A stretch of 64,000 nucleotides of DNA from a virus, in IMG/VR virus record IMGVR_UViG_3300031951_000015, positions 62,001 through 126,000 of that record. The stretch is one strand, 5' to 3'. Under the pieces are notes generated by a model. It made no database searches. It was not told where the DNA came from and was given only the letters and a program-made list of their open reading frames with translations. This document shows, in pieces, positions 1 to 64,000 of this stretch (position 1 is the first letter of the stretch; each line of letters opens with the position of its first letter). Both the position numbers and the translations under genes were made by a program.

Positions 1-168
1 TTGCGAACTGTCCATTTGTTCAAAAACTGAATAGAGTTTGTTATACAGTGCTGGAACACTTCCGTATTCCCGTGCAATCTGATGTTCCTCACGCAAAGTT
101 AGAGTCTGTAGTGCAGATAGAATTACACCGATTTCATGCACATTCAGATTTACAATAGTTTCAGTCAT
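1..168 (-). CDS. Hypothetical protein, C-terminus cut by window edge
   Basis: Not a family I recognise. The first 56 residues are visible, beginning MTETIVNLNVHEIG, and the frame stays open to base 1. A GGAGA ribosome-binding site lies just upstream of the ATG, and the gene directly follows the stop of its upstream neighbour. It is the left-most member of the early small-gene array. Confidence 0.75.
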   Translation of the reverse strand, partial: MTETIVNLNVHEIGVILSALQTLTLREEHQIAREYGSVPALYNKLYSVFEQMDSSQ

Positions 169-318
169 TTAATTCTCCATCATTGAATTAATTTTGTCAA
201 TAATAATACTACATTCATCAGCATAATCTTCTTCTTCTAACATTCCTTCTTGCTCAACAGCGTCCAGAATGATCTCCCACTCACGTTCGGTAAAAAACTC
301 TTTGATTGATTGTTTCAT
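169..318 (-). CDS. Small acidic hypothetical protein (49 aa)
   Basis: Short, acidic, probably helical protein (MKQSIKEFFTEREWEII...). Its ATG shares one base with the stop of the upstream secreted-protein gene (TGATG), so translation is probably coupled. Its own 3' end supplies the GGAGA ribosome-binding site of the next gene. Function unknown. Confidence 0.7.
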   Translation of the reverse strand: MKQSIKEFFTEREWEIILDAVEQEGMLEEEDYADECSIIIDKINSMMEN

Positions 319-683
319 CAGTCCCAAGATACATTTTCAAGAAGAACTCCAGGCATTACATAAGTCCAACCAGTTCCACCAGGTTTGTAATCCCACTTGT
401 ATTCATATTTGTTGTGACTATCCCAAGTCATATATCCTTTTTCTTTATCAAATCGCCCCTTGATCGTCAGAGCAAACTTATTAGAGAAAATATTGCGAGT
501 GCGAAGCGCACCGCTCTTTTCCCGAGTTTCAATCACAACACAAGTATCCTCAAAGAACTCAGTACCAGACTCAATTCCACAGGGAGTTTCATAGCGAAAC
601 GGACGATACGTTGAAGTTTGCTGCTGTTGTGCGAATACAGGAGACGCAAGAAGAAAAAAGGAAAGAAAAATAGATTTCATCAT
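318..683 (-). CDS. Putative secreted/periplasmic protein with signal peptide
   Basis: A 121-aa protein with a clear Sec-type signal peptide: Lys at residue 3, a hydrophobic core of about 12 residues (FLSFFLLAS) and an A-x-A-type cleavage site after PVFA near residue 18, followed by a Gln-rich start of the mature chain. The mature part has two Cys residues (C35 and C48) that could form a disulphide after export. No enzyme motif is recognised. An exported early phage protein could act in the host periplasm or at its surface, for example in envelope modification or superinfection exclusion, but that is inference. Confidence 0.8.
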   Translation of the reverse strand: MMKSIFLSFFLLASPVFAQQQQTSTYRPFRYETPCGIESGTEFFEDTCVVIETREKSGALRTRNIFSNKFALTIKGRFDKEKGYMTWDSHNKYEYKWDYKPGGTGWTYVMPGVLLENVSWD

Positions 684-719
684 TTGTGAGTCTGCTTGTG
701 TCGGATAATGACCTTCATA

Positions 720-1196
720 TTATACTGCCTGAGTCAAGCGGTTAGGAAAAAACTGTACCACTTCTGGAACTGGTACATTCAGTTCGTCAAACAAATACTC
801 AAGATATAGGGTTTCTTCTTGTTCCCGTGCCTCAATTTCGTGTGGTTGATGCCAATACTCATACTTCTCTACGGGTTCTTTAGAATAACACAATTTTCCA
901 TAACGAACCCGCAACGAACCATCTACCCACTGCCGCATATGCGTCAGTTCATGCAAAAGAGTTTTTATATACAATTCCTCATTCATGTAAGTATCAAGTT
1001 CAATTTGAAATTCACGAGGACGATACTGCTTATCTATTATATCACAATATCCATTGACACCTTCACGTTTCAAACCACGATGAATAATATCAATGACAAT
1101 CTTATGGCGTGGAAAGAATTTATTCAGAAACCAAGCGGTAACATCCTCACAGACCCGTTTGCGATAACCGTATCCACAATGAATGAAGTAAGACAT
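720..1196 (-). CDS. SprT-like zinc metalloprotease-fold protein
   Basis: A 158-aa protein with a zincin HELTH motif at residues 82-86 (HExxH) followed by MRQW. A downstream Glu-rich helix with an EAREQE segment could supply the third zinc ligand. This layout resembles SprT-like domains. The start at MSYF is chosen because a GGGGG stretch lies just upstream; an in-frame start seven codons further up is possible. SprT-like proteins in phages are mostly uncharacterised; proteolysis of a host or phage protein is plausible. A short ORF in another frame (1124-1258) overlaps the N-terminus. Confidence 0.65.
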   Translation of the reverse strand: MSYFIHCGYGYRKRVCEDVTAWFLNKFFPRHKIVIDIIHRGLKREGVNGYCDIIDKQYRPREFQIELDTYMNEELYIKTLLHELTHMRQWVDGSLRVRYGKLCYSKEPVEKYEYWHQPHEIEAREQEETLYLEYLFDELNVPVPEVVQFFPNRLTQAV

Positions 1197-1260
1197 TGCC
1201 CCCAATGCAAAAACCAAATGAAACTTGAAACAAACAGAAGTTTTTCTTTAGCAGTCATAC

Positions 1261-1719
1261 TCAACGAGCATAGAGATAAGAACCACACCAATCTGCATTC
1301 TCAAGCAACCATTCACGATCACTGATCAAACGCAGATCATAGCGAACACCTTTGGCGGGCGCTTTCCAACTGGAACTTTTGTAAACTTCACCAGTCTTCT
1401 TGTCAATGAAGCAGTGAACACTCCTGCTCCCATTTGCAACCATAATGATTTTGTGATACTTGCGACCCGTTTCAGGGTAGAACTCATAACCACAATTGCC
1501 GTTCTTCAGGTCAGTGATACATGCTTTGTGATACTCAACAGAGGTAACAGCACCAGCAAGAGAAAAAGTCAAAACAGACTGCTCATGAGACTTGATGCTG
1601 TAATCAATAAAGTTCTGACGCAGTGCCTCACAGAGAGCATAGGTGTGACCCAGAACTGCCTCTGCGATGTTCTTCCGTGCCTCTGCTTGGGCGGAGTAAT
1701 CAGCGAAGGTGGTCGTCAT
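1261..1719 (-). CDS. Hypothetical protein (152 aa)
   Basis: No family recognised. The protein starts MTTTFADYSAQAEARKN and has a helical N-terminal half and a probable beta-rich C-terminal half with scattered Trp and Cys. A start 11 codons upstream is possible, but the -10 box and hairpin sit close by and favour the internal ATG. It follows the promoter at about 1741. Confidence 0.7.
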   Translation of the reverse strand: MTTTFADYSAQAEARKNIAEAVLGHTYALCEALRQNFIDYSIKSHEQSVLTFSLAGAVTSVEYHKACITDLKNGNCGYEFYPETGRKYHKIIMVANGSRSVHCFIDKKTGEVYKSSSWKAPAKGVRYDLRLISDREWLLENADWCGSYLYAR

Positions 1720-1740
1720 CGGTTCGTTGCGTATGTGCTT

Positions 1741-1769
1741 ATTATAGGGCACCCAGAGGGGTCTGGGAT
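1741..1769 (-). promoter_or_regulatory. Early-type promoter with hairpin spacer
   Basis: The minus strand carries a perfect TATAAT (1741-1746). A weak -35 (ATCCCA) lies 17 nt away. The spacer and -35 region form a GC-rich hairpin (1747-1773: GGGCA/TGCCC plus CCCAGA/TCTGGG around a 4-nt loop). It precedes the 1261-1719 gene. Confidence 0.5.
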
Positions 1770-1794
1770 GCCCCGTGTGCCAGTTGTTAGAGTG

Positions 1795-2199
1795 TCACTT
1801 ATTCATTTGAAGAGTGGGCACAGGCATACCACCTTCTGTTGGAACATAAATGGTCACATTGCCTTTGTTGCTACCTTCTTCCAGTCCAGTAATGTAAAGA
1901 TACTGAAGATATTCACGATTATCTTTCAAACTGTTACCAATGATTTGGTTTGCTTTTGCAACACCTTGAGCACGAATCACCTCAGCATCAGCAAGTTGTT
2001 GTGCCGAATCTTTCTTTGCTTGTGCTTCCAGAACTGCTACCTGACGAGTATATTCTGCTTTCTGAAGTTCTGCTTTACCTTGCAGAGATTGTGCCCACAC
2101 ATTGTAGAGAGGACCAACCACAGCATTGATAATAAACAGAGAGAGAATAAAGGAAGCACCAATAATTGTGGCGTTCCGCATAGTGTTATCTTCTTTCAT
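1795..2199 (-). CDS. Prohibitin/stomatin (band 7)-like membrane protein
   Basis: A 134-aa protein with an N-terminal membrane segment (about residues 10-28), a charged Ala/Gln/Lys-rich coiled-coil helix (about 40-85) and a short tail containing VTIYVPTEGG. This matches the C-terminal half of band-7/prohibitin-type proteins; the full SPFH domain is missing, so the protein is short for the family. The ATG overlaps the stop of the upstream membrane-protein gene by ATGA, so the two are probably co-translated. Membrane scaffolding is inferred. Confidence 0.6.
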   Translation of the reverse strand: MKEDNTMRNATIIGASFILSLFIINAVVGPLYNVWAQSLQGKAELQKAEYTRQVAVLEAQAKKDSAQQLADAEVIRAQGVAKANQIIGNSLKDNREYLQYLYITGLEEGSNKGNVTIYVPTEGGMPVPTLQMNK

Positions 2200-2378
2200 T
2201 TTGAGGAAACTCCAGTAGATTTGAAAATAGCGTTAGCAAGGAAGATGATAGCAAAGTTCTGCCAGAAGGTCAAGGATACACTAAACCAAGACAGAATCAA
2301 ACCAAGCAACCACGCCTCAAAGAGAAGTCCAGCAGTGGCAAGGACAAGAACAACAAAGGCAAGACCAAAGATTTTCAT
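2196..2378 (-). CDS. Small integral membrane protein (60 aa)
   Basis: Almost entirely hydrophobic, with two predicted membrane segments (about residues 4-18 and 22-50) and a short polar tail. It is translationally coupled to the prohibitin-like gene, which suggests a two-protein membrane unit. Function unknown. Confidence 0.75.
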   Translation of the reverse strand: MKIFGLAFVVLVLATAGLLFEAWLLGLILSWFSVSLTFWQNFAIIFLANAIFKSTGVSSK

Positions 2379-2400
2379 TGTAATTTTTGATTACCCACAT

Positions 2401-2429
2401 ATTATAAGGGGTCCCCAGTGCCCTGAGAA
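2401..2429 (-). promoter_or_regulatory. Early-type promoter with hairpin spacer
   Basis: The minus strand reads TATAAT at 2401-2406 with TTCTCA 17 nt upstream (4 of 6 matches to the -35 consensus). The spacer folds into a strong hairpin (2408-2433: GGGG TCCCCAG / CTGAGAA CCCC, with G-U pairs in RNA). The sequence flanking it (CTGGCACAC plus G-run) is the same as at the 1741 promoter. Confidence 0.55.
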
Positions 2430-2458
2430 CCCCCTGTGTGCCAGTTTTAGAACCGTCC

Positions 2459-2671
2459 TCAATCGTCGTAAACTCTACACTCAAGTGCATTAGGGTTTGC
2501 ATCACAATAAAGCTCAAGTGGTGTAGGATCGTGAGAATCTTCTGGATGATGATTCTTATATGCTTTTAGTGCTTCTAATTCTTCTTCAGTATGTCTCCTA
2601 GACTGAGGAGAAATTGTAGGATCACTCAAAAGTTCTTCATCCTTCTGGATGTGTTGGTCGATGTTATTCAT
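2459..2671 (-). CDS. cp12: CP12-type Calvin-cycle inhibitor
   Basis: A 70-aa protein with a mostly helical, charged N-terminal part (DPTISPQSRRHTEEEL) and the diagnostic CP12 C-terminal end, YCDANPNALECRVYDD, with the redox Cys pair eight residues apart. CP12 bridges GAPDH and phosphoribulokinase and shuts down carbon fixation. Cyanophages carry it as an auxiliary metabolic gene thought to divert host carbon to the pentose phosphate pathway for NADPH and nucleotides. The N-terminal Cys pair of some host CP12s is absent, so only the GAPDH-binding C-terminal loop is expected to be redox-regulated. A late-type AATAAATA lies 21 bp upstream. Confidence 0.9.
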   Translation of the reverse strand: MNNIDQHIQKDEELLSDPTISPQSRRHTEEELEALKAYKNHHPEDSHDPTPLELYCDANPNALECRVYDD

Positions 2672-2692
2672 GGTTTTGTATCGGGTTGATAA

Positions 2693-2700
2693 TATTTATT
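2693..2700 (-). promoter_or_regulatory. Late-type promoter upstream of cp12
   Basis: The minus strand reads AATAAATA, matching the relaxed T4-like late consensus, 21 bp before the cp12 ATG. Confidence 0.4.
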
Positions 2701-2877
2701 TTATCGTGGTGTACAATCACCTTTACCTTCCAGTGATCGAACCATAAGTTCAGTGAATTTTTCCATCTTTTCAGCAGAAACTGACTGGGGACGATAAGTT
2801 ATAGCATCTTTGAGTGCCACAAGTTCATCCCATTCCTCTTGAGTAAGATTTTTAGGACCAGTTTTTGCTAGAGTCAT
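2701..2877 (-). CDS. Hypothetical protein (58 aa)
   Basis: Found by translating the gap between cp12 and the next gene. It encodes MTLAKTGPKNLTQEEWDELVALK..., a helical polar protein ending GDCTPR. No family recognised. Confidence 0.65.
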   Translation of the reverse strand: MTLAKTGPKNLTQEEWDELVALKDAITYRPQSVSAEKMEKFTELMVRSLEGKGDCTPR

Positions 2878-2961
2878 AGGTGTTTTGCGTTGTGTCCCAA
2901 TATTAGCATTTCAATACATTAGTATCTAGTAACTTAATGTTTTCTTTGGGATCCTGTTACA

Positions 2962-3318
2962 CTACTTAATAAACTCATCAAGGGCATCAAGATCATCTTT
3001 AAGTTCTTGTTCCCTTTTCTTGTCGTGATAATAAGACCATAGAGCATTATGAACATCCATCAAATGATCTATCCAAAACCCAGAAGGATAAATTCCAAGA
3101 TCATCCATCAATCCTCTGTGACTGGTTCCCTCACTTTCTGCTTTACACATAATATAGCAGATTGCCTGAACCATATCAAGTTTATCTTCTTCAGAAAGCA
3201 TAAAATACTTTCCTACTGCACGTTGCTTTGCTTCTTCATTTGCCTTTTGCATTTGTTTACAGGCATCAGAGTCCCACCATTCTTTTAGTGCCTTGCCGAG
3301 TTCGTTAGGTTCAGTCAT
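2962..3318 (-). CDS. Hypothetical helical protein (118 aa)
   Basis: The start at MTEPNELGKALKEWW is preferred because longer versions run deep into the upstream gene; the remaining overlap is 8 bp. The protein is mainly helical with two Cys residues (CYIMC) and an acidic C-terminus (DDLDALDEFIK). Unknown function. Confidence 0.7.
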   Translation of the reverse strand: MTEPNELGKALKEWWDSDACKQMQKANEEAKQRAVGKYFMLSEEDKLDMVQAICYIMCKAESEGTSHRGLMDDLGIYPSGFWIDHLMDVHNALWSYYHDKKREQELKDDLDALDEFIK

Positions 3319-3538
3319 CTTTCCCAAAAATAGTTCCAAAGAAACCAGAGTCTCCTGGTTTACGGTTTTCAAGTTTATCAAGAAGAGAATCAGTCGTTTG
3401 TAGTGTTTCAATACGACTAATCATATCAGCAATCACAGAACATACCATAGGACGTTCATTTTTTGCTGCCCAATGTAGAGCATTTCTTAGGCACCCCTCT
3501 GCTTCTTTTAAGTTTTCTTCAACTTGATTTGTCAGCAT
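3311..3538 (-). CDS. Hypothetical protein (75 aa)
   Basis: Starts MLTNQVEENLKEAEGCLRNALHWA and is predicted to be helical, with a Gly-rich polar tail (KPGDSGFFGTIFGKDD). It overlaps the next gene by 8 bp. Not recognised. Confidence 0.7.
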   Translation of the reverse strand: MLTNQVEENLKEAEGCLRNALHWAAKNERPMVCSVIADMISRIETLQTTDSLLDKLENRKPGDSGFFGTIFGKDD

Positions 3539-3562
3539 TTTAAATATTTCAACTTAATTTCA

Positions 3563-4357
3563 TCATACCATTTCTCTCATGCTTTTGTCAATCCCTCTAT
3601 TATTTTGAAATCTTGAGAGGGCATTATAAGTTGAAATATGCCCTGTAATGAGACATCTCCATTTGATTTTGTTTTGTTTTTTAGCATTTTCACTTCTTTG
3701 TTCTTTTGTCAATCCACATATACCTATCTTAAATTCTTTACAAGTATTTCCTTGTTTTTTACCTCCTGCTATTCTTGCTTTTTTCATATCTTCATCATTC
3801 ATTCCAAATAAACCTTTACCTTCTTCATACAATTTTTTACCTGCTATTTTTCCACCATTACTACATATTTCCATTTTTCTTTCTTCTGCCAATCCATATA
3901 TTCCCACTTTATTAATTTTGTTTATTTTTGATGCCTCTTTACCACCTTTTGAAAGAGATTCTTGTTTTAAATATTTTCTTGCATTTTTTGCATTTTCTAT
4001 TCTTTGGTATTCACTAAATGAATGAATACCCTTTTTACTATCTCTAACACTTATTCCATTCTGCCTTTTTATTGATATAGAATAAGAACCTCCACATCTT
4101 TCATTAAGGCAATAAGAATCATTAAGAACTGGTTTTATCAATCTATCTTCAAGTTTTCTACATTCTTCATAACCTTCATCAGTATAATCAAATACTTCTA
4201 ATATTTGTTTCTTTGGAGTATAAAGTTCCCAACACCACTTATTTGTTATTGGAGAACCCCAGTATTCCTCATCAAATACTTTTTCTTTCTTACTTCCATA
4301 ATAGTAGTAAGGAACTTCTTCAAAGGTAATTTTGTATGTGTAGATACGTGGTTGCAT
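3563..4357 (-). CDS. GIY-YIG/NUMOD-type homing endonuclease (seg-like)
   Basis: A 264-aa basic protein. The N-terminus (IYTYKITF...YYYYGSKK) fits a divergent GIY-YIG core. The C-terminal half has repeated Gly/Lys-rich helix modules (SKGGKEAS..., NGGKIAGKK, AGGKKQGN) typical of the NUMOD DNA-binding segments of free-standing phage homing endonucleases, ending in an IKWRCLITGHIS segment. Codon use is richer in A/T than its neighbours, consistent with a mobile gene. It is inserted between small early genes. Its start follows a long hairpin that encloses a terminator and a late promoter (4367-4444), the same architecture as at the 60888 and 13615 endonucleases. Confidence 0.75.
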   Translation of the reverse strand: MQPRIYTYKITFEEVPYYYYGSKKEKVFDEEYWGSPITNKWCWELYTPKKQILEVFDYTDEGYEECRKLEDRLIKPVLNDSYCLNERCGGSYSISIKRQNGISVRDSKKGIHSFSEYQRIENAKNARKYLKQESLSKGGKEASKINKINKVGIYGLAEERKMEICSNGGKIAGKKLYEEGKGLFGMNDEDMKKARIAGGKKQGNTCKEFKIGICGLTKEQRSENAKKQNKIKWRCLITGHISTYNALSRFQNNRGIDKSMREMV

Positions 4358-4366
4358 AGTTCTACT

Positions 4367-4444
4367 CTAATTTGCTCGCATATCTATTTATATTAAAAAG
4401 GAGGGACTTTCACCCCCCCCTCCCGATAAGTGCGAGCAAATCAG
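4367..4444 (-). promoter_or_regulatory. Late-promoter-in-loop hairpin controlling homing endonuclease 1
   Basis: A 14-bp inverted repeat (4367-4380 with 4431-4444, arms TTTGCTCGCA/TGCGAGCAAA at the core, one G-U pair in RNA) closes a loop. The loop holds a late promoter TATAAATA (minus strand, 4385-4392) and a terminator stem (4400-4405 with 4418-4423) next to an A-run. Transcripts from upstream contain both arms; transcripts from the late promoter lack the 5' arm. The start codon lies 9 nt beyond the 3' arm. Confidence 0.65.
4396..4423 (-). terminator. Intrinsic terminator upstream of homing endonuclease 1
   Basis: On the minus strand GGAGGG pairs with CCCTCC and is followed by five T residues. 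The G-run is expanded to eight compared with the copy at 61554. Confidence 0.6.
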
Positions 4445-4450
4445 GTAATA

Positions 4451-4621
4451 TTATTTAGTGCCATTTAATCGATCCTCACATTTAGTATAAAAAGTTCCAT
4501 TTACATAACAAGACTTACCTGCTTCATAGTATTTTACCACAGGTATTTGTGTTCTTGGATATTCTACCACATTTTTTACATGACAGAATAGATTATAACC
4601 ACAAATAAGAGTTTCAAGCAT
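4451..4621 (-). CDS. Hypothetical protein with four Cys (56 aa)
   Basis: Encodes MLETLICGYNLFCHVKNVVEYPRT... with four Cys residues (C7, C13, C38, C48). Its ATG overlaps the stop of the upstream gene (TGATG). Homing endonuclease 1 follows immediately downstream. Confidence 0.7.
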   Translation of the reverse strand: MLETLICGYNLFCHVKNVVEYPRTQIPVVKYYEAGKSCYVNGTFYTKCEDRLNGTK

Positions 4622-5214
4622 CAACACTCATCCATTCCAAGTGGTTTAGACACTTTAGTAAGTGTATAAGATCCATCGCCATTATCAACCCATTCAACCT
4701 GATCACCCTCCTTTAGGTTTGCTGCTTCAAGAAGGTCATCTGGGAAAGTTACAAAACATTCACCACTTGGTTCTAATTCAACAGGAAGTTGCCACTTTAC
4801 AACCTTATCTGCTTTTTCTTGTTTTTCTGCAGCATCACACATTGCATTCAGTTCCTCATCAGTGTACCGAACACTACTTACGGTTGAACCAGTGCTTTCC
4901 CAGAAAGAGTTCCAAGCATCTTTGCATTCGGGTGATGGATCATCTTTATCACAAGTCAGAGGGTTTTTTACATCACCATCACGCAAGTCACCAACAGTTG
5001 CCTGCCAAGCAAGTTTAAACTTCTCATCAAACTCCTCAATGAAGTATCCAAGAAACTCATATGCTGCCATTGTCATGGCCTCTGCACGTTCTTGTTGATT
5101 GTTACTGCAACATTCGTTTGCAACATCAATCATTTCACGGGCAGAGACGACCTTTGCAATGATCATCTCAAGATCATTCATTGTATCCCAAACTTTCTGA
5201 TACTTAATTGCCAT
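4621..5214 (-). CDS. Hypothetical protein with AbrB/SpoVT-like C-terminal domain
   Basis: A 197-aa protein. The first 130 residues are helical and unrecognised, with several Cys. The last 55 residues (WQLPVELEPSGECFVTFP, then LKEGDQVEWVDNGDGSYTLTK) have the length and hydrophobic pattern of a swapped-hairpin AbrB/MazE-type DNA-binding domain. The start at MAIKYQKVWD is chosen for its 11-bp overlap with the upstream gene. A regulatory or antitoxin-like role is possible but unproven. Confidence 0.6.
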   Translation of the reverse strand: MAIKYQKVWDTMNDLEMIIAKVVSAREMIDVANECCSNNQQERAEAMTMAAYEFLGYFIEEFDEKFKLAWQATVGDLRDGDVKNPLTCDKDDPSPECKDAWNSFWESTGSTVSSVRYTDEELNAMCDAAEKQEKADKVVKWQLPVELEPSGECFVTFPDDLLEAANLKEGDQVEWVDNGDGSYTLTKVSKPLGMDEC

Positions 5215-5368
5215 GACGTTTGAGTTCTTCCTCAATTGCTTGCTGTACTATAATGGAAATCTCTTTGGATGTCAACCCATTTAACCATTTCCAATTTGGA
5301 TCTTCCTTGTCCCAATCCATTGTGAACGATCCATCCTCGTTCTCTGTTATTTTAAGTGAGTCTTCCAT
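5204..5368 (-). CDS. Hypothetical protein (54 aa)
   Basis: Encodes MEDSLKITENEDGSFTMDWDKEDP..., an acidic Trp-rich N-terminus followed by a helix (SKEISIIVQQAIEEEL). TGATG overlap with the upstream stop. Unknown. Confidence 0.7.
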   Translation of the reverse strand: MEDSLKITENEDGSFTMDWDKEDPNWKWLNGLTSKEISIIVQQAIEEELKRHGN

Positions 5369-5568
5369 CACATATCAATATGAATATCATTTATCCAAGT
5401 TTGTTTTTCTGCTTTACGAAGTTTTTTCAATTCTTTCAGCATTTCTTTAATTTCTTGGTATGCTACTTCGGGAGACATCTTATCAGAAATTTCAAGTCCT
5501 ACAATATATTGCACTTTGTCCCCGAATCGGGCAAGTGCTCTTTCAAATTCAGTTAGAGTTTCGTACAT
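5368..5568 (-). CDS. Hypothetical helical protein (66 aa)
   Basis: Begins MYETLTEFERALARFGDKVQ and continues with a Lys/Glu-rich helix (EIKEMLKELKKLRKAEK). TAATG junction with the upstream gene and TGATG with the downstream one. Confidence 0.75.
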   Translation of the reverse strand: MYETLTEFERALARFGDKVQYIVGLEISDKMSPEVAYQEIKEMLKELKKLRKAEKQTWINDIHIDM

Positions 5569-5795
5569 TATTTGTTAAGTGAAAATCTATCAAGATTATA
5601 AGGTTCGGATGCAAGGATGTCAATACGTGCTTCAAGACTGTTAAAAATTTCGTATATTGAGTTAGTCGTATTGATATTCTCTTCTTCAAGAACTTTAACA
5701 CGTTGCTCTAACTCAACAACTCTGGTATAGAGTTCATCAATCAAAACAGGATCTTCTAGTCCCCATTTCTTTTGAAACCAATTTGTTCCAATCAT
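5568..5795 (-). CDS. Coiled-coil hypothetical protein (75 aa)
   Basis: Residues 20-42 form a regular heptad coiled coil (IDELYTRVVELEQRVKVLEEE), so the protein probably oligomerises. ATGA overlap with the upstream gene. Unknown function. Confidence 0.75.
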   Translation of the reverse strand: MIGTNWFQKKWGLEDPVLIDELYTRVVELEQRVKVLEEENINTTNSIYEIFNSLEARIDILASEPYNLDRFSLNK

Positions 5796-5956
5796 AATAC
5801 ACCTACAGATTTAAGATAGTTTCGATATCCCATATATCTTCTCATATTTGGTTGATCTTTAACATCTAGTTGATGACAGATCTCACAGTAACATAACCAC
5901 TCATACCATGGCGTAGTAGGATCTAAAACATGATATGGATGATCAGAGTTTTCCAC
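5792..5956 (-). CDS. Hypothetical protein with GTG start (54 aa)
   Basis: GTG start with AAGGA 8 nt upstream. Encodes (M)ENSDHPYHVLDPTTPWYEWLC..., with a CYCEICH cluster of three Cys and a His that could bind metal. It overlaps both neighbours (14 bp upstream, ATGA downstream). Confidence 0.65.
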   Translation of the reverse strand: MENSDHPYHVLDPTTPWYEWLCYCEICHQLDVKDQPNMRRYMGYRNYLKSVGVL

Positions 5957-6149
5957 CTACAGTTCCTTCATGAGTTTTGGATTCAGGGAAACCTTCCTGC
6001 CGTCCTTTAAGAACATAACGGGTTGCTGATACACATTGCTCTTCAGTGAGAGACGTGACCAGTCCGTTACCATCTTTGTCGGTAGAATCCCAGAGTCCAT
6101 ACTTTTTTTGCTCAACATAGAAGCAATCATCAATCAGTTTTTTTTCCAT
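5943..6149 (-). CDS. Hypothetical protein (68 aa)
   Basis: Starts MEKKLIDDCFYVEQKKYGLWDSTDKDGNG and is polar, with no recognised domain. It overlaps the upstream gene by 20 bp. Confidence 0.7.
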   Translation of the reverse strand: MEKKLIDDCFYVEQKKYGLWDSTDKDGNGLVTSLTEEQCVSATRYVLKGRQEGFPESKTHEGTVGGKL

Positions 6150-6294
6150 TTTTCAAATCAGGATGAGGTGCATAGAGTGGTCCTTCATAATTACCAGCAA
6201 ACAAAGATAGATTCTTGACTGCTTCTACAACAGCAGGAGTTTCTTCCCAGTTCCACTCATTACCATGCTTATCAACAAAAGTTCTAATTGTCAT
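6130..6294 (-). CDS. Hypothetical protein (54 aa)
   Basis: Encodes MTIRTFVDKHGNEWNWEETPAVV..., a short mixed alpha/beta-looking protein. It overlaps the gene upstream by 11 bp. Unknown. Confidence 0.7.
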   Translation of the reverse strand: MTIRTFVDKHGNEWNWEETPAVVEAVKNLSLFAGNYEGPLYAPHPDLKNGKKTD

Positions 6295-6457
6295 ATTTGT
6301 AACTTAATTGAATGTCTTTCTTTTTAAGGTTGTAGCGATCAATGTGCTTTTTACGATGTTCTTCTGTTTGAAAGTAACATTTACGTGTTTCTTTTCCATC
6401 CTTATGAATCAACTTCCATGGAAATTGATCAAACGGAAACTCTTCGCTGTAATCCAT
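6284..6457 (-). CDS. Small basic protein (57 aa)
   Basis: Encodes MDYSEEFPFDQFPWKLIHKDGKE..., strongly basic in its C-terminal half (EEHRKKHIDRYNLKKKD), so nucleic-acid binding is possible. TGATG overlap with its upstream neighbour. Confidence 0.7.
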   Translation of the reverse strand: MDYSEEFPFDQFPWKLIHKDGKETRKCYFQTEEHRKKHIDRYNLKKKDIQLSYKYDN

Positions 6458-6618
6458 CAGGTAGGTTGCTCAACACGTTGAGTATACACGGCATCAAACA
6501 ATTCGTCAAGCACCTCACCACAGGTATGATACTCTTTACTGTTCAGCACGGTCTTATCATACTGATAACGACGCACAGCAGTGTAAATGAGTTTATATTG
6601 TTCAGGTGTAAAGTTCAT
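6457..6618 (-). CDS. Hypothetical protein (53 aa)
   Basis: Encodes MNFTPEQYKLIYTAVRRYQYDK..., a helical protein. ATGA overlap with the upstream gene. Not recognised. Confidence 0.7.
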   Translation of the reverse strand: MNFTPEQYKLIYTAVRRYQYDKTVLNSKEYHTCGEVLDELFDAVYTQRVEQPT

Positions 6619-6797
6619 TCAGTTCCTCCATAAAGTCGTTGTCCTTCTTCATATCCTAGTTGATATGCCGCTTGTAACCACTTGATGATTGCTCCGTAAT
6701 CATTTGTTTTAGCAGCATAATCAAAGTCATCATAGAACCGCTCAGAGCGGAATGAGAACCCTTCCATCTCTTCAAACCAATCATTAAAATTAGTCAT
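6615..6797 (-). CDS. Hypothetical acidic protein (60 aa)
   Basis: Aromatic-rich acidic protein (MTNFNDWFEEMEGFSFRSERF). ATGA junction downstream, 8-bp overlap upstream. Confidence 0.7.
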   Translation of the reverse strand: MTNFNDWFEEMEGFSFRSERFYDDFDYAAKTNDYGAIIKWLQAAYQLGYEEGQRLYGGTE

Positions 6798-6960
6798 AAA
6801 GATGCTGTTCGTGTTGCAACTTATCTAGGTGATGATAAATTGTCTGTTGTGAATACTGAAACTCTTCAAATCGTTGTGGTTTCTTCTGCTCCATTCGAGT
6901 GAGCATATTGATCCAATCATAATGAGTATTGATTACCCAACCATAATGTGCATCATTCAT
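6790..6960 (-). CDS. Hypothetical His/Gln-rich protein (56 aa)
   Basis: Encodes MNDAHYGWVINTHYDWINMLTRM... ending with many His and Gln (YHHLDKLQHEQHLYD). Unknown. Confidence 0.65.
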   Translation of the reverse strand: MNDAHYGWVINTHYDWINMLTRMEQKKPQRFEEFQYSQQTIYHHLDKLQHEQHLYD

Positions 6961-6961
6961 T

Positions 6962-7138
6962 TTAGTTCAAGTGTTTGGGTTTTTCTGTATCAAATTGGTA
7001 GAACTTTACATCTTTCATATCAAGACACATACGGATAGTTTCGTGCTCTCGGTGCTCTCTAGCAGTGCCTTTATATAATGCTCTGCGTTGGTATGCACAG
7101 CACCAGATGTTATAGAATATTTTAGATTTCTCATTCAC
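6962..7138 (-). CDS. Hypothetical basic protein, GTG start (58 aa)
   Basis: A GTGA overlap with the upstream stop and a GGTTAGGG stretch just upstream decide the GTG start. It encodes (M)NEKSKIFYNIWCCAYQRRALYKG..., basic with a CC pair. Confidence 0.65.
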   Translation of the reverse strand: MNEKSKIFYNIWCCAYQRRALYKGTAREHREHETIRMCLDMKDVKFYQFDTEKPKHLN

Positions 7139-7347
7139 TGCCCTAACCTCAACTTACGTTCAGGTGAAATAGTGCGATTGAATGGGTCATCATAAGGAAA
7201 AATATATTCTTGCATCCAACCATAAGAAAGTGCTTCCCAAAAATCATCTGGAAAGTGCTCAATAGTATCATAACTATCCAAAGCATACCAGAAGTTATGG
7301 AAACCATCAAGGAAGAGTTCCCATTTTGTTGGGTTTTCAAATCTCAT
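7135..7347 (-). CDS. Hypothetical protein rich in aromatics (70 aa)
   Basis: MRFENPTKWELFLDGFHNFWYALD... is dense in Phe, Trp and Tyr. It overlaps the upstream gene by 11 bp. A 63-aa ORF in another frame at the same place is a shadow. Confidence 0.7.
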   Translation of the reverse strand: MRFENPTKWELFLDGFHNFWYALDSYDTIEHFPDDFWEALSYGWMQEYIFPYDDPFNRTISPERKLRLGQ

Positions 7348-7561
7348 TTAGATTACCTGTATTAGGAGACCATAAGGTGCTTAACTTCTTACCTTTCACT
7401 ATAACATTAAAGTGATCAATCTGTCCATTTTTACGAGTAATCCCAATCCACACACTATCAGGACCCATCACTTCCATATGAAATGTATCAATATCCCGCA
7501 CGATAATCTCATCGGGATTCTTACATTCTTCCTTTGGAAAATCGTTGCGGTCTTCTGTCAT
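7337..7561 (-). CDS. Hypothetical protein (74 aa)
   Basis: Starts MTEDRNDFPKEECKNPDEIIVRDIDTF and has a beta-rich middle (GPDSVWIGITRKNGQIDHFNVIVKG). ATGA overlap upstream. Unknown. Confidence 0.7.
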   Translation of the reverse strand: MTEDRNDFPKEECKNPDEIIVRDIDTFHMEVMGPDSVWIGITRKNGQIDHFNVIVKGKKLSTLWSPNTGNLNEI

Positions 7562-7857
7562 TTCAAAACCTCATAAACATCAACGGCATCATAATCTCCA
7601 ATACCAAGTTTGAACCTTACAAAATCAGTGAGGTCAGTAGCATCACATTCATAGACACAATACCCACCATTATTATCACTTTGAACATAATTGGTGTAGT
7701 AATCATCAATCACCACCATAATTGCAAGAGCACGGGATTGGTCGTGCTCTGTGATGGTTTTATGAGGATGTGCTACGATATTCGTGATACACTTAAAGAG
7801 TTCTTCTCTTGTGTATGAGAATGCTTTTGCTTCTTGGTTGAGTGAATAAGTCATCAA
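7558..7857 (-). CDS. Hypothetical protein (99 aa)
   Basis: MMTYSLNQEAKAFSYTREELFKC... with ATGA overlaps at both ends. No motif recognised. Confidence 0.75.
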   Translation of the reverse strand: MMTYSLNQEAKAFSYTREELFKCITNIVAHPHKTITEHDQSRALAIMVVIDDYYTNYVQSDNNGGYCVYECDATDLTDFVRFKLGIGDYDAVDVYEVLK

Positions 7858-8090
7858 ACCTCTCCGTATGCTTCCAGAATAGCACGGGCAACTGCGATTG
7901 CCAAATCCTTCTGTGCGATACTCATATCCTCACGAGCACCCCCTTCACAGGAAGTAATGAAGACACCAGCATTATCTACTGTAAGTTCTACCCGATGAAA
8001 AATCTTTTCATCATCAGGGTCAGACATCGTGAAGACATCAATCTTACTGCGGAGCACATCAGTTCCAGGAAGTTTTGTGTAGAAAGGCAT
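7854..8090 (-). CDS. Hypothetical protein (78 aa)
   Basis: MPFYTKLPGTDVLRSKIDVFTMSDPDDEK... is the first gene after the promoter at 8117. The leader contains AAAGGA as ribosome-binding site. Unknown function. Confidence 0.75.
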   Translation of the reverse strand: MPFYTKLPGTDVLRSKIDVFTMSDPDDEKIFHRVELTVDNAGVFITSCEGGAREDMSIAQKDLAIAVARAILEAYGEV

Positions 8091-8116
8091 TAGGGAGTTC
8101 CTTTGTGTATGAGACT

Positions 8117-8145
8117 ATTATAGGGCATCAAGTGGCATCTGTGGA
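8117..8145 (-). promoter_or_regulatory. Early-type promoter
   Basis: The minus strand has TCCACA, a 17-nt spacer and a perfect TATAAT (8117-8122), followed by AGTCTCATACACA. Nearly the same downstream sequence follows the -10 of the 18161 promoter. Confidence 0.6.
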
Positions 8146-8397
8146 GTGCTCTTGTGCCACTTTCATAACTGTCTCATGCCTCTTGTTGCTTTCGTTTCCT
8201 TGTTCTTCAATCAGGTCAGCAAGGTTGTTCAAATCTTCTACAGAAATACTCTCCTTCATATTATACTTACGGGCAAAGGCATAAAGCACAGCACGAATTG
8301 TGGTTGCCTGCAAATGTTCCATGCTGGTAAGAGAACCCCAAGGAGCAGCAGCACATTCATCGTTGTAGTATTCGTTATATCGGTCTATGAGTCTCAT
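8128..8397 (-). CDS. Hypothetical protein (89 aa)
   Basis: MRLIDRYNEYYNDECAAAPWGS..., helical, with an acidic stretch (ISVEDLNNLADLIEEQ). ATGA overlap with the upstream gene; its 3' end carries the next promoter. Confidence 0.75.
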   Translation of the reverse strand: MRLIDRYNEYYNDECAAAPWGSLTSMEHLQATTIRAVLYAFARKYNMKESISVEDLNNLADLIEEQGNESNKRHETVMKVAQEHSTDAT

Positions 8398-8663
8398 GAT
8401 AAAAATACCTTGAGTGTACGTCCTTCATCTTGTTCTGATATTTGAACATTAGAGCAGTCATATTGAACAAACTCTCGTCCATTCTTACCAATCACTTCTA
8501 CACGATTGATAAGTGGATAAGACTTGATGTAATCACCATTCGGTGCATAATAATCTACATCGTCTTCACCCTCAAAATCACCATAATCAATTCCAAGTGA
8601 TTCTAAGGCTTTGTTTTCTGCTTCTCGTTGTGCGGCAACTTCTAGCATTTCCTCATGGGTCAT
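8394..8663 (-). CDS. Hypothetical acidic protein (89 aa)
   Basis: The start at MTHEEMLEVAAQRE is chosen for its ATGA overlap with the upstream stop. A helical N-terminus is followed by an acidic loop (DYGDFEGEDDVDYYAPNGD) and a beta-rich end. Unknown. Confidence 0.75.
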   Translation of the reverse strand: MTHEEMLEVAAQREAENKALESLGIDYGDFEGEDDVDYYAPNGDYIKSYPLINRVEVIGKNGREFVQYDCSNVQISEQDEGRTLKVFLS

Positions 8664-8854
8664 ACACTCCACTCCCTTGCTTCCCAATCCATCAGGCACA
8701 TGTTAGTTTGCTCCTTATCAGTATAGTTGTCGTAAGCATACTGACGACACTCTTCTTCTGTGCCCTCAAACAGCATTTCATACATCTTGTGGTCTCCATC
8801 GTAGGTAAACTTATAAAGCCCCCACTCATCATAGCAGTCGGGAAAGAATGGCAT
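8660..8854 (-). CDS. Hypothetical protein (64 aa)
   Basis: MPFFPDCYDEWGLYKFTYDGDHK..., acidic and Tyr-rich. One-base overlap upstream and ATGA downstream. Unknown. Confidence 0.7.
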   Translation of the reverse strand: MPFFPDCYDEWGLYKFTYDGDHKMYEMLFEGTEEECRQYAYDNYTDKEQTNMCLMDWEAREWSV

Positions 8855-9441
8855 TATCGTAGTTTCCCCTTAATTTTCTTGAGACAATCGTTGAAACCAT
8901 CTACCGTGCATTCAACATACTCATTTTGAGAACCAGCAGAAGATTGTTCTTTCGGTAAGAACAACTCAATCCTATCTACCAAATCCTCAATAGAAGTTTC
9001 CATATCATCATTACTATTGGTTGTAAATACATCTTCCCACCAATCATAAATCAAATCAGTAAGATTTTGTGGTTTAGTAGAAGATGAAACTACACCTTGC
9101 TTGACTGCTTCCCTGAATGCTCCTTTCAATCCATCAGCAACTTGCTCTGGTGTTTGTGGAGTTGGTTCCCACTCACTCACATTTTGTTGATAAGCAAACT
9201 CATAACCTGCTTGGAAACTTTCACTCACTTTCTTTTCTTTTGAGGCATTATATCCCATTTGAAATGCTCTCCACCTAATATCAAAAATATTATCAACACT
9301 TGGATTAGTTGGAGGATACACACCCATCCAATCTTTATATGCTTCTTCTACTGGTGATTTTGTTTTTTCCAGTTCTTCAAGGAAAGAGAGTTTCTTTTCA
9401 AGCACTTTAATTTCTGCTTTTGTTTTTTCAATTTCAGTCAT
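8854..9441 (-). CDS. Hypothetical coiled-coil protein (195 aa)
   Basis: The N-terminal 27 residues form a coiled coil (TEIEKTKAEIKVLEKKLSFLEELEK). The rest is mixed, with two segments of similar flavour (FQMGYNAS and FQAGYEFAYQ). It is one of the largest genes of the early block. ATGA overlap upstream. Not recognised. Confidence 0.75.
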   Translation of the reverse strand: MTEIEKTKAEIKVLEKKLSFLEELEKTKSPVEEAYKDWMGVYPPTNPSVDNIFDIRWRAFQMGYNASKEKKVSESFQAGYEFAYQQNVSEWEPTPQTPEQVADGLKGAFREAVKQGVVSSSTKPQNLTDLIYDWWEDVFTTNSNDDMETSIEDLVDRIELFLPKEQSSAGSQNEYVECTVDGFNDCLKKIKGKLR

Positions 9442-9602
9442 TTCCGTGCCTCCATTTTTATGCGATACTCACACCATTCTTCGTGATTTTCCAAGTATCC
9501 GTTGATTTGTGGATCACTAATCTTACAATAAGAACAACGATAATAAGGATTATCACCACCAATAGGTTCTGTTGGGTAATCGCAGTAATACTTTTCAGTC
9601 AT
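9438..9602 (-). CDS. Hypothetical Cys-pair protein (54 aa)
   Basis: MTEKYYCDYPTEPIGGDNPYYRC... contains CSYC and further Cys residues, a possible small zinc site. ATGA overlaps on both sides. Confidence 0.7.
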   Translation of the reverse strand: MTEKYYCDYPTEPIGGDNPYYRCSYCKISDPQINGYLENHEEWCEYRIKMEARK

Positions 9603-9811
9603 TTTGCCTCCCAATACTTACCTTCCATTCCACATCCGTGATACTTTCTCATATTATCACAAAAACCACCATTAGATTTCCCAGTCACAACATTTCCAGA
9701 CAGATGAGGATTGAGGCATAAGTCAAATGTGTCTCCATATCCAGTAATACGAGCACACCAATCTTTCTTGTAGTGCTTACAATCCTTACATAGACGAATG
9801 GGTTCAGTCAC
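9599..9811 (-). CDS. Cys-rich, probably metal-binding small protein (70 aa)
   Basis: The GTG start is set by a GTGA overlap with the upstream gene. Cys residues occur as CKDC, WC, LC, FC and GC, a pattern consistent with zinc or Fe-S binding. Function unknown. Confidence 0.7.
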   Translation of the reverse strand: MTEPIRLCKDCKHYKKDWCARITGYGDTFDLCLNPHLSGNVVTGKSNGGFCDNMRKYHGCGMEGKYWEAK

Positions 9812-10029
9812 AGAGGTTCTCCACAATCACAATCAAAGTCAAGGTATTCTATCACAGGTTTCCTCAAGAAGTTACAAAGGTGCCACTGTGCTTCTTCAAA
9901 TGTAGAATAATCACCATCCCTATATTCATCTACAAATATATTATACCAGAACAATCCAAATCTTTTGTGTTGTGGGTAATATCTGGTTGAGTGTCCGTCT
10001 GTGACTTTTTTGATACGATAGTTTTTCAT
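9808..10029 (-). CDS. Hypothetical protein (73 aa)
   Basis: MKNYRIKKVTDGHSTRYYPQHKRFGLF..., basic N-terminus and an acidic CDCGEPL end. Overlaps its upstream neighbour by ATGA. Confidence 0.7.
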   Translation of the reverse strand: MKNYRIKKVTDGHSTRYYPQHKRFGLFWYNIFVDEYRDGDYSTFEEAQWHLCNFLRKPVIEYLDFDCDCGEPL

Positions 10030-10211
10030 ATATCATACGGCATTTGAGGGTCTTTAGTCCACACTTTTGTATACACTAACCACTTCTCTTGTCTGTTATC
10101 CATTTCTGCTGTCCAGTGATACCCATTCTCATCAATAGCATCAAGGTAATGAATACCTTTTGTGATGTCAATAGTTCGTGTAACAGTTACAAACTTTACT
10201 TTCTCAACCAT
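10026..10211 (-). CDS. Hypothetical protein (61 aa)
   Basis: MVEKVKFVTVTRTIDITKGIHYLD..., beta-rich. One-base overlap with the upstream gene. Unknown. Confidence 0.7.
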   Translation of the reverse strand: MVEKVKFVTVTRTIDITKGIHYLDAIDENGYHWTAEMDNRQEKWLVYTKVWTKDPQMPYDI

Positions 10212-10456
10212 TAGAGTTCATCGTCCTCCAACTCATCAGCAAGACGCAGTATAGCACCCTTTACCCACTTCTGTCCCTTGATGAAATAATTTTTTTCCAT
10301 ACTCAATTCTCGGTCAGGGTCTGGTTCAATATTGAGACCCTCCACTACTTCACGGAGAGCAGCAGCAACGGCAGCATTATCATAATAATTTGGACCTGGA
10401 CCCAACTTACTATAATACTCATTCATTACTTGTTGTGCTCTGTTTTTTCTACTCAT
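10211..10456 (-). CDS. Hypothetical protein (81 aa)
   Basis: MSRKNRAQQVMNEYYSKLGPGPNYYDN..., helical with an acidic end (RLADELEDDEL). ATGA overlap upstream. Confidence 0.7.
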   Translation of the reverse strand: MSRKNRAQQVMNEYYSKLGPGPNYYDNAAVAAALREVVEGLNIEPDPDRELSMEKNYFIKGQKWVKGAILRLADELEDDEL

Positions 10457-10644
10457 AGTGCTTCTACCTCATTGGCAAGTTCATACAATACATCAACAGG
10501 ACTTTGAAGTTCTCCACAATCAGTACAAAGTCGTGCTGCTGCTTCGTTGATGATAAAAGCAATCAGTTTCTTGCGGTCATCCTTCTGTGGTCGCAATGTG
10601 AGTTCCATAGAAGCATCTAGGAGTTCTTGTGCCCTAGTCGTCAT
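10453..10644 (-). CDS. Hypothetical protein (63 aa)
   Basis: MTTRAQELLDASMELTLRPQKDDRKKL... with a CTDC pair near residue 42. ATGA overlaps at both ends. Confidence 0.7.
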   Translation of the reverse strand: MTTRAQELLDASMELTLRPQKDDRKKLIAFIINEAAARLCTDCGELQSPVDVLYELANEVEAL

Positions 10645-10904
10645 TTGTGTTCTTTATACCAACGAAGGTCTCTTGGTTTCCAATCAACTATACTACAATC
10701 AAATTGAAATCGTTTGTATCGGATAAAACCACCGAACAAATGACTGGAACCAATACTCAACTGAAATGCTGGGAATAAATCATCACATCCATAATCATCC
10801 CATTGGAGAGTAATATCCAACAGAGCAAATCTGCGGCATGAGAGAACTTGGAGAAACCATTCTTTCCCATAGTCCTCATAGGTTTCATAGTCAAAGAGTT
10901 TCAT
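10641..10904 (-). CDS. Hypothetical protein, paralogue of the 12871 gene
   Basis: An 87-aa protein starting MKLFDYETYEDYGKEWFLQVL. It shares a layout with the 12871-13155 product: DYGKEW near the N-terminus, then CRRF(or Y)ALL, a YG-rich turn, F-x-LQ/QLSIG/SMG and a C-terminal DWKPRDLR/NWRDEL segment. The start seven codons inside the longest frame is chosen because MKL begins both copies. Function unknown. Confidence 0.7.
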   Translation of the reverse strand: MKLFDYETYEDYGKEWFLQVLSCRRFALLDITLQWDDYGCDDLFPAFQLSIGSSHLFGGFIRYKRFQFDCSIVDWKPRDLRWYKEHK

Positions 10905-11340
10905 CAATCCTCTCCATTTTAGCAAGGGGTTCGTGTCCCCATTTCATAGGGTCATCATAGCATACCTGCATCATTTCAGGCCACTTTCTTTCCGAATCCT
11001 CACTCTCAATAATACCTTCTTCTACTGCCCGTTCCCAAGAAAGTTTCTTACGAATAACACAGTGAAGGTCATAAAGAACTCCATTATTCTTGGGAAGGTC
11101 TGGATGCCCAATACCCAAAGAAACTTGAGGACAATCAATATCATCTACCATATGATTGCAAAGAATATTGCCAATCGTGCGTGTGTCTTCGTGAAGTTTG
11201 GTATAATCAGTCGGTTTTTTAAGAGGCAACCAATCCACAATCTCTTCCCACTGCCCCAACTGAACTCGTTGGAGTACATCAGTAGCATATTGCAGTGCCC
11301 GTGCCTGTTCTTCTGTGATAGTGAGAGTGTAGGTTTTCAT
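10891..11340 (-). CDS. Hypothetical protein (149 aa)
   Basis: MKTYTLTITEEQARALQYATDVLQRVQLGQWE resembles small phage proteins with a helical core that begin TLTITEEQ. The middle carries a conserved-looking LGIGHPDLP loop. ATGA overlap with the upstream membrane protein. Unknown. Confidence 0.7.
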   Translation of the reverse strand: MKTYTLTITEEQARALQYATDVLQRVQLGQWEEIVDWLPLKKPTDYTKLHEDTRTIGNILCNHMVDDIDCPQVSLGIGHPDLPKNNGVLYDLHCVIRKKLSWERAVEEGIIESEDSERKWPEMMQVCYDDPMKWGHEPLAKMERIDETL

Positions 11341-11627
11341 GGATTTGTAGGTTGTTCAGGTGGCACAGGGGGTGGTGCTACTGGAGGTAGTATAACGGGT
11401 TGTTGAACTGCTTGCACTTGAGGTTGTGCCACTTGCTCAACTGGTTGTGCTGGTTGTGCTGGTTCTTCTAGTTTCTTTTCAAGTTCTTGGATTTTCTGTT
11501 CCAGAGTCTGTTCCAGAGGAGCAGTTTGTGCGTTTTTAATATCCTCAGAAATCTTCCAACTTGCAAGACCCACACTAAAAATACTAGCAAGGGCAGCAAC
11601 AACAGAAACAGTTTTAGAAAAACTCAT
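11337..11627 (-). CDS. Membrane-anchored coiled-coil, Pro-rich protein (96 aa)
   Basis: Three parts are visible: an N-terminal hydrophobic segment (residues 8-24), a short coiled coil (LEQTLEQKIQELEKKLEE, about 38-55) and a Pro/Gln/Val-rich tail ending VPPEQPTNP. This is the design of a membrane tether. The repetitive tail gives a GGTTGTGC-type repeat in the DNA. Unknown role. Confidence 0.75.
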   Translation of the reverse strand: MSFSKTVSVVAALASIFSVGLASWKISEDIKNAQTAPLEQTLEQKIQELEKKLEEPAQPAQPVEQVAQPQVQAVQQPVILPPVAPPPVPPEQPTNP

Positions 11628-11806
11628 TGGTATTCGTCCTCAGGAAAAGTAAAGTATTCGTGAATCGCAGACATCACAGCATCTTCAATATGCTCAATCA
11701 CAGCACCTTCACTGGGGTTTTCTACATGTTTGTGTGCCCGATGCCATCCTTGACGCACACCCTCTTCAATTGCCTGTTCTAAAATGACATAAAACTTAGG
11801 TTTCAT
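11624..11806 (-). CDS. Hypothetical protein (60 aa)
   Basis: MKPKFYVILEQAIEEGVRQGWHRAHKH..., helical and His-rich. ATGA overlaps on both sides. Confidence 0.7.
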   Translation of the reverse strand: MKPKFYVILEQAIEEGVRQGWHRAHKHVENPSEGAVIEHIEDAVMSAIHEYFTFPEDEYQ

Positions 11807-11976
11807 TCTTCTTCCTCACAAGGGAACATAGCATCATACTCTTCATCGGTCAGAGTCAGGTACTGAACATCAGCATCTTGGTGTTCTTCGGCATACATCA
11901 GTTGATAGTGTGCGAAGTCAGAGAGACTTGTGCTCCCATATTCTACCAGACCATCAACCAAGCACAAGTAGTTCAT
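11803..11976 (-). CDS. Hypothetical acidic protein (57 aa)
   Basis: The start at MNYLCLVDGLVEYG is set by an ATGA overlap with the upstream stop. The C-terminus is strongly acidic (DAMFPCEEEE). Confidence 0.7.
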   Translation of the reverse strand: MNYLCLVDGLVEYGSTSLSDFAHYQLMYAEEHQDADVQYLTLTDEEYDAMFPCEEEE

Positions 11977-12179
11977 AATACCTCCCAATCACATTCCCAA
12001 TGACAATCGTTGTTTACATTGACCCAGAAGAAGTATTTCTGATTCTCGGATGCAAGAAACATCATACCATCACCCTTGTCTTGCTCAACAATACAAACAG
12101 GATTGTTGCCCATCATATTACACAGACGGTTCTTCGCCTTGCTGCTTTTGGGTCTTACGGTTACTCTTTTCATTTTCAA
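11973..12179 (-). CDS. Hypothetical protein (68 aa)
   Basis: MKMKRVTVRPKSSKAKNRLCNMMGNNP..., basic N-terminus and Trp/Asn-rich C-terminus. The start could also be the Met two codons later. It overlaps the upstream gene by about 60 bp. Confidence 0.65.
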   Translation of the reverse strand: MKMKRVTVRPKSSKAKNRLCNMMGNNPVCIVEQDKGDGMMFLASENQKYFFWVNVNNDCHWECDWEVL

Positions 12180-12390
12180 TCTCTAGTTTGAGTTTACGAA
12201 TTCCAGTAATGAAGTAAGCAAAGTCACGGGTCTCTGTGATAGGTTTGGTTTCACCACACACATCACAGGTTGACGTATAAACAGAAGAACAACCTACCGA
12301 ATAAACACCATAGGTTCGTCCACAATCCATACAGGTATTATAAGCAGTTTCAAGTCTCTTGAGAAGTGCTTTCTTTTCTTTGAGGTTCAT
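12118..12390 (-). CDS. Zinc-ribbon-like hypothetical protein (90 aa)
   Basis: The start at MNLKEKKALLKRLETAY is chosen to limit the overlap with the upstream gene. CMDCG and CDVCG pairs about 20 residues apart form a likely four-Cys zinc ribbon, followed by a basic helix and a KSNRKTQKQQ tail, suggesting nucleic-acid binding. Confidence 0.7.
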   Translation of the reverse strand: MNLKEKKALLKRLETAYNTCMDCGRTYGVYSVGCSSVYTSTCDVCGETKPITETRDFAYFITGIRKLKLEIENEKSNRKTQKQQGEEPSV

Positions 12391-12544
12391 AAGGTCCAAG
12401 TTCAACACGGGGTTTTGTGTCTGCAAGGTAATCATACAGCATCTGGGCGAACCCGTACTGGGGTTTTGTGCCAGTTTCAATACTGGATGAGGTGGCAACA
12501 GTCCACATTATATCAAGTTGTAGTTTATCAGGTAAGTTCTTCAT
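12350..12544 (-). CDS. Hypothetical protein (64 aa)
   Basis: MKNLPDKLQLDIMWTVATSSSIETG... overlaps both neighbours (40 bp downstream, 17 bp upstream). Unknown. Confidence 0.65.
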   Translation of the reverse strand: MKNLPDKLQLDIMWTVATSSSIETGTKPQYGFAQMLYDYLADTKPRVELGPYEPQRKESTSQET

Positions 12545-12878
12545 CTAAATCAACATCAATACCATCAGTAAGGTCTTTCAATCGGTCAAAGAAATCTTCA
12601 TCAAGTGGATATACCTTTTCTTCTCCTCTATCAATTCTATCACACATTTCCATCAGGTACTCAAGAAACTCTTTGGGGTAGGTTTCATCTAGGTTGATAC
12701 TTGTCCAAAACCACTGGTAACATTCTTCATATGGGTCATCAGTTGGAAGTAGAGCATAGTCCTTATAGTTTCCACTGATGAGGTCTCTCCACATCTTGAA
12801 GTTATTCCACATCTCTCTCCAACCAGTTTGGAAGCAGTGACCAAAGTAATATTCAAACCAGTTTAGTTTTTTAGCCAT
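12528..12878 (-). CDS. Hypothetical acidic protein (116 aa)
   Basis: MAKKLNWFEYYFGHCFQTGWREMW... has a Trp/Phe-rich N-terminal half and a very acidic C-terminus (DVDLDEELT). It overlaps the 12871 gene by 8 bp. Confidence 0.75.
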   Translation of the reverse strand: MAKKLNWFEYYFGHCFQTGWREMWNNFKMWRDLISGNYKDYALLPTDDPYEECYQWFWTSINLDETYPKEFLEYLMEMCDRIDRGEEKVYPLDEDFFDRLKDLTDGIDVDLDEELT

Positions 12879-13155
12879 CTTTCAACTTCATATAATCTCT
12901 TGCACGGTAAAACAATTCATCACGCCAGTTACGACCACAAATATCAAAAGTGAAACCTAACCGACCAATAGAAAATAGAAAGGAGAATAGTCTTCCATAT
13001 CCCATAGAGATTTGAAGATAAGGAAATTCAATCCATTTCCCATACTCTCCATAATCAAAAGCAAGTTGAAGTAGTGAATATCGTCTTCCAGTACAAAGAG
13101 TCATATACCATTCTTTTCCGTAGTCGTTTCTTTCGCCAAATTGAATGAGTTTCAT
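12871..13155 (-). CDS. Hypothetical protein, paralogue of the 10641 gene
   Basis: A 94-aa protein (MKLIQFGERNDYGKEWYMTL). Shared landmarks with the 10641 product (DYGKEW, RRYSLL/RRFALL, LQISMG/FQLSIG) point to duplication within the early block. Unknown function. Confidence 0.7.
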   Translation of the reverse strand: MKLIQFGERNDYGKEWYMTLCTGRRYSLLQLAFDYGEYGKWIEFPYLQISMGYGRLFSFLFSIGRLGFTFDICGRNWRDELFYRARDYMKLKDG

Positions 13156-13157
13156 AA

Positions 13158-13361
13158 TCAGTAAGGTAACGACTTCAGACCATCTAATACTTCTTGGAAT
13201 CTTTCGGCACGACTCTTGTGGTGCTCTACATTCTCTTCCAATACACCTACAATATCGTCCAGCACAACATCCAGAGAGGCATCAGTATCAAAGTATTTCT
13301 GGATTGCTTCGGCAAGGTATCTCCTCCGACTCCATTCCATACTATAAGGACGATAATTCAT
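13158..13361 (-). CDS. Hypothetical protein (67 aa)
   Basis: MNYRPYSMEWSRRRYLAEAIQKYFD..., helical. It is the first gene behind a consensus early promoter (13383-13411). Confidence 0.75.
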   Translation of the reverse strand: MNYRPYSMEWSRRRYLAEAIQKYFDTDASLDVVLDDIVGVLEENVEHHKSRAERFQEVLDGLKSLPY

Positions 13362-13382
13362 AATCAGAAAGTATATGCAGGT

Positions 13383-13411
13383 ATTATAGGGTATCTAGGG
13401 CAGTTTGTCAA
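13383..13411 (-). promoter_or_regulatory. Consensus sigma-70 early promoter
   Basis: The minus strand has a perfect TTGACA (13406-13411), a 17-nt spacer and a perfect TATAAT (13383-13388). It reads into the 13158-13361 gene and the small genes beyond. Confidence 0.8.
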
Positions 13412-13611
13412 TCTTTGTTTTTTCTATCATACTGATGCCACTTGCACCAACCATCGGCAGCAATCTTTCCTTTTACTGCGGTACAGGCATTCGGTGGTCT
13501 CCACATATTACAATTGGAGCACTTCTCATTGCCCTTCGGATGATTTTGATATTTTGCTGTTTCCTTAGAAGACTTTTCTTCTTCTGCTATAAACTCTTGA
13601 TAGGATTTCAT
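13408..13611 (-). CDS. HiPIP-like Fe-S protein (67 aa)
   Basis: Four Cys in a high-potential iron-sulphur protein pattern: C31-x2-C34, C43 and C56 inside a GWC motif, with VKGKI before it. The family holds a single [4Fe-4S] cluster and transfers electrons. The N-terminus (MKSYQEFIAEEEK) is helical and extra. It lies three bases downstream of homing endonuclease 2. An electron donor for a phage redox enzyme is possible; the partner is unknown. Confidence 0.6.
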   Translation of the reverse strand: MKSYQEFIAEEEKSSKETAKYQNHPKGNEKCSNCNMWRPPNACTAVKGKIAADGWCKWHQYDRKNKD

Positions 13612-13614
13612 TGG

Positions 13615-14088
13615 TTAAGTTGTCTCTTGTAACATTTTTCTATAACAATCTCTGGCAATAATTGCTTCATCTATCGTATCATAAGTGCCAACATAGTAGT
13701 TAATCTTTTTATGCCACATATTGACTTGATATTTACCAGATGGGACTTTTTTTATATTTCTCAACTCACCATTGGGACATCTGCGATTTATATTTTGTGT
13801 AGAGTTGTCTGCCCATCTTATATTGCCAGGAATATATCCAGAGTTGTTGTTTATTCTATCAATAGAATATCCTTCTGGTCTTTCACCCAAATTTTCATCA
13901 ATATATTTTAGAAACTTTATAAAACCTGGCGGAGTTTGTGTGGTGCCGTGAAACCCTCTTTCAGACCACTCTTCAAAAATTTCTATCCCACGAGCACCAT
14001 ACTCTGAATAGTTTATATTTTTTGGATCTTTACATCTGCGTATCATACCATTCCAAGTATGATATAGGGGGTGTTGTGATACTTTCAT
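13615..14088 (-). CDS. HNH homing endonuclease with AP2-like C-terminus
   Basis: A 157-aa protein of the phage HNH/AP2 type. It has an N-terminal LYHTWNGMIRRC motif, a Y..YG.RGI segment, an HNH core (YSIDRINNNSGYIPGNIRWA, about residues 75-95) followed by TQNINRR, and a C-terminal AP2-like beta segment (KYQVNMWHKKINYYVGTYDT). Such free-standing genes cut allelic sites in related phages and spread by recombination. The ATG lies 2 nt beyond the 3' arm of a 12-bp hairpin that has a late promoter in its loop. Confidence 0.85.
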   Translation of the reverse strand: MKVSQHPLYHTWNGMIRRCKDPKNINYSEYGARGIEIFEEWSERGFHGTTQTPPGFIKFLKYIDENLGERPEGYSIDRINNNSGYIPGNIRWADNSTQNINRRCPNGELRNIKKVPSGKYQVNMWHKKINYYVGTYDTIDEAIIARDCYRKMLQETT

Positions 14089-14090
14089 TG

Positions 14091-14166
14091 TAAGTCTTGG
14101 CGTGACTGATACTATTTATAATAACATATGTGTGGGTCTTACGCAACATAATTCCGCCAAGACTTA
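14091..14166 (-). promoter_or_regulatory. Late-promoter-in-loop hairpin controlling homing endonuclease 2
   Basis: A perfect 12-bp inverted repeat (14091-14102 with 14155-14166, TAAGTCTTGGCG and its complement) encloses a late promoter TATAAATA (minus strand, 14113-14120). The 3' arm ends 2 nt before the ATG, so a read-through transcript would bury the initiation region while a late transcript lacks the 5' arm. Confidence 0.7.
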
Positions 14167-14182
14167 TTGTTGCTGCCCACCA

Positions 14183-14506
14183 TCAATCACGAGTGCGCCA
14201 ATCAGTGTCATCTTCATCTCTCTTAAACCAATCGTGTAAGTCATCAGGAGAATCAAAACCACGACGACCAAATCTTTCGTGACCCAATCCACCAATATCT
14301 AATTGATTCATAAAGTCGTCTAAGTCACCTTCTACCATATCTGGATTCTCTGCTCTCCTTCTTGCCTGACGAAGGATTGTTGCAGCACTTCGGTTTGCTT
14401 TGGCGAGTTTTTCACACCAAATCATTTCACTTAATTCAACTGACTCACCTTTTACAATCTTATCACAAATTGATTCAAGTCTGAGTCTGTATTGTGTGGA
14501 AAGCAT
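14183..14506 (-). CDS. Hypothetical protein (107 aa)
   Basis: MLSTQYRLRLESICDKIVKGESVELSEM... has a helical N-terminal half with a basic patch (RQARRRAE) and an acidic C-terminus (KRDEDDTDWRTRD). Not recognised. Confidence 0.7.
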   Translation of the reverse strand: MLSTQYRLRLESICDKIVKGESVELSEMIWCEKLAKANRSAATILRQARRRAENPDMVEGDLDDFMNQLDIGGLGHERFGRRGFDSPDDLHDWFKRDEDDTDWRTRD

Positions 14507-14526
14507 ATTCTAACTCCAGATATGGG

Positions 14527-14760
14527 TTATTTATTTTTGTATTCATCCATTAACTCTTTTGCGAGTTTCATAGACCGACGCCACATAAGATACTTCACAA
14601 TCGGATTTGCAGGATTATGTAATATCCACCACTTTGTCTTTTCATATTGAACTCTTGCAAGTTGAGTGAGCATATAAAACCCTCTTGCGACTGATTGATC
14701 GGTGATAATCAGATATGCGATGCAAAAGAATATGATAAAGTAAATGTATGAGGTACTCAT
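14527..14760 (-). CDS. Small membrane protein (77 aa)
   Basis: The N-terminal membrane segment (residues 4-20, YIYFIIFFCIAYLII) is followed by a basic cytoplasmic helix. ATGA overlap with the downstream end of the upstream gene. Confidence 0.75.
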   Translation of the reverse strand: MSTSYIYFIIFFCIAYLIITDQSVARGFYMLTQLARVQYEKTKWWILHNPANPIVKYLMWRRSMKLAKELMDEYKNK

Positions 14761-14930
14761 TGTCTTAGAGTTTTGAGATATTCTAACACATGCTCACGAA
14801 CAATCATGAGTTCGTTGTAACATTCTTGATTATGAGCACAGTTTCTCAATTCATGATCTGGTTTCAGAACACTCTCTTCAAATAAAGTCAAACCACGATT
14901 CCATTTATCGGATTGAGATTCATTTTGCAT
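14757..14930 (-). CDS. Hypothetical protein (57 aa)
   Basis: Encodes MQNESQSDKWNRGLTLFEESVLK..., helical, with CAHNQEC. It overlaps the gene upstream by 11 bp. Confidence 0.7.
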   Translation of the reverse strand: MQNESQSDKWNRGLTLFEESVLKPDHELRNCAHNQECYNELMIVREHVLEYLKTLRQ

Positions 14931-15090
14931 CTTTTTTAATCACCACAGGGCAGGATGGAATAGTTTCACGAATGAGATTGATAAGTTCTACTTTGATTTC
15001 ATTCGATAACATTTTATGTGTTCGAATTCGATTGATAACATCATGAGCTTGACCGCAGGTGATAATCGTAGTGAGAAACAGAGCAGTCAT
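14920..15090 (-). CDS. Hypothetical protein (56 aa)
   Basis: Encodes MTALFLTTIITCGQAHDVINRIR..., with GGAGAG just upstream of the ATG. Residues 2-12 are hydrophobic and could be a short signal or anchor. Similar small proteins recur in cyanomyoviruses, by recollection only. Confidence 0.7.
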   Translation of the reverse strand: MTALFLTTIITCGQAHDVINRIRTHKMLSNEIKVELINLIRETIPSCPVVIKKDAK

Positions 15091-15111
15091 AGCTCTCTCC
15101 TATTCTCAAAA

Positions 15112-15119
15112 TATTTATT
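15112..15119 (-). promoter_or_regulatory. Late-type promoter
   Basis: AATAAATA on the minus strand, 21 bp before the 14920-15090 start; it overlaps the stop of the next gene. Confidence 0.35.
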
Positions 15120-15321
15120 GACCAAATCCCTTGCTCTTAACCTTTTGTTTATCTTTTACGATGATAACATCTAAAAAATCGGGGATCTGGCAGTTCTGGA
15201 ACCAGAACCCCTGAGCATCCGTCCAATTGTCGAAAAATACCTTTTTGTCATTTTTCAGGACAACTTCATAGGTATGTCTATCATAAGGGACATCAGATGT
15301 GACTTTAAATGTCTGAGTCAT
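15115..15321 (-). CDS. Hypothetical beta-rich protein (68 aa)
   Basis: MTQTFKVTSDVPYDRHTYEVVLKNDKK..., alternating beta pattern with a basic end. ATGA overlap upstream. Unknown. Confidence 0.7.
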   Translation of the reverse strand: MTQTFKVTSDVPYDRHTYEVVLKNDKKVFFDNWTDAQGFWFQNCQIPDFLDVIIVKDKQKVKSKGFGQ

Positions 15322-15539
15322 AGAAATTTGTCCAGTGATGAGACTGATTTGCCGTTCATTGCCTTCTGAATATAAGACTTGGCAGTCTTATAGGTGCTGG
15401 CAGTGTGAACTTGCTGCCCATTGTGAATGATAACAAACTTTTTACCATAAGGAACGGCAGCCCACATGCCATCCTTAGTCACATATCCGTTGGGGTCTCC
15501 TGGTTTAGGATTCAGAATACCTTCATTTTGTATATTCAT
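15318..15539 (-). CDS. Hypothetical protein (73 aa)
   Basis: MNIQNEGILNPKPGDPNGYVTKDGMW... with a basic C-terminal helix (YKTAKSYIQKAM). It follows the methyltransferase gene directly. Unknown. Confidence 0.7.
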   Translation of the reverse strand: MNIQNEGILNPKPGDPNGYVTKDGMWAAVPYGKKFVIIHNGQQVHTASTYKTAKSYIQKAMNGKSVSSLDKFL

Positions 15540-15540
15540 T

Positions 15541-16329
15541 TCAGTTAAAAAATTGATCTAAAGGATTAAAAGATCGGATTCGTTCCATTGCCATATTAAC
15601 ATACTCCTCATGAATTTCAACTCCAAGATACTTCCGTTTCAAATCAATACATGAAATTGCAGTTGTCCCAGATCCCATAAAAGGATCAAGAACTAAATCA
15701 CCAATGTAACTGTAATACTTAATGATACGATCAGACAGTTCTTTTGGATAGGGCGCTAAATGATCTGAATGTGTTTCTGGATTGATCTTCCATACGTTAG
15801 ATCGTTCATAGTCTTCATTGACAAGTGATTGCTCTAATACATCACCATCATAAGATCGAACAACTTTATCAATTAAGAATGGTGCTGGTTTCTGAAATAC
15901 AAAGATAGTCTCAGTTACAATGTTTGGTTTGTATGCAACTGGTTTGCGATGTTGAAAGAATCCACCATTACGATTAATTGATGCACCCTCAGGTTTTAAC
16001 CAGATAATATCATCAATGTATTTCCATCCCATTTGTTCCATTAAAGTAAAAAAATGAAATGGAATTGCAAGACGTTTACTCTCATGTGCCCGTGATTGTC
16101 TTGCCTCAATCACTGGAGAAAGATTTACAACACACATTCTACCTGGTTGAGTGACTCTTAACACTTCAAGAAACACATTTCTCAAGAAGTCAAGATACTC
16201 TTGGTAAGTTGGCCAAGTTGAATATTCTCTGGCGTTATAATATGGAGGAGAGGTGCAAGTAAGATGCACACTCTCACTTTCTATTTCTTTTAAAAGTCGG
16301 GATGAATCTCCCTGTAAGATCTGATCCAT
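15541..16329 (-). CDS. DNA methyltransferase, beta-class (N6-adenine or N4-cytosine)
   Basis: A 262-aa protein. The catalytic motif IV is TSPPYYN (about residues 26-32). The AdoMet-binding FxGxG motif, DPFMGSGTTAIS, comes near the C-terminus, followed by RKYLGVEIHEEYVNMA. This order (IV before I) defines the beta class of amino-methyltransferases. Its 5' end overlaps the upstream HNH gene by 40 bp, so the two are probably translated together. Roles could be protection from host restriction, protection from the neighbouring nuclease, or marking of phage DNA. Confidence 0.85.
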   Translation of the reverse strand: MDQILQGDSSRLLKEIESESVHLTCTSPPYYNAREYSTWPTYQEYLDFLRNVFLEVLRVTQPGRMCVVNLSPVIEARQSRAHESKRLAIPFHFFTLMEQMGWKYIDDIIWLKPEGASINRNGGFFQHRKPVAYKPNIVTETIFVFQKPAPFLIDKVVRSYDGDVLEQSLVNEDYERSNVWKINPETHSDHLAPYPKELSDRIIKYYSYIGDLVLDPFMGSGTTAISCIDLKRKYLGVEIHEEYVNMAMERIRSFNPLDQFFN

Positions 16330-16754
16330 TGAATTTTTCTACTCGATGCTTTGTTACTATCACAATCACCGTTAATTAGTGATTTTCGACCATGACACAG
16401 TTTACAATAAGTTTTAACATTGTCTGGAATATTGTTATGATGATCGCCATCTAGATGGTCAAGATCCAAACTGTTTTCAAATCCAACCCATCCATCTTTA
16501 GGAACTGGACAAGTCCATCCAAGATGTCCATCATGATTTTCACAATATGATTTCTTATGAATTGTAACTCCAGGAATTACTTTACCATTCTTTCGAGCAC
16601 TAGTGCAACGGGAACATTCGGATTTGAAAGACCAATACTTCCATTCTCGCACAAGAACTTTATTATTACAACCATCATTGACACATGTAGGAAGTTCATG
16701 CCCTTCGACAAAGAACTTCTCTTTCATTTGTTTGGAAAGACTCAACATAATCAA
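16290..16754 (-). CDS. HNH-type nuclease with Cys clusters
   Basis: A 154-aa protein with four or more Cys in zinc-like pairs (CVNDGC, CSRC) in the N-terminal half and an HNH-like core, LDLDHLDGDHHNN, then CKLCHGRKSLINGD. The fold resembles HNH or endonuclease VII-type enzymes. It overlaps the methyltransferase gene downstream and starts within an ATGA of a 46-aa gene upstream. It could be a restriction-type partner of the methyltransferase, a homing nuclease or a packaging nuclease. Confidence 0.7.
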   Translation of the reverse strand: MIMLSLSKQMKEKFFVEGHELPTCVNDGCNNKVLVREWKYWSFKSECSRCTSARKNGKVIPGVTIHKKSYCENHDGHLGWTCPVPKDGWVGFENSLDLDHLDGDHHNNIPDNVKTYCKLCHGRKSLINGDCDSNKASSRKIQWIRSYREIHPDF

Positions 16755-16891
16755 AATACAATGTTAGAGGACATTACACGGGCATTTGGATATTGTGCAA
16801 GAGCAACTTGTATTGCTTCTTGACGATTGCGGGCATAACACTCAACATAGAATGTTTGTCCACTAACCATGCAGGTGACACGATGCTTCAT
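16751..16891 (-). CDS. Hypothetical protein (46 aa)
   Basis: The start at MKHRVTCMVSGQTFYVE is chosen because it follows the helicase stop by 7 nt; the longer frame would overlap the helicase by 120 bp. Small alpha/beta protein ending AQYPNARVMSSNIVF. Confidence 0.65.
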   Translation of the reverse strand: MKHRVTCMVSGQTFYVECYARNRQEAIQVALAQYPNARVMSSNIVF

Positions 16892-16898
16892 AATTACC

Positions 16899-18161
16899 TC
16901 AGCGTTTGATGGTGGAGATTGCAGGTTCGCCTTGAACAAAGATCGTCTCAGCGACACTCTGCAAACGTTTGGCAGTTGCGATGCCAACGTTACTATACAC
17001 GGGAACATGAATGAACCCATAGGACTTGTGATAGTCCTTCAACTGTCCAGGCACCAAAGAACCCTCTGAGAGGCGCTTAGAATCGTCTGGATGGAGGCGA
17101 ATCACACGCCCAATGGTCTGTGCCATAGCAATGTAATCCATGTTCCTCATGAGGACGCAGGAGGTCAATCCAGGACAGTTGATACCCTCAGAAAGGATGC
17201 TGTAGTGAAGAATGATGAACTTCTTCTCAGGATCCTTACCCCATGCAGTCAGAGTGTCAAAAAACAGTTCACGGGAAACCTTTTTGTTGTTGATGAATGC
17301 ACCATACTTTGCAGTCACCCACAATACATCATAACCATGTGACTGAACTTCTGTCATAAAATCAGTCTCAGCAAGCATTCGAACCAACACTTTAGTATTG
17401 GGTGCTGCTACCAAAACCTTCTGCATATTGTCCTCATTGAGAATCTTATCCAGAAGAGTCATGCAATCACGCTCTGCTGCATCATCTTTGTCACGAATTG
17501 CATTGATCTGACTCACACAAACCTGAGGAGGAACAATGAAACCACCTTCAACCAATTCAGGTGCAGCAACATTACAAATTACTTGACCATATACAGATCC
17601 ATCATTCATGCCAGGTTTGGAAATAGTAGCAGAATGCTTAGGAGTAGCAGTGAAGAAATAGCAGCGGTTAGCAGTAGCAGAGAAGTGTTTTGTAGCAGGG
17701 AAAAAATGACTCTTAACACTGTTGTGTGCTTCATCAAAGTAAATAGTGTCAATATGAATGTCTGCTTGCTGTAGACGCTGTAGAGAGTTGTAGGTAGTGA
17801 AGATCAGTTTGTGTTTGGGAGCATCAGGATTGAATGCACTAGTCACAATTTGATTCCAATACTGAATCTCAGAGGGTTTTGTAGTGCTAAAATGCCTTGT
17901 TTCCCCCGAATGGATATGAATAACAGATGCATTAGTAACATACTCCAAGAATTCAGCAGACAACTGTTCACTCAAAAGAATACGAGGAGCAACTACAACA
18001 ATAGTTTGAGGATCGCTATTGGAAAACTCTTTGATCGCATCAGCAATCATGGTCAGAGTCTTTCCAGCACCAGTCGGCATGATCAATTGACCAATACGAT
18101 ACTTGAGCATTGCTTCAAGACCGCGTTGCTGGTGAGGACGGAGTTGAATCACAGGGATCAT
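16899..18161 (-). CDS. SF2 DNA/RNA helicase (UvsW-like or related)
   Basis: A 420-aa helicase with motif I PTGAGKT (about residues 28-34), motif II DEAH, motif III-like FFTATP and motif VI QTIGRVIRL. T4 UvsW, which unwinds R-loops and branched DNA and helps switch from origin- to recombination-dependent replication, is the best-known relative in this phage group, but the protein lacks the N-terminal domain of T4 UvsW and could be another SF2 branch. A start six codons upstream is possible. An extended -10 (TGCTATGAT) and a terminator hairpin lie just upstream. Confidence 0.75.
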   Translation of the reverse strand: MIPVIQLRPHQQRGLEAMLKYRIGQLIMPTGAGKTLTMIADAIKEFSNSDPQTIVVVAPRILLSEQLSAEFLEYVTNASVIHIHSGETRHFSTTKPSEIQYWNQIVTSAFNPDAPKHKLIFTTYNSLQRLQQADIHIDTIYFDEAHNSVKSHFFPATKHFSATANRCYFFTATPKHSATISKPGMNDGSVYGQVICNVAAPELVEGGFIVPPQVCVSQINAIRDKDDAAERDCMTLLDKILNEDNMQKVLVAAPNTKVLVRMLAETDFMTEVQSHGYDVLWVTAKYGAFINNKKVSRELFFDTLTAWGKDPEKKFIILHYSILSEGINCPGLTSCVLMRNMDYIAMAQTIGRVIRLHPDDSKRLSEGSLVPGQLKDYHKSYGFIHVPVYSNVGIATAKRLQSVAETIFVQGEPAISTIKR

Positions 18162-18173
18162 TGCGTATGAGAC

Positions 18174-18182
18174 TATCATAGC
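18174..18182 (-). promoter_or_regulatory. Extended -10 promoter for SF2 helicase
   Basis: The minus strand reads TGCTATGAT followed by AGTCTCATACGC, almost the same as downstream of the 8117 promoter. No good -35 is visible, which fits an extended -10 type. Confidence 0.45.
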
Positions 18183-18185
18183 AGA

Positions 18186-18218
18186 AAACCGTCCCTGATG
18201 CGACTCAGTGGACGGTTT
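18186..18218 (-). terminator. Intrinsic terminator after the 18276 gene
   Basis: AAACCGTCC pairs with GGACGGTTT, with an inner CTGA/TCAG extension and a 6-nt loop. On the minus strand it is followed by TTTTC. It separates the late region upstream from the helicase operon. Confidence 0.65.
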
Positions 18219-18275
18219 CCTAAGTGTCCTATGAAGCTTTAGATTCTCATCTTCAACCGGGACAAAGGTAGTCTA

Positions 18276-18608
18276 CTAGGATTGTTGTTTTTTGTCAATA
18301 TCTTCAGCAATTTTTTGAAATTTTGAATCCCAAGTTTCTTTATCAGCATCCCATTTACTTAGTGGGCATGAGTCAAGGATAATTTTTGCCTTTGCAGGAA
18401 CATAGCATCCACATTCTCTGCAACGATTTTCTAATTCATCATACTTATCACAACCTTTGCATGTTTCAATTCTTTGTTTATAAATTTCGTCAGAAACAAA
18501 GAGAATTGCATCACGATTTTGAGTTATGTATTGAACTAATTCCCAAGAAAAATTAGCAAGATTTTTGGTTTGTTCTATAAGAGAAGGATAATTTTTATCT
18601 TCAGACAT
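18276..18608 (-). CDS. Zinc-ribbon hypothetical protein (110 aa)
   Basis: Cys pattern CKGC (residues 50-53), then CRECGC (62-67) and a later Cys (80), consistent with a small zinc ribbon. It lies at the downstream end of the fibre region and has a late-type promoter upstream, so it may belong to the virion or assembly set. Confidence 0.65.
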   Translation of the reverse strand: MSEDKNYPSLIEQTKNLANFSWELVQYITQNRDAILFVSDEIYKQRIETCKGCDKYDELENRCRECGCYVPAKAKIILDSCPLSKWDADKETWDSKFQKIAEDIDKKQQS

Positions 18609-18631
18609 TGTTTTTATATTTCAACTAAAAA

Positions 18632-18639
18632 TATTTATT
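18632..18639 (-). promoter_or_regulatory. Late-type promoter
   Basis: AATAAATA on the minus strand, 23 bp before the 18276-18608 start. Confidence 0.45.
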
Positions 18640-20176
18640 GTGGTTGATAAGATCCCTTTATAGTTGATGCATTTATTGATCCTGATATTGTATAATTTGA
18701 TCCAACAATTGCCGATCCACCATTTCCTGCACCTGTAGCTCCTGTGGTGCCAGATCCAGATGTTGCCCAATCTCCACCAGAACCACCGGATTCTCCATTT
18801 GATCCACGAGTAGCACCACAAGTTGATGGGCTATACGACAAAGTATATTGATCAACAGAGGTTATATAAATTCTTGCATTTGTATCATCTCCACTATTGT
18901 CTCTCAACTTAACACCATTATCTCTAATTAGAACATTTCTTGGATTTCCAGAAATTTGCACCATATATGTCTTTGGAGATACATTAAAAGTATATCTTCT
19001 AATTCCATTTTTAAAATTCCATGAGAATATTTCTGCATACGCTGCAGTATTACCATCACGAACTCTAATCGTATCGTAACATCTACCATTAGTATTTGGA
19101 TTATCATTTGTATCAATTTCCATAGTAATTCGGGCAGATCCACTCCCAGTTACATTTAAGAAAGCATCATCATTATTTTCTGTCCAGTAATATCCGATAG
19201 ATGATAAGGAATATCCAGCACCTGCAGGATCCGAACCAAGACCTCCAGGAGACCCTAATAAAGTTCCATCTTGATTATTATATCCTCTACCATATCCACC
19301 TGTTCCTCCATATCCACCTGCTCCAGCAGTGATTGTTGAATATTGAGTACATCGACGATACTGAGTATTTTTCACACATCGTTCACAACAACCCCAGCAC
19401 CAATCGCAAGTAGATTGACAACAATTCCCACCCCAAGTTCCAGCATCATTATAACCACTACCGCAACCAGGAGCTCCGCCACATCCTTGAGTCGTATATT
19501 CATTATAACAAGATCCTGCGCCTCCAGGAGCACCTTGAGATCCTCTCTCACCTCCACCGCCGCCACCATATACTTGTGCCGATGGTCTTAATAAAACATT
19601 AACATTATTTCCACCGATGGGAGATAACGAAAAAGCGTTTCCACCATTCTCACCTCCAGGATCAGGTGCGCCATTACCAGTTCCACCTCCTCTTCCAGAA
19701 GCACCAAAAATTTGACCAAAAACATCAATTACCAAATTATGTGCAATTGTATTCAATATTGCAGATGGAGTAGAAGTATTTACAGATCCACAGATTCCAT
19801 CAATAAACAAAAATTTTCTAATGTTCTTATTTAAATTATTATTCCAAGATTGATTTGAGATATCAAGATTAAGTTCAGTATCACTTTGAGTAAGATAATA
19901 ATATTTTACTGAATTTCTAAATTGTGATGTTTTCCAATTATTTGATGTTGAAATATTGGCATTTTCGGTAGAATCTGGAACAACTGGGTCTGTATTTGTT
20001 GTACTTATGATTCTTTTTAGTTCTGAAACACTAATTTGACCAGTATCACTATTAAATGTCTCAGTTGTAGAAGAGGTTTGTTTTCTCTGCTGAGCACGAA
20101 AATTAGATCTTAAAGAACTAAAGGAAATAGCACCTGAAGAGTAATAAGGACCAGCTTTTGATACTGTTACTGCCAT
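18635..20176 (-). CDS. Glycine-rich tail fibre tip/adhesin with Cys-rich patch
   Basis: A 513-aa protein. The N-terminal 160 residues (MAVTVSKAGPYYSSGAIS...) are a non-repetitive attachment part. From about residue 165 there are polyglycine segments (GRGGGTGNGAPDPGG, GGGGGE, GAGGYGGTGGYG) as in polyglycine-II adhesins such as gp38 of T-even phages. Between them is an unusual Cys cluster (about residues 225-275, with CC, CDWCWGCC and CERC). A beta-rich insert and a second Gly-rich tail (GSGTTGATGAGNGGS) follow. It sits at the end of the fibre genes, where host-specificity proteins usually lie. Confidence 0.7.
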   Translation of the reverse strand: MAVTVSKAGPYYSSGAISFSSLRSNFRAQQRKQTSSTTETFNSDTGQISVSELKRIISTTNTDPVVPDSTENANISTSNNWKTSQFRNSVKYYYLTQSDTELNLDISNQSWNNNLNKNIRKFLFIDGICGSVNTSTPSAILNTIAHNLVIDVFGQIFGASGRGGGTGNGAPDPGGENGGNAFSLSPIGGNNVNVLLRPSAQVYGGGGGGERGSQGAPGGAGSCYNEYTTQGCGGAPGCGSGYNDAGTWGGNCCQSTCDWCWGCCERCVKNTQYRRCTQYSTITAGAGGYGGTGGYGRGYNNQDGTLLGSPGGLGSDPAGAGYSLSSIGYYWTENNDDAFLNVTGSGSARITMEIDTNDNPNTNGRCYDTIRVRDGNTAAYAEIFSWNFKNGIRRYTFNVSPKTYMVQISGNPRNVLIRDNGVKLRDNSGDDTNARIYITSVDQYTLSYSPSTCGATRGSNGESGGSGGDWATSGSGTTGATGAGNGGSAIVGSNYTISGSINASTIKGSYQPQ

Positions 20177-20193
20177 TACACTGAGTTTTTCCT

Positions 20194-21651
20194 TTATTTA
20201 TGAATGGCGTTTATAATTTCTTTATGTGATATTCTTTGATTTTCTAATTTTTTAATTTTCGTATATTCATAATGTTCTTTTGCAAATTCTAAAATCTGTT
20301 GTTTATTTCTTTTTGAATTTAAGAAATCTCGAATTGCATTTTTATCAAACATATTTAATCCGTTTGAAACTTGAATAAAATTATCAAGTGACCAAACAAA
20401 TTTGGTTGAATTATTGCCTAGATTTTTAGCATCTAAAAACTCGTACTTACATTTTTCCTCAAAATCTCTGACCCATTCAGTTTTATTTTCAGTCATGTAT
20501 TTCCAAAAGTCAGAATCAAATCTATTTGTATTATAATGAAGACAAATAAAATCCACGATGACTTTATAAGCATTTAGGTTTATTTCATTAAATTTTTTTC
20601 TATTATATTCCAAGAAGGTTAAATTTGAATTTAAAGAAATAAAATCTTTAATTTGATTTATGATAATGTGAATACCAGTAGACTCTAGCGGTTCTACAAA
20701 TCCACTTGAAAGACCAATTGCTAAACAATTTCCAACCCATGCTTGATCATAATATCCAGGTTTATAGTAAATAATTTTGTCTGTTTGCAATCTAACTCCA
20801 AATTTTTCTAATAGCCAACAATTATATTTTGTTTTTGCTTCTTCATCTGAAGTAAATCTGGAAGAATAAAGATATCCAGTTCCATATCGATTTCCAATTG
20901 GTATCTGCCATATCCATCCATTATCTGTCGCTTCTGCTAACGTGTAAGATGGCACTTCTTCAAAATCATATGGAATTTGTTGTGGAATTGCTCTGTCAAT
21001 TGGCAAATAATCTGTAATGTCATTCCACTTTACCTTTAAGTTTTTAATTAACATAGAGTTAAATCCAGAGGCATCAATATAAAAATCTGCTTTTACATTT
21101 CCACTATTTTTGAAATCTATACTTTCAATTTGATTATTTTCAATATTAATTTTTTCAGCAATATCATCAATAAAATCAATCTCGTTATTCATCTTTCCAA
21201 AAATATAATTTGAAAATTCTTGTGTATCAATGTGCAGCGCATGACTATAATCAAAAGTTTTTTTTGGTAATGTAGATGTTGCTTCATTATAAAGTAGACC
21301 ACCATTATAGCAATCGTTTAGAATAGAATAGATTGCACTTGATTGATCCGACTCCCCCCAAAAAGAAACTTCTTTAAATCCATGAAAATATTCTGTATTG
21401 GGAATCCAATTTTTAAAATTTATTCCTAATTTTACACTTACATTTAAGTCTCTAATTAAATCTTCAGTTTTTATTCCCAGAGAATTAAGGAATAAATGAA
21501 TAATTGGTGTAGTACTTTCACCAACACCTATATTTTTTCTTTTGGCATCAAAATATAGAGAAACTTGAACTTTATCTCCCCAATATTTTTTAATCATTGA
21601 TGCTGCAATCAATCCAGAGGTTCCTGCCCCCAAAACAATAAATTTTTTCAT
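20194..21651 (-). CDS. Flavin-dependent halogenase (tryptophan halogenase family)
   Basis: A 485-aa protein. It has an FAD-binding GAGTSG (residues 8-13), GVGES (42-46), a Lys at 74 in KLGINF matching the catalytic Lys of PrnA-type halogenases, the halogenase signature WIWQIP (246-251), and EPLEST (320-325) with a Glu matching the second catalytic residue. All hallmarks for activity are present and the length is normal. A flavin reductase partner is not seen nearby. It lies between two fibre genes, so halogenation of a virion protein or a host-surface component is a possibility; the substrate is unknown. Confidence 0.85.
   Translation of the reverse strand: MKKFIVLGAGTSGLIAASMIKKYWGDKVQVSLYFDAKRKNIGVGESTTPIIHLFLNSLGIKTEDLIRDLNVSVKLGINFKNWIPNTEYFHGFKEVSFWGESDQSSAIYSILNDCYNGGLLYNEATSTLPKKTFDYSHALHIDTQEFSNYIFGKMNNEIDFIDDIAEKINIENNQIESIDFKNSGNVKADFYIDASGFNSMLIKNLKVKWNDITDYLPIDRAIPQQIPYDFEEVPSYTLAEATDNGWIWQIPIGNRYGTGYLYSSRFTSDEEAKTKYNCWLLEKFGVRLQTDKIIYYKPGYYDQAWVGNCLAIGLSSGFVEPLESTGIHIIINQIKDFISLNSNLTFLEYNRKKFNEINLNAYKVIVDFICLHYNTNRFDSDFWKYMTENKTEWVRDFEEKCKYEFLDAKNLGNNSTKFVWSLDNFIQVSNGLNMFDKNAIRDFLNSKRNKQQILEFAKEHYEYTKIKKLENQRISHKEIINAIHK
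20196..20203 (-). promoter_or_regulatory. Late-type promoter
   Basis: CATAAATA on the minus strand, 19 bp before the glycine-rich fibre gene start, inside the 3' end of the halogenase gene. Confidence 0.5.
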
Positions 21652-21662
21652 AAAATTATAAA

Positions 21663-23447
21663 TTAATGGAAATCAGTCCACCCAACTCCAGTATATCCTT
21701 GAAATTTATTTGTATCCGTATTAAAAATAAATGCTCCAGCAACAGTTACTAAACCCACTCTTTGAGCAGTTGTTAGTCTTGGAGGTAACATATATGCTCT
21801 AGATCCAACGCCTTCACCGGGCAATAAACCTGGTGAAGATTTCCCAGCATCAGAAAAATCAACTGCAGAACGAACCGCTGTTGTTCCTACACCTACACCT
21901 CCAGATCCTCTTATATAAAGTACAGAATTATATAAGTTTGTTGTTGCATTATATTGGACAATTGATTTTCCTTCTATATACAATCCCTCACCATTAGTGG
22001 TTGTAGTTCCAATTCCAACGTTATCACTAATAGTTTGCCCAGAAACTTTTAAAGCGACGGTAGGAATTTGTGCTGTTCCAACTCCTACATTTCCAAAAAG
22101 GGCAGTTTTTTCTCTAACATCTAGATTAGCAATTGGGATGGTTGTTCCAATACCAACACTATTAACAACACTCAAATTACTTGATATACCAACATTAAAG
22201 AATGTGGATATTCCAGATGTATTGCTAATATTTTTATTGTTAAGGATCGTTGGTAAATCAAACGTTCCGGCTGATATTGTACCAAGTATATTTACATTTC
22301 CACTAAAAAATCCAGTTCCATTTGCATTAATTGTAACTCCAGTTCCAACTTGTAGATTTCCTTGTGGATCTGTATTCCCAATACCTAACCTTCCATCATA
22401 AGTTAGTGTCATTAATTCGACAAATGTTTGTCCATAGAACCAATTAAACCTACCAGTGCCAATTCCCATAGGACCAGCATGTAAGTACATACTGAAATCA
22501 CCAGTATCATTGTTTAAAATCTCAAGTGTCCTGTCTATATCACCAAATCTTAAAAGTGCTGTGCTTTTTCCTACTCCAACAGATTGACCAATACTAATTC
22601 TTGCATTTCCACTATTGGAAATAACTTCTAAGAGTGATCCAGATTCTTTTCTAATTTGCAATTCTGATGTTGGTAATGCTGTTCCAACACCAATTCTCCC
22701 AGAATTAAGAGCAGCAAATGCAGTTCCTCCAGTTCCAACATGAGATCTTGTAAATACTGTTGATACTCCAGTTGTTGAAAATCCACTATTAATTGAATTG
22801 ACTGTAATATCTGCTGTTGTTGTAATTGAAGATGCAGTTGATGCTATTCCAGTTAAATTTCCATAAAAACCCGTTGTTGCTGTTATAATTCCAACATTAA
22901 TATTTGATGGTAATCTTGCATTATCAATTGTTCCAGTTAATTGTGGAGCATTAAGACCAGTAAGACCAATACCAGAACCAGTGAAACTTGCTGCAGTTAT
23001 AATTCCAGAATATGATGCATTTCCATTTGAATTAATTGTAACTCCAGTTCCAATTTGTAAATTTCCTCTTGGAATCGTAGTTCCTATACCAACGCTGAAG
23101 GATGTAGAAATTGTAGAATTACTGCTGTTTACATACCATCCATCAACAGCAATTGCATAGATGTCAGTTAATCCAGATGCACTTCCTGAAAATAATTCTG
23201 CTGTAACAACACCAGAAACTGATACATTTTGTGTTACACTCAAAATTCCTACTGTTGTAACACCAGAAACATTTAGATCTTTTGTTACTGTAGCACCAGT
23301 AACTCTAGTATCGCCATAAACATTTAACAAATATTCGGTAGGAACGGAAGTTCCAATTCCCACCAAACCATTTGCATTTACAACGAAATTATCATCATCA
23401 ACTTGAACACCATTTCTAAGGTTAAATGACTTTCTATAATTTGCCAT
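21663..23447 (-). CDS. Repetitive tail fibre protein
   Basis: A 594-aa protein with many short beta repeats of the VGIGTxxP/LNVSGVTT type (NVSVSGVVTAELFSG, NVGIGTTIP, NLQVGTGVTINANGTG), as in phage fibre shafts. No enzyme motif. It starts MANYRKSFNLRNGVQVDDDN and is flanked by the halogenase and the giant S74 fibre. A GATAAATA late promoter lies 18 bp upstream. Confidence 0.75.
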   Translation of the reverse strand: MANYRKSFNLRNGVQVDDDNFVVNANGLVGIGTSVPTEYLLNVYGDTRVTGATVTKDLNVSGVTTVGILSVTQNVSVSGVVTAELFSGSASGLTDIYAIAVDGWYVNSSNSTISTSFSVGIGTTIPRGNLQIGTGVTINSNGNASYSGIITAASFTGSGIGLTGLNAPQLTGTIDNARLPSNINVGIITATTGFYGNLTGIASTASSITTTADITVNSINSGFSTTGVSTVFTRSHVGTGGTAFAALNSGRIGVGTALPTSELQIRKESGSLLEVISNSGNARISIGQSVGVGKSTALLRFGDIDRTLEILNNDTGDFSMYLHAGPMGIGTGRFNWFYGQTFVELMTLTYDGRLGIGNTDPQGNLQVGTGVTINANGTGFFSGNVNILGTISAGTFDLPTILNNKNISNTSGISTFFNVGISSNLSVVNSVGIGTTIPIANLDVREKTALFGNVGVGTAQIPTVALKVSGQTISDNVGIGTTTTNGEGLYIEGKSIVQYNATTNLYNSVLYIRGSGGVGVGTTAVRSAVDFSDAGKSSPGLLPGEGVGSRAYMLPPRLTTAQRVGLVTVAGAFIFNTDTNKFQGYTGVGWTDFH

Positions 23448-23464
23448 CTTATATGGTTTTTTAG

Positions 23465-26400
23465 TTATTTATCCGTAAGTTTTTGTTCAAGGTTTTCAAC
23501 CTTCGCAGAAAGTTCCTTGATTGCTTCAACAAGAAGTGGAACGACCTTATGATAATCAACTGCCAAGTAACCATTATCTCTTGTTACAACCGCCTCAGGA
23601 AGAACTTCAAGAACTTCTTGTGCGATTACTCCAACATCATTTCCTTCCTTGCCAGACTTTTCATTCCAAGTATAAGTATTACCACTAATGGAAAGAACTT
23701 TTGCAAGAGGATCATCAATTGGAGTAATATTATCTTTTAGTCTCTGGTCAGAGGTATAAAATGCAGTAATATCACCAGTTACATTTAAATCGGAATTGAT
23801 TTGAGTTGTTGTATTAATTGCTACCTTTGATCCAGATACTGCACTTAATTTAAGATCTCCAGATGATGTGTCAATTGTATTATCATCAGTTTGTGCTAAT
23901 TTAATATTTCCAAGTTGAACAGTAGAACAATTTAATGTGCCATTAATATAAACATTTTTACCAATTCCTACTCCACCAGAAATAATTAAATCCCCAGTTG
24001 TTGAAGAAGTAGACTCTGCTCCTTGTGTCAGTCTGACTGTATTATTAAATGTTGTTTGTGATTTTGCTCTAATTTCTTTATTAAATGTTACGGGACCATC
24101 AAACTGAGAAAGAACTTGTCCAGATGCACCACCTTCTACAAGTAATCTCTCTTTAATTGTAACTTCATCAAATACGGCACTTAAACGATTAGGATTTTCA
24201 CCAGTAACTGTTGGTTTTGGAATATCATAAGAAACAACCTCTCCACTTGCTGCAGATGTTTTGGTATTTCCATTATAAAAATCTCCAGAATTGTTCATTC
24301 CAGTATATACAACAATACCACCAGAACGTTCCTGAGAGTTCGCTAAAAAGTTTTCTTGATCATTTAGTGTTTTAACCTGAACTTGTGGCAATCCAGTCGA
24401 ATAGTTACCTGGACCATATCCAAGATATTCAAAGGTGTGCCCTGACGCACGAAGAATAGAAGGTCTTCTGAACTCAATTGCAATTGGATTAATTCTACGA
24501 ATCAACGAGTTGACATCATGATTTTCTTGAACTGTTCCAAGAGATCCACGAATTACAGTTGCAGAAGTATCATTACCACTGCTGGTAATTCTCATAATTT
24601 CATTATCAATTTGAATATAACATCCAAGTGGCAATCTTTGTGCTGTTCCAATACCAGTATGACTAATATTAATTGTGCTTCCTGTTGTTAACTCAGATGT
24701 TAAAATAAATGTTTGATTATCATAAAAAGAGACATTACGTGTTCCAAAATTTTCTCCATTTTCATCAGAAATTGCATTATTTGAAGAAAGTCCATGTTTT
24801 AAAACATATCCATTTGTTGCCGAAATTGAAGAGTTTGTAAGTGCTGTAAATGTCGTTACACTTTCTCTCTTATCGACAATGTAATCTCCTATATTATTAT
24901 TATTAGAATCAATTACACGGAAACGATTTCCAGAAAGAAGACCATGAGCATCGTAAGTTGTAAATGTTGTAATACCTGCTGAGGAGTTGTATGCTGTCCC
25001 GCTAATTCTAATTGATGAGTTAACGACAAAAGCGTATTGTCCAGTTTGTATTGTTGGATCTCCAACAGTTTTAGCGATTGCAATTGATGTTGAAGATCCA
25101 ATAGAAGTAATTCGATAATAACCATCTGTTACTGTTCCTGCACCGGTGATTTGAACAACGTCACCAATGTTTGTAGAAATTCCTGATGTTGAGACTGTGT
25201 AAAGAGCACCACTTCCAGCACCAATTTTACTTTGATCAAAATATAGAGATCCAGCAGTATAACCAGATCCAGGTGCCATAATTTCAACAGAAGTTACAAT
25301 TCCACTACTCACAATTACTTTTGAAGTTGCACCACTCCATGAACCTGTTTGAGATCCATTAAGAAGTTTAACATTATAATATGTTCCATTTGTATAAGAT
25401 GTTCCACCATTTGAAATTGAACCAGTTACAATTCCTGAAAGACCATGAAATCTTGCAAAAGTTAATGTTGCAATTCCAGAACTTGATTCAACAGAAGAAA
25501 TTGTAAGAGCAACTCCAACATTTTTAAGAGAGAGATCTGTTGTTTCACGTGTAATACTTTTCTTTAGATCATTTGTCTCAACCGCACCAATTGGAGCACG
25601 TTTTGCAAATGTTTTTGCTGCTTGAGGGTTATCATTTACATTATCTCTATCTAATTGAGGATATAAATCGACAGGTAATTGTCCATACTTAAGATTTGTA
25701 AAAAGATTTGCACTAATTGCATTACTTGAGTTTAAAACATATAAGTGATAAATTCCATCTTGTTGATTGAAAATATATGGAGAAATAATTTCATTTCTGT
25801 AAACAAATAAATTACTTTGCCAATCATTCCTTTCAAATCTTGGTAGATTTTGATCTCTAGTTGATGTTGTATCTGTAAATGTTCCAGCAGATTGTGTTAC
25901 GCCCGTAATTGTATTTGTTGTTGTATATCTAAAGGTATATGCATCAATAATATTAGATACAATGAATCTACCATTGTATCCAGAATCAAATCTTCCCGTA
26001 GAATTTGTTGAACTTTTAACATTTCTAATTGTTACTACTTCACCAACTTGAACATTATGTGGAAGTTCAGTTAATACCGTAACTACATTTGAACTTTCTG
26101 AACAAGATGCAATCAATCTTGGATTTTTTAAATATGCATAATCAGTGCTTGCAATGCTAGTTCTTGTAAAATCAGTGTCAGTTCTAACACCTGTAGTGCT
26201 GGATTCTTGAAGAATAAATCCCGTTTCTGGATCTTTTGCGTTTGCAAATTCTTTTGGAATAACAACTCTCAACTTATAAATTTTTTCGTCTAAACTTCTT
26301 TCATCAGAAATACGCTTCACATAAGCAAGATCTGTTGTTGGACCAAAAGTTATCGTTCCACCAATACTCAATGCATTATAAATTTCATTGTTTTGATTAA

Positions 26401-28675
26401 CGTGAATAAACCAGTTATTATTTTGACTATCAAATTGAATAGGTGATCCAAGTTCTCCAGATTCCCTGTCAGAAACTCTACTTAAAATGTGAAGATTTGT
26501 ACCACCTACAACTTGAATTGGTTTGTTTTGAAGAGCATTTGTATACGATGCTGCAAGTTTTACTGTATTATTATCTCCAGGATTAATTGCATAGTAAATT
26601 TGATGAGGATCAATATTTTCTGGCAAATCTCCATCATCACTTATGATTATGATCTTTTCACCCGTTAACAGATTGTTAGATCCAATTGTAAATGATGTCG
26701 TAAATCCAGTTGGAGGTGTAGTGGTTGCATCATAAAATTTAACAGAACTTGTTGTTCCTAATGCAGTTGTAAGTCCAGAAGAACTAATTGCATTATTACA
26801 CATGTAAATATTTGCTTCACTAGTTCCAGTTCCCAAAGGAACGTATAACTTATCATTTAATTTTGCACCGATTCGATATCCTTGTGTAAGAGATGATGGG
26901 GCAACATTAATTGAGTTAAATCCAAAAAGATAAAGGTGACTTGAGATACCAACTTGAGTTGTAAGTCCTACGTTTAAAGATAACCACTCAATGTTATCTT
27001 CAACAGAAGAAACTGATCTTGGTGTGACTATAGAGGTAATAAAAGCTTTATTATCCTTATCAAATGCTTCTTTTTTAAATCCAGAAGAATTTAATGAAAT
27101 TTGACCAAAGTTTGAGTTTGAGTTTGTAATTGATGCATCACCACCAGTTTCTGCATCAAAATGCTTATTAAATCCAATTGCAAATACAGAAACAATTTGA
27201 ATGAAAGCATCATTTGTAATTTTAATATGACTTGTTTCCCATCCTTGACGATAGATAGCGTCTGGATCTAAATGATAAACTCTATTTGTATCTGTTTGAG
27301 ATGCTCCATTTGGAAGATCTCCACCAGAAACAGTAGTGTAATCAATTTTTTCATAAGATCTAGAAGATTTATTATATTTTGCAAAGGCACGATCATCCTT
27401 TTGAAGAGATACTGCAGTAAATTGTGCAACAACGGTGCTTCTAAATCCTGATGCTTTGCTACCATCAGCATGAAGACCATTCATACCCCAGACAGAGCGT
27501 AATGAACAGTTAAAAATGTAAGGGGATGCGCCAGATACAGTATCAGTCTCAACTGTTACTGTCGCTCCGGCAGCACTTGGACTTGGAATTGTAGGAACTG
27601 TTGAAAGAAGGTAAGTAAATGATGTTGAACTTAAAACAGATTGAACAGTTGTTGAAACATTATAAACCCCTACACCAACTCCTTTAACTTTAATTGGAGT
27701 ACCTACGTTTAAACCATGCTCTGTTGTGGTTGTAACTGTAACACGTGCGTCTGCAACACTGCCATTACCAGAAAATATTGAAGCAATTGTAATTGGATCT
27801 GAAGCAAAAGCACCGACAATTTGAAACTCTGGATCTCTCTTTGCAAAACCAAGAGGATTCGTTGGATATTTATCTTCTGCTTTAATTTCACGATATGCAT
27901 TATAAGCATTTGAGACTTTGCTATAATACATATCAAGATCGGTGAGACCTGTTGCAGTTCCACCAGCACCACCAATAGGCAATGTAATATTATTTACACC
28001 ATCACAAAATTCAAAACAAGTTACTTTATGGTGTGAAAAATTAGGTGTTGAGCGATAGATTGATGAAAAATCATCTGGATTTGTATATACCGTGCTACTT
28101 GCATCTGCATCAAAAATAGAAAATTGCCAAAAATAACAAGCACCAGTAATTCTAAAAATTGCAGATTTAGATACAGTATCATCTGTTGGATTTGGAACAT
28201 ATTTTGGACGAATTTTGGTCTTTCTTAAATCAAGACCAACAATAGAAGTTCCTCTTGGAACAACAACACCACCATACCAACTATTAAACTTATAAAGAAT
28301 ATTATCTTCTTGTGCAAGATCAAAGTTTGAATTTAATCCAAGTGAAAAAACATTTGTAGCAGTATCTTGACCACCAGATCGATTGACTGCTTTTGCTCCA
28401 CTGTTATTATAAACTGCATATCCAGGTCTATTATCAATTAAATGCTCACCGGGAAATAGTAAAATTGTGGTTTTTTCTACTAAATCATTATTATCTCCAG
28501 CAATATATGAGAATCTTGCCGCTTCTAATAATGCTCTTTGTATTGTTTTGAAAGGGCGAGCAAGAGAATTACCTTGATTCTCAATACTATCAGTTGAATC
28601 AAGATCATTTGGATTGACGTAAAGAATACGACCTTCTGTATTCTTGATAAAATTGTCAAGTTTATTCAGACCCAT
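23465..28675 (-). CDS. Giant virion structural/tail fibre protein with C-terminal S74 chaperone
   Basis: A 1736-aa protein, one of the largest in this phage type. The N-terminus (MGLNKLDNFIKNTEGRILYVNP) leads into a pectate-lyase-like beta-helical part (SLARPFKTIQRALLEA...), then long beta-repeat regions (GISTNIGDVVQITGAGTVTDGY-type). The last 110 residues form a peptidase-S74 intramolecular chaperone: SDQRLKDNI, then GVIAQEVLEVLPE and a C-terminal coiled coil. In known S74 fibres this domain trimerises the fibre and is cut off at the Ser in SDxRLK. A role as side or long tail fibre is inferred. Confidence 0.85.
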   Translation of the reverse strand: MGLNKLDNFIKNTEGRILYVNPNDLDSTDSIENQGNSLARPFKTIQRALLEAARFSYIAGDNNDLVEKTTILLFPGEHLIDNRPGYAVYNNSGAKAVNRSGGQDTATNVFSLGLNSNFDLAQEDNILYKFNSWYGGVVVPRGTSIVGLDLRKTKIRPKYVPNPTDDTVSKSAIFRITGACYFWQFSIFDADASSTVYTNPDDFSSIYRSTPNFSHHKVTCFEFCDGVNNITLPIGGAGGTATGLTDLDMYYSKVSNAYNAYREIKAEDKYPTNPLGFAKRDPEFQIVGAFASDPITIASIFSGNGSVADARVTVTTTTEHGLNVGTPIKVKGVGVGVYNVSTTVQSVLSSTSFTYLLSTVPTIPSPSAAGATVTVETDTVSGASPYIFNCSLRSVWGMNGLHADGSKASGFRSTVVAQFTAVSLQKDDRAFAKYNKSSRSYEKIDYTTVSGGDLPNGASQTDTNRVYHLDPDAIYRQGWETSHIKITNDAFIQIVSVFAIGFNKHFDAETGGDASITNSNSNFGQISLNSSGFKKEAFDKDNKAFITSIVTPRSVSSVEDNIEWLSLNVGLTTQVGISSHLYLFGFNSINVAPSSLTQGYRIGAKLNDKLYVPLGTGTSEANIYMCNNAISSSGLTTALGTTSSVKFYDATTTPPTGFTTSFTIGSNNLLTGEKIIIISDDGDLPENIDPHQIYYAINPGDNNTVKLAASYTNALQNKPIQVVGGTNLHILSRVSDRESGELGSPIQFDSQNNNWFIHVNQNNEIYNALSIGGTITFGPTTDLAYVKRISDERSLDEKIYKLRVVIPKEFANAKDPETGFILQESSTTGVRTDTDFTRTSIASTDYAYLKNPRLIASCSESSNVVTVLTELPHNVQVGEVVTIRNVKSSTNSTGRFDSGYNGRFIVSNIIDAYTFRYTTTNTITGVTQSAGTFTDTTSTRDQNLPRFERNDWQSNLFVYRNEIISPYIFNQQDGIYHLYVLNSSNAISANLFTNLKYGQLPVDLYPQLDRDNVNDNPQAAKTFAKRAPIGAVETNDLKKSITRETTDLSLKNVGVALTISSVESSSGIATLTFARFHGLSGIVTGSISNGGTSYTNGTYYNVKLLNGSQTGSWSGATSKVIVSSGIVTSVEIMAPGSGYTAGSLYFDQSKIGAGSGALYTVSTSGISTNIGDVVQITGAGTVTDGYYRITSIGSSTSIAIAKTVGDPTIQTGQYAFVVNSSIRISGTAYNSSAGITTFTTYDAHGLLSGNRFRVIDSNNNNIGDYIVDKRESVTTFTALTNSSISATNGYVLKHGLSSNNAISDENGENFGTRNVSFYDNQTFILTSELTTGSTINISHTGIGTAQRLPLGCYIQIDNEIMRITSSGNDTSATVIRGSLGTVQENHDVNSLIRRINPIAIEFRRPSILRASGHTFEYLGYGPGNYSTGLPQVQVKTLNDQENFLANSQERSGGIVVYTGMNNSGDFYNGNTKTSAASGEVVSYDIPKPTVTGENPNRLSAVFDEVTIKERLLVEGGASGQVLSQFDGPVTFNKEIRAKSQTTFNNTVRLTQGAESTSSTTGDLIISGGVGIGKNVYINGTLNCSTVQLGNIKLAQTDDNTIDTSSGDLKLSAVSGSKVAINTTTQINSDLNVTGDITAFYTSDQRLKDNITPIDDPLAKVLSISGNTYTWNEKSGKEGNDVGVIAQEVLEVLPEAVVTRDNGYLAVDYHKVVPLLVEAIKELSAKVENLEQKLTDK
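23466..23473 (-). promoter_or_regulatory. Late-type promoter
   Basis: GATAAATA on the minus strand, 18 bp before the 21663-23447 fibre gene. Confidence 0.5.
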
Positions 28676-28703
28676 TTTTATTGATTTTAACTCTTATTAT
28701 CTT

Positions 28704-28711
28704 CTATTTAG
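28704..28711 (-). promoter_or_regulatory. Late-type promoter for giant fibre
   Basis: CTAAATAG on the minus strand, 28 bp before the ATG of the 1736-aa protein. Confidence 0.45.
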
Positions 28712-29013
28712 TTAGTCAAATCTTCCTCATCATACTCATATTCTATCTCTTCTGGCATATCTTCAGGATTTTCTAACTCAACTGGAAAGAGACAGGGGTG
28801 TGCCTCCTCATCAATCAAGTAGAAAGAACTTCTATATAAATCGTCTGGTTCAAATGTGCGATTCTTATCTGCTTCTCTGCACAAATCTTGATCGTATAAG
28901 TGTCCCTCTGGCAACTCATCGAAGGTAAATGGAACAGAGTTGATAAAATACATCTTCACAATCATACTGCCGTCATTGTACCAGCAGTATGCAGAATCTA
29001 TACGATAAGACAT
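28708..29013 (-). CDS. Hypothetical acidic protein (101 aa)
   Basis: The start at MSYRIDSAYCWYNDGS is preferred because the longer frame begins inside the tRNA-Leu gene. The C-terminal third is very acidic (ENPEDMPEEIEYEYDEED). An AATAAATAT late-like box lies about 20 bp upstream. Unknown. Confidence 0.75.
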   Translation of the reverse strand: MSYRIDSAYCWYNDGSMIVKMYFINSVPFTFDELPEGHLYDQDLCREADKNRTFEPDDLYRSSFYLIDEEAHPCLFPVELENPEDMPEEIEYEYDEEDLTN

Positions 29014-29046
29014 AGGGGTTTTCCCATATCTTATATTTATTTTTAG

Positions 29047-29328
29047 TAGGAGCGGCGAGACTTGAACTCGCATAGCCGAAGCCGACGGATTTTCTTACCA
29101 CTACGACTTTCGCCGCCTCATAGAGTTTGTGGTCTGGACTATACCTTCACCATATCTTGTGATTTAGGTGCTCCCCGTCTAGTCTCTACACCTTCATCTT
29201 TCGATGCTTGGCTCGGTATTGCCATTTTACAGGTTTCACCGAATTTGAGGAGTTACACTCATGAGGTTTCCCAAATGAGGCTCAATTTTACATAAGTCCG
29301 TTGTGTCTACCAATTCCACCACGCTCCC
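29047..29328 (-). tRNA. tRNA-Leu(UAA) interrupted by a group I intron
   Basis: Exon 1 (29294-29328, 35 nt) and exon 2 (29047-29093, 47 nt) join to an 82-nt tRNA. The acceptor stem is GGGAGCG/CGCTCCT with a G-U closing pair and discriminator A. The D-stem is GTG/CAC, the anticodon stem ACGGA/TCCGT, and the loop CTTAAAA gives anticodon UAA. A 3-bp variable arm is capped by TTCG, and the T-arm is GCGAG/CTCGC with loop TTCAAGT. CCA is not encoded. The intron splits the anticodon after U34, the position used in cyanobacterial tRNA-Leu(UAA). UUA is a favoured codon in such AT-rich genomes. Confidence 0.93.
29094..29293 (-). ncRNA. Group I intron in tRNA-Leu(UAA) (IC3-like)
   Basis: A 200-nt intron. 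The 5' exon ends CUU and can pair with an internal guide GAG (about 29281-29283), giving the U-G pair of P1 at the splice site. The last intron base is G. Core elements are readable on the minus strand: P (AATTCGGTGAAACCT, 29232-29246), Q (AATACCGAGCCAAGC, 29206-29220), R (GAGACTAGACGG, 29175-29186) and S (AAGGTATAGTCC, 29136-29147). R GACTA pairs with S TAGTC as P7. No endonuclease ORF lies inside. The sequence style matches the ancient cyanobacterial tRNA-Leu intron, though it is shorter. Confidence 0.92.
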
Positions 29329-29341
29329 GTGATGTGAGACC

Positions 29342-29370
29342 ATTATAACTCAAAGAGTTGTAGTGGTCAA
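29342..29370 (-). promoter_or_regulatory. Early promoter of tRNA-Leu
   Basis: The minus strand has TTGACC, a 17-nt spacer and TATAAT (29342-29347), ending 13 bp before the tRNA-Leu 5' end. It fills the gap between the CAU tRNA and tRNA-Leu. Confidence 0.75.
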
Positions 29371-29371
29371 G

Positions 29372-29445
29372 TGCAGGTTGTGGGGATCGAACCCACCTTA
29401 GCCGAATTATGAGTTCGGTGCTTTCAACCAGAGAGCTAAACCTGC
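29372..29445 (-). tRNA. tRNA with CAU anticodon (Met or lysidine-type Ile)
   Basis: A 74-nt tRNA: acceptor GCAGGTT/AACCTGC with discriminator A, anticodon stem CCGAA/TTCGG with loop CTCATAA (anticodon CAU), T-arm GTGGG/CCCAC with loop TTCGATC. G1-C72 pairing rules out an initiator. Elongator Met and Ile2 (CAU made AUA-specific by lysidine) cannot be told apart by eye. Confidence 0.9.
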
Positions 29446-29449
29446 ACGA

Positions 29450-29521
29450 TGGGAACAGCGGGAGTTGAACCCGCGCTAAGCACTTATAAGGTGCCCGCTC
29501 TAACCATTAAGCTATGCTCCC
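29450..29521 (-). tRNA. tRNA-Ile(UAU)
   Basis: A 72-nt tRNA: acceptor GGGAGCA/TGTTCCC (one G-U) with discriminator A, D-stem GCT/AGC, anticodon stem GGCAC/GTGCT with loop CTTATAA (anticodon UAU, reading AUA), T-arm GCGGG/CCCGC with loop TTCAACT. Ile(UAU) is rare in bacteria, which normally read AUA with a modified CAU tRNA. Only 4 nt separate it from the CAU tRNA. Confidence 0.88.
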
Positions 29522-29538
29522 ATAAAAAACTCAGAGTA

Positions 29539-29712
29539 TCACTGAGCTTCGTTGTTTAATTCAGTGTGTATTCGTATCAGATCGTCGTCTGCGGGCATCA
29601 TTACTGCTGCCTTTCCATTCTCATCCACAATACCTAAAGTTTCTCCATTTTCAACTCGTCCCATCAGTTCATCAAACCTCTCTTGAAACTCTTCCACTGT
29701 GAAAATTTCCAT
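29539..29712 (-). CDS. Phd/YefM-like antitoxin (orphan)
   Basis: A 57-aa protein (MEIFTVEEFQERFDELMGRV, then ENGETLGIVDENGKAAVMMP). This matches the N-terminal beta/alpha DNA-binding fold of Phd/YefM antitoxins: FTVEEFQERFDE helix, V-x-NGE, VDENGKAAV-x-MP. No toxin gene is adjacent, so it may neutralise a host toxin or act as a repressor. An overlapping early (TGCTATAAT) and late (TATAAATA) promoter pair lies 7-19 nt upstream. Confidence 0.75.
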   Translation of the reverse strand: MEIFTVEEFQERFDELMGRVENGETLGIVDENGKAAVMMPADDDLIRIHTELNNEAQ

Positions 29713-29718
29713 TTCCGA

Positions 29719-29731
29719 TATTTATATTATA
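29719..29731 (-). promoter_or_regulatory. Overlapping early and late promoter boxes for the Phd-like gene
   Basis: On the minus strand TATAAT (29726-29731, preceded by TGC as an extended -10) overlaps a T4-type late box TATAAATA (29719-29726), so the gene may be expressed in both phases. The late start site would leave almost no leader. Confidence 0.5.
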
Positions 29732-29734
29732 GCA

Positions 29735-29935
29735 TCACTCGCCATAAACTGCAAGGTCTGCGTATTCAATTTGATCGGGTTCAAGATTAGCAGTGACAAC
29801 TTCAAGGACGTTCATAAACTCTTGAACAGTATCACATTCTACCAGACGCTCGTTGCCTTGATCACTCAGGAGCAAGAAGGTACGACTGCATACATCAATT
29901 ACAATGCCCTGTACGGTCTCTTGTGCAGTGCTCAT
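29735..29935 (-). CDS. Hypothetical protein (66 aa)
   Basis: MSTAQETVQGIVIDVCSRTFLLLSDQGNERLVECD..., a beta-rich N-terminal half and an acidic helix. It is the first gene after a perfect early promoter. Unknown. Confidence 0.75.
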   Translation of the reverse strand: MSTAQETVQGIVIDVCSRTFLLLSDQGNERLVECDTVQEFMNVLEVVTANLEPDQIEYADLAVYGE

Positions 29936-29960
29936 GGGGTGTTCCGTTGATTACCCCCAT

Positions 29961-29989
29961 ATTATAGGGGGTCTTGGTGCTGGTGTCAA
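29961..29989 (-). promoter_or_regulatory. Perfect sigma-70 early promoter
   Basis: TTGACA (29984-29989), a 17-nt spacer and TATAAT (29961-29966) on the minus strand, all consensus. The -10 lies in the loop of a CCCCC/GGGGG inverted repeat (29954-29971). It reads into the 29735 gene, the Phd-like gene and the tRNAs, giving this island early expression inside the late structural region. Confidence 0.85.
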
Positions 29990-29996
29990 GAGGTCT

Positions 29997-30674
29997 TTAA
30001 GAGTAATTTTTAATTACACCAATGGACCCAACGATTCTTGTGTTTTCTTCTTGAAGATCTTTAATTGTAAAATTCTGCCCATATCTCTCAAACTCATATT
30101 CTCTTCTTTCAGTTTTAATTTGATTTGAGCTAGTAATTAAACTTGTTAGTTCACTTCTTAAAGATACAATTTGCGATTGCTTTGATGTTATAGATGATGC
30201 GTGTGAGACGCAAACTGAAGATGTACAAGGTATTCTGTAACAAGAAGACAAGTTACCATATAAACTTCCGATTCCAGACTGTGTAGAATCATTTTGTGTG
30301 TAAACTAACCACGTACCTATACCTACATTTGATGTGACCAAAAATGTGCTAGTACTATCAAAAGGATCTTCACCGTTATAAGTTGGTGAGGACATATTTT
30401 CACTATAAACTCTTACAACATCAGGAAAAACAGTTGAAACGCCAACAGTTGTTCCACACCCAACAGCATATGCATTTTGTGAAAGAGATACTATTTCCGT
30501 TTGAAGAACAACTATTGATGCTGCAATAGAAACTATCTTTTTATCAATGTTTGTACAAGGGGGTGAAAATGATTCGATGCTTTCTTGCGATTCTCCTTTA
30601 CTCTCATTGAGGAAAGAGATTGCATCCGTATTTGCAGATAATTTTTCACTTAATATTTCACTTAGAAATTTCAT
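29997..30674 (-). CDS. Putative virion structural protein (225 aa)
   Basis: MKFLSEILSEKLSANTDAISFLN... has helical ends and a Cys-containing beta middle (RIPCTSSVCVSH). The C-terminal coil (SKQSQIVSLRSELTSLI) suggests a trimeric stalk. It overlaps the S74 gene by 17 bp, so it is part of the same late operon. Not recognised. Confidence 0.65.
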   Translation of the reverse strand: MKFLSEILSEKLSANTDAISFLNESKGESQESIESFSPPCTNIDKKIVSIAASIVVLQTEIVSLSQNAYAVGCGTTVGVSTVFPDVVRVYSENMSSPTYNGEDPFDSTSTFLVTSNVGIGTWLVYTQNDSTQSGIGSLYGNLSSCYRIPCTSSVCVSHASSITSKQSQIVSLRSELTSLITSSNQIKTERREYEFERYGQNFTIKDLQEENTRIVGSIGVIKNYS

Positions 30675-31332
30675 TTATTTTCTCCTTCAGTTCTTCAATT
30701 TGTTTTTGTTGTTCTTTAATTGCTTCAATTAAAAGACCGACAATGTTTCCATATTGGACACCTTTGTATCCATCAGGATTTTCTCCAACAACTTCTGGTA
30801 TGATTTGTTCAACTTCTTGTGCAATAACTCCAATTTGTGGTTGTTTAGTTTCTTTAAAGTCAAAAGATACTCCACGAAGAGCAGAAACTTTATCTAGTGC
30901 ATTTTCAATTGTATGAACATTTTCTTTGAGTCGTATGTCGGAAGTTGGGAGTTTCTTACCTAATGCAAGTTCTGCTTCTAGATCCTTACCATTAATTCTA
31001 ACCTTTCCAAAAAAATTAGTTCTACCAATAACGGTTAATCTTCCAGATATGTAACTTAGTCCAAATAGATAAACTCCAGAAAAATTCAGAATTTTTCCCC
31101 TAGTTCCTATAATATTTGGAGGTGCTTTTAAATTAAATGGATTTTTAAGCATCCATAAATTTCCACAAACAGCTTGCTCACCAAGAATTAAAGAATTACT
31201 TTGTCCTATTAACTGCCCAGTGACTTTTACATTTTGATTAAAAGTGCTATTATCGTGATAAAATTTTTCTTTACCTTTTTCAGGAAGAGTTGGAAATCCA
31301 ATTAAACTGAATAAAGTATTTACTACTGACAT
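30658..31332 (-). CDS. Small structural protein with S74 chaperone domain
   Basis: A 224-aa protein. The N-terminal 130 residues are a short beta-rich body. The C-terminal part is a second S74 intramolecular chaperone (SDIRLKENVHTIENALDKV, GVIAQEVEQIIPE, then a KEQQKQIEELKEKI coil). It is preceded by the spike gene with a 1-bp overlap. Probably a short trimeric tail or baseplate fibre. Confidence 0.75.
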   Translation of the reverse strand: MSVVNTLFSLIGFPTLPEKGKEKFYHDNSTFNQNVKVTGQLIGQSNSLILGEQAVCGNLWMLKNPFNLKAPPNIIGTRGKILNFSGVYLFGLSYISGRLTVIGRTNFFGKVRINGKDLEAELALGKKLPTSDIRLKENVHTIENALDKVSALRGVSFDFKETKQPQIGVIAQEVEQIIPEVVGENPDGYKGVQYGNIVGLLIEAIKEQQKQIEELKEKINEISK

Positions 31333-31898
31333 TAACCTACTCCTACAATTGCTTTAATTGCGCCAATTACATTTAATCCACCAACAAACACATCAGTAAT
31401 ATATTCATTTCCTACAGGTGAGAGTGAGAATGCTCTCTTTCCAAAAGAGTCAAGAATAGCATTACCAGTCAGTGCTACTTGATCTATTTTGTTTGCTTTC
31501 ATAATAATGCGACCAGATCCTGATATTGCATTAATATTTCTACCCGCTTTTAAATCTAAATCTTCTACTGCCTCAATCATAATAGTTTTTCCTTTGATCT
31601 TCACTGTACCATTACTCATTGCAGTGATACAAATATCTCCACCCATTCCAGTGAGACAAATATCAACATTTCCCTCAGATCCTGTATTTCCAGCGACGAT
31701 TTCAATTCCTTTATCATTTAAAATCTTATAAGACCCTGTTTCAGTAAAAGTCTGCAAATGAACATCATTATCATTTGTATAAGCATACATGTGATAAACA
31801 GATGTTCCATCCATTCCCATTAAGGGATCATTTGTAGTAATTCTAAATTTTGGTCCTACACTAATATAATCTCTTGCTTCGTAATTTCTATGAGTCAT
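31332..31898 (-). CDS. Putative beta-helical tail spike (gp5 C-domain-like)
   Basis: A 188-aa protein. Residues about 70-155 show an alternating V-x-I-x-G pattern (GNVDICLTGMGGDICITAMSN, VKIKGKTIMIEAVEDLDLKAG) typical of the triple-stranded beta-helix that forms the membrane-piercing needle in T4 gp5. In this phage the needle seems encoded separately from the OB-fold hub protein upstream. Inferred from position and pattern. Confidence 0.6.
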   Translation of the reverse strand: MTHRNYEARDYISVGPKFRITTNDPLMGMDGTSVYHMYAYTNDNDVHLQTFTETGSYKILNDKGIEIVAGNTGSEGNVDICLTGMGGDICITAMSNGTVKIKGKTIMIEAVEDLDLKAGRNINAISGSGRIIMKANKIDQVALTGNAILDSFGKRAFSLSPVGNEYITDVFVGGLNVIGAIKAIVGVG

Positions 31899-31899
31899 T

Positions 31900-33930
31900 T
31901 TATGTTGGACAATCTATTGATGTTTGAATACCTACTTTATCTCTAATTGTTTGTTGAGATATTGTACCAAGAATTGGTTTCAAGATAGCACCAAATCCAG
32001 TGTCTGAGTTAACTGTAATTACAGGAATATCAGAAACCTCCAAAATATTTAGAGGTGTTGCCGAAAGTATTCTACCATTATCAACTGTTAAACTATAAGT
32101 ATTTCCAAGATTATCGGTTGCAGTATCATTGTTAGAGTATTCTAATCCAGCAGTTTGTACTATAACATCAGTAACACCATAAGCATCTTGATTTTGCACT
32201 AATGGATATCCTTCACCAGAAGATAGCATATAAATTGCAGTTACTTCTCCAGCATCATTGATTACTGCTCTACCTTTTGCACCATATCCTAATCCACAAC
32301 TATCACTAAATTCAACAAAGGGTGGAAACCGATATCCAGAACCAGGATTTGTAACTACAGATCCAATAATACTTGCAGTCTGTGTTACATTATTGATTGC
32401 ATTTATGAGTGGATTTCTAGCACCAAGAATGGCAATTGCTGTTGCTCCAGATCCTCCTCCACCAAAAATGTTAATTGTAGGAGAACCACAAGTCGCTGGG
32501 AATGTTGGAATACACTCACCCAATCCGTTGACAGCATCCTGTAAGATATCGTTTGAGAATACATCTGCAATTCCTGCAACACCTTCAACTGCAGAAGTTA
32601 CATCTCCAACAACACTACCAATAGTGTTTGCAATATCAAAAATACTATTAAATGATTCTAGAGGATCTATACTACTCTTTGGACCAACTCCAACTACCCA
32701 TTCTTTAGTTCCATCACACTTATTATTGCTTTGATTACAGTCAAAGAGACCACCAGATCCACTAAATAAATCTTTTGCACTTTTAATAAAATCAACAACA
32801 CTAAAAACACCACCCAATAAAGCAGAAATACCATCTAAAGCAGAAGATAATCCATCAGCAATCGCATCGGTAATTGTATTAATAAGAGATCCGATGAATT
32901 GCTCTGCTATACAAGTTACAAATCTTTCAACATTTTCGAGAAGTGATTCAAGTAACTGAATAATCAAATCTTTAAGACCCTCAACAATTGCATTTGCGAC
33001 ACAAGAAAGTGCTTCTTCTAGAACTTTAATCGGAATTACAAAAACTTCATTAGACTTATATCCTGCAGTATGTGCTGCTGCTGGACTACCAGTTGCAGCA
33101 AGAACTGACCCATAAACACTAATATACAGTGCTTGTAATGCTTTTGGAATAATTCCTGGATTTTTCTCATCACCAACTAGATACTCATAAATTATATTAA
33201 AAATTTCACCAACTAACCAGTTGACTGCACCTTTAATTACCTCAGCAGTATTTTGAATTGCCTGTTTAAAATCAGAAATTTTTCCTTGGGCATCTTGTAT
33301 ATCTTTAAGTAAATTATCAACTTCGGATTTTACTGTTTTAATTGTTGTATCTTCACAAGTATCGGCAAATACAACTTTTTTTCCAATACCACTATAAGCA
33401 GATATTTCTTTTAATCTTGCTGCTACTTCTGGAGGAACTGCTCTTGGACTTTTTTGAGATTGCTCTGTTGCTTCATTTGATTCATCAGATTCTATTCTAC
33501 CAGTTCCTTTTGGACTTTTTACTCTAGATGTGTGTCCAGTAAAAGGAGTAAAAGGATTTTTATATTCGGCAGTTGACCAATCACTTGTATGACCAAGTGT
33601 TCCCATAATAACTGGGATTTGTGCATTATCACCATCCATGAAAAATCCAATGACCATATCGCCAGGTCTTATTTTTGGATTTACTGCATACTTTGCTGCA
33701 CCACTTCCAGTAGTAGTTGGGAACATAACCTGCGCCCATGGAAGATCATCATTTGATAATTCAGAAACGTCTAAAGGATGGTATCCTATAATTCTAACTT
33801 TGTATCTGTATCCCCATCCACCACCATTTGCTTGCTCTTCCCACGATTCTACCGGTGCAATTTGACCTAACCACCAACGAAAACCGTCTCTACCAATAAA
33901 ATGACTTTGAAGTAATGATTGATCTAACAT
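31900..33930 (-). CDS. gp5: gp5-like baseplate hub protein without lysozyme domain
   Basis: A 676-aa protein. The N-terminal 150 residues fit the gp5 OB fold and central-spike entry: FIGRDGFRWWLGQIAP, YRYKVRIIGYHP, LPWAQVMFPTTTGSGA, PGDMVIGFFMDGDNAQIPVIMGTLGH. The middle (about 170-430) is amphipathic and hydrophobic. The C-terminal part is beta-rich with GSGYRFPPF repeats. No T4-type lysozyme catalytic block is visible, as in other cyanomyoviruses; cell-wall cutting is probably provided by the 35277 protein. Confidence 0.75.
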   Translation of the reverse strand: MLDQSLLQSHFIGRDGFRWWLGQIAPVESWEEQANGGGWGYRYKVRIIGYHPLDVSELSNDDLPWAQVMFPTTTGSGAAKYAVNPKIRPGDMVIGFFMDGDNAQIPVIMGTLGHTSDWSTAEYKNPFTPFTGHTSRVKSPKGTGRIESDESNEATEQSQKSPRAVPPEVAARLKEISAYSGIGKKVVFADTCEDTTIKTVKSEVDNLLKDIQDAQGKISDFKQAIQNTAEVIKGAVNWLVGEIFNIIYEYLVGDEKNPGIIPKALQALYISVYGSVLAATGSPAAAHTAGYKSNEVFVIPIKVLEEALSCVANAIVEGLKDLIIQLLESLLENVERFVTCIAEQFIGSLINTITDAIADGLSSALDGISALLGGVFSVVDFIKSAKDLFSGSGGLFDCNQSNNKCDGTKEWVVGVGPKSSIDPLESFNSIFDIANTIGSVVGDVTSAVEGVAGIADVFSNDILQDAVNGLGECIPTFPATCGSPTINIFGGGGSGATAIAILGARNPLINAINNVTQTASIIGSVVTNPGSGYRFPPFVEFSDSCGLGYGAKGRAVINDAGEVTAIYMLSSGEGYPLVQNQDAYGVTDVIVQTAGLEYSNNDTATDNLGNTYSLTVDNGRILSATPLNILEVSDIPVITVNSDTGFGAILKPILGTISQQTIRDKVGIQTSIDCPT

Positions 33931-35277
33931 TTACGTTTTTCTTGCCTCTACATTGACTCCAAATGTATCACGAATGAGTTTCATAGATGTATATGAATTC
34001 TCAACATCAAAATGATGACATAGTTCTTTAATCATATATAGACCACTTGTTTCAGGGTCAAATTCTTTTGCATTTGATTGAGTGATTTTTGGAAAGTTGC
34101 ATTCAATGATATCACCAGCTTTTAGATTTGTATTTGACGGTACAACAATATTAACAACCTGAGTAAACAATGTGTTATATCTCATGAGTGATTGTGATTG
34201 ATAATCTATTGGATCTGCATTTAGATTTTTAGATACATCTTTTTCCATTGTTCCAACATCTAAAATTCCAGTGATAATTCTAGTTGGAATATCTCCAAGA
34301 GTTTGACTTGAATTATTATCTAATCTTGGAAGATTAAATGATTTTCTTCCAAGATTACTTGTTTTTCGATCATAATTACTTTGTTTGAATACTTCTTTAC
34401 CTGGAGATGTGATTGTTCCATTTAATGGATTAAAGAAAATTCTATAATTTGCATAAGTTCCTAAACGAAGTTTTTCAAGTAAATTTTGATTTTTATCAAC
34501 ATAGTAATTCAAAATTTTAAAATCATTATTTACTTTTTTATCATTCTCATCATAAGATGTTTGAGATTCTGTATAAGTATAAGTTGCTTTTGGACTTTGT
34601 TTCATTAGTTCATCAAGAGATCTAAATTGAAACCCATCTTGAGTTTGATAGAAGACAAAACCAGCAGTAGCACTTCCAGAACTTTCAGGAACTGCTTTTG
34701 ATGCTAACCAAACTAAAACTGTAAATGGTTTTCTTAGATTGCCAATGAAACCATATTTGTTAGATGAAGGATTTATTGTTCCTAATTTATTTGTTTTTAA
34801 TGTATCCCTTAAAATTGCCGATACAGAATCACTAATTCTTAAAGAAGTTGGAAATTTTTTAGAAACTCTTACTGTTTCATTCGTGATTGCTTCTCTTGAT
34901 ACTAAATGCAAAGTAAATGTTTCTCTGTTTGTTTCAGATATTACATCAGTGATGCTTGAAACATAAAAATAGTCATCTGCTTTCTTAGAAAAATTTAATC
35001 CTGGATTTGTTGCTGAGTTGCCAGCGATATTTAAAGAAACCCTTTCTCCCCCACGAAGAGGAAGACCATTATAAATTGACTGCTTATCCCCACTTTTACC
35101 ATCTGCTGGTGTGATAACATTTCCATTATCAATGACTTTAAGTTTTGCAGTGATTGTTGGTGAAAAAATATCTTCATAATACTCAAATAAAATAGCACCA
35201 GTTATTAGATCAATCGTTCTTGATCCGTCATTTGATTCTAAAATAAGTTCATTGTATAAGGACTTTTTAATTGACAT
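33931..35277 (-). CDS. gp27: gp27-like baseplate hub protein
   Basis: A 448-aa protein (MSIKKSLYNELILESNDGSRTIDL...) with the length, position and beta-rich pattern of T4 gp27, which forms the trimeric hub on which gp5 sits. ISGA-type segments (ITGAILFEYYEDIFSPTIT) resemble tail-tube-related hub domains. Adjacent to the gp5-like gene. Identification is by position and pattern. Confidence 0.65.
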   Translation of the reverse strand: MSIKKSLYNELILESNDGSRTIDLITGAILFEYYEDIFSPTITAKLKVIDNGNVITPADGKSGDKQSIYNGLPLRGGERVSLNIAGNSATNPGLNFSKKADDYFYVSSITDVISETNRETFTLHLVSREAITNETVRVSKKFPTSLRISDSVSAILRDTLKTNKLGTINPSSNKYGFIGNLRKPFTVLVWLASKAVPESSGSATAGFVFYQTQDGFQFRSLDELMKQSPKATYTYTESQTSYDENDKKVNNDFKILNYYVDKNQNLLEKLRLGTYANYRIFFNPLNGTITSPGKEVFKQSNYDRKTSNLGRKSFNLPRLDNNSSQTLGDIPTRIITGILDVGTMEKDVSKNLNADPIDYQSQSLMRYNTLFTQVVNIVVPSNTNLKAGDIIECNFPKITQSNAKEFDPETSGLYMIKELCHHFDVENSYTSMKLIRDTFGVNVEARKT

Positions 35278-37205
35278 TATAGATACGCCAGATCGAGCAA
35301 GAGTTTGTTCTTAATAAAATTATTTAACAGTTTAAATTCGGTGATTGTTGGAGTAACTGTAGGTTGTTGAGATGGGTATGATACTTGTGGTGCTTGTGCC
35401 TGTGGTTGTGTATCATCAATGAATATTATTTGTGATCCTTTTCTTTCGGGAGTCATTGCCGCTGGTTGTCCCATTCGTGAAGATGGGAAAGAAATTTGTG
35501 CGGGTGGAGTACTAGGTTGTGATGTTATTGCTCCAGGTTTAGCATATTTTAAAGGGTGTCTTTTTAACCAGGATCCTGGATCTTCAAAAGAAGTAAACTG
35601 CCCATTACTTTGTGGAGGATTATTTGAGATTTCCCAGTGTAAATGTGGTCCAGTTGATTCACCTGTGCTTCCAACATAACCCATCAAAGTTCCCTGATTA
35701 ATAACTTGTCCAACACTTACAGAAGGACGATTTCTCATATGACCAAAGAAATGATATGCACCATACATATCATCTTGCCAAACAACCCAGTTTCCGTAAC
35801 CAGCAGAAGATGCAGTTCCATCTATACCAATATGAGTTACTTTTCCAGGAAAATATGCATATAAAGGAGTTCCACTAGCAGCAGCAATATCATATCCTTT
35901 ATGTTGTTTTCCCCATCTCATTCCTTTTCCTGAGGTTATTGTTGCTCCAGAACCAGGTTTAAATGGACTATATGGAACACTTAAAGGTTTATTACCCATT
36001 GATGCACCACTTGTTCCAGTTACAGGTGTAAAACTTGTTGCTAAAGGAGTTTGTGGAGTAACCGATGGTTTTTGTGGTTGTCCTGATGAAGGTTTAAAGT
36101 TTTTAATAAATTGATTGTGTTTTCTTCTCCGTTCAGCATAAACTCCTTTAGATGGATTCTCCCATTGTATCATCCAGTCATCTGCCGCCTCTTCTGGAGT
36201 ATTAAACTGTTTTCTTAAATATAATGGAGTATTTGGATCATTCTTTATTGCAAAATCAACTTGTCCTTTCCAATTAGTTTTATAATCAGGAACTGCTTTT
36301 AAAAATGCGTTTTTTCTTGACGGAAAAGAATATTGAAATAATCCAACACCAGATTTTGTCCCACCTTTTTCAGTAACTCCAATTTGAAATCCACTTTCTC
36401 CTTGTATATTTGCCAAAATACCAAGTGCATGAATATGGGGCACTCCCAACTGTCTTAAATATGAATAAACTGCCTGAGGACTTACTGTTCCACTACTAGC
36501 AGTATCTTCTTCAGGAAACATAGTATCAGGTCTTTCTTCATCAAGAGCAGGTGCTTGTTCTCCGGTTTCTACAGATTCATTAAGTGGTGTGGTAAAAAGT
36601 CTGAATGTTTCTGTAATTTCATCACCTAAACCTTGAACTGCAAGATTAAGTTCATCAAAAGATTGTGCAACACTTCCCTCACTAAACGAATTAAAATCAA
36701 GTGTAATAATTGCATTGAATGAATTCTCTAAAACAGATCCAAATGATTTGATAATATTTTGCATATTACCGACCATATTATACATCGTTCTACCAAATAT
36801 CTGAATTCTAGTTACAAACTCTTGACCCATAAAAATCCAAGTCGGTAGATTTTCTACAATCCATCCAGCAGTTATAAATCCTAAAAATCCAACCAATCTC
36901 CCTAAAGGTCCCTTATCACTTCTCCCTGCAAAGGCAAGTCCTCTTGAAGGAGATGTTGATACTCTAGAAGATTCTAACTGATCCTCAATTTCTTGTCTTT
37001 TTGCTGCTTCTCTTCTTCTAGATTCAATAAGTTGAGTATTTGCAAATAATTCTCTTTTAACTCTAGTATTTGTCGCAATAATTTTAGAGATATTACTAAC
37101 AGAATCATTAACAGAAGAAACACTTCTCTTTGTTTCAAACAAAGATTTAGAAATATTGGTAATATTAATTGATGATGTTCTAAGTGAATCTGATATTGAT
37201 GCCAT
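35277..37205 (-). CDS. Tail protein with lysozyme-like and M23 peptidase domains
   Basis: A 642-aa protein. Residues 1-205 are a helical tail part with a membrane-like segment (about 105-125). Residues about 240-365 match a phage tail lysozyme domain, with NIQGESGF (Glu270) and GVGLFQ. Residues about 425-530 are an M23/LytM endopeptidase: H435-KGY-D439, FGH489 and H521-L-H523. Both kinds of peptidoglycan hydrolase in one chain suggest cell-wall cutting during DNA entry. It lies beside the tape-measure-like gene, with a TAATG junction to gp27. Confidence 0.85.
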   Translation of the reverse strand: MASISDSLRTSSINITNISKSLFETKRSVSSVNDSVSNISKIIATNTRVKRELFANTQLIESRRREAAKRQEIEDQLESSRVSTSPSRGLAFAGRSDKGPLGRLVGFLGFITAGWIVENLPTWIFMGQEFVTRIQIFGRTMYNMVGNMQNIIKSFGSVLENSFNAIITLDFNSFSEGSVAQSFDELNLAVQGLGDEITETFRLFTTPLNESVETGEQAPALDEERPDTMFPEEDTASSGTVSPQAVYSYLRQLGVPHIHALGILANIQGESGFQIGVTEKGGTKSGVGLFQYSFPSRKNAFLKAVPDYKTNWKGQVDFAIKNDPNTPLYLRKQFNTPEEAADDWMIQWENPSKGVYAERRRKHNQFIKNFKPSSGQPQKPSVTPQTPLATSFTPVTGTSGASMGNKPLSVPYSPFKPGSGATITSGKGMRWGKQHKGYDIAAASGTPLYAYFPGKVTHIGIDGTASSAGYGNWVVWQDDMYGAYHFFGHMRNRPSVSVGQVINQGTLMGYVGSTGESTGPHLHWEISNNPPQSNGQFTSFEDPGSWLKRHPLKYAKPGAITSQPSTPPAQISFPSSRMGQPAAMTPERKGSQIIFIDDTQPQAQAPQVSYPSQQPTVTPTITEFKLLNNFIKNKLLLDLAYL

Positions 37206-37206
37206 C

Positions 37207-38823
37207 TTATGTTACCACATTATAATTTAACTGAGAATATAAAACATAAAAATTATCAGGATTTGCAGAGTTAATCAAAGGAACATCAGATAATGCTCCA
37301 CTTGTCAATGGAACATTTGCTTGTTGATTAGCATTATTTGATGATTTAATCATTGTTATTGATGGTTGTGGTTCTGGCAACTGACCAACCTGTGTTGGTG
37401 GTTTTGCAGGTGGTGTAACTTCTGCTGGAGATGCTACAACAGCATCTGGCAATCTCATTTCGGACCAATTGTATCCTTTAGATGCTGCCCAAGATTTTGC
37501 TTGTTGCTTTTCTTCTGGAGTCATTTTACTCCATGCATCTTCAATTCTCCCTCTTGCAAAGGGATTATTTCTATATTGCCATGCCTGTTCAAATTTTGAA
37601 ACCATTTCTGGACTTGGAGCAGATGGCATCATGGTAGTTTGTGGTTGCACTGCAGCAGGAGCAGGTGCTGGTGCGGCCGCAGGTGCAGGTTCTGCTGCTG
37701 GTTTTGGAGATTCTTTTGGTTTTTCTTCTGCTGCTGGTTTTAGAGATTCTTTAGGTTTTTCTTCTGTTAAAATTCTAGTATTTGTTTCAGTTTTTCCAAA
37801 AAACTTATCATAAATTTCTTTTCCAAACTTTTGACCTGGACCATATGCAAGAGCACCAGAAATAAGTCCTGTTCCTGGAATAGGTATTAAAGATCCTAAA
37901 CCAAAAGCGGCAGCAGAAGTAATCATACCGCTCGTGGCACCTGCAACTGCTCTGGCAGGATTTTCTCCTCCAGCAATGTCAAGTCCTGTCATCAATGCAC
38001 CAATTGCAATATTACTTCTTACATTAAGACCACTACCAGGTTTTGGTCCAGCAGGTTTTGGTCCAGCAGGCTTTGGACCGCCAATACGAGGGAGTAATGC
38101 TGCTGCAATTGCTAAAGGTTTTGCAATTAATAATCTTGTTAATCCAAAAGCAATTCTACCAATTGTATTTTTAACAATCGAAAATCCTGCACGAATTGCT
38201 AGTAAACCACCACCAATGATTGCAAGATTTTTAATAATATTAAATTTAATATTATTAAAGAGACTTGTATTCTTATCTTCAGATGCTTGTATTGCTTGGA
38301 CAACTTGATTTGTTAACCAACCACCAAATAAAATTCCAAGTGCAGCACCAATTCTACCAAAGACATCATCTACCTTTGGAGTTAATTTCTGAACTGGAGT
38401 AACAAGAGCATTTTGTATCTTTTGCTCTAATTCATTCTCTTTACCAATTCTAACTTGTTGTTCTGCTAATCTTCTTTCTTTCTCTTGTTCTGCTCTTGTT
38501 CTAGATATTTCTTCAGCATTATCTTGTTGGAGAAGTGTTGCAATGCTTGCAAGACCTGTTCCTAACTTACCAATATCAGATCTTAATGCTTGAATATTAG
38601 AATTAAATCCTAAGAGTGCTTGCTCTTGAGACTGAATCACTCTAACATTCTGGTTATCAATTTCTCTTTTTCTATTTTCAGATTCTATTAATTGATTTCT
38701 GAAAACAGATTGATCAATTATTGATTTCTTTAAAAGTGCATTTCTAACTTCTTGAGACAGAGGAGATCCCGTGCCTGGATCTATTCCAGATCTACCAACT
38801 TTTTCGGGATCTAACTCAGCCAT
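37207..38823 (-). CDS. Tape-measure-like tail protein (gp29 position)
   Basis: A 538-aa protein: coiled-coil N-terminus (about residues 45-150, EEISRTRAEQEKERRLAEQQ), hydrophobic central helices (about 165-350), a Pro/Ala-rich linker with KPAGPKPAGPKP and EKPKESPKPAAEPAPAA repeats, then a small C-terminal domain. This composition and the position between gp26 and the hub fit a tape-measure or hub-assembly protein equivalent to T4 gp29. No sequence motif proves it. Confidence 0.6.
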   Translation of the reverse strand: MAELDPEKVGRSGIDPGTGSPLSQEVRNALLKKSIIDQSVFRNQLIESENRKREIDNQNVRVIQSQEQALLGFNSNIQALRSDIGKLGTGLASIATLLQQDNAEEISRTRAEQEKERRLAEQQVRIGKENELEQKIQNALVTPVQKLTPKVDDVFGRIGAALGILFGGWLTNQVVQAIQASEDKNTSLFNNIKFNIIKNLAIIGGGLLAIRAGFSIVKNTIGRIAFGLTRLLIAKPLAIAAALLPRIGGPKPAGPKPAGPKPGSGLNVRSNIAIGALMTGLDIAGGENPARAVAGATSGMITSAAAFGLGSLIPIPGTGLISGALAYGPGQKFGKEIYDKFFGKTETNTRILTEEKPKESLKPAAEEKPKESPKPAAEPAPAAAPAPAPAAVQPQTTMMPSAPSPEMVSKFEQAWQYRNNPFARGRIEDAWSKMTPEEKQQAKSWAASKGYNWSEMRLPDAVVASPAEVTPPAKPPTQVGQLPEPQPSITMIKSSNNANQQANVPLTSGALSDVPLINSANPDNFYVLYSQLNYNVVT

Positions 38824-38989
38824 TTGTGTTGTTCTTTAAGTTTTCTTCTTCAATATATTGTTTGAGAAGAGCAATATAAACTTCCCTTTCCCAAGGTATA
38901 AGATTTTCTATTTCTGTCAATGAATATTTATGGTGTTGAACAAGAGAAAAGTTAGTTTTATAATATGACTCAAGATTTTCATGAGCCAT
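38816..38989 (-). CDS. Small gp26-adjacent assembly protein (57 aa)
   Basis: Encodes MAHENLESYYKTNFSLVQHHKYS, then LIPWEREVYIALLKQYIEEE. The PWEREVYIALL motif recurs in small proteins encoded next to gp26-type baseplate genes, including gp51-like or tail assembly chaperone proteins. It starts 2 nt after the gp26 stop and overlaps the tape-measure gene by 8 bp. Its exact role is inferred from position. Confidence 0.75.
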   Translation of the reverse strand: MAHENLESYYKTNFSLVQHHKYSLTEIENLIPWEREVYIALLKQYIEEENLKNNTNG

Positions 38990-38991
38990 TC

Positions 38992-39717
38992 CTAAGCGAA
39001 AAAACTTGATAACCCTTCCAGTAATACTTCACTCTCAACTCCAGTATTTGGATTCTTGACTTTAAGTGTATGAGAAAGTTTAGGCATCGTTGCAAAAAAC
39101 TTTTCAACTTCTTTGAATTGCTTTGAACTTAACTGATCAATAAATTCAGAAAGTTCTTTTGCTGTGCAATCAGATGCTGACCAAGATTCTTCTTCATTAT
39201 AAACTTGTTCCACACAAGACATAATCAAATCAAAAGTATCATCAACACTCATGTTAAAGTCATTTCCAAAGTTTGTTTTGATAAACTCTTTCATTGATGG
39301 ATACTTCATTCTAAGAGTTAGATTAGAATCTAATTTAATATCTCTAGAATGTTCTTCATTTACACTAATTTTAATATCATCAAGATTAATGCTGATTGGA
39401 ACTTGTGTTTGACCATCATCAGGACAAGTAATTAAAACATCAACATTTTCACCAACAGACTTTCCACGAATATTAAGAAACAAATATTCAATATCAAAGG
39501 TTGCAAGTTGATCAACCTTAATTCCTTTTGTTAAAATACAATTGCTAATGACATTTTTAACAGCATCAGCAATTTGTTTTGAGTCTTCACTCTCCATTGC
39601 AATAATCAAGATCTTTTCTTCTTTTACAAGAAAAGGGCGATATTTGATTTCTTTTTTAAGAGATGGAATTTCTAAACTATAAGACGGAGTTACAACAGTG
39701 GGTAATGGCATATTCAC
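38992..39717 (-). CDS. gp26: gp26-family baseplate hub subunit
   Basis: A 241-aa protein with the T4 baseplate gp26 pattern: IPSLKKEIKYRPFLVKEEKILIIA near the N-terminus, then IEYLFLNIRGKSVGE. These features are typical of the T4-type baseplate protein family that assembles the hub. A late promoter lies 18 bp upstream. Confidence 0.8.
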   Translation of the reverse strand: MNMPLPTVVTPSYSLEIPSLKKEIKYRPFLVKEEKILIIAMESEDSKQIADAVKNVISNCILTKGIKVDQLATFDIEYLFLNIRGKSVGENVDVLITCPDDGQTQVPISINLDDIKISVNEEHSRDIKLDSNLTLRMKYPSMKEFIKTNFGNDFNMSVDDTFDLIMSCVEQVYNEEESWSASDCTAKELSEFIDQLSSKQFKEVEKFFATMPKLSHTLKVKNPNTGVESEVLLEGLSSFFA

Positions 39718-39735
39718 CTACAAATCAGATAAAAT

Positions 39736-39743
39736 TATTTATC
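39736..39743 (-). promoter_or_regulatory. Late-type promoter for gp26
   Basis: GATAAATA on the minus strand, 18 bp before the gp26 ATG. Confidence 0.5.
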
Positions 39744-40557
39744 TATACTTTTGCAGATCCGTCCCGTAAAGAGACTCATATAAAGTTTGACCAGCAGGTA
39801 ACAATTCTACACCATTTGAAGGAATAGATCCAGGAGATCTTGGAACTAATCTTGGTTTTGGATCTCTTTGTGGTTGTTGTGGAGGTTGCCCGACTTCGTT
39901 ATTATTATCAATATTCTCAAAAATATCTTTACTATAAGATTTACCAACTACATAACGCTCAATTTTAAATGTTGCTTGCATAGACATCACGTTTGATTGT
40001 GAGTATGAAACTGGAATTGATGCAATATTATAAGGATACAAACCGATAAAAGTATATTCCAATTCTCTCTTATAATCACGATCAAATTTAATAATACGAG
40101 TGCGATTTGATTTGTAATATTCCGGATACTGCATTCTAGTAAAATATCCTTGATCAACATTATTATTGATTGGATTTAATTGACTATCAATTGGATTAGT
40201 AGATCCACTTGCGATGAATTCCATCCAATGTTCAAGAAACTTCAAGGTTTTATAATTTTTATCGACATAAAATTCTAGACTAATATCTTGATAGACTCTA
40301 CGATGAGCAAAATTTTCTGTGATTCCAATATAGTTTCCAGAAACTTCTGCTACTGAAAGTTGTGTTGTTGGAAGAGCAGCATTATTACATAAAAGTCCAA
40401 CATCTTCTGCAATGAATCGACGATCAATTCCTTTTCTACTTAGATAAGATAATAATTGTGGAGGAAGACCACCAAACTTTACTTCATAATGAGAAGTTTG
40501 AGCAAGGTTAGTGAATAATGGTTTTATATCCGATATTCTACGGGGTCTAACTGCCAC
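39739..40557 (-). CDS. Tail-tube-fold protein, gp54-like
   Basis: A 272-aa protein resembling the T4 gp19/gp54/gp48 tube fold: YEVKFGGLPPQL at the N-terminus, AALPTTQLSVAEVSGNYIGI, then YQDISLEFYVDKNY...FLEHWMEFI. T4 gp54 initiates tube polymerisation on the baseplate. GTG start with AAGG 8 nt upstream. It is divergent to gp4. Confidence 0.65.
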   Translation of the reverse strand: MAVRPRRISDIKPLFTNLAQTSHYEVKFGGLPPQLLSYLSRKGIDRRFIAEDVGLLCNNAALPTTQLSVAEVSGNYIGITENFAHRRVYQDISLEFYVDKNYKTLKFLEHWMEFIASGSTNPIDSQLNPINNNVDQGYFTRMQYPEYYKSNRTRIIKFDRDYKRELEYTFIGLYPYNIASIPVSYSQSNVMSMQATFKIERYVVGKSYSKDIFENIDNNNEVGQPPQQPQRDPKPRLVPRSPGSIPSNGVELLPAGQTLYESLYGTDLQKYR

Positions 40558-40558
40558 T

Positions 40559-40597
40559 CTAAATACCTTATATGAGTCTTATAGTATAAGTATTTAG
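40559..40597. promoter_or_regulatory. Symmetric divergent late promoter between gp54-like gene and gp4
   Basis: An imperfect palindrome: CTAAATAC(C)TTATA on the left and TATAAGTATTTAG on the right, so each strand reads CTAAATAC about 33-39 bp before its gene. The two 5' leaders would overlap and be complementary. Confidence 0.55.
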
Positions 40598-41035
40598 ATG
40601 TCATACAAAGGAAAATATAAACCATCATTTCCAGATAAGTATCGTGGAGATGTTACAAATATCATATATCGTTCTTTATGGGAAAGAAAATTTTGCACTT
40701 ATTGCGATCTAAATGAAAATATAATTGAATGGCAATCTGAAGAAAAAGCGATTCCCTACCGTTCTCCAGTGGACGGGAAGATACATCGTTACTTTCCAGA
40801 TTTTCTTATTAAAGTCAAAGAATCGAATGGGTCAATCAAAAAATATATGATTGAGATTAAACCATCAAAGCAAACGGTTCCTCCTATCAAACCTCAAAGA
40901 CAAACGAAGAGATATATCAGTGAGGTTTATGAGTATGCTAAAAATCAATCAAAGTGGGAAGCAGCAAAAGAATGGTGTGCTGATCGTGGATATGAGTTCA
41001 AAATCATCACAGAACACGAACTAGGTATCAAGTAA
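40598..41035 (+). CDS. gp4: Head completion protein gp4
   Basis: A 145-aa protein matching T4 gp4 along its length: MSYKGKYKPSFPDKYRGD, ITYRS-like IIYRSLWERKF, AIPYRSPVDGKIHRYFPDFLIK, IEIKPSKQTVPP. T4 gp4 (formerly gp50) closes the filled head before tail joining; the RYFPDF...IEIKP part is nuclease-like. It opens the rightward structural operon. Confidence 0.9.
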   Translation: MSYKGKYKPSFPDKYRGDVTNIIYRSLWERKFCTYCDLNENIIEWQSEEKAIPYRSPVDGKIHRYFPDFLIKVKESNGSIKKYMIEIKPSKQTVPPIKPQRQTKRYISEVYEYAKNQSKWEAAKEWCADRGYEFKIITEHELGIK

Positions 41036-41631
41036 TGGCACTCACAGGATACGAAAAACCATTAGATCAATATAACCAAAAAGAATTAGTAGAAATTGCT
41101 AAAGAATATAATCCTTATTATCAGACAGCAAGTGGAAAGGGAAAACTTGCAGGATATGAAAGATTAACTAAGCAACAACTGATTAATATTATTAAAGTTG
41201 ATATTGATTATATTGAAGCAAATCCAAAACTTCCTAGAAGAGTTAAAGGTCCCACTTATAGTAAAAGTAAATCAAAAAGTCTTACTGAGTTAAAAGAATC
41301 TTTATTAGGAGTAGAAACCCCCGATGAGCTCATGAATGAAATATTATCCAGACTTAGTGGAAGTGAAACACCTCTTCCACCTGCTCCTGGAAGATATTAT
41401 ACTTATGTTTATTATGCTAAAACTCCAAGAATTCTTTATGATCGATACCCATTAATTATTGTTGATAGTTTATTACCAAAAGGATTTAGAGGTTTTAATT
41501 TTCATCTTGGAAAATATAGACAATACAATACTCAAGATGGAGATCGATTAGTTAGCGGATTATATGAATTGAGCAGAGATGAATTTTCAATTTTACTAAG
41601 AATTCCCTACGGAAAAATAATTCAAAACTAA
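41035..41631 (+). CDS. Structural protein of head-tail region, possibly gp2-like
   Basis: A 198-aa protein. The N-terminal half carries a SAP-like helix pair (KELVEIAKEYN, KQQLINIIK). The C-terminal half has YYTYVYYAKTPRILYDRYPLIIV and GFRGFNFHLG, a pattern I associate with T4-type DNA end protector (gp2) proteins. T4 places gp2 beside gp4. TAATG overlap with gp4. The gp2 assignment is tentative. Confidence 0.6.
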   Translation: MALTGYEKPLDQYNQKELVEIAKEYNPYYQTASGKGKLAGYERLTKQQLINIIKVDIDYIEANPKLPRRVKGPTYSKSKSKSLTELKESLLGVETPDELMNEILSRLSGSETPLPPAPGRYYTYVYYAKTPRILYDRYPLIIVDSLLPKGFRGFNFHLGKYRQYNTQDGDRLVSGLYELSRDEFSILLRIPYGKIIQN

Positions 41632-41632
41632 C

Positions 41633-41640
41633 AATAAATA
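41633..41640 (+). promoter_or_regulatory. Late-type promoter for gp48
   Basis: AATAAATA on the plus strand, 14 bp before the gp48 ATG. Confidence 0.45.
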
Positions 41641-41654
41641 GTTAGAAAAAATAA

Positions 41655-42548
41655 ATGGCAGATTACTTCCGATATCCGATTAAAAATATTGGAAATCAAG
41701 ACGACTATTTTAAGATTCAGGTGATTGAATATAAAGCACCTGGTCTTAATTTAACGGGTGGTTTTGCATTAAGAACAACAGAAGAAGCATTAAATCAATC
41801 TGGAAATATCAAAAATTCTCTGGCAACAATTATACTTCCAATGCCAGCAAATATTCAAGACAATAATGCTGCAGATTGGACATCTGGAACTATGAATCCA
41901 GTTCAAGCAACTCTTGCTGCAGGTGGAAATAGTGCTATATTAAGTTCCAATCTTGTAGGATCGGTTGGGGAATCAATTACAAAAGCATTTGGAAATATTA
42001 CTGAAGCCATAAAATCTGGAGAAGGTCAAAAAGCAACTGCAGCAGGTGCAGCAGGTGCAGCAATGGCGGCAGCATTAGGTCAAGGAGATATTAATTCAAT
42101 TATTTCCAGAGCAACTGGACAAATTTTTAATCAAAACGTTGAACTACTATTTAATGGTGTAACTCTTCGCCCAGCATATCAATTTTCTTTTGATATGGTC
42201 CCAAGATCTCAAAAAGAGTCTGAAATGATTAAAAATATTATTAGAATATTCAAAAAGAATATGACTCCTCGAAAAGGGACACCAGACCAAAATGGTGGTG
42301 GTTTATTTGTTAAAGCACCAAATGTATTTAAGTTAGAATATATGAGTGGTGGAAAGCAGCATCCATTCTTACATCGTTTTAAACCATGTGCTTTAACACA
42401 AATAAGTATTAATTATAATGGTTCTTCACAATATGCAACATATGCTGATGCAACTCCTGTTCATATGCAAATGACGTTACAATTCCAAGAACTGTCTCCA
42501 ATTTACAATGAAGATTACAAAGAAACCGATATTGGAGTTGGTTACTAA
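41655..42548 (+). CDS. gp48: Baseplate tail tube cap gp48
   Basis: A 297-aa protein (MADYFRYPIKNIGNQDDYFKI...). A signature VIEYKAPG lies near the N-terminus, followed by an Ala/Gly-rich insert (about 125-150) and a tube-fold C-terminus with LRPAYQFSFDMVPRSQKE. Matches the cyanomyovirus gp48 style. One-base overlap with gp53. Confidence 0.75.
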   Translation: MADYFRYPIKNIGNQDDYFKIQVIEYKAPGLNLTGGFALRTTEEALNQSGNIKNSLATIILPMPANIQDNNAADWTSGTMNPVQATLAAGGNSAILSSNLVGSVGESITKAFGNITEAIKSGEGQKATAAGAAGAAMAAALGQGDINSIISRATGQIFNQNVELLFNGVTLRPAYQFSFDMVPRSQKESEMIKNIIRIFKKNMTPRKGTPDQNGGGLFVKAPNVFKLEYMSGGKQHPFLHRFKPCALTQISINYNGSSQYATYADATPVHMQMTLQFQELSPIYNEDYKETDIGVGY

Positions 42549-43198
42549 TGTCTTATTTTAGAACACTACCAAACTTAGAATATCAATCATTCTTATCAGA
42601 TAAGACTTCTGTTGATGAGTATTTAACTGTAAAAAACTTATTCCGTAGAGTCAAACTTCGTGATGACTTACAAAATGTTTTTACAGTTTTTGACAAATAT
42701 CAAATCATTGATGGTGCTCGACCAGATACTATTGCGGAAGAACTTTATGGTAGTTCGCAATATGATTGGGTTATTTTAATTACTGCAGGAATTACTAGAG
42801 TTAGAGATCAATGGCCGCTGTCTGATGCACAAGTTTATGATTATGCAGAGTCAATTTATGGTGCAGATTTAAATTCAATTCATCATTATGAAACAACGGA
42901 AGTCAAAGATTCTGAAGATCGTTTAATTCTTCCAGCAGGTAAAGTTGTTGATGTTGACTTTACAATTCCAAAACCAGGAGATCCAACTGCATCTTTAAAT
43001 CCAGTTGTTGGTATTTCAAACTATGAGTATGAAGTTCTAAAAAACAATGACAAAAGAACCATTTATGTTCTCAAACCAGTTTATTTGCAACAAGTTTTAA
43101 ATGATGTAAGAAAGGAGATGACTTATGATCAATCATCTCAGTATGTTAATGATAAAGTAATTAGAACTGAGAACACAAGAGCGTCAAGTCCACAATAA
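42548..43198 (+). CDS. gp53: Baseplate wedge subunit gp53
   Basis: A 216-aa protein with the gp53 pattern: VKNLFRRVKLRDDLQNVFTVFDKYQIIDGARPDTIAEELYGSSQYDWVIL near residues 28-78, typical of the wedge protein whose LysM-like part bridges to the hub. Last gene of the rightward operon; its 3' end overlaps the Mom-like gene tail-to-tail by 15 bp. Confidence 0.85.
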   Translation: MSYFRTLPNLEYQSFLSDKTSVDEYLTVKNLFRRVKLRDDLQNVFTVFDKYQIIDGARPDTIAEELYGSSQYDWVILITAGITRVRDQWPLSDAQVYDYAESIYGADLNSIHHYETTEVKDSEDRLILPAGKVVDVDFTIPKPGDPTASLNPVVGISNYEYEVLKNNDKRTIYVLKPVYLQQVLNDVRKEMTYDQSSQYVNDKVIRTENTRASSPQ

Positions 43199-43774
43199 TT
43201 TTAATTTCTTATCAAAAACCATCACATATCGGTGTTTGCGGGAGCGTTCTTTCCATTCTCCTGCAGCACCTTTAACTTTGCCTCTAGAGTGTTTAGTTCC
43301 GTCTGCATAATAGAAATCTTTCTTTGGATCTGAAAGTCCGCAATATTTAAAATTACAAGCGCGATAGATTGTACCATTGTGGAAATCACTATCAGCGTAA
43401 GAGATGATTGCTTTAACTTCAGTATCCTTCCGTAACTGTCTAATCGATCTTGAAACAAACCAAGAAGTGATATTATGCTCGGTTCCTTGTGTTTCGGGGT
43501 GTATGCAAAGACGGGAAAGTTCAAAGAGTCCTTCTTGTTCATTCCGTTCTAATCCAAATGCTCCTTTTGCAATTTCAGGTACAGGAAGTCCAGTAAAGAT
43601 ACAGACTCCCTGAATACCACCAATATTCAACGGGCAAAAGTCATTGCCCTTATAAAGACCGTAGTTGTAACCTGACTTAAAGGATTTGGAAAAGTCCTTA
43701 AGATAATGAAACCGCAGAAGTAACTCTGCGGCTTCGGATTTACTTACACGGTCAATGTAGTAATCTGTTTTCAA
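43184..43774 (-). CDS. Mom-like DNA modification protein (GNAT fold)
   Basis: A 196-aa protein with the Mom-family layout: FxLERNEQEGLFELSRLCIHPE, NITSWFVSRSIRQLRK, IISYADSDFHNGTIYRACNFKYCG. In phage Mu, Mom converts adenine to N6-methylcarbamoyl adenine and so protects DNA from restriction. It overlaps the gp32 gene by ATGA and is convergent to gp53. A plain GNAT acetyltransferase is the alternative. Confidence 0.7.
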   Translation of the reverse strand: MKTDYYIDRVSKSEAAELLLRFHYLKDFSKSFKSGYNYGLYKGNDFCPLNIGGIQGVCIFTGLPVPEIAKGAFGLERNEQEGLFELSRLCIHPETQGTEHNITSWFVSRSIRQLRKDTEVKAIISYADSDFHNGTIYRACNFKYCGLSDPKKDFYYADGTKHSRGKVKGAAGEWKERSRKHRYVMVFDKKLKLLWT

Positions 43775-44694
43775 TCTTCGGCAAGACGGGCGAAATACGA
43801 CAACGCATCATCATCGTCATCCTCCACAGGTGCCGCAGCACGGCGAGTAGGTTGAAGATTGTTGAGTTCACTGCGAAGATCTTCATCAAGGTCTTTCACA
43901 GGACCACGAGTATTATCCTCATCAAACTCTTCAGGGTCCTGATAGCGAGGAGTGCCTTTGGTGCCAAGCACATAGTCCAGACGCTTCTTCAAATCATCAT
44001 AAGACTTGAACTGATCGGCAGCAACGAGTTCAGCAAGCGAATACTGCTTTTTCCAGATTGCTTCCATTGCGTCATCGTCGTCCAGAAGAGGGGCAGATGC
44101 AGCAAACTCAGAGGAGTCATAGTTACGATAACCAGCAACGTTCTTTGCCTTCAGTTTGAAGTTGGCACCTTGCCAGAAGTCAAATGGATCAATTGCTTCC
44201 TCATCTTCAAACTCAGGTTGCATTGCAGCGGTAAGTTTATCAAAGATCTTCTTACCATACTTGAACAGGAAGACCTTACCTTCGTTGGCGGGGTTCGCAG
44301 GGTCCTTCACCACGTAGATGTTGGAGATATAAGTCAGTTTACGCTTTTGCTTACGTGCCAGTTCTTTACCAGCATCAGTGCCGTTGTTCCACAGTTCGGA
44401 GTTCAGTTCGGACACAGGATCCTTCTGATTCAAAGTGGTGAGACTGTTTTCAATATACCAACCACCAGAACCCTGAAATGCGTGACTGTAGAGTTTCACG
44501 AACGGCAGGTCTTCACCGTTAGGAGCAGGGAGGAAACGGATCACGGCATAACCATTATTTGCTTTGTCGCATTCTAATTTCCAGAAGCGTTCATCACTAG
44601 AACCGCTACTAGTATTCATTTTTTCTACTTCTTTGACCAATTTGGCAGTAAGATTGCCCAGCTTGGACTGTTTTTTAAGGTCGGAAAACGACAT
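43771..44694 (-). CDS. gp32: Single-stranded DNA-binding protein gp32
   Basis: A 307-aa protein with the T4 gp32 plan: basic N-terminus for cooperativity (SFSDLKKQSKLGNLTAKLVKE), core with KLECDKANNGYAVIRFLP and a Ser/Asp-rich linker, and an acidic tail (EDDDDDALSYFARLAED) for protein partners. The zinc-type residues of T4 gp32 are not obvious. The start at MSFSDLKK follows a GAGGTAA ribosome-binding site; the longer frame lacks one. Confidence 0.9.
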   Translation of the reverse strand: MSFSDLKKQSKLGNLTAKLVKEVEKMNTSSGSSDERFWKLECDKANNGYAVIRFLPAPNGEDLPFVKLYSHAFQGSGGWYIENSLTTLNQKDPVSELNSELWNNGTDAGKELARKQKRKLTYISNIYVVKDPANPANEGKVFLFKYGKKIFDKLTAAMQPEFEDEEAIDPFDFWQGANFKLKAKNVAGYRNYDSSEFAASAPLLDDDDAMEAIWKKQYSLAELVAADQFKSYDDLKKRLDYVLGTKGTPRYQDPEEFDEDNTRGPVKDLDEDLRSELNNLQPTRRAAAPVEDDDDDALSYFARLAED

Positions 44695-44738
44695 TTGGAT
44701 TACCTCGGATAGTTTGGATTCGGGGGATTTACTTAGAT

Positions 44739-44767
44739 AGTATAGCGAAGATTGAATCACCTGTCAA
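44739..44767 (-). promoter_or_regulatory. Sigma-70-like promoter of gp32
   Basis: TTGACA (44762-44767), 17-nt spacer, TATACT (44739-44744) on the minus strand, lying in the end of the upstream gene and the gap before gp32. Confidence 0.75.
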
Positions 44768-45089
44768 TATATTGCTTGAGTGATTCAATGGTCTTGTTCA
44801 TACTACTGAATAAAACTTGCATATCAGTCTCTGGTGGGAAACCCATCAAGGCAACTGACTTGCGTAGGTTCTCTTTCATTTCAACCGCTTGAGGGTCGTC
44901 TGAAAGGGACAACCTAGTATACATCACTCTCTGCTTTTCTAGCAAGAGCTCAAGTTTCTCAATGTGCTCCAATTTGGTCTCACGGGACATTCCACCGAAA
45001 GTTAAAATACTTCCGTAGATTTCTTCTTGTAACTTGTTAATTTCTTTCAGTTCTTCCTGAATAATATCAGAATCGAAAAAGCTACTCAT
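44757..45089 (-). CDS. DUF1825-like protein
   Basis: A 110-aa helical protein (FFDSDIIQEELKEINKLQEEIY, then LEHIEKLELLLEKQ and RLSLSDDPQA). These landmarks fit DUF1825, a family of small proteins otherwise typical of cyanobacteria, suggesting host ancestry. It overlaps gp59 by 8 bp. Function unknown. Confidence 0.65.
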   Translation of the reverse strand: MSSFFDSDIIQEELKEINKLQEEIYGSILTFGGMSRETKLEHIEKLELLLEKQRVMYTRLSLSDDPQAVEMKENLRKSVALMGFPPETDMQVLFSSMNKTIESLKQYIDR

Positions 45090-45678
45090 CTATAATGTCC
45101 CTTAAAATTTTCTTGTAATTGAACACGTCAATATTTAGAAATGGTTTATACTTTGAAATTTTCAAACTGACGGTTTCCCACACTGGGTCCAGGAGTTGCT
45201 TATCAAAGGTCTTCCCGAACAGGAATATTCTATCCCATATAGTAAAGGTTTCTATACTAATCTTCCCGCTCAGGAACTTTTTTAGAATGACTGGATGTTG
45301 CTTTGAAGCATCAAGAACCTGCTTTAAGTTGCTTTCAGACAACATATCTTCCGATTCTTGCTTGAAGATATAAGACAAACTTTGCTGGCGTCTCATCCAG
45401 TCAGCATAAGTTCTCTCACCCGAATTGATGATCTCACCGATCCAGAGATTACCAGGCGTGTCTGATGCTACAAAGTTTGATACTAGAAAATCTACAATTT
45501 CCTTGTCCGAAAATTTGCGACTCGTGCGTTCGAAGAAATACTTATCTTTGCGTCGATTAAAGGACGTTATACTCGCACGAGTCTTCGCACCGTACTTAAA
45601 GAAGTCGTATTTTGGATTTGTAAAATGATTTTTGAGTGACAGATAATGTTGATAAGTTTCAAAGGGTGTCACGGTCAT
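45082..45678 (-). CDS. gp59: Helicase loader gp59
   Basis: A 198-aa protein starting MTVTPFETYQHYLSLKNHF; TYADWMRRQQSLSYIF and the helical two-domain pattern match T4 gp59, which loads the gp41 helicase onto gp32-coated DNA. The start is set by an ATGA overlap with gp33; a 19-codon extension would overlap gp33 needlessly. Confidence 0.85.
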   Translation of the reverse strand: MTVTPFETYQHYLSLKNHFTNPKYDFFKYGAKTRASITSFNRRKDKYFFERTSRKFSDKEIVDFLVSNFVASDTPGNLWIGEIINSGERTYADWMRRQQSLSYIFKQESEDMLSESNLKQVLDASKQHPVILKKFLSGKISIETFTIWDRIFLFGKTFDKQLLDPVWETVSLKISKYKPFLNIDVFNYKKILRDIIDE

Positions 45679-45935
45679 AGAGGCAGTTTTGCTTTCGAAG
45701 TTCGCTTCATAAAGTTCAAACGGGTTGCATCCCATTTGAGTCGCTCTTTCAGAGGTTTTGAAATGAGTTTTGTTACTGATTCTACTTCAAGACTATTGAT
45801 TTCACAATAGTGAACGATTGCGTCAATATAGTTGAAGTTTTCTTCTGCAACAATCTTTTCAATCTCAAGAGCAAACTTAGAAGGAGTTAAAAACTTATTT
45901 TCGATTGCCTGTTCCAGTTCTTTATTTGGTTCCAT
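45675..45935 (-). CDS. gp33: Late transcription coactivator gp33
   Basis: An 86-aa protein starting MEPNKELEQAIENKFLTPSKFA, with NYIDAIVHYCEINSLEVESV, as in T4-type gp33, which bridges RNA polymerase and the sliding clamp at late promoters. The start 35 codons inside the longest frame is chosen for a 14-bp overlap with the nuclease gene. Its presence fits the many late boxes in the window. Confidence 0.8.
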   Translation of the reverse strand: MEPNKELEQAIENKFLTPSKFALEIEKIVAEENFNYIDAIVHYCEINSLEVESVTKLISKPLKERLKWDATRLNFMKRTSKAKLPL

Positions 45936-46602
45936 AGAGTTCCAGTTTATCTCTAACAAACTTTCTAATGTATTCTGTGAGAAGTTTGATGTACTTTGAT
46001 TTGTTTCTTTCTTCATAAACGACGCATTCTCCATTTTCACAAGCCATAATGATTACAAGTTTTTTGACTGAAATACCAGTCAGTTCGTATAGCATACATC
46101 CGTAAGCCATACATTGAACAAAGTAGTGTTCGATCCACTCTCGTGGTTTTGGTTTTTTAGAAGTTTTAAAGTCAATTATTGCTAACTCGCCGTCATATTC
46201 AGCGATACAATCAACTGTCCCAGCAATACCTAATTGCTTACTATATAGGGACCCTTCTAGGGCGTAAATATTATTTATGCGATTGAGTTCTGTTTTGGAG
46301 ATTTTAAAGAGAAAATCTGATAGAGGTTGAACTTTTGGTAGGGTTTCATTTTTGAGGTGATGCTCAACAAGCGTGTGCATATCAGTTCCACGACTTGTTG
46401 CCGCTTTTGTAATACGATCTGCTTCTTCGTTACCAACTTTCTTACGCCAGTTAACAAAGATCTCCTTATTAAAATGACTGGTCACCGAAGTAATGGAGAC
46501 CAGTCTTAGAAGTTCTTCTTCATCAGGTACAGAATAATAACGAACACCATCTATAGTTTCCCGTTCAAGTTTCGGGAGATTCAATTCAACGTGATCAAAC
46601 AT
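45922..46602 (-). CDS. RecB-like PD-(D/E)XK exonuclease
   Basis: A 226-aa nuclease with GTDMH (about residue 71), GTVDCIAEYDGELAIIDFKTSK (about 130-150) and QCMAYG (about 165), the pattern of RecB/Cas4-type PD-(D/E)XK nucleases. It lies among replication and repair genes. TAATG overlap with phoH. Confidence 0.8.
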   Translation of the reverse strand: MFDHVELNLPKLERETIDGVRYYSVPDEEELLRLVSITSVTSHFNKEIFVNWRKKVGNEEADRITKAATSRGTDMHTLVEHHLKNETLPKVQPLSDFLFKISKTELNRINNIYALEGSLYSKQLGIAGTVDCIAEYDGELAIIDFKTSKKPKPREWIEHYFVQCMAYGCMLYELTGISVKKLVIIMACENGECVVYEERNKSKYIKLLTEYIRKFVRDKLELYGTK

Positions 46603-47360
46603 TAAAAACCTGCTTCCATTTTTGCAAGAATGTATTCTTTGACAAGTCCAGAACGAACAATATCATCTACACCAAACTCAATTATATCAAAGGATGGCAT
46701 TTTACGCAACACGGTCATAAAGTCTACAATACCATTGCGCTCATTTGTTTTCTGCAAGTCGGATTGTGATGCATCACCACAGAAACAAATTTTAGTGTTT
46801 TCACCAACACGAGTGATGATCGAATCAAGTTCGTGGAAGTTTAGGTTTTGGAATTCATCTACAATGATAATAGAGTTATCAAGAGTCGTTCCACGAAGGA
46901 AAGAAGTGGACCAGAACTTAATAGTTTCTTGTGACTTCAAGTTACCATAAAGCATTTCAAAGTCTGCATCAGAAGGCATCTGGAACATATACTTCACCAT
47001 ATTCTTATAAGGAATCTGGTAAATATCTGCCTTATCTTCATGAGATCCAGGAAGAAAACCAATCTCTCTTGTTGCAACTAATGAACGGACAAGATAGATT
47101 CTTTCGTAAGGAGATTGCTCATCCAGAACGTCTTGGAGAGCATTATAGAGTGTAATAAAGGTTTTACCAGTACCAGCACAACCATAGGCAACAATGTGTT
47201 TGCCATTGACATATGAATCAAACAAACGTTTTTGATTGTCTGTAAGAGGTTCAATATCAATTAGATACTCAGAACTTAACGGTTTTCTGCGCTTCATTTG
47301 TTTCGCAGTCAGACCAACTCCAATAGGTTGGTCACTGTTGCCTCTTTTTCTTCTTGCCAT
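46602..47360 (-). CDS. phoH: PhoH-family ATPase
   Basis: A 252-aa protein with a Walker A GCAGTGKTF (about 59-67), a DEFQNLN Walker B and a CGDASQSDL sensor segment, typical of PhoH. PhoH is widespread in cyanophages. An RNA-related helicase/ATPase role is suggested from bacterial relatives. Confidence 0.9.
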   Translation of the reverse strand: MARRKRGNSDQPIGVGLTAKQMKRRKPLSSEYLIDIEPLTDNQKRLFDSYVNGKHIVAYGCAGTGKTFITLYNALQDVLDEQSPYERIYLVRSLVATREIGFLPGSHEDKADIYQIPYKNMVKYMFQMPSDADFEMLYGNLKSQETIKFWSTSFLRGTTLDNSIIIVDEFQNLNFHELDSIITRVGENTKICFCGDASQSDLQKTNERNGIVDFMTVLRKMPSFDIIEFGVDDIVRSGLVKEYILAKMEAGF

Positions 47361-47361
47361 A

Positions 47362-47610
47362 CTAGATTTTCTTTACTCGTGAACCAGGTGCTTTTGATGC
47401 TTTATGAAGAATGTCATTCCATCCAGGATTTTTTGCGACAAGTTTATCCTTCCACTCACCCACCTCACCAGGAGAAGGGCAAGTAGATGGATCAGACCAG
47501 TCACGAGTCCAGTCTGGATTATCATTCTTCCACTGATCCCAGTCGTGGACACTCATTTCCACTTCTTTCTGTTCACCAGTTTTTGTATTCACTACGGGGT
47601 ATGTGGCCAT
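47362..47610 (-). CDS. Conserved cyanophage-type hypothetical protein (82 aa)
   Basis: MATYPVVNTKTGEQKEVEMSVHDWDQWKNDNPDW... has an N-terminal beta hairpin and a HDWDQW helix similar in style to FmdB-type regulators but without Cys pairs. It is next to phoH. Unknown. Confidence 0.75.
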   Translation of the reverse strand: MATYPVVNTKTGEQKEVEMSVHDWDQWKNDNPDWTRDWSDPSTCPSPGEVGEWKDKLVAKNPGWNDILHKASKAPGSRVKKI

Positions 47611-47648
47611 TGTTATAAATTCAAGATAATTTATTTAGAGTCATTAAA

Positions 47649-48401
47649 TTAAGGACTCAAACGAGCACGGTGTAGTCTCTTTTCTTCATAATATTTCCAA
47701 ACATTAGGTGCCCATTTTTGAAGTTCCGGAACCATAGCATCACAAAGTGCTTGAATTTCAATCTGAGCATCAAGTTTAGAACGAAGATCCATAAAGTGAA
47801 GAACAGAACGCAGATTGAAAGAAACTACAAAGTTCTGACGAATTGCCTGAGGGAGATAATCACGAATATGCTCTTCACACATACCTTCCATATAATACTT
47901 GGCATACTCCCCACACTCACTCAGAATGCGCTCTAACTTGCGTCGACGATGCTCTTGGGTCCATTCATACTTTTTACCTTTACGGTTGGTATAGAACCCC
48001 TCAGGGCGCACATAAAAGACTTCTTCAACATCAAGTTCACGATTAGCAACTTTCACAACTCTTTTTCCAGTATATCGTTGAGATTGAACATCCCAAGAAG
48101 TTCCAATACGATGAGTTCTTGCCTGAACAATTACATTATGAACAAATCCAGAAACTGAAAAGGTAATACCAGGATGTTCAATTGGACCCCAATGACCTCG
48201 TTCATTTGCTAAAAGTTGTTCAACAATCCATTCACCACATTCTATCGGTGATGGAACTTTAACTTCATGAATAGGAATCTCCGAATAATCACCCTTTCCT
48301 GCTTGCCAAATAACTTGCTCTGGAATTGGATAGCATTGGAGTTTTACAACTTGAAGTCTCTTATCAAGTTCAAGAAGATCGTTTGCTTTAATAGGTTTCA
48401 T
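47649..48401 (-). CDS. thyX: Flavin-dependent thymidylate synthase ThyX
   Basis: A 250-aa protein with the ThyX signature as RTHRIGTSWDVQSQRY (about residues 90-106), HWGPIEH earlier and FVVSFNLRSVLHFMDLR near residue 190. ThyX makes dTMP from dUMP with FAD, NADPH and methylene-THF, feeding phage DNA synthesis. ATGA overlap with the upstream gene. Confidence 0.93.
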   Translation of the reverse strand: MKPIKANDLLELDKRLQVVKLQCYPIPEQVIWQAGKGDYSEIPIHEVKVPSPIECGEWIVEQLLANERGHWGPIEHPGITFSVSGFVHNVIVQARTHRIGTSWDVQSQRYTGKRVVKVANRELDVEEVFYVRPEGFYTNRKGKKYEWTQEHRRRKLERILSECGEYAKYYMEGMCEEHIRDYLPQAIRQNFVVSFNLRSVLHFMDLRSKLDAQIEIQALCDAMVPELQKWAPNVWKYYEEKRLHRARLSP

Positions 48402-48574
48402 TTCTTACCAAATCCTTTTGAAAGTTTTCCTTCTAATTGTGCGAGTTCTTTCTTCACATCTCGCAGTTGTCCTTTCATCTCTATAATTTTTTCAGCAGTA
48501 TAAAGATGCTCTTGTTTAACTAATCGTTCCAGAAGTTTAACAAGTTTTTTTGCCCTACTAATCGGGGTATCCAT
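48398..48574 (-). CDS. Coiled-coil hypothetical protein (58 aa)
   Basis: MDTPISRAKKLVKLLERLVKQ... then IIEMKGQLRDVKKELAQLEGKL, a coiled coil with basic ends. The start is placed at the last of several in-frame Met codons behind a GAGG. Unknown. Confidence 0.65.
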   Translation of the reverse strand: MDTPISRAKKLVKLLERLVKQEHLYTAEKIIEMKGQLRDVKKELAQLEGKLSKGFGKK

Positions 48575-48731
48575 CATCATCCTCAAAAATTTCGTCGTAG
48601 TCGTGCCGTAATCCTTTCTTTACTTCCTCATAGTTCAAGTAACTTTGAGTATCAGAATACACTTCTGCTTTCAAAGAGTCAACTAAGAGTTCCAGATTAC
48701 GGACGATGAGTTTGAGTTTGTCTTTGTCCAT
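48558..48731 (-). CDS. Hypothetical acidic protein (57 aa)
   Basis: Encodes MDKDKLKLIVRNLELLVDSLKAE..., helical, ending EIFEDDDGYPD. It overlaps the next gene by 17 bp and is the first gene after a terminator. Confidence 0.7.
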   Translation of the reverse strand: MDKDKLKLIVRNLELLVDSLKAEVYSDTQSYLNYEEVKKGLRHDYDEIFEDDDGYPD

Positions 48732-48766
48732 AAGAAAATATTCTCTCGATTCATTTTACCATAAAA

Positions 48767-48791
48767 AAAGGAGGGAATCAATCCCTCCTTT
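48767..48791 (-). terminator. Intrinsic terminator
   Basis: Perfect 10-bp stem AAAGGAGGGA/TCCCTCCTTT with a 5-nt loop, followed on the minus strand by seven T residues; it lies 3 bp after the 48795 stop. Confidence 0.85.
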
Positions 48792-48794
48792 GAA

Positions 48795-48893
48795 TTATTT
48801 TGCCGCTACCAGCGTAGCAAGAGATGCTTGTTTACGACGTTGCTCTTTTTGCTTTTGCTCTTTAATGAGTTGAAGGAAATTGAGTTTTTTCAT
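48795..48893 (-). CDS. Small basic protein (32 aa)
   Basis: Encodes MKKLNFLQLIKEQKQKEQRR, then KQASLATLVAAK. A perfect ribosome-binding site AAAGGAGGGG precedes the ATG, which overlaps the DUF4278-like stop by ATGA. Highly basic, Gln-rich helix; possible nucleic-acid or RNA-polymerase binder. Confidence 0.75.
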   Translation of the reverse strand: MKKLNFLQLIKEQKQKEQRRKQASLATLVAAK

Positions 48894-49027
48894 TTGTGCC
48901 CCTCCTTTACAAACTTAATACCACGATAGGTTTCGTTGTATTGTTGGGGTTGCTGCATCATCTGCTGTTGATATGCAATACGCTTTTCGGTATCGTATTC
49001 AACACCGCGATAAACTACTTTCGACAT
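48890..49027 (-). CDS. DUF4278-like small protein (45 aa)
   Basis: Encodes MSKVVYRGVEYDTEKRIAYQ..., ETYRGIKFVKEGHK. Two YRG motifs (YRGVEY and YRGIKF) about 30 residues apart are the hallmark of DUF4278, a family of tiny cyanobacterial proteins of unknown role. Ribosome-binding site AAGGAGA. Probably host-derived. Confidence 0.7.
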   Translation of the reverse strand: MSKVVYRGVEYDTEKRIAYQQQMMQQPQQYNETYRGIKFVKEGHK

Positions 49028-49065
49028 TGGTTTTCTCCTTAGTTTTTAGGTTAAAGAGCGTTCCT

Positions 49066-49221
49066 TCAGTCGGCTTTTGCGTCTACGAAGCAACCTTTTC
49101 TTGTAACTTGTTTAATCTCCCAAACAATATCATTCTTTTGTTGAGAAGTCAGTGTTTGGTTGATATTAACTTTACCAATCAAAAACTGTGCCTGTAAGCA
49201 AGTTAAGAAAAGTGCTTCCAT
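49066..49221 (-). CDS. Hypothetical protein (51 aa)
   Basis: Encodes MEALFLTCLQAQFLIGKVNINQTLTSQQ... and VTRKGCFVD. The N-terminus (LFLTCLQAQFLIG) resembles that of the 14920 product (LFLTTIITCGQAHDVI), so the two may be related short exported or membrane-active proteins. First gene after the 49293 promoter. Confidence 0.7.
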   Translation of the reverse strand: MEALFLTCLQAQFLIGKVNINQTLTSQQKNDIVWEIKQVTRKGCFVDAKAD

Positions 49222-49259
49222 AGATGAACGGCTTCGTTCCGAGTCGGCTTACTTCCGTT

Positions 49260-49324
49260 CGCTATTCGAAAATAGCGAATGAACGTAAGGGTATTATACC
49301 CTTGTTGATCGTATTTATCAACAA
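49260..49324. promoter_or_regulatory. Three-hairpin leader and promoter region
   Basis: Three adjacent inverted repeats: CGCTATT-CGAA-AATAGCG (49260-49277), AAGGGTA-TTA-TACCCTT (49287-49303) and TTGTTGAT/ATCAACAA (49302-49324). The second carries the -10 and the third the -35 of a leftward promoter; the third also holds a late-type GATAAATA. No gene lies between 49222 and 49405 otherwise. Confidence 0.6.
49293..49321 (-). promoter_or_regulatory. Early promoter
   Basis: TTGATA, 17-nt spacer, TATAAT (49293-49298) on the minus strand, reading into the 49066 gene. Confidence 0.7.
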
Positions 49325-49405
49325 TATTTTGTAATTTTTTATACAGTTTTAGAAAACTTTAAGAATCAAAAATTTTGCCGGAAAATTTTCCCCCGATCTG
49401 GGAAA

Positions 49406-49759
49406 TCACTTCCGCTTTTTCTTTTGGGGTGCTTGATATCCCCAGAGTTTTGGATTGACTCTACCATGTCCGAAGTCAATACTCTTCAAGTTACTACGAA
49501 ACTTATCCCAGTACATATCAAATAGTTTGATACGCCCACCTCTGGTTAAATCAAAACAGATCTTATCATCTACAAGATACTTGATAATGTATGCATCATT
49601 CGGTGCATCTTTTGTACACACATCAGCATATGAACCATTCTCGATCAGAATATCACAACCGTATCGTGACTTACAAGTTTCCTTCTCTGCTGGTGTCCAA
49701 TGATCCATATGCTTTTTTGTGGTTTTTTCTCTCTCAATTACATCATTATGTTGACTCAT
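49406..49759 (-). CDS. Hypothetical protein (117 aa)
   Basis: The start at MSQHNDVIEREKTTKKHMD is 2 nt past the upstream stop. C-terminus basic (APQKKKRK). Centre has RYGCDILIENGSYADVC and DKICFDLTRGGRIKLFD. Not recognised; common style in cyanomyoviruses. Confidence 0.7.
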   Translation of the reverse strand: MSQHNDVIEREKTTKKHMDHWTPAEKETCKSRYGCDILIENGSYADVCTKDAPNDAYIIKYLVDDKICFDLTRGGRIKLFDMYWDKFRSNLKSIDFGHGRVNPKLWGYQAPQKKKRK

Positions 49760-49761
49760 AT

Positions 49762-50394
49762 TCAGGAACGACCTCCCCAAATAATATCGGGATATGCTTC
49801 CGAAACAACTTCTTTGGTGATTTTATATTTTGTTTCCAGATTCTTATCCTTTACAAGGCAGATGATTTCTGCTTCAAGTGGATGAAGACCTTGAAGTAGA
49901 TTAATGAACATTGTTTCTCTACGAAGAGAACTCAGTCCATCATTTCCACCTTTGATGAAATTATAAAACTTTGAATATTCTTTACGAATAGAAGAACGTC
50001 CCTGATCTTGTGACCCAAGTGAATTAGAACCAAGTTCTTCCATCTTACCGACTGCATCTGCAATCTTCTCACTCAAAGTTCCTTTGAAAGAGTCCATCTC
50101 ATCGACAGCAGCATAAGGGACATCACCAGGAGGAAGTGCTGATGTAATAGTTTCGTCAAAGTTCCAAATGAACAATGCTTTTAGTGCAGGATGAGCATAC
50201 TTTTGAAGTACCTCCACCTTCTTTGCGTTGCTTCTTTGTTTTGAAGCGGCATTGAAAATCTCAAAGATAAAAGGATTTGCAGGAAGTTCTGGAATGGATT
50301 CTGCAATTACCGTTGCTTTTGGTGCCGCTGGTTTTTTGGTGGCAGTCGTTTTAGTCTTAGTCGTCGCTGCCGTCGTCTTCTTCGTTGTCGTCAT
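49762..50394 (-). CDS. Conserved T4-like cyanophage protein (DUF6433-like)
   Basis: A 210-aa protein: Thr/Lys/Ala-rich flexible N-terminus (KKTTAATTKTKTTATKK), then a conserved-looking domain (NPFIFEIFNAASKQRSNAKKVEVL, FIWNFDETITSALPPGDVPY, LLQGLHPLEAEIICLVKDKNL). The final segment is typical of a family of T4-like marine phages. A role in transcription or replication is suspected from neighbours only. Confidence 0.65.
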   Translation of the reverse strand: MTTTKKTTAATTKTKTTATKKPAAPKATVIAESIPELPANPFIFEIFNAASKQRSNAKKVEVLQKYAHPALKALFIWNFDETITSALPPGDVPYAAVDEMDSFKGTLSEKIADAVGKMEELGSNSLGSQDQGRSSIRKEYSKFYNFIKGGNDGLSSLRRETMFINLLQGLHPLEAEIICLVKDKNLETKYKITKEVVSEAYPDIIWGGRS

Positions 50395-50587
50395 AATAGT
50401 TCTCAAAATTAAATGCAATTACTTCGTCAGGTATAAGATTTCCTTGGGAGTCAAACATTTCCGGATGAGGTCTTGGAATTTCCCGATAGTTCATCATATA
50501 TTCTCTTGCTACCCAACCACCTATAAGTCCCACTATAAGAAATAAAACGGTTAGGAATGAACCGAATACTAGACTAACTGCTAACAT
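50357..50587 (-). CDS. Membrane-anchored acidic protein (76 aa)
   Basis: One membrane segment (residues 4-25, VSLVFGSFLTVLFLIVGLIGGW) then a cytoplasmic tail ending in DDNEEDDGSDD. GGAG lies upstream of the ATG. It overlaps the next gene by about 38 bp. Confidence 0.75.
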   Translation of the reverse strand: MLAVSLVFGSFLTVLFLIVGLIGGWVAREYMMNYREIPRPHPEMFDSQGNLIPDEVIAFNFENYYDDNEEDDGSDD

Positions 50588-50650
50588 TTCTTTTTCTCCG
50601 GGAAACTACTTTTTTCTTCCTTGAATGAAAGGAAAATTCAAAATAGATAG

Positions 50651-50728
50651 TTACTTCCCGATTGAAGAAGCAAACCATCTTTTCAAAAATGATATGGAAT
50701 GGGTGTGTTTGCTTCTTTTTGCCTCCAT
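50651..50728 (-). CDS. Possible tiny basic protein (25 aa)
   Basis: Encodes MEAKRSKHTHSISFLKRW plus FASSIGK in the 200-bp gap after the glutaredoxin gene. No clear ribosome-binding site, so doubtful. A CTAAATA late-type box lies upstream (about 50770). Confidence 0.3.
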   Translation of the reverse strand: MEAKRSKHTHSISFLKRWFASSIGK

Positions 50729-50784
50729 TAAGTATGAGTTCAACACCACGATTAAAGTGGTCTTCCTTTTTATTTAGGGTCTCA

Positions 50785-51021
50785 TCAGACGATTTGGTTC
50801 TCTTTGAGGAATTTGATTGTGTCAACGCATCCTCCTAACTTTTTATCATTACAAATTACTTGTGGAAATGTAGATCCTTCACCAAACTCTGCGTAAAATT
50901 CTTCTCTGGTAAAGTCTTGGTTTAAAGTATACATCACATACTTCTGTTCTGTCAAGTCCAATACTTGTTTGACCTTATCGCAGTATGGACAACCTGGTTT
51001 CGAATAAACTGTGAAATTCAT
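50785..51021 (-). CDS. nrdC: Glutaredoxin
   Basis: A 78-aa glutaredoxin with active site CPYC (residues 11-14) and the GSH-binding TFPQV and GGCVDT segments. It can supply electrons to ribonucleotide reductase. The start at MNFTVYSKPG is preferred because it gives the standard N-terminal beta strand. Confidence 0.92.
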   Translation of the reverse strand: MNFTVYSKPGCPYCDKVKQVLDLTEQKYVMYTLNQDFTREEFYAEFGEGSTFPQVICNDKKLGGCVDTIKFLKENQIV

Positions 51022-51122
51022 ATGTGTCGTTTTGTTTTTATTATATAGAAGTTTATGGGAATGCAAAAATTTTGCGAAATATATTTAATTTTATCCGAAT
51101 TTAAAATATTATACTATCATAT

Positions 51123-51686
51123 TCATATGATATTAAAAGATAAACTAATTTTTTCTCTATCAGTAGGTCGAGTTGCATGAAAAGTTGAACTCATAAAAAT
51201 CAATATTCTTCCATCTAAAGTTTCATAATTATAATTTTCGAAAGAATTATTATCTTGGAAATTTGGTAGTATTGGTTGATGATCTACAATTGGTGACTTT
51301 ACGTAAAAATCTGCCAGTCCACTACCAATTATATAAACAACCCCAGATAATAAAGAATTGTGATGAATGTGAGTTTCTTGATACATACCTGGTTGATAAT
51401 AATTTAACCAACTACTTTTAATTTGATATGATTGATTCATATCAAATTTCATATATTTACAATATTCCTTTATTGATTCTTCTACTGATTTTTTTACTCT
51501 ATAAAAATCAGGTAATTCTAAAATGTTACTATTATTTTTTATAGTAGAAATGCACTTCGATTGAAATGCATAGTCTCCCTGTTCAAAACATATTCTTTTT
51601 GCTATGATTTTTATGCTTTCGCTGATAAGTTTTGGATTATCTTTTTTATAAATGATTGTAGGAAACAATGTATCAAAGTTACTCAT
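51123..51686 (-). CDS. 2OG-Fe(II) oxygenase
   Basis: A 187-aa protein of the cyanophage 2OG-Fe(II) oxygenase type: QETHIHHNSLLSGVVYI (iron-binding His pair) and FHATRPTDREKISLSFNII (second His and the Arg for 2-oxoglutarate). Such enzymes hydroxylate proteins or small molecules. It follows the adhesin cluster, so a virion protein could be the substrate; unproven. Confidence 0.8.
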   Translation of the reverse strand: MSNFDTLFPTIIYKKDNPKLISESIKIIAKRICFEQGDYAFQSKCISTIKNNSNILELPDFYRVKKSVEESIKEYCKYMKFDMNQSYQIKSSWLNYYQPGMYQETHIHHNSLLSGVVYIIGSGLADFYVKSPIVDHQPILPNFQDNNSFENYNYETLDGRILIFMSSTFHATRPTDREKISLSFNII

Positions 51687-51727
51687 AAAATAAAAATCAT
51701 AGCATCAATTTATTAGATATGCAAGAT

Positions 51728-53143
51728 TTATCTTAGTTGGTAACCATTGATTGTAAATCCATATTGAGCACCACTACTATCTCCTATTAAACCAGTGTTT
51801 CCTCCATTTGATCCGCTGATAACCATTGTAAACGAAGATATGGTTTTTATCTCTCCAAGATTTGTCTTTCCTTGATAATCTGGAGTGTAAATGTAGGGGA
51901 ATTGAGTCCCAGATACATCGTTGATATAGAAATAACCAGGTTTTGGTGCTGTTGCTGGACCATTACCAGTAATCCAAGAAACTTTCAATGCCTGGGCACA
52001 CATGGGTGTTGCCAAAGCAAATCTCCAAGCAATAGTTGTCCAACCAGATGATATTTCATAATATCCACCAGCTAGATTAGTTGCACTCCCACCCCAAGCA
52101 GTAAATGGACCACCATTTATTGAATACGTTATACTACTACCAGGAATAGGTCCAGTTGCAGTGGTGCATGATAGTGGTGAATCTGTTCCAGTTAGATAAG
52201 CAACAATAACTCTCCCAGATCCCCCACTACCTCCGGAACCGCCACCACCACCGCCACCAGATCCGGTGTTTGCAACTCCGTTACCACCGGTGCCGCCATG
52301 ATTTCCTACGCCACCGCCACCAGATCCACCACTAGAACTTCCTACCCTAGATGCACCTCCGCCGCCGCCAGCAAAAAATTGAGAAGTTGGAGAGAAAAAT
52401 GGAGTTGCGTTTAACCAAGAAATAGGTGTTGTAGGAAGACCTGCGCCACCAACACCAGGTTGATCTGGTTGTCCTTGGATTCCTGCCCCACCAGCACCTC
52501 CTCCTCCACCACCTCCGAACCCGGGACCCCCTGAAGAGGAGGGTCCACCTTGATTTCCCAATCCGAAGATATTAGAATTAGTGGGTAATGCTGGATTGTT
52601 AACTTGATTTAATGGAGATATTGAATTGCCATATGTTCCACCAGGAGAACCACCTTGAGTTGTAAGTGGACTTGGTGTGTAATTTAATCCTCTACCTCCC
52701 CCCTGAGCAACCCAATCAGGTCCAAAAGTTGAATTGCTACCATTTGAACCAGGTGAATTAGATAATGATCCTGAACCTCCAGCACCTCCTCCTCCCACAA
52801 CAACATCATATGATCCTGAGGTTAAAGTTAAAGGTGCAATTATTACACCACCCGCACCGCCACCAGCTTGTCCACCATCACCAGGAGGATTATAAGAACC
52901 GCCACCACCACCTCCAATCAGTAATATATATGCTGCTTTTGGACCTCCAGTGGTTACAAAAGGATTTGGACCAGAACTGGCAAAATCATGATATGTATAA
53001 CTTCCTACCGTTGTTTTTGTTCCACCAGTTGCAGAAAAAGGTCCACCACCGACAGCACCACCAACAGGTGCTACATACCTCTTTCTTCCAAATCCGAAAG
53101 AAAATCCACCCCCACCACCAGTTCTTGATAAAATAGGACTCAT
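51728..53143 (-). CDS. Glycine-rich receptor-binding tip protein
   Basis: A 471-aa protein. After a short N-terminal GFGFGRKRYV segment come polyglycine blocks (IGGGGGGSYNPPGDGG, GGGGGGAGGAGIQG) ending in a SGGSGRVIVAYL beta strand near residue 318, then a separate beta C-terminal domain (about 330-471). The IVAY-type strand and the YHDFASSG...AAYILLIGGGGGG entry recur in the other tips here. Overlaps the shaft gene upstream by 4 bp (ATGA), forming a shaft-tip pair. Confidence 0.75.
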   Translation of the reverse strand: MSPILSRTGGGGGFSFGFGRKRYVAPVGGAVGGGPFSATGGTKTTVGSYTYHDFASSGPNPFVTTGGPKAAYILLIGGGGGGSYNPPGDGGQAGGGAGGVIIAPLTLTSGSYDVVVGGGGAGGSGSLSNSPGSNGSNSTFGPDWVAQGGGRGLNYTPSPLTTQGGSPGGTYGNSISPLNQVNNPALPTNSNIFGLGNQGGPSSSGGPGFGGGGGGGAGGAGIQGQPDQPGVGGAGLPTTPISWLNATPFFSPTSQFFAGGGGGASRVGSSSGGSGGGGVGNHGGTGGNGVANTGSGGGGGGGSGGSGGSGRVIVAYLTGTDSPLSCTTATGPIPGSSITYSINGGPFTAWGGSATNLAGGYYEISSGWTTIAWRFALATPMCAQALKVSWITGNGPATAPKPGYFYINDVSGTQFPYIYTPDYQGKTNLGEIKTISSFTMVISGSNGGNTGLIGDSSGAQYGFTINGYQLR

Positions 53144-54045
53144 CTGTAACCTCCATTAACTACACCCATCAAGTAATAATTTGCTGTTGTACTTGCAGAA
53201 CCAACAGTATTAATACCAGTGAAACTATAAATATCCATTCCACTTGTAGTTGTTACACCAGAGATTGCATTTGCTAATGAACCACCAGCCCAACGAATGG
53301 TAGCATTAAATCCATTAAGAGTAACAGCAGTACAAGATCTTGCCGTGCCTGTCTGATTTACAAATACATTGAAAGTGATTGTATGACTATCAAAATCACT
53401 TGAAGTTGGAATGCCAACAACTGCGAGTGTAATATCTCCTGTTGGATTAGTTGTTAATCCAATGTTTGATGATGCTCCGTTGTAAGTTAAAGTAACTGTA
53501 TTTCCATTTGTAATTATATGCTTTTCTGCAACACTGATAAATCTAGTTTCAGTAGTTGCCCAAGCAACATTAGTTTCAAATCCTTTTTTAGTATTATTAT
53601 AAGTTAGTGTTTTATTTGTTGTACCATAAATCTGAATACCATCACCATCTGCTTGTGCATCAGTTGTATTTCCAGAACCAATGCCAACTAATGGATCTGT
53701 GATTTCTAAATTGGTTGTATTGATTATAGTTTGAGTACCATTTACAGTCAAATTTGTAAATGTTGCTGCCGATCCTGTGATATTTCCTACTGTAATATTT
53801 GGAGATCCAGAAAGTCCGGTAGCGTTGCCAGTTACATTACCTGTGAGGTTTCCAGTTACATTACCTGTGACATTACCAGATACATTGCCTGCGAGAGTTC
53901 CAGTTACATTACCAGTTACATCGCCAGTGAAACTAGTAGCAGTTACAACACCAGTGACACTAAACCCATCGGCAATACCATTTGGAAATCTAGGTCCACC
54001 AGTTCCTAATCTATCAACAAGTTTATCAGCTCTAATCCTGGACAT
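53140..54045 (-). CDS. Fibre shaft protein with GNVTGN repeats
   Basis: A 301-aa protein beginning MSRIRADKLVDRLGTGGPRFPNG, then a run of GNVTGNVTG repeats (about residues 40-80), ITVGNITGSAATFTNLTVNGTQ and a distinct beta domain. The N-terminal RADKLV-x-R-x-GTGxPxFPNG motif is shared with the other shafts at 55061 and 58510, indicating a common attachment end. Confidence 0.8.
   Translation of the reverse strand: MSRIRADKLVDRLGTGGPRFPNGIADGFSVTGVVTATSFTGDVTGNVTGTLAGNVSGNVTGNVTGNLTGNVTGNATGLSGSPNITVGNITGSAATFTNLTVNGTQTIINTTNLEITDPLVGIGSGNTTDAQADGDGIQIYGTTNKTLTYNNTKKGFETNVAWATTETRFISVAEKHIITNGNTVTLTYNGASSNIGLTTNPTGDITLAVVGIPTSSDFDSHTITFNVFVNQTGTARSCTAVTLNGFNATIRWAGGSLANAISGVTTTSGMDIYSFTGINTVGSASTTANYYLMGVVNGGYR
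53820..53935 (-). repeat. Tandem short repeat coding GNVTGN units
   Basis: About nine imperfect 12-18-nt units of the type GTTACATTACCT (plus-strand view) encode the GNVTGN stretch of the shaft protein; a hot spot for length change by slippage. Confidence 0.7.
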
Positions 54046-54073
54046 TAAACTATCCTTCTACCAGTATTATCTG

Positions 54074-54081
54074 TATTTATT
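54074..54081 (-). promoter_or_regulatory. Late-type promoter
   Basis: AATAAATA on the minus strand, 28 bp before the 53140 gene, with an AGAAGGA ribosome-binding site between. Confidence 0.5.
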
Positions 54082-54147
54082 ATACAATGAAGTTAGTTGT
54101 ATGAGTTTATATCATAAACACTCTTGTTTAGAATGTTATATTAGATT

Positions 54148-55056
54148 TTATATAGTATATCTAATAATTACAATACCCGGACCTCCTGCGCCACCGACAC
54201 CAGGAGGGTTCCAAGAATGTCCTCCTCCACCACCTCCAGTGTTTGGAGTTCCTGGACTTGCATCTCCAGGATCACCAAATCCATTACCACCACCCCCAGA
54301 TCCACCCAGAGCAGCATCCGAATTATCTCCTGCGCCTCCACCACCACCAGCTCTTGTTATTGATGTTCCAGTAATACTTGATGTAACGCCATTTCCACCA
54401 CGTCCACAAGTAGTTGGACCTGATGCATCAAAACCGGCCGTACCGGCACCACCTCCTCCACCAGCAGCTCTACCACTAGCAGATCCACCACGATATCCTT
54501 GATTTGAAGTTCCGGAACCATAATTAGATCCGGCGTCTCCACCAGCACCCCCACCAGATCCACCATTAAATCCTGAAACACCTGGATAAGCACCTCCACC
54601 ACCTCCACCTGGTGAAGTGATAGTTGTAATATTAGGTCCCGAAATAGAAGAGGAATTCCCATTGCCGCCTCGTGTGGATTTATCTGTCGCTTTTATTCCC
54701 CCAGTTCCAACAGTAATGGTGTATGTAACACCAGCGGTAAATGTTGTTGTTGGTTCAGCAGACGCTCCACCACCAGAATTTTCACCCTGAACTGAAGATC
54801 TATAACCACCGGCACCGCCGCCGCCTCCCATACCACCACCACCAGCACCACCGCCACCAACAATAATCCACTCTGCACTAACGGTATTAGATACTTGGAA
54901 ATTATAATATGGTGCTGGTTGACCTACAACAAAGCTATGTATTTTCCAACTACCGAATGTAGTAATATCACCACCAGAGGCGGAAAAAATACCACCACCA
55001 GAGGGTGCATCAACTCTACCAAACCCAAATGCTCTTCCAGTAAAAATCGGTGCCAT
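54148..55056 (-). CDS. Glycine-rich receptor-binding tip protein
   Basis: A 302-aa protein with the module GSWKIHSFVVGQ...AEWIIVGGGGAGGGG, polyglycine blocks and a terminal GGAGGPGIVIIRYTI strand. Same architecture as the 51728, 57492 and 62161 tips, so it probably binds host receptors by a polyglycine-II sandwich. Paired with the 55061 shaft. Confidence 0.75.
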   Translation of the reverse strand: MAPIFTGRAFGFGRVDAPSGGGIFSASGGDITTFGSWKIHSFVVGQPAPYYNFQVSNTVSAEWIIVGGGGAGGGGMGGGGGAGGYRSSVQGENSGGGASAEPTTTFTAGVTYTITVGTGGIKATDKSTRGGNGNSSSISGPNITTITSPGGGGGGAYPGVSGFNGGSGGGAGGDAGSNYGSGTSNQGYRGGSASGRAAGGGGGAGTAGFDASGPTTCGRGGNGVTSSITGTSITRAGGGGGAGDNSDAALGGSGGGGNGFGDPGDASPGTPNTGGGGGGHSWNPPGVGGAGGPGIVIIRYTI

Positions 55057-55060
55057 ACTA

Positions 55061-55966
55061 TCAGACTCCTACGTTACCTTGTCTAAATCCCCCGTTCTTT
55101 GTTGCATAAACCTGGTAACTTGTTGCAGTTGTATTCGTACCTCCAGTATAATGCACAAAGAACGAAACAAAATCTCTATCATTTGGAGTTGAAGATAGAG
55201 TTACAGTTGTTCCAGAACCAACTAATGCTCTGGTTGAGATACCAGCAACTGTTGCTCCATTTTCATAACCAATCACAGTGCAGTTAATTCCAATACCAGT
55301 TGTTGCTGTTGTATTTCCAGTTCCTACTGGTGTTGATGACATCTGCGTAAAGATGCAAGTAATGGTTGTTCCATTTGCATTGCCAGTGAAGGCAGGCATA
55401 TTCTTGAAAGAAACAATACCAATATTTGCACCAGTTGGAATAGTGTAAGTATATGTCGTTGCGTTTCTTACATCTAATTCAAGAACAAGATTGTTTCCAC
55501 TATTATAAGTCGTCGCAGCAGCAACAGTTTCTAGAACACCCTTGAACTTATTAGGATCAGAATAAACAAAAGAACTACTACCTCTTTCCCAAGTTAAAGT
55601 CTTATCTCCTCCTGCTCCACCAAAAATTGTTAGTCCACCACCATCTGCCGTTGTATTTGATGCAGAGGTTGTAGTTCCGATACCAATGTTCTTATCTTCT
55701 ACTACCAGATTTACGGTATCAATAGTAGTAGTGGTTCCTTGAACTGTTAAGTCACCAGTTATCGTTGCGTTTCCAACAGTGATATTCGGAGTTCCAGTTA
55801 AACCCTGTGCATTGGTTGCAACTGATACAGTTCCTGTTACATTGCCAGTTAAATTTCCATCAAAACTAGTAGCAGTAATAACACCAGTAACGGTAGCACC
55901 ATTAGGGAAATTAGGTGCGCCGCTACCCTCCCTATTACGAATACTATCAGCTCTAAGTATAGACAT
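55061..55966 (-). CDS. Fibre shaft protein
   Basis: A 301-aa protein beginning MSILRADSIRNREGSGAPNFPNGATVTG, sharing the attachment motif of the 53140 shaft, followed by GNLTGNVTG and ITVGNATITGDLTVQG. The C-terminal domain differs from the other shafts. TATAAATA late promoter 28 bp upstream. Confidence 0.8.
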   Translation of the reverse strand: MSILRADSIRNREGSGAPNFPNGATVTGVITATSFDGNLTGNVTGTVSVATNAQGLTGTPNITVGNATITGDLTVQGTTTTIDTVNLVVEDKNIGIGTTTSASNTTADGGGLTIFGGAGGDKTLTWERGSSSFVYSDPNKFKGVLETVAAATTYNSGNNLVLELDVRNATTYTYTIPTGANIGIVSFKNMPAFTGNANGTTITCIFTQMSSTPVGTGNTTATTGIGINCTVIGYENGATVAGISTRALVGSGTTVTLSSTPNDRDFVSFFVHYTGGTNTTATSYQVYATKNGGFRQGNVGV

Positions 55967-55994
55967 TAACTTATTCCGAGACCAATTTTACTTG

Positions 55995-56002
55995 TATTTA
56001 TA
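55995..56002 (-). promoter_or_regulatory. T4-type late promoter
   Basis: Perfect TATAAATA on the minus strand, 28 bp before the 55061-55966 shaft gene. Confidence 0.6.
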
Positions 56003-56630
56003 TCTGAAAGGCGTTGATAACCAATTCACAATTAGGTCCAAGTATCAGACTCTTTGTATCCGCAACAACAACAGATTTTCTTGCAACCGTAACTGTTGAA
56101 GATGTTGAACCTGCAAGTGTCTTATCTTCGGTTACGTCAAGAACATTTTGTATTTCAATAAATCCAGTGTCAAAAGTTCCATCACCAATTGTCAATCCAT
56201 TCGGAAAGTTTGGAGCACCAGTTCCTACCTTGTTTGTAAAGTTATCTGCACGAACTCTTCCACCAGTTCCTGAAAGAAGACTAATACCGCTAGTACTAAT
56301 ACCAAGAACATCTGGAATAAATTCATCACCATCAGAAACTATGAAGTCCGCACCTTCTTCAACTGCAAGATCAACATATTGAGTATATGCAACATTTGAA
56401 GAATCTGGAACAGTGACAGTTGATGTTTGCCCGATGCTTAAAACTTCGTTTGTATAATAAATTTTACTCAGAGGACTTGCCTGATCTTGACTTATAGCAG
56501 TTCCTAAACCAGCAGATGTTATACCATCAAGATTTGATCCATCACCATAAAATGCGGTAGCAGTAATGATACCAACAATCAGTTGATTACCATCACCAAT
56601 ACCAGGTCCAAGTACTTTTGTGAATGACAT
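55998..56630 (-). CDS. Virion structural protein (210 aa)
   Basis: A 210-aa protein (MSFTKVLGPGIGDGNQLIVGIITATAFYGDGSNL, then VRADNFTNKVGTGAPNFPNGLTI). The GTGAPNFPNG motif links it to the shaft family; an atypical shaft or connector. Confidence 0.7.
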   Translation of the reverse strand: MSFTKVLGPGIGDGNQLIVGIITATAFYGDGSNLDGITSAGLGTAISQDQASPLSKIYYTNEVLSIGQTSTVTVPDSSNVAYTQYVDLAVEEGADFIVSDGDEFIPDVLGISTSGISLLSGTGGRVRADNFTNKVGTGAPNFPNGLTIGDGTFDTGFIEIQNVLDVTEDKTLAGSTSSTVTVARKSVVVADTKSLILGPNCELVINAFQI

Positions 56631-56644
56631 TGGAAGTTTTTAGG

Positions 56645-56652
56645 TATTTATA
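56645..56652 (-). promoter_or_regulatory. T4-type late promoter
   Basis: Perfect TATAAATA on the minus strand, 14 bp before the 55998 gene start. Confidence 0.55.
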
Positions 56653-56661
56653 TTGTTATTA

Positions 56662-57459
56662 CTACCTAATTAACAAATCAAATTCTAAACATCTATGGCA
56701 TATTTGATCTGAAACATTTACTTTATATTTCCTTTTTCGAATACCCTTTGTGTCAATTTTGTGAAGATTATTACCAAGAAAATTATCAGAGTATTCAACT
56801 CCATTAATATTTAACTGTTTTATTTTTTTATAGTTATGACTGTAATGAGGGATATTTAAAAAATCATATATTCTTTCCACTTCTTTTTGAGGATTGTTCA
56901 CAAAATCATCATAGCCAATCAGTATATGAATATTATTTTGTGGATCTATTTTGTTAAGTGTATTGATGGATAATATCTGCTGAACCAACTGCCCATGAGG
57001 ATTAAAAATAAATTCAAATTTTTGTTCCACAGTTCCATTATTAGTATTTCTATTAATAAAGTTATTTGGATTTTTATCAGACCAGTCTACCCAAGATTTA
57101 AAAATATCAAGAGTATTTCTAACAAGACAAACTATTTTTATTTCATTTGGGCAATATTTTTGAAGTAAAGAAAAATTAGCAGGAGTTCCCCAAGCAGATC
57201 TATCAATAACATAATCAACATTCCATTTAGAATAATATGAAGATATTATACTTTCCATCACAGAATCATAAGATTTTTCATCTGGAAAATTTTTATACGC
57301 TACATCAGTATCTTTCCAACTATCAAGTTTAAAAAGAATTTCTGATACTAAACTATTTCCAGATACACCTATTTTTTTATTTTGATTTAAAATACATGAC
57401 AAAATAGTGTTTCCTGCTCTCGGCATACCCGAAAGAAAATAATACTTTTTACAACTCAT
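56662..57459 (-). CDS. Sulfotransferase-like protein
   Basis: A 265-aa protein with the PAPS 5'-phosphosulphate loop SGMPRAGNT (residues 10-18) and the 3'-phosphate motif VCLVRNTLDIFKSW (about 112-125), plus a SWVDW segment; typical of PAPS-dependent sulfotransferases. It lies alone among adhesin genes. Sulphation of a tail protein or a host glycan is possible. AT-rich codons suggest recent acquisition. Confidence 0.8.
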   Translation of the reverse strand: MSCKKYYFLSGMPRAGNTILSCILNQNKKIGVSGNSLVSEILFKLDSWKDTDVAYKNFPDEKSYDSVMESIISSYYSKWNVDYVIDRSAWGTPANFSLLQKYCPNEIKIVCLVRNTLDIFKSWVDWSDKNPNNFINRNTNNGTVEQKFEFIFNPHGQLVQQILSINTLNKIDPQNNIHILIGYDDFVNNPQKEVERIYDFLNIPHYSHNYKKIKQLNINGVEYSDNFLGNNLHKIDTKGIRKRKYKVNVSDQICHRCLEFDLLIR

Positions 57460-57491
57460 TGAAAATAGAATTTTATAATATTATATCACAC

Positions 57492-58508
57492 TTATGAAGG
57501 ATATCTGACGATGACTATTCCTGCTCCACCATTTCCACCACCTGCGGGACCATTTGGATGTCTTCCAGCGCCACCACCACCAGTTCCATAAACTCCTGGA
57601 TTTCCACTAGCTGAACCACCACCACCTAATCCACCAGCCCCTGTTCTATTTGTACCTGTGCTACTATATACACCTCCTCCTCCACCACCACCATAGTAAC
57701 CTGATGCGCCTACGGCAGGAATAAAAGCAGGTTGTTCAGGAGCAGGTATTGCCGGTCCAATGATAGGTCCAGGAAAATCTCCAAATGCAACTCCAATACC
57801 ACCATCACCACCACCAGGATCATTTCCAGGAGTAGAAACACCAGCTGCACCTGCGCCTCCACCGCCAGAAGTGCCATACCCACCAGTTGGAACAGAAAAT
57901 CCACCAGGATTTCCATAGTCAGTTAATGCTGGATTAGTTCCTGGTTGTGTTGCCTGACCAGATGCAGGCGCTGGATCTCCTCCAGATGATCCACCACCAG
58001 ATCCTCCTGGTTGTCCAAAATTATGACCGGGTCCAGCATCGTAATAATTGGATCCAGCTCCACCACCACCTTTTGCCAGTACATAGTTTGGTTGACCAAA
58101 TATTGGAACTCCGGGAGTTCCAAAGTAACTATTTCCACCAGGACTTCCCTGAGGAACTTGTGGAGCAACTGCGACAGGACCATAACCCTTTGTGCCTGGT
58201 GCGCCAACTTGAACTGGATATATTCCAGCAGCTAAAGTTTTGGATGCACCATAAACAACACCGCCAGCTCCACCGCCAGCACCATAATAGTTACCACCTC
58301 CTCCACCACCAGCAACAACTAAAATATTGACAACCTTAGGAGATGGTAATGAAAAACTAGTAGAATTTGGATAAGTAAAAACATGATAAGTATACCCATT
58401 TCCTGGAGTTAATATTGTACCTCCAGTTGCCGAACCACCACTAGAAACAGCAGAAGAACTAAAACTCATTCCGAGTTTGTCAGCAATTCTAGAAAGTAAA
58501 GGTGCCAT
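57492..58508 (-). CDS. Glycine-rich receptor-binding tip protein
   Basis: A 338-aa protein: N-terminal GGTILTPGNGYTYHVFTYPNS, then VNILVVAGGGGGG, several polyglycine blocks (GGGGAGSNYYD, YYGGGGGGGVYS) and a terminal GNGGAGIVIVRYPS strand. Starts 1 nt after the stop of the 58510 shaft gene, forming the third shaft-tip pair. Confidence 0.75.
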   Translation of the reverse strand: MAPLLSRIADKLGMSFSSSAVSSGGSATGGTILTPGNGYTYHVFTYPNSTSFSLPSPKVVNILVVAGGGGGGNYYGAGGGAGGVVYGASKTLAAGIYPVQVGAPGTKGYGPVAVAPQVPQGSPGGNSYFGTPGVPIFGQPNYVLAKGGGGAGSNYYDAGPGHNFGQPGGSGGGSSGGDPAPASGQATQPGTNPALTDYGNPGGFSVPTGGYGTSGGGGAGAAGVSTPGNDPGGGDGGIGVAFGDFPGPIIGPAIPAPEQPAFIPAVGASGYYGGGGGGGVYSSTGTNRTGAGGLGGGGSASGNPGVYGTGGGGAGRHPNGPAGGGNGGAGIVIVRYPS

Positions 58509-58509
58509 A

Positions 58510-59295
58510 TCAATAGAATCTATAATTTCCGTTTGCGCTTCCCGTGACAGTATAACTTGTTATAGCACCATCACCGACAGTATCTATACCAACAAAGTTA
58601 TAATAATCAATACAAGAAGTATTACCTGCGGATACAGTTCCAGATGCCCAACGAATTGTTCTTTGAGTTCCGTTGAAGAAAATACTGGAGCAAGCATATC
58701 CAGTTGAACCCTGATTTATAATTACCGTTAAACTAATTACTTTATTACTAAAATTAGTTGTGGGAATATTATTTACATGCAAGGAAATTGGACCAGATGG
58801 TGATCTTACAATTCCAATGTTTCCTTCTCCCGCACTAAAATCAATTGTTACTGATGTTGCAGTTCCTACTTTAATCTCCTCTGCAACTGATTTAAATCTT
58901 GTCTCATCAGGAATTAGAGTTGTTAGGGTAGTGACTCCGGAATTAACCACAATACCACCAGCAGTAACTCTAACACCAGTCCTTGCTGTGACTAACCCAA
59001 CCGAGTCAATATTAGTTACGTCTTCATAAGTTAAAGTTCCACCTACCGAAACATTACCACTGAAAGTTGCAGTGGTTCCAGTTACATTTCCAACAGTAAT
59101 ATTGGGAGTTCCTGATAGTCCAGTAGCACTACCAGTTAGATTTCCACTAAAAGTCGTGGCGGTTACAATGCCAGTGAGGTTAATACTACCAGCACCAGAG
59201 ATCGTACCAGTGGAAGGAACTGTTGCACCATAGGTTAGTTCAGGTGCGCCAGTTGCATTTTTATTTACTAGTTGATCCGATCTAAGCCTAGACAT
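58510..59295 (-). CDS. Fibre shaft protein
   Basis: A 261-aa protein beginning MSRLRSDQLVNKNATGAPELTYG, with GNLTGSATGLSGTPNITVGNVTG repeats as in the 53140 shaft. The C-terminal third (TVIINQGSTGYACSSIFFNGTQ, RTIRWASGTVSAG) also resembles the C-terminus of the 53140 shaft (NQTGTARSCTAVTLNGFNATIRWAGG), pointing to duplication. Confidence 0.8.
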   Translation of the reverse strand: MSRLRSDQLVNKNATGAPELTYGATVPSTGTISGAGSINLTGIVTATTFSGNLTGSATGLSGTPNITVGNVTGTTATFSGNVSVGGTLTYEDVTNIDSVGLVTARTGVRVTAGGIVVNSGVTTLTTLIPDETRFKSVAEEIKVGTATSVTIDFSAGEGNIGIVRSPSGPISLHVNNIPTTNFSNKVISLTVIINQGSTGYACSSIFFNGTQRTIRWASGTVSAGNTSCIDYYNFVGIDTVGDGAITSYTVTGSANGNYRFY

Positions 59296-59322
59296 TAAAT
59301 TATCCTAGTACCAATTTAACTG

Positions 59323-59330
59323 TATTTATA
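59323..59330 (-). promoter_or_regulatory. T4-type late promoter
   Basis: Perfect TATAAATA on the minus strand, 27 bp before the 58510 shaft gene. Confidence 0.6.
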
Positions 59331-60861
59331 TGTTCAATTCATATACATCAATTATAAAATCATCACTATCAAGAATTAAGTCATATGGAGATTCAATTTT
59401 AACTTCTTGATATTTCACAAAAGTAACGTTATGTCCTACCTTTGGGGCAACAGTTGAAGTAGCACCTACACTTATCACTGTTGGCATACTGATGACTTCA
59501 CCCAAGAATGATCCACTACCAGTAGCAAGAGTCTCTTCACCACCTCCAATCTGTCCAGTTAATGAAGTATTGATTATCAAGTTATCAATTGTTGAATCCA
59601 GAATTGTATTCTGAACGACAGAACTATTGATGACAACATCTACAATATCACCAGCAATCGCAGGTTCTGCAAGAGTAATTGTTGTGCTATTAGTTTCAGT
59701 AAAGTCCGTTGCAGATAAACGAACACCGTTCAGATATACATCAACATATCCAGTATTATAAGAATTAGTTAAACTGAATACTGTTCTTGATGAACTAACA
59801 TTAAAGGTTTCTTTGTAAATGACACCAGATGCACCTCCACCAGAACCAGAGATAGTAACTTCAACAGTATTTCCAACCTGACGAATACTATTTCCAGATC
59901 CAACAAAGTTAATGGTTCTTACCGTACCAATCCCAAGGCCACCAGATTGAATTGCAACAACTGGATCACTCTCAATAATTGTAACTGGTCCAACTCTTCC
60001 ATAGAAAGAAGTTACATCACTATTGACTGGACTTGAAAATCCAATGTGACGAACTTGAATTTGAGTTCCTGCTGGTGGAGCACCAGTAAATGCAAGTACG
60101 GTATCATAAACAGAATAAGCACGAGTTCCATTATTATCTGATGCGTGCTGAACAACACCATCAATTGTGACTACAACACTTGCACTATTGGGAACTGACT
60201 GTGAAAGTGTAAAGTCAGTTGTGACTCCATCACCAGAGAAATTATCAAGTTTATTATCACTAATATCAAAGGTTGCCAGTGATTCGGCAATCACATATCC
60301 CCAAAAGATTTCTGATGATGTCGGTGCAGTCGCAAACTTAATATTACCACCAGCATCAATTGCAAATCCAGAACTTAAAGATAATAATTTATTTGGTTGC
60401 TGAATAACACCATTAATGGAGATTTGAAGTTGTGCGGCATCAGTGATTCTACAATGAGTTCCATTGTCTCTTGTAGGACGGAATGATGTATTGACTCCAT
60501 CAAAAGCAACATTCAGTGTATGTGCAGAACCAGTACCGACTAATGTTAGATTTCTTACAATATTATTCGTGGCATTTGATGCAGAGTCTGCCAGACTAAT
60601 GTTGTCTCGATCATACTTAATAATATAATAAGCGTTTCCACTTGTTAATCCACCAATACTAGTGCCACCACCATTGGTATATGTAACTCTTTGCCCAGTT
60701 ACAAAACGGTGTTCTAGAATTTTTATCGTATTATTTCCAACCGATACAATGCTAGAAGATGATCCATCAATCGTTGCGGTATATGATGAGATATCATCGA
60801 GTATTTTAAAGTTACTTGCAGTATCACCAGTGACGTGGTAATTTCCGATGTATGGGGACAT
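59326..60861 (-). CDS. Virion structural protein (511 aa)
   Basis: MSPYIGNYHVTGDTASNFKILDDISSYTATID... beta-rich, with repeated VTIDGVVQH, ISINGVIQQPN and VDVYLNGVRLSATDF segments, the last typical of phage fibre or neck-type proteins. Probably an attachment protein of the adhesin system. Late-type box 27 bp upstream. Confidence 0.75.
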   Translation of the reverse strand: MSPYIGNYHVTGDTASNFKILDDISSYTATIDGSSSSIVSVGNNTIKILEHRFVTGQRVTYTNGGGTSIGGLTSGNAYYIIKYDRDNISLADSASNATNNIVRNLTLVGTGSAHTLNVAFDGVNTSFRPTRDNGTHCRITDAAQLQISINGVIQQPNKLLSLSSGFAIDAGGNIKFATAPTSSEIFWGYVIAESLATFDISDNKLDNFSGDGVTTDFTLSQSVPNSASVVVTIDGVVQHASDNNGTRAYSVYDTVLAFTGAPPAGTQIQVRHIGFSSPVNSDVTSFYGRVGPVTIIESDPVVAIQSGGLGIGTVRTINFVGSGNSIRQVGNTVEVTISGSGGGASGVIYKETFNVSSSRTVFSLTNSYNTGYVDVYLNGVRLSATDFTETNSTTITLAEPAIAGDIVDVVINSSVVQNTILDSTIDNLIINTSLTGQIGGGEETLATGSGSFLGEVISMPTVISVGATSTVAPKVGHNVTFVKYQEVKIESPYDLILDSDDFIIDVYELNI

Positions 60862-60887
60862 CTAATTTTGAGGTGCTTTCCTTGTTA

Positions 60888-61514
60888 TTATTTATTGGTT
60901 TGTTTAGACCATCTTTTATTGGCAGCATCACTTAATTTTTTTCTTGTTTCCTCTGTAATATTGCAAATACGTCCCAATACAAGTCCTTCAGATAGTTTTT
61001 CTTGAACTTTTATTCTCATTATTCTATGATTCTTTTTTGTTTTTGGGTCATACATCCAAACTAAATCCAGTTTTTTAAGTGTTTGTTTTCTTTTTATTGA
61101 ACTTTCTTCTGTAAAAACTTGAAGTGCTCTTGCTCTTCTAATCTTCTCTCTTGCACTTTCATTTAGAAAAAATTTACCTTTTTTAACTTTACTCATTTTT
61201 TCTTTTGTTTCTTGAGATGTAACTGCACCCTCTCTCGTAAATTTAGTCGAAGTTTGTTTTGCCCTATTAGCAAAATGTGAGTTAAGAGCAATATCATAAA
61301 AATTATGCAACTTTATTTCTGCACGAATTGCATCCTTTCTTGTTTTAAACGTTTCGATAATTACTTTTTGAGTGGGATTAAATGTTTTATCGTGAAATGA
61401 TCCAAAATAGTTTATATCTTGTTCCGGTAAGCAATTGCAACTTCTACACCCAATATACCCCCTACCCCACTCTTCATAAGAATAATAGGTATAATGATAC
61501 TTCTTATTAGACAT
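60888..61514 (-). CDS. GIY-YIG homing endonuclease with NUMOD modules
   Basis: A 208-aa basic protein: GIY-YIG core YHYTYYSYEEWGRGYIGCRS (residues 6-25), then NUMOD3-like helices (SQETKEKMSKVKKGK, NESAREKIRRARA, TEETRKKLSDAANKRW). Free-standing phage homing endonuclease. Its start lies just beyond a hairpin with terminator and late promoter whose core is identical to that at the 3563 gene. Confidence 0.85.
   Translation of the reverse strand: MSNKKYHYTYYSYEEWGRGYIGCRSCNCLPEQDINYFGSFHDKTFNPTQKVIIETFKTRKDAIRAEIKLHNFYDIALNSHFANRAKQTSTKFTREGAVTSQETKEKMSKVKKGKFFLNESAREKIRRARALQVFTEESSIKRKQTLKKLDLVWMYDPKTKKNHRIMRIKVQEKLSEGLVLGRICNITEETRKKLSDAANKRWSKQTNK
60889..60896 (-). promoter_or_regulatory. 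Late-type promoter
   Basis: AATAAATA on the minus strand, 27 bp before the 59326-60861 gene. Confidence 0.5.
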
Positions 61515-61527
61515 TTCTTTACCATTA

Positions 61528-61593
61528 GGACCGCATATGTATTTATATTAAAAAGGAGGGACTTACACCCTCCTCCTGATAAGATTGCGGTCC
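61528..61593 (-). promoter_or_regulatory. Late-promoter-in-loop hairpin controlling homing endonuclease 3
   Basis: An 8-bp inverted repeat GGACCGCA/TGCGGTCC (61528-61535 with 61586-61593, extended by ACC/GGT) encloses TATAAATA (61540-61547, minus strand) and a terminator. The 25-nt core from the late box through the terminator's 5' half is identical to 4385-4409. The arms differ completely yet still pair. Confidence 0.75.
61549..61574 (-). terminator. Intrinsic terminator upstream of homing endonuclease 3
   Basis: AGGAGGG pairs with CCCTCCT around a 7-nt loop, followed by T5 on the minus strand. Confidence 0.75.
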
Positions 61594-61615
61594 ATCAGGT
61601 ATTAATATTTATCAT

Positions 61616-61639
61616 AAAAAAAGAGGGGTAGAACCCCTC
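61616..61639 (-). terminator. Intrinsic terminator after the 61646 gene
   Basis: GAGGGGT/ACCCCTC stem with a 3-nt loop, followed by seven T residues on the minus strand. Confidence 0.85.
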
Positions 61640-61645
61640 AGTTTA

Positions 61646-62056
61646 TCATTCACCTGCTGGTGGTTCGGGAGTAAAGAGATCCCAAGCACCTGCTTCTTCA
61701 TCCCAACGATAAAATGAACGTGCTTCAATCTCCGCCTCGGTGAGTGCAGGAGCAGGTCCTACTGGTGATTCCCAATCAGCAGTTTCTTCATTCAGAATCC
61801 ACGAAGCAAATGGTTGTGGTGGAATGAAAGCATCAAGAGTTTCATTGTAAGAGTAACCAATACCTGCATAGCGAACTCTCATATTGTTATTGTATGAGGT
61901 TTGCTTCCAGTTGGTATCAGCACCTAGGAGTTTCTTACAAAATGCAACTCCGATTTCTTCTACTTCTACTCCATTAGAATCAGAAGTATCTTCGTTACTC
62001 ACAACAATGACTTGAGTAACAACGTTGTTTTCATCTAGTTGTGCAAAATGTGCCAT
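61646..62056 (-). CDS. Conserved phage structural-type protein (136 aa)
   Basis: MAHFAQLDENNVVTQVIVVSNEDTSD..., NWKQTSYNNNMRVRYAGIGYSYNETLDAFIPPQPF. This pattern recurs in marine T4-like phages (short fibre-associated protein); the C-terminus is Glu/Pro-rich. Function unknown. Confidence 0.75.
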   Translation of the reverse strand: MAHFAQLDENNVVTQVIVVSNEDTSDSNGVEVEEIGVAFCKKLLGADTNWKQTSYNNNMRVRYAGIGYSYNETLDAFIPPQPFASWILNEETADWESPVGPAPALTEAEIEARSFYRWDEEAGAWDLFTPEPPAGE

Positions 62057-62090
62057 CGTTTTCTTATATGAATGATTATGACTGTGAAAG

Positions 62091-62098
62091 TATTTATT
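62091..62098 (-). promoter_or_regulatory. Late-type promoter
   Basis: AATAAATA on the minus strand, 34 bp before the 61646-62056 gene. Confidence 0.45.
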
Positions 62099-62160
62099 AT
62101 ACTATAAGTTTAGTATCCTGAAAAGTCAGATATGAATATTTATTGGAGTTGTTAAGCATT

Positions 62161-64000
62161 TTATGAAGGATATGCGATGAGAACGATACCAGAACCACCT
62201 TTACCACCATTTCCAGATACTGGTGTGTCTGTAGAAGCTCTCCATCCATTTCCACCTCCTCCACCTCCTCCTGTGTGAAGTTTTCCATCTTGACCACTTC
62301 TTCCATAAGATCTAACAACTCCTGGTGTTGTTTGACCAGCCCCACCACCTCCGCTACCACCAGCAGATCCTACTACGCTCGTCGGATATCCACTGCCGCC
62401 GCCTCCGCCACCAAACCAGAATCCACCTGGTGTTGGTGCGGCCGCTCCACCATATCCTCCTGGATCGCCATAAGCAGAACCTGGATCTCTAAAAGAAGGT
62501 GGTGCCTGTATTCCATATCCACCAGCACCACTACTTATATTTGGAGAAGTTCCATTAGAACCAACTGCTCCCGCACCACCTCCACCAGCACCTTCATAAG
62601 GTCCAGAATTTCCGCCATTATTTCCATATTGTATTATTCCAGGAATTCCTGGGTTTTGTGATGGTTGAGATGCTGGTCCAGGAACAGCAGTGTAGTGAGA
62701 TCCTCCACCAGAACCACCAGTTGACGCATTTCCAGCACTACCACCACCTTTACCACCACCTTTTGCTGTTACTGTTGTTGGTCCAGGATAAGATAAAGTT
62801 GTATCAGATCCAGTAGATTCCGCTCCACCTCCAGCACCTACAGTAATAGATAACGCATTTGGAGATCCTGTAGAAACAGTAAATGCTGGATTATAAACTA
62901 TTCCACCAGCTCCACCACCACCACCTGCGCCTATGCCAGTATTACCAACTCCTCCTCCACCTCCACCAGCAACAATCATGTATTCAATATTTAAAGGAGA
63001 ACCTGATACATTTGTAAAAGTTCCTGTTGCCAAGAAAGTATGAATTGTTTTATTATTATAAAAACTTACAATACCTCCTGTTGCTTTTATAGATGAGATT
63101 GATTTTAGATATCTTACTACTACAATACCAGATCCACCATTTCCAGCTACTATACCATCAGCACCAGAAGCTCCTCCTGCTCCAGTATATTGATCTCCAT
63201 TGTATGGTTGGGGACTTTCCCCACCACCACCAGCACCGCCACCAAATGGTGCATTTCCTGGATAATTTTCTCCACCTCCGCCACCACCATAATATCCACT
63301 ATGGGGTGCTAGAGCAGGTACACCAATCAGTGGTCCATTAAATTCTGAAAATTGAATTCCATTTCCACCAAATCCTTGAGATACTGGCGCTGCATTAGCA
63401 CTGTCATTATGCGATCCACCAGCCTCTGCGGCACCACCGCCGCCAGATCCATCTCCCGGATTTGGTCCAATTGGAGCTCCACCGGGACTTCCATAATTTA
63501 TCCATCCTGATGGTGCTGTTGGATGTGTTTGTGATGGTTGAGTTCCAGTAGCTAAAACATTTGAATAATTACCTCCATATCCACCACCGCCTCCACCAGA
63601 ACCACCAGGACTTCCAGCAATTCCAAAATATCCACCACCACCACCACCTTTTGCAGTTAATCCACCAAAAGTACTATCCGAACCATTCTGACCAATATTA
63701 GGAGAACTAATTCCACCAGCACCTCCACCTCCAACAGAAACCGGAATTGTAAGTGGATATGGTCCGGATGATACATTATATGTTGCGTGCCTAACAACAC
63801 CACCAGCACCGCCGCCACCGCTACCATTTCCTACAGGAACTGCAGTTTTTCCCCCACCTCCACCACCTGCAACAACTAAAACATCAATAAAACCTGGATG
63901 TTGTGGTGATATGGATTCTATGATAAAAGTGCTAGGTCCAACAGTTGAGGTGAATGTGTGATATGCATAATTATTTCCTGGTTCTAATCCATTAATATCT
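62161..64000 (-). CDS. Glycine-rich adhesin with two tandem tip modules, N-terminus outside window
   Basis: The frame is open from the TAA at 62161 to the right edge, more than 610 codons. Two full modules are visible in tandem. The upstream one runs from NNYAYHTFTS...IDVLVVAGGGGGG to GGSGIVVVRY; the downstream one from NKTIHTFLATG...EYMIVAGGGGGG to GGSGIVLIAYPS. They are joined by KSISSIKATGGIVSFY. Each module equals a whole tip domain of the 57492 type. An apparent TTG or ATG start inside the frame (near 63033) is not a separate gene. Confidence 0.85.
   Translation of the reverse strand, partial: DINGLEPGNNYAYHTFTSTVGPSTFIIESISPQHPGFIDVLVVAGGGGGGKTAVPVGNGSGGGGAGGVVRHATYNVSSGPYPLTIPVSVGGGGAGGISSPNIGQNGSDSTFGGLTAKGGGGGGYFGIAGSPGGSGGGGGGYGGNYSNVLATGTQPSQTHPTAPSGWINYGSPGGAPIGPNPGDGSGGGGAAEAGGSHNDSANAAPVSQGFGGNGIQFSEFNGPLIGVPALAPHSGYYGGGGGGENYPGNAPFGGGAGGGGESPQPYNGDQYTGAGGASGADGIVAGNGGSGIVVVRYLKSISSIKATGGIVSFYNNKTIHTFLATGTFTNVSGSPLNIEYMIVAGGGGGGVGNTGIGAGGGGGAGGIVYNPAFTVSTGSPNALSITVGAGGGAESTGSDTTLSYPGPTTVTAKGGGKGGGSAGNASTGGSGGGSHYTAVPGPASQPSQNPGIPGIIQYGNNGGNSGPYEGAGGGGAGAVGSNGTSPNISSGAGGYGIQAPPSFRDPGSAYGDPGGYGGAAAPTPGGFWFGGGGGGSGYPTSVVGSAGGSGGGGAGQTTPGVVRSYGRSGQDGKLHTGGGGGGGNGWRASTDTPVSGNGGKGGSGIVLIAYPS

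Follow-up and report, generated by a model that had tools for sequence, protein, structure and literature searches.

Endonuclease genes and their leaders in the window

The window analysed here comprises 64,000 nucleotides, bases 62001-126000 of a virus record totalling 174,667 bases whose closest named relatives are T4-type Synechococcus phages. Near its left end, on the minus strand, a leader is flanked by a 58-aa ORF (4627-4451) and a 264-aa ORF that we call HEG1 (Table 1). An earlier note on this DNA had described a 14-bp stem at 4367-4444 closed around a terminator and the late promoter TATAAATA, with the 3' arm between promoter and start codon; all of these elements lie where they were claimed, on the minus strand, the 3' arm (4380-4367) following TATAAATA (4392-4385) and preceding the ATG (4357-4355). 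The stem includes one G.U pair and its arms are 50 nt apart. At the left edge of the leader is a second promoter-like motif, P1, which the note does not mention; it is the weaker C variant of (A/C)TAAATA, and its TAAATAA also ends the upstream ORF with a stop codon. By the T4 convention the late motif TATAAATA occupies positions -13 to -6, and since this convention is applied here, the late transcript is predicted to start at G4379, the second base of the 3' arm. The late motif of cyanophages has been reported as NATAAATA (PMC2984593), and TATAAATA is present in 94% of the leaders described below.

Table 1. Positions in the window of the three endonuclease genes and of the elements of their leaders
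Feature	Sequence	Position	Strand	Basis or remark
HEG1 leader, promoter-like motif P1	ACTAAATA	4452..4459	-	sequence; left edge of leader
HEG1 leader, outer-stem 5' arm	CTGATTTGCTCGCA	4431..4444	-	fold; covariation
HEG1 leader, segment a	CCTGAT	4440..4445	-	outer part of 5' arm; alternative partner is segment c
HEG1 leader, segment c	ATCGGG	4422..4427	-	pairs with a; alternative hairpin showing 5' arm in loop
HEG1 leader, intrinsic terminator hairpin and T-run		about 4395..4423	-	sequence, fold; within outer-stem loop
HEG1 leader, late promoter P2	TATAAATA	4385..4392	-	sequence; in loop
HEG1 leader, outer-stem 3' arm	TGCGAGCAAATTAG	4367..4380	-	fold; begins 4 nt past TATAAATA
HEG1, free-standing GIY-YIG-like homing endonuclease (predicted), 264 aa		3563..4357	-	family PHROG match, structure model
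HEG3 leader (second class A leader), P1	GATAAATA	61606..61613	-	
HEG3 leader, 5' arm	GGACCGCA	61586..61593	-	fold z -3.57
HEG3 leader, terminator in loop		61549..61576	-	near-identical to HEG1 terminator; AGTCCCTCCTTTTTAATATAAATA common to both
HEG3 leader, late promoter P2	TATAAATA	61540..61547	-	
HEG3 leader, 3' arm	TGCGGTCC	61528..61535	-	
HEG3, GIY-YIG-like endonuclease, 208 aa		60888..61514	-	NUMOD3 motif just under Pfam cut-off
HEG2 leader (class B), 5' arm	TAAGTCTTGGCG	14155..14166	-	class B covariation
HEG2 leader, class B hairpin	GTGGGCAGCAACA...TGTTGCGTAAGACCCAC	14132..14180	-	5' arm in its loop
HEG2 leader, late promoter	TATAAATA	14113..14120	-	
HEG2 leader, 3' arm	CGCCAAGACTTA	14091..14102	-	ends 2 nt before ATG
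HEG2, HNH endonuclease, 157 aa		13615..14088	-	PHROG 374, E 4.9e-36

We treat HEG1 as a probable GIY-YIG-like endonuclease. The protein itself has no Pfam match and no PHROG match at the default cut-off, and PDB sequence searches found no relatives; ten of 16 members of its family match PHROG 314, 'homing endonuclease' (best E 1.9e-9), and Y, G, E and N columns are invariant in the family alignment. The predicted N-terminal domain has the order beta-beta-alpha-beta-alpha, and its top PDB match is the I-TevI catalytic domain, though weakly (E 1.0, TMt 0.51). There is no group I intron around the HEG1 ORF; the only one that Rfam places in the window is a short one at 29117-29303 (minus strand, 58.5 bits), which adjoins tRNAs at 29372-29445 and 29450-29521. 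The 3' end of HEG1 is flanked by a perfect 13-bp inverted repeat (3544-3556 and 3627-3639).

Two further endonuclease genes in the window have leaders of this general kind. The terminator-promoter segment in front of HEG3, a gene whose cyanophage homologues are annotated as homing or HNH endonucleases, nearly equals that of HEG1, and searches of the record with the exact promoter pattern found only these two class A copies. HEG2 has a leader of a second type, class B, described below. A second HNH-like ORF at 16290-16754 (minus strand; PHROG 14736, E 4e-4) is without a TATAAATA hairpin leader.

Complementarity of the arms among relatives

Folded alone, the HEG1 leader region reaches -42.5 kcal/mol (z = -6.35); shuffled versions average -22.0, and none of 200 equals the native value. 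Among 600 random AT-rich anchors the 99% point of the stem score is 30.5 and the 99.5% point 33.5, and the HEG1 stem, with 32.5, falls between the two. Taken singly the stem is thus at about the 1% level, which is not extraordinary for a 64-kb AT-rich window, and a comparison with relatives was therefore needed. The word TATAAATA occurs eight times in the window, where about five occurrences are expected, and three of the eight sit within such a hairpin, each of them immediately before an endonuclease gene.

Relatives of HEG1 and HEG3 taken from IMG/VR gave 99 unique leaders of two nuclease families. The native arms score 29.2 on average, compared with 15.1 (sd 3.3) after exchange between loci, a test in which related leaders are not independent but which retains their composition and includes many different arms. 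A stem score of 20 or more is reached by 95 of the 99 leaders and by 7.6% of swapped-partner pairings, and in nearly all of them the 3' arm begins 4 nt (occasionally 5) past TATAAATA. We consider it virtually untenable that the locus is an ordinary intergenic terminator followed by a late promoter, with an outer stem that arose by chance: other late genes of these phages do have a terminator and then TATAAATA, without arms, but the swapped-partner test, the 97 covarying arm pairs of the larger set below and the fixed 4-nt offset refute this reading. Chance is excluded because arms that differ among relatives stay complementary, and because three of the eight TATAAATA words in the window lie in hairpins before endonucleases.

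The pattern CCTYTNNNNTATAAATANTANTGC was also scanned through viral contigs with no use of nuclease sequence. Among the matches listed, 79 of 81 sites have a stem scoring 20 or more, and 56 of the 81 precede ORFs of known families; the stem-bearing rest precede mostly other nuclease-like ORFs, and the few that remain are cut by a contig end or have a broken frame. As the pattern fixes TGC of the 3' arm, the informative pairs are those beyond the third. Together with the 99 leaders, the scan loci make up a set of at least 156 unique leaders, its scan part being the matches listed, in which 97 distinct arm pairs keep their complementarity. Pairs 4-8 occur with all four Watson-Crick types, and the inner pairs 1-8 are canonical in 100% of this set, a figure that is partly by construction since the set was pre-filtered at a score of 20 or more, the unfiltered 95 of 99 being the fair one. 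These compensating changes show that selection acts on the pairing itself.

As a control, TATAAATA before non-nuclease ORFs gave stem scores in the background range, bar two exceptions with arms off the usual offset, and several high-scoring 'other' ORFs in this control proved nuclease-like. Profile searches place examples of the leader-bearing genes in the GIY-YIG, HNH_3 (PF13392) and, weakly, PD-(D/E)XK families. Identical arms stand before unrelated nucleases, GIY-YIG with HNH in one combination and GIY-YIG with PD-(D/E)XK-like in another, and 69 inner arm sequences are found across 148 GIY-YIG-type genes. With identical arms before unrelated nucleases and many arms within one superfamily, the leader thus behaves like an exchangeable module whose arms are not a nuclease recognition site. 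The same observations make it very improbable that the endonuclease binds the inverted repeat as a DNA operator or as a copy of its homing site. I-TevI does autorepress through an operator that overlaps its own late promoter (PMC2988022), but we reject the idea here because the arms are not tied to nuclease type; what is conserved in them is complementarity alone.

Class B leaders have the layout TGGGC(A/G)GCAAC - 5' arm - GTTGCGTAAG(A/T)CCCA - TATAAATA - 3' arm - ATG, in which the 5' arm is placed in the loop of a terminator-like hairpin. A scan for this layout found 55 unique sites, 34 of them class B leaders with 18 distinct arm pairs; the remaining, low-scoring sites have no arms, and most of them either belong to late genes of another kind or match by chance. 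The best fold of the HEG2 leader alone lacks the outer stem, and its support is comparative, coming from the class B leaders as a group. Since one class B leader (L173 / L351) precedes a GIY-YIG gene of the HEG3 family, this class too is common to different nucleases.

Class A leaders, and one that is class B-like, occur in named phages. Synechococcus phage B23 has a class A leader after gene 46, S-SRM01 has two, one of them between a DUF1825 gene and an ssDNA-binding protein gene, and S-B05 has a class B-like leader. The leader is absent from several relatives on other contigs and from relatives in Alteromonas, Vibrio and E. coli phages, and an Rfam search at the leaders gave no match. Judged by these comparisons, the HEG1 leader is apparently one case of a widespread leader common to unrelated nucleases. 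A possible third, compact form lies about 60 nt before the ORF at three loci (L161, L167 and L119), with TATAAATA in the loop of a short hairpin (arms GATGGAG/CTCCATC; GGACCTCGGTGG/CCACCAAGGTCC) and without a terminator. In S-H68 (L323), positions 235-284, before an H3-type endonuclease that has no hairpin leader, give a sub-threshold glutamine riboswitch match (27.6 bits, cut-off 35), and Sf-CH5 (L199) has a sequence similar to this region.

A proposed mechanism and a possible role of P1

We consider it likely that the leader is a portable 5' element which shields a free-standing homing endonuclease gene from transcription entering from upstream and leaves it to be expressed only from its own late promoter. 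Four observations are behind this proposal: the layout of the leader, arms that stay complementary through compensating changes, a promoter placed at a fixed position relative to the 3' arm, and the absence of the stem at other late genes. RNA arriving from upstream would mostly be halted at the in-loop terminator, whose efficiency we infer, and in RNA that reads through, pairing of the two arms immediately upstream of the start codon would presumably hinder the initiation of translation. Late in infection, a phage late sigma factor of the gp55 type would initiate RNA at TATAAATA in the loop, at the predicted start and, we infer, only at this stage; such RNA would begin at the second base of the 3' arm, without the 5' arm, and would be translated. 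Because the terminator lies in the loop, most upstream transcripts should stop before the gene, and the hairpin should thus be a second lock that acts on read-through after the terminator.

Structure predictions are consistent with these steps. Over the 156 leaders, the start-codon region has a predicted mean unpaired probability of 0.27 in the long RNA. The value is 0.46 when the 5' arm is shuffled and 0.56 in the late RNA, a difference that supports a putative cis lock on read-through RNA. The earlier note had held that read-through RNA would form the hairpin and that RNA from the late promoter would lack the 5' arm. The first of these is supported by the predicted fold (z = -6.35) and by a start region predicted to be less open in the long RNA, and the second agrees with the location of TATAAATA between the arms; the likeness to I-TevI that it drew gains support from the promoter between the arms, the difference in openness (0.27 against 0.56) and the compensating changes. 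At HEG1, 9 nt separate the 3' arm from the ATG, and the stem takes in no more of a weak AGAG ribosome site than its edge, so that what is sequestered in the predicted structure is the initiation region and not a cleanly buried Shine-Dalgarno.

Several points stand against this model, the incomplete cover of the ribosome site at HEG1 among them. If the terminator works efficiently, the hairpin would have little read-through RNA left to control, and some cyanophage endonucleases, F-CphI of S-PM2 among them, have the promoter TATAAATA without the stem. An early/late switch in its simple form, moreover, has no need of P1, which as a second late promoter could give hairpin-containing RNA late in infection too.

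Ahead of the 5' arm, the motif (A/C)TAAATA is present in 93 of 95 unique leaders and in 152 of 156 in the larger set, the base before TAAATA being A or C and never G or T. P1 and P2 have the context (A)TAAATA-nTAAT-G in common; the A or C before the motif and the nTAAT-G after it, as in P2, suggest that P1 may be a second late promoter, with its RNA starting at the 5' arm. There is a plainer explanation that could account for its conservation: in about 105 of 151 leaders the upstream gene terminates here, with either the TAA in TAAATA or the following TAA in TAAATAA as its stop codon. A mini-ORF following P1 was dropped as not conserved, by eye.

Whether P1 belongs to the element can be judged from empty versions, in the window, of sites that are filled elsewhere (44.75, 43.8, 47.6 and 39.7 kb), which bear also on the membership of HEG1 among homing endonucleases. 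At filled sites the element starts with TAAATA at or adjoining the stop codon of the upstream gene. The empty site at 44723-44763 (minus strand) lies before a gp32-like gene, and several contigs and S-SRM01 have a leader-bearing endonuclease exactly there. We rejected the idea that P1 is a late promoter already present at the insertion site, with the 44.7-kb empty site lacking it and TAAATA fused to the stop codon at filled sites; because this empty site has none, P1 appears to belong to the element. At a 14.5-kb site the empty allele already has ATAAATA, and the origin of P1 is ambiguous there. A clean empty site for HEG1 was sought in S-SRM01 and was not obtained, the neighbouring small genes having diverged.

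In an antisense model, RNA from the upstream gene or from P1, ended at the terminator, would present the 5' arm in the loop of the alternative hairpin formed by segments a and c and would bind the 5' end of the late mRNA in trans as an antisense RNA, keeping the endonuclease level low even late, in addition to the cis hairpin. We think this unlikely, though several observations fit it. P1 is conserved in a context like that of P2, and a transcript from P1 would start with the 5' arm; the a:c hairpin, identified from the predicted fold of RNA ending before P2 and from native against swapped pairing, pairs better in its native form (13.0 against 10.3; in class B 15.6 against 14.2, sd 2.5); in RNA that ends before P2, the 5' arm is predicted to be 73% unpaired over its inner 8 nt; and the 5' end of the late mRNA is predicted to be single-stranded. 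Against this, P1 reads CTAAATA, the poorer form, in 20 of 93 leaders, the HEG1 leader among them, the stop-codon role of TAAATAA could itself explain the conservation of P1, and no consistent P1 was found in class B. Two leaders on one contig (L257 and L259) have the same arms, which gives no sign of selection for separate codes. The fuller proposal, in which one arm serves both as trans antisense and as cis lock, in a self-contained, exchangeable two-RNA module acquired through recombination by unrelated selfish nucleases, seems to us similarly doubtful; if true, it would be a common control of both dosage and timing for these nucleases. The choice between cis action, as in the late-only expression that we favour, and trans antisense can be tested directly in isolates, S-SRM01 and B23 for example.

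Relation to known systems

Late promoters within inhibitory structures have been described for I-TevI, I-TevII, I-TevIII, segB and Aeh1 mobE (PMC2988022), and for gene e of T4 (PMC3014915). In the three I-Tev genes, as here, the late promoter lies within an RNA structure over the initiation region (PMC2988022), and upstream transcripts form this structure while late ones lack its 5' part; those genes are intron-encoded, whereas HEG1 is free-standing. The cyanophage leader goes beyond what is seen in T4 in four respects: its loop encloses a terminator, its 5' edge has a promoter-like motif, its 5' arm can be exposed by an alternative hairpin, and unrelated nucleases have it in common. Aeromonas phage Aeh1 mobE and T4 segB resemble HEG1 more closely in being free-standing endonuclease genes with a hairpin and a late promoter, and their ribosome sites are sequestered; they are described as single cases, without a portable leader of covarying arms (PMC2988022, PMC3014915). 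For T4 gene e (lysozyme) the long early RNA is likewise blocked and late promoters between the arms give free mRNA, with TATAAATA in the region of the 5' strand, but this is a gene of the host phage with no mobile nuclease, and an embedded terminator is not described there (PMC3014915).

Our search of the open-access literature turned up no account of such leaders in cyanophages. A related kind of mobility was reportedly described in 2010 by Arbiol et al., whose PeSLs are said to be mobile regulatory cassettes of T4-type phages in which an early promoter and a stem-loop move between genes. The cyanophage leader would share with these a promoter and stem-loop mobile between genes, and would differ in that its promoter is of the late form TATAAATA and its stem spans the promoter and covers the start of the next gene.

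Judged from sequence, then, the late-only logic is that of the T4 and Aeromonas genes, and what appears new is a cyanophage form of it common to unrelated nucleases. Late-only endonuclease expression based on RNA structure has been documented for a few T4 and Aeromonas phage genes (PMC2988022); in cyanophages it would take the form of a widespread module, present ahead of well over a hundred genes that encode nucleases of the GIY-YIG, HNH and PD-(D/E)XK-like kinds. If this is true, control of timing would be a general requirement of selfish nucleases in these phages, and the signature of TATAAATA-nTAATG with its arms also serves to find unannotated endonucleases.

Follow-up and report, generated by a model that had tools for sequence, protein, structure and literature searches.

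In the window, the whole 64-kb stretch of DNA that was analysed (positions 62001-126000 of a 174,667-bp viral record), the minus strand at 29328-29047 carries a tRNA-Leu(UAA) gene that is interrupted between U34 and A35 by a group I intron. We suggest, with a probability of roughly 0.77, that this is a mobile group I intron that circulates among phage tRNA(UAA) genes and is spliced to yield tRNA-Leu. At least 115 phage contigs and one cultured jumbo phage have an intron at this same trnL site, though phage introns were said to avoid tRNA genes.

The interrupted tRNA-Leu(UAA) gene

Judged by its genes, the virus is a psbA/psbD-bearing cyanomyovirus and kin of the freshwater Synechococcus phage S-SRM01 (Kyanoviridae): psbA and psbD are both open, T4-like tail genes are present, and its baseplate tail-tube cap (74%), halogenase (59%) and a structural protein (50%) have their best matches in S-SRM01. 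The halogenase, at 20194-21651 on the minus strand of the window, is of the flavin-dependent (tryptophan) type and 59% identical to that of S-SRM01. The tRNA locus is organized as follows:

29448-29522, minus strand: neighbouring tRNA-Ile(UAU), uninterrupted (ARAGORN default mode and Rfam)
29371-29445, minus strand: neighbouring tRNA-Met(CAU), uninterrupted (ARAGORN default mode and Rfam)
29342-29370, minus strand: sigma-70-like promoter upstream of the tRNA, TTGACC-17-TATAAT, 11 of 12 consensus positions
29294-29328, minus strand: 5' exon of tRNA-Leu(UAA), 35 nt, last base U34 (ARAGORN intron mode and fold of the spliced exons)
29094-29293, minus strand: group I intron, 200 nt, at the U34/A35 site, terminal G at 29094 (RF00028 and helix covariation)
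29047-29093, minus strand: 3' exon of tRNA-Leu(UAA), 47 nt, A35 to A73, CCA not encoded (ARAGORN intron mode and fold of the spliced exons)

With introns allowed, ARAGORN calls a tRNA-Leu(taa) with a 200-nt intron at position 35-36, and the joined exons alone fold as a class II tRNA-Leu(taa) of 82 nt with a long variable arm, a UAA anticodon and A73. The first-pass annotation of this DNA had described a complete tRNA-Leu(UAA) around a 200-nt insert at the cyanobacterial and plastid trnL position; gene, insertion site and boundaries prove exact, and the strand, which had gone unstated, is the minus strand. It had also argued that splicing is needed for a working tRNA, in agreement with our finding that the insert interrupts the anticodon loop and that only the joined exons give tRNA-Leu(UAA). 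In its default mode, without introns, ARAGORN missed this tRNA-Leu and called only the adjoining tRNA-Met and tRNA-Ile, an example of how functional phage tRNAs escape standard tRNA callers that are run without allowing introns.

The 5' exon is identical or near-identical among the cyanophage relatives. The promoter that had been placed directly upstream is borne out by the sigma-70-like element at 29370-29342 on the same strand, and the same promoter type occurs at 50 of 65 homologous loci, intron present or absent; it is plausible that it drives early synthesis. Given that UUA is the most frequent leucine codon of the phage (37%, from 20 window ORFs), a tRNA-Leu(UAA) product would be useful to it.

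Fold of the intron

The covariance search that had been proposed as a check on the group I assignment matched RF00028 at 29303-29117 over the full length of the model (positions 1-253) with 58.5 bits (E=2.9e-12 for the 64-kb window), above the curated score of 50, and this is the sole group I hit across the record. The Rfam gathering cut-off missed genuine relatives, e.g. L003-L005, and relatives were therefore collected by sequence pattern and tRNA pairing instead. Part of the core, like the GAAAATC junction, is preset by the search pattern, and such preset features were excluded from the evidence. Helices P1-P9b, with 51 core pairs, were assigned by hand on the window sequence, in which the following elements were recognized:

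29281-29283, minus strand: internal guide sequence GAG, pairing with exon CUU (P1, 3 bp, U-G at the 5' splice site), in 59 of 59 phage introns
29267-29270, minus strand: GAAA tetraloop capping P2, the second GAAA (sequence)
29238-29243, minus strand: 5' strand of P4, partner 29212-29217 (pair counts)
29180-29184, minus strand: 5' strand of P7, GACUA, partner 29137-29141, four pairs invariant and the fifth covarying A-U/U-A (pair counts)
29108-29111, minus strand: GAAA tetraloop of P9b (sequence), P9b being compensatory at all 4 pairs

In the window intron each of the 51 core pairs is standard. In the set of 59 phage introns pairing holds in 92.9% of cells and falls to 30-43% if the partners are shifted by 1-3 bases; compensatory changes occur at 36 of the 51 pairs. 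The 15 cyanophage introns by themselves keep 98.8% of the pairs, with 14 pairs compensatory. The covariation supports the P3-P8 and P4-P6 core with its pseudoknotted P3/P7. The P1 U-G pair and the terminal G, both noticed in the first reading, hold as well: the U-G pair is found in all 59 phage introns and the G lies at 29094. The GAG of P1 was not a requirement of the search pattern, whereas the terminal G was. Free-energy folding by itself is mildly unusual (z -1.85); that plain energy folding misses the group I fold is expected from the pseudoknot, and covariation was used instead. The size, the GAAA tetraloops and the tRNA context suggest that the intron is of the minimal tRNA type, IC3-like, and it would be expected to undergo guanosine-initiated self-splicing.

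Relatives among phages

The core together with the GAAAATC junction was found in 108 IMG/VR stretches, and adding flank searches brought the number of IMG/VR contigs with the intron in tRNA-Leu(UAA) to at least 115. The IMG/VR set comprises 92 distinct introns of 197-858 nt, 22 of which exceed 450 nt and 14 of which reside in class I tRNAs; identical copies are present in several contigs. IMG/VR contigs are predictions, and the general claim is backed by the two huge phages LR756501 and LR756511, which also carry the intron, and by the cultured jumbo Agrobacterium phage Atu_ph07, in which a group I intron of 278 nt splits tRNA-Leu(UAA) at the identical position (MF403008.1; L364 953-1314). The intron-bearing locus of Atu_ph07 is annotated as a hypothetical protein only, and tRNA introns are unmentioned in the Atu_ph07 and huge-phage papers.

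Related introns were also observed in other phage tRNAs by ARAGORN in intron mode. The 18 tRNA-Arg(UCU) calls lead, with few or single calls for Phe, Thr, Lys, Met, Leu(CAA) and Asn, the rarer isotypes being putative; the phage contigs concerned include L033, which apparently has introns in two of its tRNAs, L056, L386, L389 and L397. In Gordonia phage Daredevil (NC_048021.1; L363 1039-1350) ARAGORN in intron mode reports a tRNA-Lys(UUU) split by an intron of 238 nt, the core of which resembles that of the window intron. A closely similar core lies between two capsid-gene pieces of Pelagibacter phage HTVC120P (MH598807.1; L362 1188-1360), indicating that the intron type enters phage protein genes too.

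Evidence for mobility among phage tRNA genes

At the cyanophage locus with the flank AAATAAATATAAGATATGGGAAA, 14 intron-plus contigs (4 of them read from extracted sequences) stand against 39 intron-less contigs. The exons of intron-plus L085 and intron-less L156 are 95.3% identical and those of intron-plus L045 and intron-less L141 94.5% identical; in the latter pair the differences are confined to the anticodon stem, i.e. they adjoin the insertion site, as insertion with co-conversion would leave them. Thus, intron-plus and intron-less alleles with near-identical exons coexist, as for a mobile intron. Moreover, introns 92-97% identical to that of the window sit in class I tRNAs with exons just 55-64% identical, and on the intron tree a single clade of class I carriers is rejected (p-AU 0.0029), with at least 4 switches. 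The first-pass annotation had held that a phage copy implies capture from the host or mobility between host and phage; our data support mobility, but among phage tRNA genes, and speak against the host as source (see below).

The counterpart site in S-SRM01, from tRNA-Met to the flank AAATAAATATAAGATATGGGAAA, contains an uninterrupted class I tRNA(UAA) of 73 nt with a short variable arm. The flanks of the tRNA gene in the window and in S-SRM01 match right to the tRNA ends, and the tRNA genes themselves are non-orthologous. Many freshwater cyanophages (L015 8605-8677, L137, L045, L083) have a tRNA(UAA) of this kind, 73 nt long and with a short variable arm, which differs from normal bacterial tRNA-Leu.

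HNH ORFs are encoded within longer related introns. No endonuclease gene was found in or beside the window intron, and the single HNH match in the genome is located ~58 kb from the intron, near psbA/psbD. A free-standing HNH gene that is 48% identical to the HNH within a huge-phage intron lies beside some cyanophage tRNA(UAA) alleles. Its equal occurrence at three intron-plus and three intron-less alleles counts against a role in homing and leaves such a role, acting in trans, no more than possible. Tentatively, the free-standing HNH and the intron might form a trans ('collaborative') homing pair in which (i) the HNH cleaves intron-less tRNA genes of co-infecting phages in their anticodon region, (ii) the intron repairs these genes and protects its owner, (iii) transfer of this kind took the intron from one to the other of two non-orthologous tRNA types, and (iv) tRNA introns have a main reservoir in the wider phage virosphere (tRNA-Arg, Phe, Lys, Thr and others).

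Alternatively, the intron could be an old resident of the phage locus around which recombination swapped the tRNA halves, the intron-less alleles being losses. The cyanophage introns do form one group (support 98/90), they are short and lack an internal endonuclease, and the conservation of the flanks of the tRNA gene up to its ends in S-SRM01 and the window indicates that swaps of whole tRNAs occur. However, the class I and class II tRNAs that carry the intron are intermingled on its tree (p-AU 0.0029), such that this reading needs repeated replacement of both exons around one intron, and the L045/L141 differences fit insertion with co-conversion. Accordingly, we regard long residence as improbable and favor a mobile intron.

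Origin of the phage intron

A third explanation, and the one anticipated by the first-pass annotation, is that the phage acquired an intron-containing tRNA-Leu(UAA) from a cyanobacterium. The insertion site and the general intron type are those of cyanobacterial trnL, and the phage has further cyanobacterial genes, psbA and psbD. Cellular relatives of the intron are widespread in alpha- and gamma-proteobacteria, acidobacteria, Bacteroidota and cyanobacteria, among the matches listed. A quick tree of 199 rows was poorly optimised, with constrained trees scoring better, and only a careful tree of 63 rows, including 17 cyanobacterial chromosomal introns, was therefore used. In this tree the 17 cyanobacterial introns constitute a 100/100 clade without the window intron, which groups with 10 cyanophage introns (98/90). 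A joint clade of the cyanophage introns and three Thermosynechococcus-like rows is rejected (p-AU 0.00027); rows L338, L339 and L341 group with Thermosynechococcus. The deep branches are weakly resolved, and descent shared with the cyanobacterial intron to the exclusion of the proteobacterial ones was not recovered in the 63-row tree. By identity the window intron is closest to those of other cyanophages (88-97%), followed by that of Rhizobium sp. WYCCWR10014 (78.8%), the closest cellular intron among the matches listed, and reaches 66.2% with the best of the pattern-sampled cyanobacterial introns.

The gene for the alpha-carboxysome protein CsoS2 was present in one of 34 sampled cyanobacterial genomes (1.6-2.3 Mb), and the host survey was done in the family of this alpha-cyanobacterium, the likely host family. 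Here, tRNA-Leu(UAA) is uninterrupted in 51 of 61 genomes and a group I intron was detected in 0 of 61, with filters strict enough that weak hits could have been dropped. The exons are up to 83% identical to uninterrupted cyanophage tRNA-Leu genes in isolates (S-RIM32; 221 records with the first word Synechococcus matched) and up to 86% in IMG/VR, and 79% and 82% identical to cellular tRNA-Leu of cyanobacteria and Rhizobium, respectively; they are nearer to phage than to cyanobacterial tRNA-Leu. On the intron tree, the host survey and the exon comparison, capture from the host was rejected, and we consider it very unlikely.

Three further observations concern the distribution of such introns in cells. 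L343, L344 and L294 (Myxacorys and a relative) have a tRNA-Leu(UAA) intron of proteobacterial type outside the main cyanobacterial intron clade, likely by lateral replacement. A contig of L270, a Tatlockia MAG (Legionellaceae), carries a typical cyanobacterial trnL intron, probably as contamination. Finally, matches to the intron core occur in 1,269 plasmid records (Escherichia, Klebsiella, Salmonella, Acinetobacter and others). For instance, the tRNA-Leu(UAA) of a Klebsiella plasmid (NZ_CP039793.1; L002 2998-3300) is complete and is interrupted at the U34/A35 site by a group I intron of 213 nt; it is unannotated in the PLSDB table, a table with no RNA genes at all.

The least credible explanation is a dead intron in a tRNA pseudogene: a host tRNA-Leu could suffice and folding by minimum free energy alone is unremarkable (z -1.85), but the 51 core pairs are intact, the cyanophage group retains its pairs with compensatory changes, the exons still make a perfect tRNA, identical copies recur in several contigs, and UUA is the top leucine codon of the phage.

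Proposed mechanism

For the mobile, spliced intron that we favor, we propose that the interrupted tRNA would be transcribed from the phage's own promoter and that the anticodon stem of the exons together with the 3-bp P1 would position the 5' splice site. Attack by guanosine after U34 would be followed by exon ligation at the terminal G, the two transesterifications freeing the intron, and host enzymes would trim the tRNA and add CCA to give a tRNA reading UUA/UUG. The function, charging and timing of the spliced tRNA are likewise inferred. At the DNA level, the intron would spread among phage tRNA(UAA) genes that share the target CUU|AAAA within GACTTAAAATC, presumably by homing, with recombination probably begun by HNH homing endonucleases encoded inside longer related introns or, possibly, by free-standing genes nearby. 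The copy in the window may have lost its own endonuclease or may never have had one.

Comparison with known systems

According to a 2014 review, all phage introns known by then were in protein-coding genes, despite the many tRNA genes of phages (PMC3984707). In 2017 a 'tRNA-Stop' of Vibrio phage pVa5 was claimed to be interrupted, with a warning by the authors of a possible artefact; like the window locus it would be an interrupted phage tRNA, but the insert is ~2.5 kb and no group I intron was claimed (PMC5746245). A search confined to open-access literature turned up no report of trnL introns in phages, and priority is therefore not claimed. The phage introns exist as alleles with and without the insert, in two tRNA backgrounds and in forms that bear an endonuclease, and thereby offer a plausible means for the lateral transfer that has long been suspected of tRNA introns.

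The trnL intron is the textbook ancient intron, inherited mostly vertically; the cyanobacterial and plastid trnL(UAA) group I intron is reportedly the subject of Kuhsel 1990, Xu 1990 and Paquin 1997, as cited in PMC3984707. The window intron is like it in gene, U34|A35 site, short P1 with a U-G pair, size and RF00028 architecture. It is unlike it in belonging to a separate, phage-borne lineage with at most 66% identity, and the two differ in signature: P7 is AGACUC/GAGUC, followed by AAUUCUC, in cyanobacterial introns and AGACUA/UAGUC, with AGACCAC, in the phage family. The cyanobacterial introns sampled are 217-312 nt and ORF-less, whereas some relatives in the phage family have HNH genes. 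The cellular introns nearest to the phage family (Rhizobium sp. WYCCWR10014, among the matches listed) share the site and the P7/P9 signature; they are chromosomal or plasmid-borne and have no special tie to the cyanophage clade in the 63-row tree. The introns of phage protein genes (td, nrdB, psbA of S-PM2-like phages, terminase, DNA polymerase) are likewise phage-borne group I introns, some with HNH genes, but interrupt protein genes, whereas the window intron interrupts a tRNA. The cyanobacterial tRNA-fMet intron with I-Ssp6803I likewise belongs to group I, lies in an anticodon loop and has a history of mobility, and differs from the phage trnL intron in the tRNA that it occupies and in the family of its endonuclease.
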